Source: Candidatus Cloacimonadota bacterium
GTDB lineage: Bacteria > Cloacimonadota > Cloacimonadia > Cloacimonadales > TCS61
Length of the DNA: 35,301 bases
Assembly (NCBI GenBank): GCA_027064945.1
Contig: JAMOPB010000418.1
Coordinates: 1 to 35,301, forward strand
Direction of reading: 5' to 3'
The notes beneath the pieces are model-generated. The model was not told the origin of the DNA. It saw only the letters and a list, made by a program, of their open reading frames with translations, and made no database searches. Within the stretch, counting starts at the first letter, position 1, and every line of letters begins with the position of its first letter. The translations under genes and the position numbers were made by a program. Of the stretch, positions 1-35,301 are shown one piece after another.

Positions 1-357
1 GCAGGAAATGAGAAAATCTTATTAACAGAGCGCGGAACAAGTTTCGGCTATCATAATTTAATAGTAGATTTTAGAGGATTTGAAATAATGAGCTCAAGCG
101 GATTCCCTGTGATTTATGATGTTACACACAGTTTACAGCAACCAAGTGTAGGAAAGATCAGCGGTGGAACACCTCAATATGTTCCGATGATGGCAAGAGC
201 AGCAATGGCAACCGGCAGAGTAAATGGCTTTTTTATCGAAACCCATCCCGAACCTGAAAGAGGTTTGTCTGATGCCAAAACAATGTTTGCATTAGATAAA
301 ATTCCTCAATTATTAGATGAATTATTAGCAATAAATAATGTACTGAAAGGAAAATAA
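1..357 (+). CDS. kdsA: 3-deoxy-8-phosphooctulonate synthase (KdsA), C-terminal part; 5' end lies outside the window
   Basis: Frame 1 is open from base 1 and reads ..LLTERGTSFGYHNLIVDFR..PVIYDVTHSLQQP...FIETHPEPE..SDAKTMFALDK, typical of KdsA; followed directly by kdsC. Confidence 0.93.
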   Translation, partial: AGNEKILLTERGTSFGYHNLIVDFRGFEIMSSSGFPVIYDVTHSLQQPSVGKISGGTPQYVPMMARAAMATGRVNGFFIETHPEPERGLSDAKTMFALDKIPQLLDELLAINNVLKGK

Positions 358-358
358 T

Positions 359-880
359 ATGGCTTATGAAAAGATAAAATTATTGGTTTTGGATTGTGAC
401 GGAGTGCTATCTGACGGCCAGATTGTGTATGATTCCAATGGTGCGGAAGCAAAGAGCTTTTCAGCTCGTGATGGACTAGGAATAAAGCTTCTTAGTTTTG
501 CAGATATCAAAGTTGCCGTTGTTACAGGCAGAGAATCTGAAATGTTAACTCGACGTTGCCAAGATTTGGGAATTGAAATTTTACATCAAAAAGTTAGAAA
601 TAAATTAAGTGTTGTTACTAAGATAATGGAAGATTTAGCTTTATCTTGGGAAAATGTTGCATATATGGGAGATGATTGGAATGATTATCCAGTTTTGGAA
701 AAAGTTGCACTAAGTTCTTGTCCTAATAATGTAACGGAAGATTTTAAGCAGAAATTAGATTTTGTAGCTTCTCATAATGGTGGAGATGGTGCAGTTCGAG
801 ATTTAATAACTTTTATTTTAAAAGAGAAAGGAATTTATGAAGAAGTTATCGATGCTTTTATGGGCTATCTGGCTAAGTAG
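359..880 (+). CDS. kdsC: 3-deoxy-D-manno-octulosonate 8-phosphate phosphatase (KdsC, HAD family)
   Basis: LLVLDCDGVLSDGQIVYDSNG, VVTGRESEM and YMGDDWNDYPVL are HAD/KdsC motifs. Confidence 0.92.
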   Translation: MAYEKIKLLVLDCDGVLSDGQIVYDSNGAEAKSFSARDGLGIKLLSFADIKVAVVTGRESEMLTRRCQDLGIEILHQKVRNKLSVVTKIMEDLALSWENVAYMGDDWNDYPVLEKVALSSCPNNVTEDFKQKLDFVASHNGGDGAVRDLITFILKEKGIYEEVIDAFMGYLAK

Positions 881-1385
881 TTTTCTTGTTTTAGGATGTT
901 CGAAAGAACAAAAAACAATTTATTCTCCTGTTGATGGGAATATTCCTGACCAAGAGTCTAGAAATATTATAATAACCTCAACTAAAGGGAAATTATTGGA
1001 ATATAAACTTAAAGCTAATTATATGCAAAAATTCGATAATAAAAATCTTACTATTGCAGATACTGTGGAAATTACTGCCTATAATAAAAAAGGTGAAATT
1101 CAGACGATTTTAACTTGTGATAAAGCGGAATTGAACGATATGAATAATACATTTATCGGCATAGGTAATGTAGTTGTAACTACCGAAAATGCAATTCTAA
1201 AAACAGAATATTTGAATTGGGATAGAAATACAAATCAATTTTATGCAAAAAATGGTGTTGAAATTCTGCGAGATAATAATGTAATGTATGGCGAAGAGAT
1301 GCGGAGTGATGAGAAAATGACAAAAATTGAAATCACAAAAGTATCAGCTGAAGGAAAATTGAGTGAAGAAAATATTGATTGGTAG
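837..1385 (+). CDS. lptC: LptC-like LPS export periplasmic protein, putative lipoprotein
   Basis: N-terminal hydrophobic segment ending in the lipobox-like VLGC; beta-rich LptC-like body (ANYMQKFDNKNLTIADTVEITAYNKKGE); AGAAAGGA Shine-Dalgarno (SD) upstream; sits between kdsC and lptA. Confidence 0.7.
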   Translation: MKKLSMLLWAIWLSSFLVLGCSKEQKTIYSPVDGNIPDQESRNIIITSTKGKLLEYKLKANYMQKFDNKNLTIADTVEITAYNKKGEIQTILTCDKAELNDMNNTFIGIGNVVVTTENAILKTEYLNWDRNTNQFYAKNGVEILRDNNVMYGEEMRSDEKMTKIEITKVSAEGKLSEENIDW

Positions 1386-2421
1386 TATTTTGCTAATAAT
1401 AGTTGCTCTGGGAGCAGCTGAATTACGTCCTTATAGATTGATAAATGCTGATCTCGGAACAGCTTCTGAAATTGCCGGTGAAAGAGTTGTAGAACTTGAT
1501 GGCAATGTCCATTTTTTCTATGGTGAAACTGAATTTTTTTCTGATCGTGCAAAATTATTTGAATCTTCCAAACGAACTGTTTTGGAAGGAAATGTATTGG
1601 TTTTGGAAGATACACTTTCACTTAAAGCTAATCGAGTTGAATATTTCAGGATAGAAGAAATGTTACAACTTCGCGGAGATGTATTCGCCAAAGAAACGCA
1701 TTATGACAATACGTATAGCTCTTTTGCCGCTGATAGCGTGGACTATTTTAGAAATGATTCTATTTTGGATGCTTGGAGTAATGTGAAAGTTTATGATCAA
1801 CGTGAAAAAGCAAATGGGATTTGTGGAAAATTGCATTATGAGCTGAATAATGGCTATGGTTATCTTTTGCAAAGACCTAGTATAACAGTTAATGATTCGC
1901 TTAAAATTTCCGCTGAAAAAATCGAATATCATCAGGAATTTTCTAAAATCACCGCTAATTTCGATGTTGTTACAGAATCACCCGATTTTACGATTACAAG
2001 TGATTTCTTGCTTTATTTTAATCTTGAACAGAAAGCTATTTTTCTTGGCGATCCTAAATTTGACAGTGATTTTGCTGATGCAAAAGCTGTGGAAATGCAT
2101 CTTTATTTTGAAAATGAAGAGCTTTCAAAAGCTGAATTATCCGAAGATTGTTTAGTTAATTTTGCTATTAAAGAAGGTGAAGAACGATCAAATTGGATTA
2201 AAGCAAAAGAGATGATTTTTGATTTTCTTGATGGAGAGATTACCTTTTGTGAAGCTACAGGAAGTGTTACAAGTTTTTATAATCAGGAAAAAAGTAAAAG
2301 AAGAGATTATCTTGTAAATAAAGCCTCAGCTCAGAAATTGAAGATTACTTTTCTCGATCATGAAGTTGATGAAATTTTTTTAGAAAATGATATTGACGGA
2401 GTGTATAAATTCATTAAATAA
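1363..2421 (+). CDS. lptA: LptA/OstA-like periplasmic LPS transport protein (GTG start)
   Basis: Signal peptide; repeated OstA-type pattern (VVELDGNVHFFYGETEFFSDRAKLFESSKRTVLEGNVLVLEDTLSLKANRVEYF); AAGGA SD before GTG 1363. Confidence 0.75.
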   Translation: MKKILIGSILLIIVALGAAELRPYRLINADLGTASEIAGERVVELDGNVHFFYGETEFFSDRAKLFESSKRTVLEGNVLVLEDTLSLKANRVEYFRIEEMLQLRGDVFAKETHYDNTYSSFAADSVDYFRNDSILDAWSNVKVYDQREKANGICGKLHYELNNGYGYLLQRPSITVNDSLKISAEKIEYHQEFSKITANFDVVTESPDFTITSDFLLYFNLEQKAIFLGDPKFDSDFADAKAVEMHLYFENEELSKAELSEDCLVNFAIKEGEERSNWIKAKEMIFDFLDGEITFCEATGSVTSFYNQEKSKRRDYLVNKASAQKLKITFLDHEVDEIFLENDIDGVYKFIK

Positions 2422-2609
2422 TCTTTAAGGATTTTCATCTAAAATAATTTATAATTGTTTGATGACACTAAATAAATGATTCTGCTTTACTTATAAAGAG
2501 TTAGATAGTGATTATGTATGCAGAAATTATTCCATACGGGTACTATATTATTTTATATAAAGAACATTCGCTTGACAAATAAATTTTGAAAACCAAAAAT
2601 ACAACTGTT

Positions 2610-3350
2610 ATGAATAAATTAGAAATAAAAAAACTCGTGAAAATATATGGCAAAAGACGAGTAGTAAATGAAGTAAGCCTCAATATAAATCAAGGTGAAG
2701 TAGTAGGCATTTTGGGACCAAATGGTGCCGGGAAATCTACTACCTTTTACATGATATTGGGATTAATAAAACCAAATTTCGGGCAGGTTTTGGCAAATGG
2801 AAAGGATATTACCAAACTTCCAATGTATAAACGTGCACAATTGGGCATTGGCTATTTAGCACAGGAACCATCAATTTTTCATAAACTAACTGTTGAACAA
2901 AATATCATGGCAATCTTAGAAACTCTTAAGATTTCCAAGGTGGAACGTAAACGTCGATTGGAAGAAGCATTGGACGAACTAAACCTTACTAAATTAGCTA
3001 AACAAAAAGCTTACACTCTTTCCGGTGGAGAAAGAAGAAAATTAGAGATTACCAGATCACTTGTTACTTCTCCGTCATTTTTGCTAATGGATGAGCCGTT
3101 TGCAGGAGTAGATCCTCTTGCTGTAGCAGATATCCAAGACATTATTATAAAATTAAAAAGTAGAGGAATCGGGATATTGATAACTGACCATAACGTGGCA
3201 GAAACTCTTAATATCACTGACCGTGCTTATATAATTTTTAATGGGAAAATACTATTTTCCGGAACAGCAAAAGAACTGGTTAATAATAAAAAAGCCAGAG
3301 AAGTATATTTAGGAGATAGATTTATTCATCCTTTGGGAGAAACTGAATGA
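2610..3350 (+). CDS. lptB: LPS export ABC transporter ATP-binding protein LptB
   Basis: Walker A GPNGAGKST, signature LSGGERRKLEI, Walker B FLLMDEPFAGVDP. The ORF track begins at TTG 2586; ATG 2610 fits LptB N-termini better. Confidence 0.92.
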   Translation: MNKLEIKKLVKIYGKRRVVNEVSLNINQGEVVGILGPNGAGKSTTFYMILGLIKPNFGQVLANGKDITKLPMYKRAQLGIGYLAQEPSIFHKLTVEQNIMAILETLKISKVERKRRLEEALDELNLTKLAKQKAYTLSGGERRKLEITRSLVTSPSFLLMDEPFAGVDPLAVADIQDIIIKLKSRGIGILITDHNVAETLNITDRAYIIFNGKILFSGTAKELVNNKKAREVYLGDRFIHPLGETE

Positions 3351-4783
3351 GTGGCTACAAACAAACACTAAATACTAAACAAACCCAGAAAATGGTATTA
3401 AAACCAAAGATGTTACAATCTTTGAAATTATTGACTATGCCATTGATGGAGTTGGAAACTCAAATTAAGCAAGAAGTGATTGAAAATCCGATGTTAGAGA
3501 TTTTTGATTACGATAATGAAGAAGATTCCGATCAAAAGGAATTGGAAAAAAAAGAGAAAGAAGAAAAAATCGATGAAGACTTAAAGAAAACTTTGGAGGA
3601 AACGGAACAATTAAGCGAAATTTTAGATTCTTACAATGAATTATATCGTGAAAATACAGGAAGACAAGTGAAACAAGAACGTGCTGAAATGCAAGATTAC
3701 ATTGCCAGCAATATAAATAAAAAGGAGTATTTTTTTCAACAGCTTGATGATTTGCATCTTGATGAAAATGAATATGATTTTGCTTATGATTTAATTGAAT
3801 CATGCAATGTTTACGGCTTCCTTCCTGAGGATTTCTCGATAGAAGATTTAGCAATGGATTATGGTATATTTGATAATAGATCGCATCAGATTCATGAAGA
3901 AATCTTACTTTTTGAACCTGCCGGAATAACTGCCAGAAGTATCGAAGAATGCTTACTGGCTCAGATAGAACCTAATCAACAAAATAAACTCTTACGTGAT
4001 GTCGTTGAAAATAGTTTTGATGACATTATTCATAAACGTTACTCTAAAATTGCCAAAAAGCACAAAGTAACAGAGTATGCAATATTAAATATCAAAGATG
4101 AAATTGCTCATCTTGATCCTAAACCGGGACTACGGATAATAAATAATGACGACAAATATATTGTTCCGGATGTAATAATAAAAAAAATAGCAGGTAAATA
4201 TGAAATAATTGTTAATGATTTTTCTTTTCCAAGAATTAGAATAAATAGAAGATATAAGCAGATTTTACGTGATGTAAAAGATAAAAAAGAATCTTTGGCT
4301 TATGTTAGAGATAAAGTAAATTCAGCTAGGTTCTTGATCAAATCGGTTTATCTTCGAGGACGAACTTTAGAAAGAGTAACTGAAGCGATTATTCGTAATC
4401 AAATGGATTTTTTCTATAAGGAAAATGGCACGTTACGACCACTTACATATTCTGTAATTGCTGATGAGCTTCAAGTTAATGAATCTACTATTTCCAGAGT
4501 TGTAAGAAGAAAGTACGCTGATACCCCTTTTGGTATAATGAACCTAAAAGAATTTTTTACTAGCAAAGCAGGTAAAGATGATAATTTTGAATCCGTATCA
4601 CGCCAAAGTGTGGAAAAAAGAATTTTTAGTCTAATTGAAAAGGAAGATAAAGCTCATCCGTTAAGCGATAGTGAGATTGCTGAGATTATTCAAAAAGATG
4701 GAGTAACAGTTTCACGTCGCGTTGTGGCAAAATATAGAAATGCTAACGGGATATTGAATAGTCATTTAAGGAGAAATAGATGA
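3347..4783 (+). CDS. rpoN: RNA polymerase sigma-54 factor
   Basis: N-terminal Gln/Leu-rich region (QTQKMVLKPKMLQSLKLLTMPLMELE), HTH region and RpoN box SRRVVAKYRN near the C-terminus. Confidence 0.95.
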   Translation: MSGYKQTLNTKQTQKMVLKPKMLQSLKLLTMPLMELETQIKQEVIENPMLEIFDYDNEEDSDQKELEKKEKEEKIDEDLKKTLEETEQLSEILDSYNELYRENTGRQVKQERAEMQDYIASNINKKEYFFQQLDDLHLDENEYDFAYDLIESCNVYGFLPEDFSIEDLAMDYGIFDNRSHQIHEEILLFEPAGITARSIEECLLAQIEPNQQNKLLRDVVENSFDDIIHKRYSKIAKKHKVTEYAILNIKDEIAHLDPKPGLRIINNDDKYIVPDVIIKKIAGKYEIIVNDFSFPRIRINRRYKQILRDVKDKKESLAYVRDKVNSARFLIKSVYLRGRTLERVTEAIIRNQMDFFYKENGTLRPLTYSVIADELQVNESTISRVVRRKYADTPFGIMNLKEFFTSKAGKDDNFESVSRQSVEKRIFSLIEKEDKAHPLSDSEIAEIIQKDGVTVSRRVVAKYRNANGILNSHLRRNR

Positions 4784-6174
4784 AAAAATTTGATGTAGCA
4801 ATTATTGGTGGCGGACCTGGTGGTTATGTTACAGCTATTCGCCTGAAACAGTATGGCATTAATGCTGTGGTATTCGAAAAAGAAAGATTGGGTGGAGTAT
4901 GCTTGAACTGGGGTTGTATTCCTACAAAATCTTTAGTGAAAGTGGCAGAATTGTATCATGAGATGGAGATAGCAGAAGATTTTGGTATAAGTGTTGGCAA
5001 TGTTGCTTTAGATTATGAAAAAGTTTGGGAAAGGAAAAATAATATTGTTGAACAATTAGTTGGTGGAATCGAGTTTATCTTTGAAAAAAGAGCAATACCT
5101 TGTATCAAAGAAAAAGTTACAAAAATAGAAAAAAATAATGATTTCACAATATATACCGAAAGTGAAAAATATACAGCAACTTATGTTATTTTGGCAACCG
5201 GTTCTAAGCCAAAAGAACTACCGTTTATGAAATTTGATGGTGACAAAATACTATCTTCACGCGATATTTTAAGTATGAAAGAGTTGCCGAAAAGTTTGGC
5301 AATTATTGGCGGTGGCGTAATCGGTTGTGAATTTGCCACAATTTACAAACAAATGGGTGTAGATGTTCAAATTATTGAATTTCTTCCAAATTTAATAAGT
5401 ACGGAAGATGCTGAGATTTCTAAGAAATTGGCTTCAAAGCTGAAGCGAAATAAAATTAAATTACACATGAAGAAAGCAGTAGAATCTTATCGAGTAGAAG
5501 ATGGAAAGATTGTGCTAAAACTTTCAAAAGGTAAAGAGGTAATGGCAGAGAAAGTGCTTGTTAGCGTTGGTCGTGTTCCTGTTTGTGATATCGAATTTGT
5601 AGGCTTTGAACCTGAAACAGAAAGAGGTATGATGCAAATAGATGATAAAATGCAAACAAATGTTGAAAATCTCTTTGCTATTGGTGACATTACAGGAAAA
5701 CTTATGCTGGCTCATACAGCAAGTAAGCAGGGACTGATAGTTGCCGATATTTTAAATAATAAAATAAATAATACCTCAATTCCAATTCAAAAGCTTGATT
5801 ATAAAAAAATACCTGCTTGTATTTTTACAAATCCTGAAGTAGCAAGTGTTGGTTATAATGAAGAAGACGCAAAGGAAAAATTTGGAGAAATCTTAGTAGG
5901 TAAATTCCCCTTTTCAGCTAACGGCAATGCTATGGGAAAAGGCGATACTTATGGCTTGGTAAAAGTAATTGCCAGCGGAAAAAATCATAAAATCTTAGGT
6001 ATTCATATTATAGGATTACAAGCTACAGAATTGATAGCTCAAGCTGCTGCCATGATCGGTCTGAATGCAGGTATTGATGATGTGAAAAATATTATTTTTG
6101 CTCATCCTACACTATCTGAAACCGTTATGGAAGCAATTGAAGATGTGGAAAACTTAGCTGTTCATAAATTATAG
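4780..6174 (+). CDS. lpdA: Dihydrolipoyl dehydrogenase (E3)
   Basis: FAD motif GGGPGGY, redox-active GGVCLNWGCIPTKSL, C-terminal dimerisation motif AHPTLSE. Confidence 0.92.
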   Translation: MKKFDVAIIGGGPGGYVTAIRLKQYGINAVVFEKERLGGVCLNWGCIPTKSLVKVAELYHEMEIAEDFGISVGNVALDYEKVWERKNNIVEQLVGGIEFIFEKRAIPCIKEKVTKIEKNNDFTIYTESEKYTATYVILATGSKPKELPFMKFDGDKILSSRDILSMKELPKSLAIIGGGVIGCEFATIYKQMGVDVQIIEFLPNLISTEDAEISKKLASKLKRNKIKLHMKKAVESYRVEDGKIVLKLSKGKEVMAEKVLVSVGRVPVCDIEFVGFEPETERGMMQIDDKMQTNVENLFAIGDITGKLMLAHTASKQGLIVADILNNKINNTSIPIQKLDYKKIPACIFTNPEVASVGYNEEDAKEKFGEILVGKFPFSANGNAMGKGDTYGLVKVIASGKNHKILGIHIIGLQATELIAQAAAMIGLNAGIDDVKNIIFAHPTLSETVMEAIEDVENLAVHKL

Positions 6175-6186
6175 GTAAATTTTATA

Positions 6187-7083
6187 ATGGAAAATAAAAA
6201 AAATAGTAGCTATTTAAGAAAACCTAAATGGTTAAAATCTGACAAAGTTGGTTCTAAGAAAAGTAGCGAATTAGCGAAAAAATTACGTAAATATAATTTG
6301 GTAACTGTTTGCGAAGATGCAAAATGCCCTAATCGAGGCGAGTGTTTTGAAAAAGGGACAGCTACATTTATGATCTTAGGTGAAGTTTGTACTAGGAATT
6401 GTAGGTTCTGTGCTGTTCAAAAAACAGCAGGGGAATTACCACCTCCCGATGTTGATGAGCCTAAGGCAATTGCACAATTATCTAAAGAATTAAATTTACG
6501 TCATATTGTGGTTACTACTGTAACTAGAGATGATCTACCTGACGGTGGAGCAACTCAATTTATTAATGTAGTAAAAGAGATAAGAAAAACTTGTAACAAA
6601 GATGTAACAATTGAGTTGTTAATATCAGATTTAAAAGGTGACATGGAGCAGGTGAAAAGAATTGTGGAATCTGCTCCGGATGTCTTGAACCATAATGTCG
6701 AGACTGTGGAAAGATTGTATCCGAAGGTTAGACCAATGGCAGATCTTGAACAGTCGCTTCAGGTACTTCGTAAAGCTAAAAAAGTGGATCCGAATATTTT
6801 AACTAAAAGTGGATTCATGGTTGGCTTGGGAGAGAATAAATCAGAAGTGCTAACTCTAATGAAAAAACTACGTGATGCAGATGTTGATATTGTCACTATA
6901 GGACAATATATGCAACCATCAAAAAAGCATTATCCTGTTGCAGAATATGTAACTCCGGAACAATTTGAAGAATATAGGAAAATTGGTCTGGAAATGGGAT
7001 TTTCTTTGGTAGAATCTGCACCATTAGTTAGAAGTTCATATAATGCAGAGTTAGCAAGAGACATTCTAAAGAAAAGGAGATAG
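6187..7083 (+). CDS. lipA: Lipoyl synthase (radical SAM)
   Basis: CEDAKCPNRGEC auxiliary cluster motif and CTRNCRFCAV radical SAM motif. Confidence 0.96.
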   Translation: MENKKNSSYLRKPKWLKSDKVGSKKSSELAKKLRKYNLVTVCEDAKCPNRGECFEKGTATFMILGEVCTRNCRFCAVQKTAGELPPPDVDEPKAIAQLSKELNLRHIVVTTVTRDDLPDGGATQFINVVKEIRKTCNKDVTIELLISDLKGDMEQVKRIVESAPDVLNHNVETVERLYPKVRPMADLEQSLQVLRKAKKVDPNILTKSGFMVGLGENKSEVLTLMKKLRDADVDIVTIGQYMQPSKKHYPVAEYVTPEQFEEYRKIGLEMGFSLVESAPLVRSSYNAELARDILKKRR

Positions 7084-7085
7084 TT

Positions 7086-7610
7086 ATGCAAATTACAATC
7101 ACTGCCCGTCATTTCGATTTGACAGACGCAATTAGAGACCACATTGAAAGTGAATTGGAGAGACTTGAGAGATACTTTGATCATATCATTAGCGCTCAAT
7201 TCATTTTGAAGTTGGAAAAAGATCGAAATTATGCTGAAGTAATTCTGCACGTACCCAAAAACGATTTAAAAACAGAAGCCGTAGATGATAACATGTATCT
7301 CGCTATCGATGACGCTATTGAAAAAGTTGAAAAACAGATAAAAAAATTGAAAGGTAAATGGGATGATCATAAGAAGAAAAGTTTAAAAGAAAGTGCAAAT
7401 TATGTTTATGCCAACCTATATAAAGAAGGTGAAAAATCAGAACGTATTTCTACAAAAAGAATTATAGCCGAAGCTTTTACTGTTGATGAAGCTCTTAGTC
7501 AGTTCAAGTTAACCAGCGATCCGTATTTTATCTTTAAGAACATAGAAACAGATAGAATCAATGTTCTAGTGAAAAAAGATGAACAACATTTCAAATTGTT
7601 GGAACCTTAA
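7086..7610 (+). CDS. hpf: Ribosome hibernation promoting factor, long form
   Basis: N-terminal RaiA/HPF domain (MQITITARHFDLTDAIRDHIESELERLERYF) plus a C-terminal domain (ISTKRIIAEAFTVDEALSQFKLTSDPYFIFKNIETDRINVLVKK). Confidence 0.9.
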   Translation: MQITITARHFDLTDAIRDHIESELERLERYFDHIISAQFILKLEKDRNYAEVILHVPKNDLKTEAVDDNMYLAIDDAIEKVEKQIKKLKGKWDDHKKKSLKESANYVYANLYKEGEKSERISTKRIIAEAFTVDEALSQFKLTSDPYFIFKNIETDRINVLVKKDEQHFKLLEP

Positions 7611-7615
7611 TAGGC

Positions 7616-7689
7616 AAAATTTAACTAAAATTTAAGTGGCGAATATAACATGTGGGCTTGCTGAAGCAAGTCCACAATTCGCCTGTTAT
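7616..7689. other. Intergenic structured element: tandem 11-mer followed by a strong hairpin with interleaved flanking arms
   Basis: Tandem AAAATTTAACT/AAAATTTAAGT (7616-7637), then GGCGAAT-ATAACA-TGTGGGCTTGC-TGAA-GCAAGTCCACA-ATTCGCC-TGTTAT (7638-7689). Confidence 0.75.
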
Positions 7690-7715
7690 CTCAAACTAAT
7701 TATAAAAGGAATTTT

Positions 7716-8666
7716 ATGAATCTATCTTTAAAAGAATTTTTTGAAATAAAACAAGAAGAATTATCGTTAAGCCTTGTTACTAATCCTGAAACATTAAATA
7801 ATGAAATTATAAGCAGGCATATTAATCGGCCTAGTTTAGCGCTTACCGGATTTTTTGAAAGGTTTTCCTACAAAAGAATTCAAATTTTAGGTGAAACCGA
7901 AATTGGTTATATGCAATCATTAAGTGATGAATTATTATATGATAGATTAAAAGAGATGCTCATCTACGATATTCCTTGCTTGATTATTACAAAAGGTTTA
8001 TCTGCACCGAAACAATTAGAATTCCTAGCAAATGAGATGAAAATTGCGGTATTAAAAACGTCTCAAACTACTGATAGGTTTTCACATAATCTTAGACGTT
8101 TTCTTGATGATTATTTTGCACCTTCACGAACATTACATGGAACAATGATAGACGTGTTTGGTGTGGGGATTTTATTAACAGGTAAAAGTGGAATTGGTAA
8201 AAGTGAATGTGCTTTGGATTTAGTAGAGCGTGGTCATAAAGTTATTACTGATGATGCTGTAAAAATTAAATTAAACGATGACAAACTAATAGCAATGCCA
8301 ACAAATGATTTCGGTCATTTTATGGAAATTCGTGGAGTTGGTTTGATCGATGTGGAAAAAATGTTTGGTATTCAGGCTGTAGGGCTTGAAAAACAAATAG
8401 ATATTCAATTGGAACTAATGCCGTGGCAAGATAATATGGATTATGAAAGAATTGGGCTTTCTGATAATTATGTGGAAATATTAGGAGAGAAAAGACCTAT
8501 TATTTATCTTCCAGTTTCACCTGGTAAAAATGTTTCAGTTATAATTGAAGTAGTTGCAATGAATTATATCCTAAAAACTTTCGGATATGAAGCTGCCAAA
8601 GTATATACAAATAAATTGCAAGAGAAATTAAGAGAAAAATCAGAAAGAAGAAAGCGTAAATTATAG
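7716..8666 (+). CDS. hprK: HPr kinase/phosphorylase
   Basis: Walker A GKSGIGKSECALDL and the HprK signature region FMEIRGVGLIDV. Confidence 0.95.
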   Translation: MNLSLKEFFEIKQEELSLSLVTNPETLNNEIISRHINRPSLALTGFFERFSYKRIQILGETEIGYMQSLSDELLYDRLKEMLIYDIPCLIITKGLSAPKQLEFLANEMKIAVLKTSQTTDRFSHNLRRFLDDYFAPSRTLHGTMIDVFGVGILLTGKSGIGKSECALDLVERGHKVITDDAVKIKLNDDKLIAMPTNDFGHFMEIRGVGLIDVEKMFGIQAVGLEKQIDIQLELMPWQDNMDYERIGLSDNYVEILGEKRPIIYLPVSPGKNVSVIIEVVAMNYILKTFGYEAAKVYTNKLQEKLREKSERRKRKL

Positions 8667-8696
8667 CAAATAGGAGAGGAGAAATCCTAAATTAAT

Positions 8697-8963
8697 ATGA
8701 TAAGAAAAAAAATAAAAATCGAAAATAAGTTAGGCTTGCATGCACGACCAGCAACTATGATAGTAAAGACAGCAACACAATATCGTTCAGATTGCCGACT
8801 AATAAAAGATGATATGGATATTAACGGCAAAAGTATTATGGGCGTAATGATGCTTGCTGCCGAATATGGAAGTGAAATAGAATTGGTAACTGATGGGATC
8901 GATGAAGAACATTTGATGAATGAATTGGTTAATCTTTTTAAAAGCAAATTTAATGAAGAATAG
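8697..8963 (+). CDS. ptsH: Phosphocarrier protein HPr
   Basis: Catalytic His motif GLHARPAT and regulatory Ser motif INGKSIMGVMMLAA. Confidence 0.95.
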   Translation: MIRKKIKIENKLGLHARPATMIVKTATQYRSDCRLIKDDMDINGKSIMGVMMLAAEYGSEIELVTDGIDEEHLMNELVNLFKSKFNEE

Positions 8964-8973
8964 ATAGGATATT

Positions 8974-10680
8974 ATGACTAAGAAAATTCAAGGATTGGCA
9001 ATTTCCGATGGAGTGGGAATTGGTAAAGCAATTGTTATTATTCCCCAAGAGATTGTTATTAATAAAGGAGAAATTTTACATAGTGAAGTAAGCTCTGAAC
9101 TTGAAAGATTTGAAAATAGCATACAGCATGCTTTGGATGAAATTGATCATTTGATCGAAAATTATGCTTATACTAAGAACAATCAAAACATCTTAAAAAC
9201 ACATAAAATGATTCTTAAAGATCCTGAATTTTATGAGAAAATAAAGAAATTAATCCAAGAGAATTTATACAATCTAGAACAAGCTGTAGATCAACATTTC
9301 AAAGGAGTTATCGAACTTTTTAGTAAAATGGATAATGAGTATATGGCAGAAAGAGCAAATGATTTTAAAGATGTTAAAAATCGTTTACTTTCCCACATTA
9401 CAAATCAAAAGTTAGATCAGATGATTAATGTTTGTTCCGAGAATATAGTTATTATGCCCGAAATCACACCATCAGAAATTACATCTGTATTTGATAAAAA
9501 TATTGCAGGTTTAATTACTGAAACCGGTAGCAAAACAGCCCATAGTTCAATTTTAGCAAGATCATTTGGCATTCCTGCTGTTAGTGGAATTGCTAATATA
9601 TCAAAAGAGATAGATGATGATTCTTTAGTAATTGTGGACGGCTACAAAGGTGAAGTTATCATTGAACCGGATGAGCAGATTTTAAAAGAATATCAAGCAA
9701 TAGTTGAAAAAGATAAAAGAGATAAAGGAAAATTAGAAAAGCTTATTGATCAAAAAGTTCAAACTCTTGATGGGAAAGTGATAAAATTAAAGTGCAATGT
9801 GGAAATTCCTGAAGAGATGCCTCAAGTTCAAAGAGTAAATGCAGACGGAATCGGATTGATGCGTACGGAATTTATTTTTCTCGATAAGGAAGAACTTCCT
9901 GACGAAGATGAACAATTCAATATTTATAAAAAAATTGTTGAGAAAATGGGCGATAGAGAAATTACAATTCGCACTATCGATGTGGGTGGAGATAAGCTTT
10001 CTAAAATTTTGAATTTTACGAAGGAGCAAAATCCTAATTTAGGATGTCGTGGTATCAGAGTTTCTCTTCTATATCCTGAAATATTTAAGGTTCAGATCAG
10101 AGCAATTCTTCGTGCCAATAAATATGGTAATATTGCAGTAATGTTCCCAATGGTTAGCTCAATAAGAGAGTTGCGTGAAGCTAAGAAAATTGTTCAAGAA
10201 TGTATCAATGAACTAGAAAATGAAAATATCGAATTTGATCCTAACATCAAAATTGGAATTATGATAGAAATTCCATCCGCTGCAATAAATTCAGATTTTT
10301 TTGCAAAAGAATGCGACTTTTTCAGTATTGGAACAAATGATCTTATTCAATATACTTTGGCTGTAGATCGTGGAAATGAGCATATTCATGAATATTTCCA
10401 ACCATTGAATCCGGCAGTTCTAAACTTAATTAACCTAACTATTGAAAATAGTCATAAGAATAATATTACTTCCGCTATTTGTGGTGAAATGGCAAGCGAG
10501 CGTAAGTTCACAGAGATACTTATTGGTATGGGGATTGATGAGTTAAGTGTTAGCCCGGGACAATTTTTAGCAGTTAAAGATAAAATTCTTTCAATTAATT
10601 ATAAGAAGGCAAAAAAAATTGCCGAACAAGTTTTACAAGCCGGCAATGTTGAAGAAATAGATAAAATTATCTCTTCCTAA
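8974..10680 (+). CDS. ptsI: PTS enzyme I (phosphoenolpyruvate-protein phosphotransferase)
   Basis: TETGSKTAHSSILARSFGIPAVSG (phospho-His), MRTEFIFLD, and AICGEMAS (Cys motif). Confidence 0.95.
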   Translation: MTKKIQGLAISDGVGIGKAIVIIPQEIVINKGEILHSEVSSELERFENSIQHALDEIDHLIENYAYTKNNQNILKTHKMILKDPEFYEKIKKLIQENLYNLEQAVDQHFKGVIELFSKMDNEYMAERANDFKDVKNRLLSHITNQKLDQMINVCSENIVIMPEITPSEITSVFDKNIAGLITETGSKTAHSSILARSFGIPAVSGIANISKEIDDDSLVIVDGYKGEVIIEPDEQILKEYQAIVEKDKRDKGKLEKLIDQKVQTLDGKVIKLKCNVEIPEEMPQVQRVNADGIGLMRTEFIFLDKEELPDEDEQFNIYKKIVEKMGDREITIRTIDVGGDKLSKILNFTKEQNPNLGCRGIRVSLLYPEIFKVQIRAILRANKYGNIAVMFPMVSSIRELREAKKIVQECINELENENIEFDPNIKIGIMIEIPSAAINSDFFAKECDFFSIGTNDLIQYTLAVDRGNEHIHEYFQPLNPAVLNLINLTIENSHKNNITSAICGEMASERKFTEILIGMGIDELSVSPGQFLAVKDKILSINYKKAKKIAEQVLQAGNVEEIDKIISS

Positions 10681-11657
10681 CTTTCTTTATCATCAATAAT
10701 ATTTTCTTTAGAAAATTCTTTTAAAACTTCTGCAAGAACCTCTTTTACGTCATTTTTACTCAAAAAAGTTGGTGGTGAAAGTTTAATTGCTTCACCAGTA
10801 TTCATAGATTTCTCAATTGTTATTTTTAAACTTTGAGTTGGAATTTCCGATATATTGGGAATATGACGATTTTCCAAAATTGAAACAATTGTAATTCCGC
10901 TTAGCATTATTACCCAAGTTGAATAGATCCAAAATAGAAAGATTGGTATTGATGCTAATACTCCCCAAACCAATTCAATATTTGTAAGATGAACTACATA
11001 CCAATTGAATAAAGATTTAAAGAGAATCCAAGTGATTGATGAGCATGCTGCCCCGATTATTATTGAACGAAATTTGACCTGCACAGTAGGAATATAGAAA
11101 AATCCAAAAGAAAAAATTGTGAACAATATAATCACAGGAGTAAGGTATAAGAGCAATCCTTGCAAAAATGGTACTTCAAAAAATGAAGCTAAAAATGGCA
11201 ATGATGTTGTAGAAAGAAGCACTAAAATTAGCAAAGATCCTAAAATTGTCATACCGAAGAATTTTACCAAGTTAGAAAAAAAATTTTTGGAATGAAATTC
11301 CTGAGCATTTAGGATTTTATCAAAAGTTGAATTGATAATTTGGAATAATGAATAAGAAGATATCACTAGTATTATAAAACTAAAGAGATTAAAAGGAATC
11401 TTCTTATTTGCTAATTGTTGTATATAATTATAGATTAAATCAGCAGAATCAGGTAGAAATATTTCTTTTATGCTGCTTGATATTTTAGTATTAATCTCTA
11501 GAAAAGGTAATTCAGGAAGAAAATATAATAAGAATATTATAAATGGTAATGATCCCAGCATCGTCACATATGTTAAAGCAGCAGACTCCTTTAAAATGCC
11601 ATCATTTTGTATTTTATTCCAAAAAACCGAAAGTGCTTTTATTGTTTTTTTTAACAT
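10677..11657 (-). CDS. YihY/BrkB-family inner membrane protein
   Basis: About six hydrophobic segments and a YihY-like pattern (ESAALTYVTMLGSLPFIIFLL; WILFKSLFNWYVVHLTN...VWGVLASIPIFLFWIYSTWVIMLSG). ATG 11657 has a GAGAGGTGG SD; the ORF track extends to 11663. Confidence 0.8.
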   Translation of the reverse strand: MLKKTIKALSVFWNKIQNDGILKESAALTYVTMLGSLPFIIFLLYFLPELPFLEINTKISSSIKEIFLPDSADLIYNYIQQLANKKIPFNLFSFIILVISSYSLFQIINSTFDKILNAQEFHSKNFFSNLVKFFGMTILGSLLILVLLSTTSLPFLASFFEVPFLQGLLLYLTPVIILFTIFSFGFFYIPTVQVKFRSIIIGAACSSITWILFKSLFNWYVVHLTNIELVWGVLASIPIFLFWIYSTWVIMLSGITIVSILENRHIPNISEIPTQSLKITIEKSMNTGEAIKLSPPTFLSKNDVKEVLAEVLKEFSKENIIDDKES

Positions 11658-11667
11658 AACCACCTCT

Positions 11668-12912
11668 CTAATCTACTCGCAATGCTGTAATTGGATCTAA
11701 TCTACTGGCAATGATTGCAGGAATTATTCCGGCTAATAATCCGACAAAAGCTGAAGAGAAAACAGCCATCAAAATAGTATTTAAATTCGCAATTAATTCT
11801 ATTCCTAAATATTTACTTGTTATATCTAAAATAGAAACTCCCATAACTAATCCAAGTAAGCCACCAATAAGCGAAACCAAGATAGTTTGCACTAAGAATT
11901 GAACAAAAATATCTCTTCGTCTTGCACCAAGAGCTATTCTTATGCCTATTTCTCTAGTCCGTTCTTTAATAGTTGCAAGCATAATATTAGAAACAACAAT
12001 TGCTCCTATGAAAAGAGAAATTGCCGAGATTAGCGTAAATACCAATTGGAATACCTTTCCGTTTTTTTCCATTGACTTAGCCTCTTCTGCAGCACTTTCA
12101 ACTACGAAGACAGGTTTACCTTTGCGCATGTTTAATAGGATGTTTTCGATTTTCACACCTAAAGCAGGAGCAGACTCAGCATCTTGAGCTTTAATTTTTA
12201 TTGAATGGATTTTATCTTCGCCGGTTCCTTTATTAATAAATGTAGTTAATGGTATAAAAGCAAAACGATTTAGATATGCTAAAGCATTATCATTCATTAA
12301 GTTATTTGAAGATTTCATATAGCGATAATCCATAATGCCAATAACTTCCAAGCGTCTTCCAAAAACAGTTATCAATTCTCCTATCGCTTTTTTATTTCCA
12401 AAAAGAACCTCTTTAACTTTCGACCCGATTACAATTACATCATTTACTTTATTTAGATCATAATTATTAATAAATCTTCCTTCGGCTACATTCCATTCTT
12501 CTATGCCGGTGTAATCTTCATTAACTCCAAAAATAGGAGCATAATATACTTTTTTCTTATATGAAAATTGTTTGTAACTTCTTAATGTCGGAGAAATAAA
12601 TTTTGCTTCAGGAATTTGAGATCTAAGAAAATTAAATTCCTTAAGATCAAAATATCTTTGTAAGTTAGGATACTCTTGATATTCTCGATTTCTATAAACA
12701 GATATTTTGGCTAAACCACCTCGCTCTTCCATCCAAGCTAAAGTTTGCTTATTTATCCCATTAATTATTGATGTAACAACTACTATGGATAATGTGCCTA
12801 AAACTATTCCTAAAATAACAATGAAACTTCTTAGTTTCCTAGACCAAAAATCTGAAAAGCCAACCGATAAACTTTCTTTAATTGAGATTGCCATTTGCAA
12901 TTTTCCCATCAA
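11668..12912 (-). CDS. MacB/FtsX-type ABC transporter permease
   Basis: N-terminal TM plus MacB periplasmic core; C-terminal FtsX domain with TIKERTREIGIRIALGARRRDIFVQFL. Confidence 0.9.
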   Translation of the reverse strand: MMGKLQMAISIKESLSVGFSDFWSRKLRSFIVILGIVLGTLSIVVVTSIINGINKQTLAWMEERGGLAKISVYRNREYQEYPNLQRYFDLKEFNFLRSQIPEAKFISPTLRSYKQFSYKKKVYYAPIFGVNEDYTGIEEWNVAEGRFINNYDLNKVNDVIVIGSKVKEVLFGNKKAIGELITVFGRRLEVIGIMDYRYMKSSNNLMNDNALAYLNRFAFIPLTTFINKGTGEDKIHSIKIKAQDAESAPALGVKIENILLNMRKGKPVFVVESAAEEAKSMEKNGKVFQLVFTLISAISLFIGAIVVSNIMLATIKERTREIGIRIALGARRRDIFVQFLVQTILVSLIGGLLGLVMGVSILDITSKYLGIELIANLNTILMAVFSSAFVGLLAGIIPAIIASRLDPITALRVD

Positions 12913-13561
12913 CTATGTTAATTACTTTGTTAGCCTGCTTCGCAACGACAGGATCATGTGTAACCATTATCACTGTGTGACCTTGTTTGTGTAAATCTTT
13001 AAAAATACCGATAATATCTGCTCCGCTTGTTGTATCAAGATTTCCAGTAGGCTCGTCTGCCAAGATTAATGCAGGATTATTTACTATAGCGCGAGCTATT
13101 GCTACACGCTGACGCTGTCCGCCTGAAAGCTCACTTGGTTTGTGACGTAATCTATCTCCTAAACCAACATTAACTAAAACTTGCTTTGCAACAGATGCTC
13201 TTTTTTTAGGGCTAAAACCGGCATACATCAAGGGTAATTCCACATTTTTTTGTATATTCAAATGTGGTAATAAGTTGAATGTTTGGAAAACAAAACCGAT
13301 CTGTTTGTTTCTGATTTCTGCTAATTGACGTTTTTTTCTTTCATTTAGATCTATTCCATTTAAAAAATATTTGCCATCGGTAGGAGTATCTAAGCAGCCT
13401 AAAATGTGCATTAAAGTGGATTTTCCTGAACCACTAGGACCTATCACAGCTACAAATTCGCCTTTATTGATTTCAAGATCTATTCCTCGTAAGGCTGGTA
13501 CTATTATTTTTCCCATCTTATATTCTTTTGTTATATTGCTTATTGAAATTACTTTTTCCAT
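12878..13561 (-). CDS. MacB/LolD-type ABC transporter ATP-binding protein
   Basis: GPSGSGKSTLMHILGCLD, LSGGQRQRVAIARAI, LILADEPTGNLD. Confidence 0.93.
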   Translation of the reverse strand: MEKVISISNITKEYKMGKIIVPALRGIDLEINKGEFVAVIGPSGSGKSTLMHILGCLDTPTDGKYFLNGIDLNERKKRQLAEIRNKQIGFVFQTFNLLPHLNIQKNVELPLMYAGFSPKKRASVAKQVLVNVGLGDRLRHKPSELSGGQRQRVAIARAIVNNPALILADEPTGNLDTTSGADIIGIFKDLHKQGHTVIMVTHDPVVAKQANKVINIVDGKIANGNLN

Positions 13562-13825
13562 TGTTTTTCCTTTATATAAAACTCTTATGAAAGATTTATG
13601 AATTTTAACATTAAAATAAACCGAAATAACTAAGTTTAGTTACTAAAATTATGCTTTTATTTTCCGTATCTATTTTAATGATTTTAGCTTGAATGAAATT
13701 TGATAAAATTTCCTAAAAGGCTGAGTGTGATAAATGATATGCAAAGTTTATTGTCAAAGAAAATTTGTTTATTGACGCATTAGAATTTAATTTTAAAAAA
13801 AGATAAAAAATTGGAGTTATCAAAA

Positions 13826-15040
13826 TTGCTAGAAAAAATTATTCGTGTTAATGGTTCAAAATCGGAAATTAATAGGATATTATTAATTTCTACATTCTTA
13901 GAAAAAGAGTTGAAAATCAATAATTTTTCAGATTGTGAAGACGTGGAAACACTGCTTTCAAATCTAATATCTCTCGGGTTTAATTTCAAGAGAAACCAGG
14001 GCAATTCAATAACAATAATTCCTAATAAATTAAAATCCGGCAAATTGTATATAAAAGATTCCGGAACAGCATTACGCTTTATAATTTCTCGTTTAGCCGT
14101 TTGTGAAAATGAAGAGTTTATTTTAGATTGTAGTGAACAATTAAAAAAAAGGCCGCATGAGATTTTAATAACAAGCCTGAAACAATTAGGAGCAGAATTA
14201 GATAATAATTTTCCCATGAAAATAACAGGGAAAAAGTTAACGGGTGGTATGATAAACGTTCAAGGAAATATCAGCAGTCAATTTATAAGTTCTCTATTAC
14301 TATTAGCTCCGGCATTTGAAGGTGGCTTGGAAATTGTTTTAAATGATAAAATTGTCTCAAAATCATATATTGATTTAACTATTGCCTTGATGGGAAAATT
14401 TGGTGTAAGTGTAAAGTGGGATAAGAATAAGATAATTGTGCCTAAGAACAGTAAGTATAAAAATCTTAGAGAATATTTTGTAGAACCTGATTATTCTACA
14501 TTATCCTATTTTTGGCTTTTGGCGGTGATATTGAAGAAGAATATTGTTACTCAAGGGAATCCCCAAAATAGTTTGCAAGCTGATTCAAAATTTATTCATA
14601 TTTTGGAAAGATTCGGAGCAAAAGTAAAATATCAGGAAGATTCACTGATAATCAATTGTGATAAGATCTTAGGTGGTAATGCCGATATGATTGATATGCC
14701 TGACCAGGTAATTAGTTTGGTGATTTTAGCTTTGTTCGCTGAAACTCCTATTTCAATTTCCGGAGTTGAACATTTAAAATTTAAAGAATCAGATAGAATC
14801 ACAAATCTTGTGAATGAACTTAGTAAATTAACTAAAATAAAATATGAGAATGAAATTTTAACTGTTTTTCCAATTAAGAAAATTCCCCAAGATGAGATTA
14901 TGCTAAGAACTTATAACGATCATCGGTTTGTAATGGCATTTTCTGTTTTACAAAAGAAGTTTGAATGGATTAAATTAGATAATATTGATGCAGTAAAAAA
15001 ATCTGCACCTGAATTTTGGAATGAATTAAAAAAAATATAA
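13826..15040 (+). CDS. aroA: 3-phosphoshikimate 1-carboxyvinyltransferase (EPSP synthase)
   Basis: VNGSKSEINR, DSGTALRF, KRPHEILITSLKQLGAEL, HLKFKESDRI, TYNDHRFVMAFS. GGAG at 13813-13816 favours TTG 13826 over the ORF-track start TTG 13811. Confidence 0.88.
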   Translation: MLEKIIRVNGSKSEINRILLISTFLEKELKINNFSDCEDVETLLSNLISLGFNFKRNQGNSITIIPNKLKSGKLYIKDSGTALRFIISRLAVCENEEFILDCSEQLKKRPHEILITSLKQLGAELDNNFPMKITGKKLTGGMINVQGNISSQFISSLLLLAPAFEGGLEIVLNDKIVSKSYIDLTIALMGKFGVSVKWDKNKIIVPKNSKYKNLREYFVEPDYSTLSYFWLLAVILKKNIVTQGNPQNSLQADSKFIHILERFGAKVKYQEDSLIINCDKILGGNADMIDMPDQVISLVILALFAETPISISGVEHLKFKESDRITNLVNELSKLTKIKYENEILTVFPIKKIPQDEIMLRTYNDHRFVMAFSVLQKKFEWIKLDNIDAVKKSAPEFWNELKKI

Positions 15041-15058
15041 ATATTAAGGAAGATGAAG

Positions 15059-15976
15059 ATGAAAAAAATTATAATATTGATGGGTGGTTTTTCAGAAGAA
15101 AGAGAAGTTTCTTTAGTTACCGGTGAGCAAATTGCAAAAGAGCTAGAAAACATTTATCAGATTAAGAAAATTGATCCGAAAGAGTATAGCTCTTATCATC
15201 TTATGATGGAAGAAATTATAGAATTTGATCCAATGTTGGTTTTTATAGCTCTGCACGGAGCGGAAGGAGAAGATGGCAGAATTCAAGCATATTTATCATT
15301 GCATAATATAAAATTCACCGGTTCAGGATACAGAGCAAGTGCGCTTGCAATGGATAAAATAATCAGTTCTAAAATTGCCAAAAGTGTGGATGTGCCTGTA
15401 GCTAATAAAATTATATATGAAAAAAGTCACACGATAGATAAAGAAATAGCTTGCCAATTAGGTTTCCCTTTGGTAATCAAGCCAAATGAATCAGGTTCAT
15501 CTTTTGGAATATCAATTATTCACCATGAAAATGATATTGAAAATGCTATTGAGTTTGCTTTCAAATATAGTGATAAAATTATATGTGAACAATTTATTCC
15601 CGGAAGAGAATTAACTGTTACAATCATAGATAATGTTGCGTATCCTGTGGTAGAAGTAAAACCAAAATCCGGTTGGTATGATTATCAAAACAAATACACT
15701 AAAGGAAATACGATTTATGAAGTCCCTGCCAAACTTAGTGTAACGGAGGAGAAGGTTATTAAAGAATATGCTTTGAAAATATATAAAGCATTTGGATGCG
15801 AAATTTATTCAAGAGTAGATTTTCGTTATAATGGAGAAGAATTTTATTTTTTAGAAGTTAACACATTGCCGGGAATGACAGCCCTTAGCCTTACGCCTAT
15901 GGCTGCGAAAGAAGCAGGAATTTCTTTTGGTGATTTATTGAAAAAAATCATCGATTTGTCTATACTTAGATGCTAA
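15059..15976 (+). CDS. ddl: D-alanine--D-alanine ligase
   Basis: MGGFSEEREVSLVTG, ATP-grasp VIKPNESGSSFGI, FLEVNTLPGMT. SD AAGGA suits ATG 15059 better than ATG 15053. Confidence 0.95.
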   Translation: MKKIIILMGGFSEEREVSLVTGEQIAKELENIYQIKKIDPKEYSSYHLMMEEIIEFDPMLVFIALHGAEGEDGRIQAYLSLHNIKFTGSGYRASALAMDKIISSKIAKSVDVPVANKIIYEKSHTIDKEIACQLGFPLVIKPNESGSSFGISIIHHENDIENAIEFAFKYSDKIICEQFIPGRELTVTIIDNVAYPVVEVKPKSGWYDYQNKYTKGNTIYEVPAKLSVTEEKVIKEYALKIYKAFGCEIYSRVDFRYNGEEFYFLEVNTLPGMTALSLTPMAAKEAGISFGDLLKKIIDLSILRC

Positions 15977-15989
15977 ACTAGGAGGATTT

Positions 15990-17084
15990 ATGAAGAATTT
16001 GTTTTTTATTTTTTTTGTGATAATGTCAGCATTTTGTTTTGCTGATATTGGAGATATTAGTGTTGTGCCGACATCAGGGCTTGTCTATAATAATATTGGT
16101 GCTAGTGCTTTTAATCTTGATGATCCGAATCAACAGCCGATTTTTTTTACAAGTATGATTTTCAATAATACTGATTCAGAAATTGAAAACTATAAATTGG
16201 AAATTTCGATGTATTGGCGTGATCAAATTGTAATTGAATCAATTACCGTAAGACCTAAACCGGGTTCTAGCTGGCAAGTTTTAGAACCAAATTCAAACCA
16301 GGTTTTAACTAATAGAGATATTATTGTAAACAATTCAAATGATTTTGTTGCGGAAACCGATTTGGATTTTGAAGAAATCAGAAGTAATGTTTCCGAATTT
16401 GATGATATTTTCCGAAAAACAGGCTTGATGCCGGATGGGGAGTATCGTTGGGATGTTCAATTTTTCGATGAAAATAATAATCCTCTTTCAAATCTCGTAT
16501 CATTTTCTTATATAATTGAAACTCCAATTGATATAATGCTTACAACTCCCGGCAGTCCGATTGGAAATGAAGTTTATTTTGCTTTAAGTAATCGTCCAAC
16601 TTTTGTTTGGTATTCAAATTTGAATAATTATACTCTAACAGTTTATGAAGTGGATGATGTTGTGGAAAATCCGGAAGATATTCTCACTAACAATCCAATT
16701 ATTGAAATTTCCGATATAGAAGCTAATTCTCTTACCTTTCCGGAGGAGTATGCAAGTTTGGAAGGTGGGAAAACTTATGCTTGGCGAGTGCAAGCAGAAA
16801 CGTTTGCGCCAGCAGGATTTTCTTCAGAGACCAAATATAGTAAATTTTATCTATTCAAAATAATGACAGATTCTGAAGAAGTAGCTGCTCAACAGCAATT
16901 AATTAATTTTATCCAACAATTAAATATTCCCCAAGCACAAGAATTAATAGATCTTTTCAATGCCGGCTATGCTCTGGATGAGATCAATTTTCAGGGGAGC
17001 AGTGTTTCCGCTGAAGATTTAATGGATATTCTTAATCAAATTCAACAAGGAACTCTTCGCGTAAAAAGCGTTAGAGTGGACTAA
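15990..17084 (+). CDS. Secreted protein with FN3-like beta domain, function unknown
   Basis: Signal peptide (MKNLFFIFFVIMSAFCFA), FN3-like segments (NRPTFVWYSNLNNYTLTVYEV...GGKTYAWRVQAET), Gln-rich helical C-terminus. Confidence 0.6.
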   Translation: MKNLFFIFFVIMSAFCFADIGDISVVPTSGLVYNNIGASAFNLDDPNQQPIFFTSMIFNNTDSEIENYKLEISMYWRDQIVIESITVRPKPGSSWQVLEPNSNQVLTNRDIIVNNSNDFVAETDLDFEEIRSNVSEFDDIFRKTGLMPDGEYRWDVQFFDENNNPLSNLVSFSYIIETPIDIMLTTPGSPIGNEVYFALSNRPTFVWYSNLNNYTLTVYEVDDVVENPEDILTNNPIIEISDIEANSLTFPEEYASLEGGKTYAWRVQAETFAPAGFSSETKYSKFYLFKIMTDSEEVAAQQQLINFIQQLNIPQAQELIDLFNAGYALDEINFQGSSVSAEDLMDILNQIQQGTLRVKSVRVD

Positions 17085-17093
17085 GGGGGCAAT

Positions 17094-17750
17094 ATGAAAA
17101 AGATTTTATTATCCTTAATTGTATTACTACTATTTTGCATAAATTTGAGTGCGTCAGTTGCAATTACTTTAAAAGCGGTTGGAGATGTTTCTTTAATTAG
17201 AGAAGAAAACGTTTCTAAAGCGGAAAATGGGACTGAATTAGAAAATAATGATCAACTTGAGACAAAGAAAAATTCCTATGCAGCAGTGAAATTTGTAGAT
17301 GGAAGCTCTGTAATAAAAGTTTTCCCAAATTCTGTTTTAACTATTAATGCAGAAGAGGGAGAAGATAAGAAATTAAATAAAAAAACTAATCTGAAAGTTG
17401 GGGAATTGTGGGCAAAAGTAACAAAAAAAACAGGTGGATTTGTAATTGATACGCCTACTACAGTAGTTTCCGTAAAAGGAACAAGCTTTAATGTTGATGT
17501 TGATGAAAATGGAATTACTGTTGTTAATACTTTTGAAGGCAGTGTAGAAATGAAAAATAAAAAAGATGGGAAATCTGCAATTATTGGTGCCGGAAAACAC
17601 GGAAGATCTAATGGTAGTGGTGATATTGAAGTATTAGATGGGAATACAACTCAAGAAGAGAAAAATGTCGATCCGGAAGTAAAAATCTTAGAAATCGAAT
17701 TAGAAAATTCCGAAGGTAATTCAAAAATAATAAAAATAGAGTTTGAGTAG
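17094..17750 (+). CDS. FecR-domain protein, secreted/periplasmic
   Basis: Signal peptide, then a FecR-type pattern: NDQLETKKNSYAAVKFVDGSSVIKVFPNSVLTI...LKVGELWAKVTKKTGGFVIDTPTTVVSVKGTSFNVDVDENGITVVNTFEGSVEM. Confidence 0.85.
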   Translation: MKKILLSLIVLLLFCINLSASVAITLKAVGDVSLIREENVSKAENGTELENNDQLETKKNSYAAVKFVDGSSVIKVFPNSVLTINAEEGEDKKLNKKTNLKVGELWAKVTKKTGGFVIDTPTTVVSVKGTSFNVDVDENGITVVNTFEGSVEMKNKKDGKSAIIGAGKHGRSNGSGDIEVLDGNTTQEEKNVDPEVKILEIELENSEGNSKIIKIEFE

Positions 17751-17758
17751 GAGGTATT

Positions 17759-20110
17759 ATGAAAACTTTAATTATGTCATTTTTACTCTGCTCAATTACT
17801 TTTGCTTTTGCAGTAAATCTTTCCGTCGAATTACCGGAAGTTTATGAAAATAACTCCGAACTGATTTTACGAGTGGATGAAGGATTTAATGATATAGAAA
17901 AAGCAACTTTATATTTCAGAGCAGATGATGAAGAAAGCTATATTTCATTGGATATGCAAAAAGGATTAGTTTCAGAACCAATATACACTGTTTCAATTCC
18001 GTCAAATTACTCATTTGATTCTGCAGTTGAATTGTATTTTGAAGCATTAACAGAAAATGGACAGAAAATTACATATCCACAAATAAATCCTCAATTAAAT
18101 CCGCTTAGATTAATAGTGGCAAATTCTGATACAATCTCTGAGAGTATTATTTTGCTTTCACCGGATGTGAATTTTCCAATCAACGCTGAAGAATTGATTA
18201 TTGCATTTTCCTATTTTTCTATTCAAAACGATATTAAAGCTAATTCAATAAAAATATTTTTTGATGGGAAAGATTATTCCTCTAAAGCAAAAATAACAAA
18301 AAATATGGCTATATTAAAGCTTCCAACTCCTAAAGCGGGAAAGCATACATTTAAAATGAAAGCAGAATCTGTAATGGGAAATAAGATTAGTTCAAAAGAT
18401 TTTTCCTTTGATCAAAACAAATCTGCAAAAATCATTCCTTTCAATATCGACGGAAGTTTATCTGCTTACGGAAAATACGAATCAAATTCAGAAACAGATA
18501 ATTATAATGATGCAAATATGCGTTTGATTCTAAATGTAAGGAAAAACTGGTTCAGGTTGAAATCAAAAACTTTTCTCACAAGCTTGGAAGATTCTAAGAA
18601 ACAACCTTTAAATAGGTTTAGTTTGGATATTGATGTACCTCATTTTGGAGTTAAAATTGGTGATTTCTCTCCAGATTTCGGTTCATTTGCAATAAATTCT
18701 GTAAATGTAAGAGGTGTTTTTTCTGAATTAAATTTTAAACTTTTCCGATTACAAGCACTGTATGGAGATAGCAAAAGAGCTATTCCCGGTAAACTTTATA
18801 CCACAAATAATTCCGAGACGGTGAATGGTGATTTATATGTAAATAATGATATAGCTTTTGCCAGGGAAACTACCGGAATTAAGATGGAGTTTGGTCACGA
18901 AAGATATTTTAATTATGGCTTGAGTTTTGTTAAAAATAAAGATAGAGTTTCCTCTTTGGATGAGGAGCAATATTTTGCACCGGATTCTACACTTTTGGTT
19001 CGTCCGAAAGATAATATTGTCATTGCAACAGATACAAGATTTGCTTTCAAAGACCAACGCATTGTTTTTGGTGCTGAAGCTGCAATGAGCTTGTATAATT
19101 CCAATATAATAGATGGTGCAATTTCTCAAGATTCTCTGGAAACTTTGGTAGGACAAGAAATTCCTATTGATCCTGAAGATTTGGAAGGTTTCTTTGTGGT
19201 AAATTCGAATATTGAACCTTTTGAACCGGGATTATCCAATCTATCCTACAAAGCATATATGAGAGTTTTCCTCTTAAGAAATTTGTTTAATATTAGTTAT
19301 TCATATGTTGGAAGTAGTTTTAATAATCTTTCAGTAGGGTATTTGGCAAAGGATTTGGCTACAATTTCAATTAGTGATAATATCGCATTATTCAACAATC
19401 GTTTTCTTTTGAATATTTCTTATAATATGAACAACAATAATCTATCGGATGATAAAGAATTTACTACAAACAACAATACTTTTTATGCTCAAGTTTATGT
19501 TCGCCCCACAAATGATTCTTTTTTTAATTTTAGTTATAATATCAATAATACCGATAATAGTTCTGATACATTTGAGACCAGAACATCGGTTTATTCAATA
19601 GGAATGGGCTATAATGTGAAACAGATAGATTATGCACCAACAAAGTTTAGTGTAAATTTCTCAAATTCTGTAAACGAAGATTTATTGGGGAATACTTACG
19701 ATTTTCAGAAAAATGTGATTACAATTTCTGCCAATAGTAAATATCGAGATTTTCCGCTAAAATCTAAAATTGGTTATTCTGTAGCATTGGATGAAAACAA
19801 GCGAGTTTCTTTTGATGATTCATATTGTGAAATTGAAGAGTTGGATGATAGTAGCTATCATTCTGTTTTTGTTAATACAAGTTATTTGTTTAATGAGAAA
19901 ATTGAACCGATTGCAAAATTTAGATTCTCAGTTTCATCAGGAGATTTTGAATATTCTTCTCAAAATGTAAATATTGGCACAAAATATAAATTTGATAGGA
20001 AAACGGATTTATATGCCGGATTAGGCTTTGCGAATTATAATTATCCTAATTTGGATGAGAATGATAATAGCGAATTAGAGCTTTCAATTAACTTAAAAAG
20101 AAGATTCTAA
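17759..20110 (+). CDS. Putative outer-membrane beta-barrel protein (783 aa)
   Basis: Signal peptide; N-terminal beta-sandwich-like region; long C-terminal stretch of alternating aromatic/hydrophobic strands ending in Phe (NLKRRF). Confidence 0.65.
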   Translation: MKTLIMSFLLCSITFAFAVNLSVELPEVYENNSELILRVDEGFNDIEKATLYFRADDEESYISLDMQKGLVSEPIYTVSIPSNYSFDSAVELYFEALTENGQKITYPQINPQLNPLRLIVANSDTISESIILLSPDVNFPINAEELIIAFSYFSIQNDIKANSIKIFFDGKDYSSKAKITKNMAILKLPTPKAGKHTFKMKAESVMGNKISSKDFSFDQNKSAKIIPFNIDGSLSAYGKYESNSETDNYNDANMRLILNVRKNWFRLKSKTFLTSLEDSKKQPLNRFSLDIDVPHFGVKIGDFSPDFGSFAINSVNVRGVFSELNFKLFRLQALYGDSKRAIPGKLYTTNNSETVNGDLYVNNDIAFARETTGIKMEFGHERYFNYGLSFVKNKDRVSSLDEEQYFAPDSTLLVRPKDNIVIATDTRFAFKDQRIVFGAEAAMSLYNSNIIDGAISQDSLETLVGQEIPIDPEDLEGFFVVNSNIEPFEPGLSNLSYKAYMRVFLLRNLFNISYSYVGSSFNNLSVGYLAKDLATISISDNIALFNNRFLLNISYNMNNNNLSDDKEFTTNNNTFYAQVYVRPTNDSFFNFSYNINNTDNSSDTFETRTSVYSIGMGYNVKQIDYAPTKFSVNFSNSVNEDLLGNTYDFQKNVITISANSKYRDFPLKSKIGYSVALDENKRVSFDDSYCEIEELDDSSYHSVFVNTSYLFNEKIEPIAKFRFSVSSGDFEYSSQNVNIGTKYKFDRKTDLYAGLGFANYNYPNLDENDNSELELSINLKRRF

Positions 20111-20128
20111 CCTAAAAAAAACGTACTT

Positions 20129-20171
20129 ATAGGAAGGGCGAAATTTGGTCCTTCCTATTTAGTATTAGGAA
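20129..20171 (+). promoter_or_regulatory. Intercistronic hairpin overlapping a possible SD-sequestering alternative helix
   Basis: ATAGGAAGG (20129-20137) pairs with CCTTCCTAT (20150-20158); TTCCTA (20152-20157) is also complementary to TAGGAA (20166-20171) just upstream of ATG 20179. Confidence 0.4.
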
Positions 20172-20178
20172 AAAATAA

Positions 20179-22041
20179 ATGAAAAGAATTAAATACTTTA
20201 TACCTGCAATCATTTTTGTTATTTTACAGTTGATTTTTGTTAGTAATTATTGGACAGGTCTGGAATTAAAAGCCAAAGATTTGCTTTTTCAGATTCGGGG
20301 AGAAATAAAAACTTCAGGCAATGTTGTAATTGTAAATATTGGCGATGACACTTTTAATTCACTGGGAATTCAATGGCCTTTTCCAAGGGAATATCATGCA
20401 CGAGTAATAGATAATCTTGAGCGAGCAGGTGCTGCAAAAATTATTTTTGATATAGAATTTGTTGAAGAATCAAATGCAAAATCAGATTCTATCTTAGCAT
20501 CCACAATAGCCAAATATGATAATATCACTTTAGCCGGAAAAGTAATAACTCAGATTACGGGAAAAACAAAAAAAACTCAAGTTTTAGCACCAATATCTAG
20601 TTTGCTTAGAGCAAATGCAAACTGGGGAACGGTAAACATCTCAGCTGATAACGATGGTTTTGTTAGGGAATATGAATTATTTCAAAAGATTGGGAAAACA
20701 AATAAATATTCTTTAGGAGCAATTGCAGTAGCTAGTTTCAAAAATAGAGATAACTACTTGGAAGATATTATTAATGGAGAAAAATATCTACAAATTTCCG
20801 ATTATCTAATTCCTAAAAAAAGAAACAAGACAGCGCTGATAAATTATTACGGACCAGCTAGAACATTTCCTTACTACGAATATGCGGATGTTTTAGATTC
20901 AGAGGATTTTGATATACCTTTTTTAGATTTAGATTCTTTTAATGATTTAATGAATAAAGGAGTTTTTAAAGATAAAATCGTTATAGTTGGTGTCTCTGCC
21001 GTCGAATTTCACGATTCACATCCCACTCCTTTCTTTTCAGAAAATAGAGCACTAACTCCCGGAGTAGAAATTCATGCTACTTTTATAGATAACGTTTTAA
21101 TGAGAGAACACTTATCGGAATTTCCTTATATCAAGTTAATATTTATTTTTCTATTTCTAACTTTTATTCTCTTTTTGATTAACATAAATATCAGACCAAC
21201 AATCTCAATTATTTATAATTCATTATTATTTTTTTCTTACTTTGGCGTTGTGTTTTATTTATTTAATACGGAGAATATGTTATTGCCGGTTTTGGAAATT
21301 CCCGCAACAATTATAGTAGTGTATGTTATAGGATTAGTTTTCCAATATATTAAATCTACTAAAGAGAAATTTTTTATAAAAAAAGCTTTCGGTAGATATA
21401 TTGCACCATCTTTGGTGGAAGAATTGATAAAAGATCCCAAAAAATTAGAATATGGTGGAAGCCTTAAAAATATTTCTGTATTATATTCTGATATTGTATC
21501 TTTCACATCCTATACCGAAACGCATTCACCTAAAGAAACAGTAGAATTGTTGCGAGAATATCTTACTGCAATGGTAGAAGTTGTTAAAGATAATAAAGGA
21601 ACATTAGATAAATTTGTGGGTGATGAAATTGTAGCCCTTTTCGGAGCTCCGGTAGAATTGGAAGATCATGCATATTGGGCGGCAAAAACTGCTTTGGAAA
21701 TGCGTTATAAGATGCAAGAATTACAAGAAAAATGGAAAAAAAATAATCGAGATCCATTCGAAATAGGAATTGGCATAAACTCCGGAGAAGTAACTGTGGG
21801 AAACCTTGGCTCTGAACAAATCTTTGATTACACTGCTATCGGAGATAATATGAATGCCGGAGCTAGAATTGAAGCTTTAACAAGAAATTATAAAACGGAG
21901 AATAATATTTTAATTAGCGAAAGTACCAAAATTCTGATTGAAGATAAATTTGAAGTGGAATATGTAGATGATGCAATGGTAAAAGGTAAGAGTAAGCCGA
22001 TAAAAGTTTATCAATTGCTTGCCATGAAAACACCAAACTAA
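20179..22041 (+). CDS. CHASE2-domain class III adenylyl cyclase
   Basis: CHASE2-like N-terminus (LELKAKDLLFQIRGE...VIVNIGDDTF...WPFPREYHARVIDNLERAGAAKIIFDIEF), TM helices, then a class III cyclase domain (LYSDIVSFT, DKFVGDEIVALFGAP, DYTAIGDNMNAGARIEALT). Confidence 0.92.
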   Translation: MKRIKYFIPAIIFVILQLIFVSNYWTGLELKAKDLLFQIRGEIKTSGNVVIVNIGDDTFNSLGIQWPFPREYHARVIDNLERAGAAKIIFDIEFVEESNAKSDSILASTIAKYDNITLAGKVITQITGKTKKTQVLAPISSLLRANANWGTVNISADNDGFVREYELFQKIGKTNKYSLGAIAVASFKNRDNYLEDIINGEKYLQISDYLIPKKRNKTALINYYGPARTFPYYEYADVLDSEDFDIPFLDLDSFNDLMNKGVFKDKIVIVGVSAVEFHDSHPTPFFSENRALTPGVEIHATFIDNVLMREHLSEFPYIKLIFIFLFLTFILFLININIRPTISIIYNSLLFFSYFGVVFYLFNTENMLLPVLEIPATIIVVYVIGLVFQYIKSTKEKFFIKKAFGRYIAPSLVEELIKDPKKLEYGGSLKNISVLYSDIVSFTSYTETHSPKETVELLREYLTAMVEVVKDNKGTLDKFVGDEIVALFGAPVELEDHAYWAAKTALEMRYKMQELQEKWKKNNRDPFEIGIGINSGEVTVGNLGSEQIFDYTAIGDNMNAGARIEALTRNYKTENNILISESTKILIEDKFEVEYVDDAMVKGKSKPIKVYQLLAMKTPN

Positions 22042-22069
22042 GAAAAGGTATTTTAAAAAAAATGGATTA

Positions 22070-22588
22070 GTGATGAAAAAAATTGTTTTAATTATTTTGT
22101 TTTTAACAAGCATATTTCTATGGGGTCAAGATAGATTTGTTTTGGCCGGAGGATATGGCACGGCGGATGTAGATTCTTTTGAGCACGAAATATATACTTT
22201 TCGCTTAGCAGGTAAAAATCAATCTACCTTTATTGGAATTGATTATGATTTACTTATATATGAAGATGATTTTATTGAATCAGAATATTCGGAAAAATTA
22301 ACAAACAGCAACATTCATGAAATCAGTTTCTTATTTGGAAAATCAATGCCATTTGGCAGATATTCTAGTGTGAATTTTAATGGTGGGATATCAGTTATTA
22401 GGAAACTTGAGAAATTTGAACAATCAAATTTACCGGAAAAAAAAAGAAAAGATTTTGGATTTCCAATTGATGCAACAATAGATATTGGTATTTTAAAAAA
22501 CTTGGGAGTAAGTTTCAGAGCTAAGAAAAGTTACAATGATATTGCACCATATTTTGGATATTCTGCAATGTTGCAATTCATTTTTTAA
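22070..22588 (+). CDS. Small putative outer-membrane beta-barrel protein, function unknown
   Basis: Signal peptide (KKIVLIILFLTSIFLWG); alternating beta-strand pattern; C-terminal LQFIF ending in Phe. Confidence 0.5.
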   Translation: MMKKIVLIILFLTSIFLWGQDRFVLAGGYGTADVDSFEHEIYTFRLAGKNQSTFIGIDYDLLIYEDDFIESEYSEKLTNSNIHEISFLFGKSMPFGRYSSVNFNGGISVIRKLEKFEQSNLPEKKRKDFGFPIDATIDIGILKNLGVSFRAKKSYNDIAPYFGYSAMLQFIF

Positions 22589-22816
22589 ACTAAATTATTA
22601 CAAAAGGTAAATGATTTCAATAATAAAATAAAAGATGTAAGATGTTCTTATAAATAAATTTAGATAGGGCGATAAGCAAATGATAGCAATGGAAGAATGC
22701 TTGTAACTACTTGTTTTATAATGAGATAGCTTGTGATGGTTGAGCGATTATTTAAGATTCAAAATTTGTAAAATTCATCAAAACCCTTTTATGAAGCGAC
22801 TTTACAGTTTTTTTTA

Positions 22817-22845
22817 TTGACAGGATTTTAACTCATACATAAATT
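22817..22845 (+). promoter_or_regulatory. Candidate sigma70-type promoter for the HU gene
   Basis: TTGACA (22817-22822), 17-nt spacer, TAAATT (22840-22845); AGGAGG-type SD and ATG 22889 downstream. Confidence 0.5.
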
Positions 22846-22888
22846 CCGATTGTTTTGATGCACATGAAAAAAAAATAGGAGGAAATTC

Positions 22889-23161
22889 ATGAACAGACAA
22901 GATTTAATTAGTAAAATTGCCCAAGATGCAGACATTACTAAAAAGGCTGCTAATTTAGCGCTAACTTCCATTATCGAAGGTATTACAACTTCACTTGAAA
23001 AAGGAGACAAAGTTTCTTTAGTAGGTTTTGGAACTTTCAAAGTTACAGAGAGAAAAGAACGTACCGGTGTAAATCCTCGTTCAAAAACAAAAATTATAAT
23101 TCCTGCAAGAAAAGTTCCTGTTTTCAAAGCTGGTAAGAAATTGAAAGAAGCAGTTAAATAA
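22889..23161 (+). CDS. hup: HU-family DNA-binding protein
   Basis: MNRQDLISKIAQDADITKKAANLAL..VSLVGFGTFKVTERKERTGVNPRSKTKIIIPARKVPVFKAGKKLKEAV is a full HU pattern. Confidence 0.96.
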   Translation: MNRQDLISKIAQDADITKKAANLALTSIIEGITTSLEKGDKVSLVGFGTFKVTERKERTGVNPRSKTKIIIPARKVPVFKAGKKLKEAVK

Positions 23162-23176
23162 TTTATATTTAGCTTG

Positions 23177-23214
23177 TTAAGAAGCAAGGGTTATTTTGCT
23201 CTTGCTTCTTTTTA
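23177..23214 (+). terminator. Rho-independent terminator after the HU gene
   Basis: AAGAAGCAAG (23179-23188) pairs perfectly with CTTGCTTCTT (23201-23210), followed by a T-rich tail. Confidence 0.85.
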
Positions 23215-23248
23215 TTAAATTAATTAGAGACATTAAGGATATTGGATT

Positions 23249-24379
23249 ATGAAATTTTCGATTGAGAAAAAAGACTTACAAGTTAATATTCAGCATTTAT
23301 ATAATATTGTTCCAAACAAGAACACAATGCCAATATTGACTAATTATCTAATTGAAGCAGATGAACAATCTGGCAAAATGAGATTTACTGCAACAGATTT
23401 AGAAATTACTGTTGTTGTAGAGTTTGAAGCAAATATATCAGAATCAGGTAAAATTGCTGTATCTGCTAGAAATTTTAATGAGATTATTAATTCGTTACCT
23501 GGTTCAATTATTCATTTTATGGTTGATGAAGAGATATTAAAAATTCATTGTGAGAAATCTAGGTTTAATCTTCTTTGCGCCGAGAGTAGTCAATTCCCAT
23601 TAATTCCTCAACGTGACTTGTCCAATGCTTTGGAAATAGATGCAAAGTTGTTTAAAAAGATGGTGGAAAATACATCGTTTGCTGTTTCAACAGAAACAAA
23701 CAGACCAATTTTCACAGGTATTTTGTGGAAATTGTTTCCTGAAGAGCAATTGATGGTTGCTACCGATGGTAAAAAAATTGCTGAATTTACCTACAAAAAA
23801 AATATTAATCTTCAGCAAGAAATTGAACAAATTATTCCAACAAAAGGTTTATTATTTTTAGACAAAGTTATAAATGATGATATCGATGAAGTTGCAGTGA
23901 TCTTAGAATCTAACAGAGTGATGTTTGCTTATGGGAATTATACAATATTTAGTCATATTATTGATGGCAAATTTCCCGATTATACTAAAGCAATTCCGTT
24001 GAATAATAACAATATTTTAAAGATAAGAAAATCAATATTGAAAGATGCAGTTAAGCGCGTTTCATTGCTCGCTTCTGAAGATACTTTTAAAGTTAAGTTA
24101 GATTTAACTGAAAACGTTTTATCTGTTGATTCTGCCAATAGAGAAGAAGGTGATGCTTCAGAAAAAATTGAAGATTTTAGCTATACGGGTGAACCTTTAG
24201 TTATTGCATTCAATTATAGATATCTTAGCCAAATATTGAATGTAATTGAAACTGACCAGGTAGAAATTAGAATGGGTAAATCAAATGAGCCTGTACTATT
24301 TTTTAATGTACCTGCAGAAACCGAAGATGGCGAAAGTGGTTTAGCCAGATTCTTATTGATGCCTTTACGGTTAAAATAA
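23249..24379 (+). CDS. dnaN: DNA polymerase III beta subunit (sliding clamp)
   Basis: Start MKFSIEKKDLQ..; three-domain clamp length; conserved C-terminal FLLMPLRL. Confidence 0.93.
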   Translation: MKFSIEKKDLQVNIQHLYNIVPNKNTMPILTNYLIEADEQSGKMRFTATDLEITVVVEFEANISESGKIAVSARNFNEIINSLPGSIIHFMVDEEILKIHCEKSRFNLLCAESSQFPLIPQRDLSNALEIDAKLFKKMVENTSFAVSTETNRPIFTGILWKLFPEEQLMVATDGKKIAEFTYKKNINLQQEIEQIIPTKGLLFLDKVINDDIDEVAVILESNRVMFAYGNYTIFSHIIDGKFPDYTKAIPLNNNNILKIRKSILKDAVKRVSLLASEDTFKVKLDLTENVLSVDSANREEGDASEKIEDFSYTGEPLVIAFNYRYLSQILNVIETDQVEIRMGKSNEPVLFFNVPAETEDGESGLARFLLMPLRLK

Positions 24380-25456
24380 TTGAGAGTTAAACATTTATCA
24401 ATACAGAATTTTCGGAACATATTAAAGTTCAATAAAAAATTTGAACCTGCCGGTGCTATTATATTTGGAAAAAATGGTACCGGCAAAACTAATTTGTTAG
24501 AAGCAATTAGTTATTGTGCTTTTGGAAAATCTATAAGGTCTGCTTCTGATAGTGATCTTGTAAGTTTTTCAAAAGCATTTTTTCGTTTGGAATCTACTTT
24601 CGAAATTCAAGGAAATAAGATCGAAATCGATGCAGCATTTGATAATAAAAGAAAACTTATAAAACTAGATGATTGCAAGATTGATAAAATTAGTGAGTTG
24701 TATAAATATGCCAAAGTAGTTTATTTTTCACCGGAAGATATTGAACTGGTTAGTGGTGGTCCTTCATACAGACGGAAATTCATTGATTTAGCAATTTCTC
24801 AAACTTCCTATAAGTATTTGGATAGTCTAAGAACTTATAATCGAATTTTAAAACAAAGAAATGCACTTTTGAAAACTGATTTTTCCTTCAAAGAAAAAAA
24901 AATTTGGGATGAGCGTTTAGCAAAAGTAGCAGGAGAAATAATTGAAGATAGATTGGAATATCTAGAAGCATTTATCCCTCAACTTTGTGATAAATATTTT
25001 TTTGTTAGCGGAAAGGAAGAATCGCTTTCAATTGAGTATAAATTTAGTTTCCCAAGAAATGAGTTATTAGATTTTTCCCAAAATATTAAAGAGCATTTGG
25101 AAGAAATAGAAAATAATGAAATCAGAATGCAAAGAACTTTAGTTGGACCGCATCTGGACGATATTGAATTTTCGATAAAAGGGAAACCGGCTAGAAATTT
25201 TGGATCTCAAGGTCAAAAAAGGTCTTTGGCGATAACAGCTAGGTTAGTACAAGCATACATTATTAGAAAAAAAAATAATGATGCACCAATATTGATATTT
25301 GATGATGTGCTGGCAGACCTTGATAGAGTAAGAGCTCAAAAAATTATGGATGTTTTGGAAGATGATCATCAAATATTTATTGCAACACCAAATTTAGGAC
25401 TGTATGAAGATTTTGGATTGGAAACTATTAATCTGGAGAAATTGTTGAATGATTAG
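24380..25456 (+). CDS. recF: DNA replication/repair protein RecF
   Basis: VKHLSIQNFRN, Walker A GKNGTGKTNLLEAISYCAFGKSIR, SQGQKRSLAITARLVQA, LIFDDVLADLD. TTG start immediately after the dnaN stop. Confidence 0.94.
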   Translation: MRVKHLSIQNFRNILKFNKKFEPAGAIIFGKNGTGKTNLLEAISYCAFGKSIRSASDSDLVSFSKAFFRLESTFEIQGNKIEIDAAFDNKRKLIKLDDCKIDKISELYKYAKVVYFSPEDIELVSGGPSYRRKFIDLAISQTSYKYLDSLRTYNRILKQRNALLKTDFSFKEKKIWDERLAKVAGEIIEDRLEYLEAFIPQLCDKYFFVSGKEESLSIEYKFSFPRNELLDFSQNIKEHLEEIENNEIRMQRTLVGPHLDDIEFSIKGKPARNFGSQGQKRSLAITARLVQAYIIRKKNNDAPILIFDDVLADLDRVRAQKIMDVLEDDHQIFIATPNLGLYEDFGLETINLEKLLND

Positions 25457-26681
25457 CAAAAAAAGTGTTTTTGGTTGGTTGATGTATGATTTTGCCAATT
25501 CTGCCTTTACAACTGTAATTGTAACAGTTGTCTATAGCGTTTATTTTAGAAATGTTGTAGTCAATGATGGCGAATTAGGTACAGCATTATGGGGAAGGGC
25601 TGTAAGTATTTCGATGTTGCTTGTAGCAATAAGTGCTCCCATTTTAGGTGCTGTTGCAGATTATTCTCGTTCCAAAAAGAAATTTCTTTTTATTAATTGC
25701 TATCTGACAGTAATTTTCACAGCACTCTTATATTTCGTAAAAGCCGGTGATATAAAAACAGGAATGATCTTTTTTATTGTCGCAAATTATGGATTCAATA
25801 GCGGGAATGTTTTTTATAATGCACTGTTACCAGCAGTAACCACAAGAGAAAATATGGGAAAAATTTCCGGTTTAGGCTGGGGATTCGGTTATATTGGCGG
25901 TTTGCTTTCTTTGATAATAGTGTTGCCTTTTGTACATAATCATCAAACTCGTCTGGTGTTCCCATTAGTAGCACTGTTTTTTGGATTATTTGCTATATTT
26001 ACTTTTGTTTTGTTAAGAGAAGTTCATAAACCTTCAAAGCGTACAAATTATTTTAAAACAGCTTATCGTAGAATTATGCATACTGCTAGGAATATAAAAG
26101 ATTTTAAAGAATTGCTGAAATTTATTCTTAGTTATCTGATCTATAATGACGGAATAATCGTTGTAATTAGTTTTGGGGCTATTTACGGTTCAACACGATT
26201 TGGTATGACACAAAAAGAACTAATCATATATTTTATAATAGCAAATATCACTTCCATAATCGGTTCATTTAGTTTTGGATTTATTACAGATAAAATCGGT
26301 GCAAAAAAAACAATAAGTATTACTCTGTTTATCTGGATGGCAGTTGTTTTAGCAGCTTTTTTCAGTAAAACAATTACTCATTATTATTATGTAGGTGTGC
26401 TAGCCGGAATAGCTATCGGAGCAAGTCAATCCTCTAGTAGAACAATGTTGGCTTTACTTACTCCTGAAGCCAAAATGGGAGAGTTCTTCGGATTTTATTC
26501 TGTAACGGGGAAAATGGCTTCTGTACTTGGTCCTTTGATTTATGGCGAAGTTGCAAGAATTACAGGTGATCAAAAGTGGGCTATATTATCCGTGTTAATA
26601 TTTTTTATAGTAGGATTGCTTTTGCTAAATACTGTTGATGAAGCTAAAGGACGAAAAACAGCGGAAGCCTGGATTGAATAG
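25449..26681 (+). CDS. MFS transporter, UMF1/Atg22-like family
   Basis: WLMYDFANSAFTTVIVTVVYSVYF is typical of the UMF1/Atg22-like MFS family; 12-TM-like hydrophobicity. Confidence 0.85.
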   Translation: MISKKSVFGWLMYDFANSAFTTVIVTVVYSVYFRNVVVNDGELGTALWGRAVSISMLLVAISAPILGAVADYSRSKKKFLFINCYLTVIFTALLYFVKAGDIKTGMIFFIVANYGFNSGNVFYNALLPAVTTRENMGKISGLGWGFGYIGGLLSLIIVLPFVHNHQTRLVFPLVALFFGLFAIFTFVLLREVHKPSKRTNYFKTAYRRIMHTARNIKDFKELLKFILSYLIYNDGIIVVISFGAIYGSTRFGMTQKELIIYFIIANITSIIGSFSFGFITDKIGAKKTISITLFIWMAVVLAAFFSKTITHYYYVGVLAGIAIGASQSSSRTMLALLTPEAKMGEFFGFYSVTGKMASVLGPLIYGEVARITGDQKWAILSVLIFFIVGLLLLNTVDEAKGRKTAEAWIE

Positions 26682-26783
26682 TTGTTAATTCTAAAAGTAA
26701 TTTAAAGCAAATCTATAATTTAAGTTTACAATTTACTTATTGGAAAAATTTTGGTTAAAACAAATTAAACGAGGTATTTAAAA

Positions 26784-27146
26784 ATGCAAAGATTAATGCT
26801 TTTATCAAAAATTCATAGAGCTACAGTTACAGAAAGAGATTTGAATTATGTAGGTAGTATTACAATAGATAAAAATCTTATCGAAGCATGTGGAATGTAT
26901 GTAAATGAAAAAGTTGATATTTATAATATCAGTAATGGTAATAGATTTTCTACCTATGTAATTGAAGGTGAAGCAGGCTCGGGAATAATCGGAGTCAATG
27001 GTGCAGCAGCACGTATGGTTAGTTTGGGAGACAAGGTAATTATATGTAATTATGGTAGAATGACAGAAGAAGAGATTGCTAAGCATGAGCCAACTGTGAT
27101 TGTAGTAGAAGATGATGAGAATTTGGAGTTCCATAAACATGTCTAA
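26784..27146 (+). CDS. panD: Aspartate 1-decarboxylase precursor
   Basis: MLLSKIHRATVTERDLNYVGSITID contains the Gly-Ser self-cleavage site; NGAAARMVSLGDKVIICNYG. Confidence 0.95.
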   Translation: MQRLMLLSKIHRATVTERDLNYVGSITIDKNLIEACGMYVNEKVDIYNISNGNRFSTYVIEGEAGSGIIGVNGAAARMVSLGDKVIICNYGRMTEEEIAKHEPTVIVVEDDENLEFHKHV

Positions 27147-27978
27147 ATTGAAGGTGATCGATTCAATTGAAGAGATGCAGGAAATTTCTGCTAATTGGTC
27201 GGAAGAAGTAGGATTTGTTCCTACAATGGGCTACCTGCATGAAGGACATCTTAGCTTAGTAAAAGCTGCAAAAGAAAATTGCAAGATAGTTGTTGTAAGC
27301 ATCTATGTAAATCCTAGTCAATTTGCTCCCAATGAAGATCTTGATACTTATCCAAGAGATTTTGACCGAGATAAAAAACTTTTGGAAGAATTGGAAGTTG
27401 ATTATCTCTTTTTCCCTAAAGATAGTGATATGTATCCACAAAATTATAAAACTTGGGTTAATGTGAATGATCTGACGAAAGGTTTATGCGGGAAATCAAG
27501 ACCAACTCATTTTCAAGGTGTAACAACTGTTGTAAGCAAACTGATAAACATTGTTAATCCTAATAAAATGTTTATGGGTGAAAAAGATTTCCAACAGATT
27601 ACAGTTTTAAAACGTATGGTAGAAGATTTAAATTTCCGAGTTAAGATTATAGGTTGTGATATTGTCCGAGAGAAAGACGGCTTGGCAATGAGTTCCAGGA
27701 ATAAAAATCTTAAATCTGAAGATAGAGAAAAAGCTTTAAGTTTAAGTAGATCTATCAAACTAGCAAAGAATTTGTTTAGAGATGGAGAAATAGAAAGCAG
27801 AATCATCAAAGAGAAAATTTGGGAATTAATAAATTCTTCCGGTGCTAAAGTTGATTATGTAGAAATTGTAGATCCTGTAACATTGGAAGATGTAGAAAAA
27901 GTAGATGAAAAAAGCCGTGTAATTTTGGCAGCTTATGTTGGCTCTGTCCGGCTAATTGATAATGGTAATTTAGAATAA
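27139..27978 (+). CDS. panC: Pantothenate synthetase
   Basis: FVPTMGYLHEGHLSLVKAA, VSIYVNPSQFAPNEDLDTYPRD, MFMGEKDFQQ, LAMSSRNKNL. ATG 27139 is the likely start; the ORF track begins at 27112. Confidence 0.95.
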   Translation: MSKLKVIDSIEEMQEISANWSEEVGFVPTMGYLHEGHLSLVKAAKENCKIVVVSIYVNPSQFAPNEDLDTYPRDFDRDKKLLEELEVDYLFFPKDSDMYPQNYKTWVNVNDLTKGLCGKSRPTHFQGVTTVVSKLINIVNPNKMFMGEKDFQQITVLKRMVEDLNFRVKIIGCDIVREKDGLAMSSRNKNLKSEDREKALSLSRSIKLAKNLFRDGEIESRIIKEKIWELINSSGAKVDYVEIVDPVTLEDVEKVDEKSRVILAAYVGSVRLIDNGNLE

Positions 27979-27986
27979 TATTTTTT

Positions 27987-28018
27987 ATAGGAAACTTTTT
28001 AGTTTCCTATTTTTTTTC
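27987..28018 (+). terminator. Rho-independent terminator after panC
   Basis: ATAGGAAACT-TTTT-AGTTTCCTAT perfect 10-bp stem followed by a run of T. Confidence 0.88.
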
Positions 28019-28055
28019 TTTACACTTTGCTAATGTTTTTAGAAATTTATCGTGC

Positions 28056-29393
28056 ATGAGGGAGGAAGCGATGCAAATTTCTGAAAAGTTTATTTTCCAT
28101 ATTTGGGATGCTCAACATTTAAAAACAAATCTGAAAACAGCTACTAATAAGGATGTACAGATATTGTATGTAGGCAGATGGAATAATTCGTCCGGACCGG
28201 ATTTTAAAGATGTAGTGATTAAAATAGAAAATCAAATATTACGTGGTGATGTAGAAATTCATCAAAAAGTATATGATTGGCAGCTTCACAAACATCACGA
28301 AGATCCGAATTTCAATAATGTGGTTTTACACGTGGTTTATGATAACAGCAGCGATATAAAATACACAATTAATGAAGCCGGGGATTTGATAGAAATTTTA
28401 GAAATACAATATTTCTTAGATCAATCAATAAGTAAATTATTAGAAAAATATGAGGGGATATCACTTTCTGTTAAGGGTGATTTTTGTGAATATTTTGCCG
28501 GTAAAACAAGTGATATAACATCAAAATTATTAGAGAAAAATGGAATTGAAAGATTGCATAAAAAGATGAGAAGATTTTCCAGTGAAATGATTTTTGATGA
28601 TCTTGATCAAATTGCATATCAAGGAATATTGGAAGCTTTGGGATATAATAAAAATAAATTCCAGATGTTGCAATTATCCAGAGAAATAACTTTTGACTTT
28701 ATCAAAAAAAGCAAACTTAAAGGTATGACCAAAGAACAATTACTTTCGATATTTATTTTTAGTAGCTCACTTTCAGATCATATACCTAATAATTTTCCCA
28801 ATCAACTAAAATATAAATTAATCTCATTATACACCGAGCAACATTTCTTTTTAAATAAAATTGATATAGATTGGAAATTATTCAGAATTAGGCCTGTAAA
28901 TCATCCTGTTAATAGAATCGTACAAATCATAGATTTTCTTTGGGAAGCAAGTGATAGCTCGATTTTTAACAAATTTCTAACTCTTTTTTCATTTAGTGAT
29001 AATCAAATTGATATGAAAGAATTTTATTTTAGATTAAATAAGTTATTTGCTCCTACAGATGATAATCTTCCTGAACATTATCGAATAGGAAAAACAAGAT
29101 TGGATACAATTGGAATAAATATTATTATTCCTTTAGTTTTATTATATGCGGGAAAAATGAATTATAAGAATTTAACGGAAGTTACAAAAAACATTTATAA
29201 AAATTATCGTGCATTACCAAAAAATCATATTGAAAGTCATATGCATAGATTTATGCAACAATCTCAAATAAAAGTAGTTAGGAAAAAAGCAATTTATCAG
29301 CAAGGATTATTAAATCTTTATTATGATTTCTGTAAAGATCACAATTGCCAAATCTGCAAAGCAAAACTGGATGCAGATTTGGCCAAAATGTAA
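28056..29393 (+). CDS. DUF2851-family protein
   Basis: Family-like pattern LYVGRWNNSSGPDFKDVVIKIENQILRGDVEIHQKVYDWQLHKHHEDPNFNNVVLHVVYDN and a C-terminal Cys cluster CKDHNCQICK. Confidence 0.75.
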   Translation: MREEAMQISEKFIFHIWDAQHLKTNLKTATNKDVQILYVGRWNNSSGPDFKDVVIKIENQILRGDVEIHQKVYDWQLHKHHEDPNFNNVVLHVVYDNSSDIKYTINEAGDLIEILEIQYFLDQSISKLLEKYEGISLSVKGDFCEYFAGKTSDITSKLLEKNGIERLHKKMRRFSSEMIFDDLDQIAYQGILEALGYNKNKFQMLQLSREITFDFIKKSKLKGMTKEQLLSIFIFSSSLSDHIPNNFPNQLKYKLISLYTEQHFFLNKIDIDWKLFRIRPVNHPVNRIVQIIDFLWEASDSSIFNKFLTLFSFSDNQIDMKEFYFRLNKLFAPTDDNLPEHYRIGKTRLDTIGINIIIPLVLLYAGKMNYKNLTEVTKNIYKNYRALPKNHIESHMHRFMQQSQIKVVRKKAIYQQGLLNLYYDFCKDHNCQICKAKLDADLAKM

Positions 29394-29397
29394 AAAA

Positions 29398-30327
29398 TTA
29401 TATTAATCTACATGCATCCTTAGCTATCATTTTTGCCTCTTTAATCAGATCCATCACGTTATTGGTTTCATCATTTGCCTGAGAAACTCCCCAACCTCTA
29501 ATGATATTGTTTTTTTGGATTATATCGATAAAACTACCTTCAATCCGTTTGATAGTTAGAAGTGCATTTTTCTTATCGGTTTCAGGCAGTGCAATCAAAA
29601 AAATATTATTCTGATATCTGCCAATTATATCAGTAGTTCTAAGGTTATCTTTAATATAATCTCCAATAGATTCAATTATTTTACTTACCTTATTAACTCC
29701 ACGCTTATTGACTAAAGATTTATAGTTATCGATATATAGAACACAAAGACTGATATCTCTATTATAACGTTTCATAAGCCTTAATGATGTGTTCGCTTTA
29801 TGGGTAAAAGGTTGGAATTTATGAACGTGATTTATTTGATAAAATCCTTCATGCTGTGCAATATCATCTTCTAAGTTATGAATTCTGACGGTGATACTGC
29901 CAATGCTTCCATAAAATTTTATTAGTTCTTGATGCTCTTCTGAAAAGAATCCTTCTTTTTTATCTAAAAACATAAATCCGAAAAGCTCTGATTTATAAAA
30001 AATGGGGGTAATTATAAGATGAGAAAAATCGTGTTCAAATTTGTAAAATCCATATTCATCTATTTCAATTTGTTCAAATTTCATCATCTCTTGAACGAGA
30101 GGATCACCGGCAGTAAAAATAGTGTCTTTAGCAAAATGATGACTGATATGCCTACTAATTTTCAATCTGTATAATTCTGTATGAGGAACTTTTAGAAAAA
30201 TACCCAAACTTTGATATTTTATCTCCTTTTCTAAATCTCTTAAAATTCTAGACAAACTCTTTTCTAATGGCAGATCAGCTTGAATGTCCTTTTGCAATTC
30301 CACAAAATGTTTTATCGAAAAATCCAT
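29398..30327 (-). CDS. GAF-domain protein with degenerate GGDEF-like domain
   Basis: GAF-like N-terminal half (LIITPIFYKSELFGFMFLDKKEGFFSEEHQELIKFYG); C-terminal GGDEF-like fold pattern (LCVLYIDNYKSLVNKRG...LRTTDIIGRYQNNIFLIALPETD) lacking the GGDEF residues. Confidence 0.7.
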   Translation of the reverse strand: MDFSIKHFVELQKDIQADLPLEKSLSRILRDLEKEIKYQSLGIFLKVPHTELYRLKISRHISHHFAKDTIFTAGDPLVQEMMKFEQIEIDEYGFYKFEHDFSHLIITPIFYKSELFGFMFLDKKEGFFSEEHQELIKFYGSIGSITVRIHNLEDDIAQHEGFYQINHVHKFQPFTHKANTSLRLMKRYNRDISLCVLYIDNYKSLVNKRGVNKVSKIIESIGDYIKDNLRTTDIIGRYQNNIFLIALPETDKKNALLTIKRIEGSFIDIIQKNNIIRGWGVSQANDETNNVMDLIKEAKMIAKDACRLI

Positions 30328-30336
30328 ATTGCACTC

Positions 30337-31695
30337 CTAATTTTTAATACGTTCTGACCAATTAATTATTTGTTTTCCGCCAGCTTTGATTGAGACTATA
30401 AATTTAATTTGATGAGCATTTATTTTTTTATAATTTATATTGTTATTTAGTATTGTCCAATCTCCGGAAATGTTATGGATAACTTCAATCTCTTTTGTTT
30501 CTTTACTTTGATTTTCTAAAGAAACTCTCATTTTCTTTTGAATTAATTTTCTATCAATTTTCTTATACTCAAGTTGTTCTGTTTTTCCAACCAAATCAAA
30601 AGCATTTCCAATTGTAACAACAACTTCTTGGTTAACTGCTGTGTGTTTGATTCTATCTTCTCCAATAAATTGTAAGCTTTTATCTGCTTTGTCTTCTTGA
30701 TAAATTTTTATTCTTCCTTTGGGAAGTGGAAGCTTTAAACCTGATGCTTCATCGTTTTTAAATTTGATCTGTGATATAATCTTATTACTAAAAGTATTGT
30801 ATCTGTTGGATTGTTCAGCTTTAACGATTTTTGATGGAAACAATTGAATTTGCTTAATTTGTTTATTAGCAATTGAAACATTCTGGTCTAAAGTATAAAG
30901 ATGAAAATCATTGAACGATTTTTCATTAAACTCCGGAGGAGCTTCAAGAGCCATGTCAACATTTGAATCATACATAGCTACTCTTGCTAATGATTTAGCA
31001 TGTTGAGGAGAAATTGTTTTATTTACATCTCCTGCCATTAATTTAAGTTTAACATTTTCAAATTTTTTCCCTGAATAATTTTTGATTGTTACCCAGGAAT
31101 TAATATCAAGTTTTTTTGTTTCGGGATTCCAAATACAATTGTAATCAACATCCCAGCTTAATCCATCACATAAGTAACTGATATTTGCTTTGTATTTTGC
31201 TTTTTTGGGAGCATATAATTTCCAACGTAAAGTTGGTTTTAGATAGAAATTATCAGGTAATTTTGCTAAGGTGATATTTCTAATTGTAGAACGGTTGATA
31301 AGAATCAATTTCTTGCTTGAATTTTCTAAAACGCCAATTGTTTTTGAATCGGTGAATTGCAATATTCCTTCCAAATAATACTCTTCCTCAGTTTGGATAA
31401 TAACATCTTCACCAATGTATTTTTGCATAATTTGCTCTGTATTTGCCAAATCAAATTCATAATTTTGAGAAAAAATTTGCAAAGAATTATTTTGTGAATC
31501 TAAGATTACAGATTTTGCATCGATAGTATTTGGTATATTTTCGTAGTAATAATCTTGTAAACCTGCTTTAAGACCAAGTTCAAGCTTAGTTCTTATCAAA
31601 GAAAAATTGTTATTATAAATAGTTACTTGTGTCTCATTGGAAAATAAAATTGCAACTAAAAATAATGCAAAGAAAACAAAACAAACCTTTTTCAT
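30337..31695 (-). CDS. DUF4139-domain secreted protein
   Basis: Signal peptide; VTIYNNNFSLIRTKLEL... and PTLRWKLYAPKKAKYKANISYLCDGLSWDVDYNCIWNPETKKLDINSWVTIKNYSGKKFENVKLKLMAGDVN, typical of DUF4139 proteins. Confidence 0.75.
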   Translation of the reverse strand: MKKVCFVFFALFLVAILFSNETQVTIYNNNFSLIRTKLELGLKAGLQDYYYENIPNTIDAKSVILDSQNNSLQIFSQNYEFDLANTEQIMQKYIGEDVIIQTEEEYYLEGILQFTDSKTIGVLENSSKKLILINRSTIRNITLAKLPDNFYLKPTLRWKLYAPKKAKYKANISYLCDGLSWDVDYNCIWNPETKKLDINSWVTIKNYSGKKFENVKLKLMAGDVNKTISPQHAKSLARVAMYDSNVDMALEAPPEFNEKSFNDFHLYTLDQNVSIANKQIKQIQLFPSKIVKAEQSNRYNTFSNKIISQIKFKNDEASGLKLPLPKGRIKIYQEDKADKSLQFIGEDRIKHTAVNQEVVVTIGNAFDLVGKTEQLEYKKIDRKLIQKKMRVSLENQSKETKEIEVIHNISGDWTILNNNINYKKINAHQIKFIVSIKAGGKQIINWSERIKN

Positions 31696-31734
31696 ACATC
31701 CTCCGAATTTGATTTTTTTATTTTAACAAAGTGA

Positions 31735-32346
31735 TTATAAATTAGATCTTATTCGAGCTAAGATCATTTCAATTCCAACAACGTTATTTCCACCTCTTGG
31801 TATGATTATATCTGCAAATCTTTTACTAGGTTCTACAAATTCAATATGCATAGGACGTACAGTAGCTTTGTATTGATTTATTACTGAATCTAAAGAACGG
31901 CCTCTTTGTTTTATATCACGTTCAATACGTCGTAATATTCGTATATCAGCATCAGTATCTACAAATATTTTGATATCAAGTAAATCACGTAATTCACGAT
32001 TTTCAAAAATTAGTATACCTTCAACAATTATAATGGGAGTAGGTAATAATTTTTTTGTCCTTTTGGTTCTTAGATGTTCTTCAAAAGAATAGATTGGTGT
32101 TTCAATAGGAATATTGTTTTTCAAAGCTTTAATATGTTGGATTAAAAGAGAAGTTTCATAAGTATTGGGATGATCGTAATTTAATTTCGCTCTTTCATCA
32201 AAATCTAAATTAGAGAAGTTTTTATAATAGTTGTCGTGCCGTAAAACTGTTAATTTACTTTTAAATTCTTCTTGTATTGAGTTCGCAATTGAAGTTTTAC
32301 CTGAAGCTGTTCCTCCGGCAATTCCGATAATTAAAGGTCGATGCAT
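31735..32346 (-). CDS. udk: Uridine kinase
   Basis: P-loop GIAGGTASGKTSIA, HDNYYKN, LNYDHPNTYET, RRIERDIKQRGRS. Confidence 0.94.
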   Translation of the reverse strand: MHRPLIIGIAGGTASGKTSIANSIQEEFKSKLTVLRHDNYYKNFSNLDFDERAKLNYDHPNTYETSLLIQHIKALKNNIPIETPIYSFEEHLRTKRTKKLLPTPIIIVEGILIFENRELRDLLDIKIFVDTDADIRILRRIERDIKQRGRSLDSVINQYKATVRPMHIEFVEPSKRFADIIIPRGGNNVVGIEMILARIRSNL

Positions 32347-32942
32347 TATTTTATCCTTTCCCTTTTAAAATATGAAACCATTAAACCTGAACCAATTTCA
32401 ATTAATACGTTCTCAAATTGTTGATCTAAATTGATAAAGTCAAGGTATTCTTGTACTGTCTTTTTATGAGATATAATATTATCTGCTATAACTATTGCTG
32501 TATCCTGCAATTTTGGGATTAATAATTTTATATATTTGATATAGCCGATTTTTCCAGCATCTAAAAAAGCGTAATCAAATGTTTTATCTAAATTAGGAAT
32601 TACCTCTTCCGCCATGCCAAAATGTTGTGTTATATTATTAATTCCTTCCAGATTTGATTTGCTTAGATTATACCTGCTTTCATCCACTTCGATAGTATCC
32701 AATTCACCGGAATTATAACTACACGCGGTAGCTTGCCAAAATGTGGAAAAGCCGTTAGAAGTTCCAACTTCAATTAGCTGTTTACATCTTTTTTCCAAGA
32801 TAAAATTAAATAGATATTTTGCTGTCTCATCATCAATATTCCATAAGCGATGAATTTCTGCTTTCTGTTTGGCGAACTCTTCAATTTTATCAGAATATTT
32901 TTCTTTAATTACGTTAAATTTATTTCCATTTGTATTTTCCAA
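32346..32942 (-). CDS. O-methyltransferase family, SAM-dependent
   Basis: LIEVGTSNGFSTFW (motif I), LDTIEVDESRYNLSKSNLE, FDYAFLDAGKIGYIKYI, TAIVIADNI. Confidence 0.85.
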   Translation of the reverse strand: MENTNGNKFNVIKEKYSDKIEEFAKQKAEIHRLWNIDDETAKYLFNFILEKRCKQLIEVGTSNGFSTFWQATACSYNSGELDTIEVDESRYNLSKSNLEGINNITQHFGMAEEVIPNLDKTFDYAFLDAGKIGYIKYIKLLIPKLQDTAIVIADNIISHKKTVQEYLDFINLDQQFENVLIEIGSGLMVSYFKRERIK

Positions 32943-34011
32943 AAGTACCTCTTAATCCAAAATAAATAAAATATGGCAGATAGATTAGTTCTGCAATAGG
33001 TAAGAATAATAACAATTTTCTTTTTCTTATCTTATGTAAAAATAGAGTAATTAATAAAGATTCAAACATAATTTTTATAGCTAAGAAAATCATGAAAAAA
33101 ACAACATCAAATAATCCGCAAAGCATTAGTCCAAAGGCAACTAAGAAGATTAAATAATATAGGAAAACTAATAAAGTCATAATTTTGATAGATAGAGTGT
33201 AATGTTTCCATTTAGAAGCTCTTCTGCTTTCTCTTTGCAGATGTTCTTGCAGATTATTGATATTTTTTGTATGAACCATCGCTGAATTATTAAAGATAAA
33301 ATTCATTTCTCTAATCTCTTTGCGCATTCTTTGCAACATCAAATCATCATCGCCGGATTTAATTTTCCCGATTTCTCCAAATCCGCCAATTTTCTGATAA
33401 ACGGATTTCCGATAAGCCATATTACCGGCAGTGCATGTAATAGCCCAGTTCATTCCAAAACTACCACTGGTAACTGCAAAAATTGCGGAACGTTCCAGAT
33501 TTTTCAAACCGGTAATGAATTTGCTTCCCATATCAATAAAAGAGTAGCCTGCTAAAAAATCTATTTCGTCTGTAAAATGGTAATTTATCTCTTTCAACCA
33601 CTCCTTGCCGACAACACAATCCGCATCAGTGAAGGCTAAAATTTCATAACTTGCCTCTTTTATGGCAGCATCAATTGCGCCTTTTTTTCCAACTAAATCC
33701 GGATTCTCTTCAGTAATTTGAACCAATTTTATGAAAGGATATTTTTTTGCATATTGTTTGATAATATCAGAAGTTTTGTCTTCCGATCTATCGTCGGCAA
33801 TTACAAGTTCAATCAATTCTCTTGGATAGTTCTGAGCAAGTATAGATTGAATCAAATTTTCAATAGTTGCAGCTTCATTACGAGCTGCTACAATTATTGA
33901 AATCGGTTTAAGATTATTATCTCTTTTACGCGGTAGTCTAAAAATTCCTATAATAAAACTAAATAATATCAGATAATAAAATAGGGAAAATAATAATAAT
34001 AATGAATACAT
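32920..34011 (-). CDS. Membrane glycosyltransferase family 2
   Basis: ISIIVAARNEAATIENLIQSILAQNYP, ELVIADDRSEDKT, FTDADCV, GDDDLMLQRM and C-terminal TM segments. Confidence 0.9.
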   Translation of the reverse strand: MYSLLLLFSLFYYLILFSFIIGIFRLPRKRDNNLKPISIIVAARNEAATIENLIQSILAQNYPRELIELVIADDRSEDKTSDIIKQYAKKYPFIKLVQITEENPDLVGKKGAIDAAIKEASYEILAFTDADCVVGKEWLKEINYHFTDEIDFLAGYSFIDMGSKFITGLKNLERSAIFAVTSGSFGMNWAITCTAGNMAYRKSVYQKIGGFGEIGKIKSGDDDLMLQRMRKEIREMNFIFNNSAMVHTKNINNLQEHLQRESRRASKWKHYTLSIKIMTLLVFLYYLIFLVAFGLMLCGLFDVVFFMIFLAIKIMFESLLITLFLHKIRKRKLLLFLPIAELIYLPYFIYFGLRGTFGKYKWK

Positions 34012-34015
34012 AAAT

Positions 34016-34894
34016 TTATCTCTTTTGTTTTAAAATAATACCTAATCCTACGATTGCCGGTAAAACTGAATTGATGAAAAATACTGTCAATGTTGCTGTT
34101 AGTATAACTTCTGATTGGATGCCGTATTTAGAAAAAACTTCCAAAGCAAAAGTTTCACGTAATCCCAAACCACTATACGAAATTGGAATAGAATTTGCCA
34201 AAATTACAAGTGGAGTAGAGATAATTATTTTAGCAAAATTTATACTGGCAAAATGATTTATAATCGTATGATATTGAAAAAAAGTAATAAACATATAAAT
34301 ACATTGCAATGCAATAATTCTTGGGGTAATTTTCTTGTATGCCTTTAGATAATCTAAGAATTTTTCATATTTAGGTTTCTTTAGGAAAATCTGTGCAAAG
34401 AAAAGAAGGAAAGGCAGACTAAGCATAAAAACAAAAGAGAAAATTCTGGCATGATATGGCCATTGCTTAAAATAAAATATGCTGGCAAAAGCTGCAGCTG
34501 ATAGATTTGTCCAAGTTAAGAAAAATTTCTCCAAAGTTACAGAGATAAAAGTTGCACCTTTGTCATTATCTATATAATACATTTTCCCGAAAGTGCCGTA
34601 TCCTCCTGGAAGCAGGAATTGCAAAGCGGTACCAATGAATGTTGATTTTAAAATTTCATTATTTTTAGGATGATAATCGGGATTTATTTTAAGATACTGT
34701 CCCCAATTATAGAAACGGATAGCATACTTTACGGCAGAAGAAAGAAGCAATATAATTACAGTAGTGTGACCTAAATGCTTGAAATTACTAAGAAGTGTAT
34801 GAACACTTATTTTTTTGAAAATGAAAAAAAGGATCGTTAATGTGATCGCAATTTTTAATATATATATGATTTTACTTTTTTTTATTTTATCCAT
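34016..34894 (-). CDS. UPF0104/lysylphosphatidylglycerol synthase TM-region-like (flippase-like) protein
   Basis: Multi-TM with FIGTALQFLLPGGYGTFGKMYYI and ANSIPISYSGLGLRETFALEVFSKYGI family-like motifs. Confidence 0.8.
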   Translation of the reverse strand: MDKIKKSKIIYILKIAITLTILFFIFKKISVHTLLSNFKHLGHTTVIILLLSSAVKYAIRFYNWGQYLKINPDYHPKNNEILKSTFIGTALQFLLPGGYGTFGKMYYIDNDKGATFISVTLEKFFLTWTNLSAAAFASIFYFKQWPYHARIFSFVFMLSLPFLLFFAQIFLKKPKYEKFLDYLKAYKKITPRIIALQCIYMFITFFQYHTIINHFASINFAKIIISTPLVILANSIPISYSGLGLRETFALEVFSKYGIQSEVILTATLTVFFINSVLPAIVGLGIILKQKR

Positions 34895-34998
34895 AACATT
34901 TATTTATTCGGGAAAAATCTTGACCCGAAATTTTCTATCCAAAATTTTTAGTACCAGATTTAGAAAACAAGGCATCTAGTCAATATAAATGGAGAATT

Positions 34999-35301
34999 AT
35001 GTTTATAATATTAATATTAATTATTATATCACTTTTGATGATAGAGTATTTTTCACTTGGAAAAATATTTTGGTTTGCACAAATAATATTTTTTAATCCG
35101 AGAAGTAAGAAGTTGGTTCTGACTTTTGATGATGGACCTGATCCCAAATTTACAAGAGATGTAATGCAGATTTTGGGAAAATATAACATTAAAGCAACTT
35201 TTTTTGTATGTGGGAAAGAAAGTGAAGAGAATCCTGAGATAATAAAAGAATTGGTTGCGAATGGACATGAAGTTGGAAATCATAGTTGGAATCATATAAA
35301 T
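34999..35301 (+). CDS. Polysaccharide deacetylase (NodB homology), N-terminal part; runs off the right edge
   Basis: Not in the ORF track because no stop is in the window. ATG 34999 gives MFIILILIIISLLMIEYFSLGKIFWFAQIIFFNPRSKKLVLTFDDGPDPKFTRDVMQILGKYNIKATFFVCGKESEENPEIIKELVANGHEVGNHSWNHIN, with TFDDGPDP and HSWNH motifs. Confidence 0.92.
   Translation, partial: MFIILILIIISLLMIEYFSLGKIFWFAQIIFFNPRSKKLVLTFDDGPDPKFTRDVMQILGKYNIKATFFVCGKESEENPEIIKELVANGHEVGNHSWNHIN

Follow-up and report, generated by a model that had tools for sequence, protein, structure and literature searches.

The window, the whole 35,301-nt stretch of Candidatus Cloacimonadota DNA that was analysed, carries five closely packed open reading frames on one strand between positions 15990 and 22588, separated by gaps of 9, 8, 68, and 28 nt. 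Genes for AroA and D-Ala-D-Ala ligase (Ddl) precede them at a spacing of 12–13 nt, and the gene cluster extends in that direction. The conserved unit consists of the Ig-like, FecR, barrel, and CHASE2-adenylyl cyclase genes (15990–22041).

15053–15976, + strand: D-Ala-D-Ala ligase (Ddl), a common upstream neighbour in Cloacimonadota, outside the core
15990–17084, + strand: exported Ig-like protein, 364 aa; signal-peptide-like N-terminus, two Ig-like beta domains, helical C-terminal module
17094–17750, + strand: periplasmic FecR-domain protein, 218 aa; FecR domain at about 17250–17549
17759–20110, + strand: large outer-membrane protein, 783 aa; signal-peptide-like N-terminus, Ig-like domains, 26-stranded barrel, C-terminal Phe
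20129–20158, + strand: terminator-like hairpin between the barrel and cyclase genes
20179–22041, + strand: CHASE2-adenylyl cyclase, 620 aa; TM stretch, CHASE2 at about 20215–21147, more TM stretches, class III domain at about 21463–22017
22070–22588, + strand: small exported ORF, 172 aa, outside the conserved module; may be a small outer-membrane protein

The sequence-only reading had described five tightly packed genes of the same strand that encode four exported proteins and one membrane cyclase, and this layout holds: the ORFs lie at the positions given above, four products have signal-peptide-like N-termini, and the cyclase combines TM stretches with a CHASE2 region of periplasmic size. 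Its large-barrel candidate is supported as well. The AlphaFold2 model of the 783-aa protein (mean pLDDT 88.2) places Ig-like domains at residues 20–220 and a 26-stranded barrel with alternating long and short loops at residues 229–782; the C-terminal Phe, taken at the outset as a mark of an outer-membrane barrel, is invariant in 27/27 Cloacimonadota orthologues. Strand alternation is evident in the sequence (z 3.2), some of the outward loops are conserved, and the top Foldseek match (E 3.7e-11) is to a chain from the Mtr complex. Across 27 members of the barrel family, Pfam matched no domain of the TonB-receptor, plug, or STN type, and a TonB-dependent receptor was rejected on this ground; a weak link to the Pfam family MtxA_IG-like appeared in two of them.

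The 364-aa Ig-like protein is also modelled well (mean pLDDT 88.8). At low TM, its fold comes closest to proteins with FnIII/Ig domains in tandem, RbmA among them; a sequence search against solved structures gave no link. In the window neither this protein nor the barrel has a match above Pfam cut-offs; DUF928, a sub-threshold match in 3/23 members of the Ig-like family, was rejected. The 218-aa protein contains a FecR domain (PF04773, E 9.6e-15) and no predicted cytoplasmic segment. Inspection of the window ORFs and of recurring neighbours showed no sigma-factor gene, in agreement with the first reading of the locus.

The cyclase matches CHASE2 (E 3.5e-50) and Guanylate_cyc (E 1.3e-25), with a single N-terminal TM stretch, the periplasm-sized CHASE2 region, further TM stretches, and the catalytic domain following in that order. 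The residues with metal, substrate, and transition-state roles (D438, K478, D482, T552, N559, R563) are all present, and the full set is retained in 109 of 115 cyclase sequences. Two cyclases adjacent to an Ig-FecR-barrel trio, at loci L141 and L191, have damaged catalytic motifs.

Conservation of the gene order

The barrel profile matches 94/125 Cloacimonadota, 38/40 Calditrichota, and 119/294 genomes of the Ignavibacteriales class, with relatives in a few Spirochaetota as well. At least four groups share the gene order (Ig-)FecR-barrel-cyclase amid unrelated neighbours: Cloacimonadota, Calditrichota, the Ignavibacteriales class, and part of the Spirochaetota. In nearly all orthologous Cloacimonadota loci the Ig-like gene lies immediately 5' of the FecR gene. 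Among the 85 Cloacimonadota genomes that have both barrel and cyclase, 67 place the cyclase gene downstream on the contig and strand of the barrel gene, all but three of them within 300 nt of it. Presence of the two is associated across 71 high-quality Cloacimonadota genomes (53/4/4/10, Fisher p = 1.7e-6), and their distances covary once the covariation with Ddl is removed (partial r 0.45–0.67).

The trio-cyclase linkage is not absolute. Four genomes (G038, G074, G075, G078) have the trio without the cyclase, four others (G003, G012, G018, G121) have the cyclase without a detected barrel, and trio and cyclase are unlinked in family f13 and in two further genomes (G036, G044). Of the cyclases in genomes where no barrel was detected, 2/4 have lost the metal-binding Asp, versus 0/38 others (p 0.007). 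This fits decay of the cyclase only where the barrel is gone; the idea is no more than suggestive because the cyclases at L141 and L191 are damaged although a trio lies next to them.

The gap that holds the hairpin folds with z -5.3 in the window, and z is below -2 in 21/29 comparable intergenic regions. The hairpin may lower expression of the cyclase relative to the three envelope proteins.

Conservation redraws the module proposed from the sequence. Its four-gene part is raised from inference to a conserved unit, found in the same order across Cloacimonadota and in other phyla, while the fifth gene never co-occurs and drops out. That gene (22070–22588) is confined to the window's genome, with no syntenic homologue in any relative and without a Pfam hit up to E 10, and was rejected as a module part; its product, proposed earlier as a second, small barrel, shows weak strand alternation (z 1.3 versus 3.2 for the large barrel) and may be a small outer-membrane protein.

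Comparison with NsrA-CyaK and other CHASE2 or FecR systems

The closest system, and the sole studied relative, that we found is NsrA-CyaK/CyaD of the plant symbiont Sinorhizobium meliloti. On pSymB, the gene for an NsrA-like FecR-TPR-barrel chain of 1202 aa overlaps a CHASE2-cyclase gene (L256, L258), whose product we take to be CyaK. The chain was called NsrA on the basis of its size and of the barrel limits given in PMC7529298. PMC7529298 and PMC13001267 report that the signal response requires NsrA as well as the inner-membrane cyclases cognate to it.

Adjacent genes for an outer-membrane barrel, a periplasmic FecR domain, and a CHASE2-adenylyl cyclase are common to NsrA-CyaK and the window, and the cyclase gene directly downstream, as expected of an NsrA-CyaK-type locus, is present in both. 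The FecR domains of the window protein and the NsrA-like chain are homologous (hhalign E 4e-11), as are the window and pSymB cyclases (E 6e-66). In contrast, sequence comparison detected no homology between the two barrels within the reach of hhalign (probability 0.2%) and no NsrA counterpart of the Ig-like protein, which is an extra component of the window system. FecR and barrel are encoded by separate genes in the window, whereas in NsrA a single chain carries FecR, TPR, and barrel; no TPR was found in the window module by Pfam. Homology of FecR and cyclase together with a barrel that is not detectably related argues that the window module is a split-gene counterpart of NsrA-CyaK with a different barrel.

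Other systems share fewer parts. A further published CHASE2-cyclase cluster has a FecR-containing envelope protein alongside, as in the window, and the two were proposed to act in one pathway; that cluster adds genes for a phosphodiesterase and a TPR protein, its description includes neither a split barrel nor an Ig gene, and it is set apart on that basis. In the BiofilmReg operon of Burkholderia and relatives (PMC5192318), a LysM-FecR periplasmic protein likewise adjoins a CHASE2 receptor, but the output is a CHASE2 histidine kinase with a response regulator and the operon contains no barrel. The MtxA locus of Magnetospirillum (PMC4439547) pairs a gene for an exported TPR/Ig-like protein with a following CHASE2-cyclase gene; unlike for the window, the text mentions neither FecR nor an outer-membrane barrel. 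We found no description of the four-gene unit in the literature searched, which was restricted to open-licence papers.

A candidate route from the cell surface to cAMP

The best explanation of these data is a four-gene trans-envelope cAMP module that reports cell-surface events inward, to which we assign a probability of about two in three. The 26-stranded outer-membrane barrel would bind a ligand or register the state of the outer membrane, and the signal would pass through its periplasmic Ig-like domains and the co-encoded exported Ig-like and FecR proteins. FecR, or a FecR/Ig complex, would then touch the periplasmic CHASE2 domain, with FecR acting as a periplasmic relay to the cyclase in place of a sigma factor; the factors that CHASE2 domains recognise are not known (PMC5192318). 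Judging from its sequence, the class III domain would make cAMP, which may act on a cNMP-binding protein, of the CRP type or another, whose gene lies elsewhere. cNMP-binding domains occur in 123/125 Cloacimonadota genomes; the window's own genome (89% complete) gives a sub-threshold match only. As evidence from fusion, the NsrA-like chain of FecR, TPR, and barrel, encoded by a gene that overlaps a CHASE2-cyclase gene, supports the relay.

The sensor-to-cAMP route envisaged earlier for five genes survives for four, on conservation, co-occurrence, the barrel model, the catalytic residues, and the logic of NsrA-CyaK. Counted against the relay were the sub-threshold cNMP-binding domain, the barrel's lack of detectable homology to NsrA, the incomplete linkage of trio and cyclase, and the damage at L141 and L191 beside a trio.

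The trio could instead form a structural, adhesion, or transport complex of the outer membrane, merely co-transcribed with a cyclase that senses another periplasmic input. In keeping with this view, a few genomes retain the trio but lack the cyclase, family f13 carries the two apart, a hairpin divides them, the Ig/FnIII-type domains resemble matrix proteins such as RbmA, and the barrel resembles one in the Mtr conduit complex. Yet the genes stay together in several phyla despite differing neighbours, CHASE2-FecR pairing is found again in other systems (PMC5192318, PMC9239204), and the fused NsrA is required for cyclase-dependent signalling (PMC7529298); we regard a separate trio as unlikely.

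It is more doubtful still that the cyclase belongs with cell-wall synthesis (the Ddl and AroA region) and reports the state of the wall, with the trio as a passenger. Most Cloacimonadota have Ddl beside the module, and Ddl stays adjacent to the cyclase even when the trio is missing or sits at another place (L072, L078, L152–L164). However, Ddl is not beside the module in any locus examined from Calditrichota, the Ignavibacteriales class, or Spirochaetota, and the trio-cyclase linkage is therefore the wider one.

In FecIRA ferric-citrate surface signalling, a FecR domain acts with an outer-membrane barrel, and the window likewise sets a FecR domain beside a large barrel; a FecIRA-like system with its sigma factor encoded elsewhere and the cyclase as a second output is nonetheless very improbable, as inspection revealed no sigma gene next to the fecR-type gene, in the window, or recurring nearby, the barrel family has no TonB-receptor, plug, or STN domain, and the FecR protein has no predicted cytoplasmic segment.

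For the trans-envelope cAMP module, the four-gene set gives CHASE2 a defined candidate input path, from barrel through FecR to CHASE2, suggests that FecR domains serve receptors beyond sigma-factor systems, and offers a candidate function for the barrel and Ig-like families, which have no matches above Pfam cut-offs in the window. We rate the chances as even that the set is a previously undescribed relay of four proteins from the cell surface to cAMP, spread widely through Cloacimonadota, Calditrichota, and the Ignavibacteriales class; FecR and Ig-like periplasmic proteins, made as distinct chains, would couple a 26-stranded outer-membrane barrel that is unrelated to NsrA in sequence to a CHASE2 cyclase. 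If so, FecR, barrel, and CHASE2 would have come together on more than one occasion, around different barrels, and FecR would serve CHASE2 receptors in general as an input from the periplasm.

Composition and spread of the module

The window is an entire 35.3-kb contig from a 2.43-Mb genome. The five ORFs claimed in the sequence-only reading were all found as stated, separated by gaps of 9, 8, 68 and 28 nt. Pfam detects a FecR domain in the 218-aa protein and CHASE2 and class III cyclase domains in the 620-aa protein; a sub-threshold Ig match is the sole signal in the 364-aa protein, and no Pfam family matches the 783-aa (barrel) or the 172-aa protein.

The order Ig, FecR, barrel, cyclase is kept in most orthologous loci long enough to judge. 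Across 125 Cloacimonadota genomes, the barrel occurs in 94, the orthologous cyclase in 92 and both in 85; in 67 of these 85 the two share contig and strand, with the cyclase 3′ of the barrel. The 71 genomes with completeness of 90% or more comprise 53 with both genes, 4 with the barrel only, 4 with the cyclase only and 10 with neither (Fisher p = 1.7e-6, a value that ignores shared ancestry). The four proteins also covary in evolutionary distance once covariation with Ddl, the ligase encoded upstream, is removed (partial r 0.45–0.67). The fifth ORF, previously counted as a module member, has no counterpart at that position in any relative. The Ig-like, FecR and barrel genes (the trio) lie away from the cyclase in family f13 and in genomes G036 and G044, and four high-quality genomes carry the barrel without the cyclase; the trio is thus tighter internally than its link to the cyclase.

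Beyond the phylum, one genome-collection scan revealed the same arrangement in loci titled Calditrichaceae, Ignavibacteriales and Spirochaetes and in one further bacterium. By profile search, the barrel is present in 38/40 genomes from the phylum of a Calditrichaceae genome, in 119/294 from the class of the Ignavibacteriales genome and in 12/393 from the Spirochaetes phylum, 7 of these 12 with FecR and/or cyclase adjoining. One spirochaete match comes from a contig that is 2.8 Mb or longer and is therefore not explained by mis-binning. Flanking genes vary between phyla, and therefore the module genes alone are constant. Some Ignavibacteriales-class loci gave no Ig match in the short stretches examined; in several of these the FecR ORF is longer.

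Many Cloacimonadota genomes also encode a second CHASE2-cyclase paralogue (~33% identity, matches of ~720 aa; loci L094, L095) in its own neighbourhood. Two Armatimonadota/Armatimonadetes-titled records, L130 and L175, bear a Cloacimonadota-type cyclase locus (L175 with full synteny) and are probably mislabelled MAGs. In other families, a single receiver-domain gene and a ~300-aa gene recur just 5′ of Ddl and the module, in the place taken by AroA in the window's family:
L142, 3396–4701, gene pair
L083, 3223–4522, gene pair
L212 and L214, gene pair

Encoded proteins and the barrel–cyclase gap

The AF2 model of the 783-aa protein, built on a 53-sequence alignment (mean pLDDT 88, pTM 0.65), places Ig-like domains at residues 20–220, followed by 26 long strands (229–782). 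Loops average 13 residues after odd strands vs 4 after even strands, an alternation that fits a predicted outer-membrane barrel with both ends periplasmic. Several outward loops are conserved at least as strongly as the strands. Among PDB structures, chain B of the Mtr complex matches best (E 3.7e-11, TM 0.43–0.50); we take this chain to be the 26-stranded MtrB. In its model, the Ig-like protein has two beta domains plus a helical C-terminal part.

The cyclase comprises a TM segment, CHASE2, further TM stretches and the cyclase domain. D438, K478, D482, T552, N559 and R563 are jointly retained in 109 of 115 sequences. The base-recognition positions hold Lys and Thr, a pair that in class III cyclases points to ATP as the substrate. 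The metal-binding Asp is lost solely in genomes G018 and G002 (L079, L115; replaced by Asn and Ser), which are two of the four examined genomes without a detected barrel (p 0.007). Two trio-adjacent cyclases carry other damage. Domains binding cNMP occur in 123/125 Cloacimonadota genomes; in the window's own incomplete genome the sole one is sub-threshold, behind a receiver domain.

The gap between the barrel and cyclase genes contains a hairpin:
20129–20158, 11-bp hairpin

Among 29 loci with barrel–cyclase gaps of 40–140 nt, folding z is < −2 in 21 and < −3 in 18; the remaining gaps within the module have medians of 9 nt. The hairpin may be a partial terminator or processing site keeping the cyclase below trio level. 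Its position is conserved and its sequence divergent (window; L126, L137–L191), with a T run in some.

Comparison with known systems

Clustering of CHASE2 and FecR genes is described in Campylobacterota (PMC9239204) and Burkholderia (PMC5192318), and in Magnetospirillum an Ig/TPR protein gene lies 5′ of a CHASE2-cyclase gene (PMC4439547). S. meliloti depends on both the outer-membrane protein NsrA and CHASE2 cyclases to respond to a plant signal, and the candidate ligand is ribosomal protein uL2 (PMC7529298, PMC13001267). On pSymB we found a 1202-aa FecR-TPR-barrel protein, in agreement with described NsrA in size and barrel limits, whose gene overlaps a CHASE2-cyclase gene. Its FecR domain and the cyclase are homologous to those of the window, whereas the window's barrel and Ig protein have no detectable relation to it, and we therefore do not class the module in the NsrA family. 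The fusion of FecR and barrel in one chain supports their acting together, and on present evidence the module appears to operate like the NsrA system.

In the S. meliloti ml59 record the cyclase gene next to the NsrA-like gene is broken across two reading frames (L256, 2881–4829), but in strain 2011 it is intact (L258, 6103–8052). In two rhizobia a gene for a DUF5706 protein ('Pycsar system effector family'), possibly a cyclic-nucleotide effector, divergently adjoins the NsrA-like gene:
L256, 8568–9113, DUF5706 gene, divergent
L260, 1849–2388, DUF5706 gene, divergent

The unit of Ig-like, FecR, barrel and cyclase genes is real and widespread, and apparently undescribed so far. Trans-envelope cAMP signalling, as a proposed pathway, is its best explanation, to which we give odds of about two in three.
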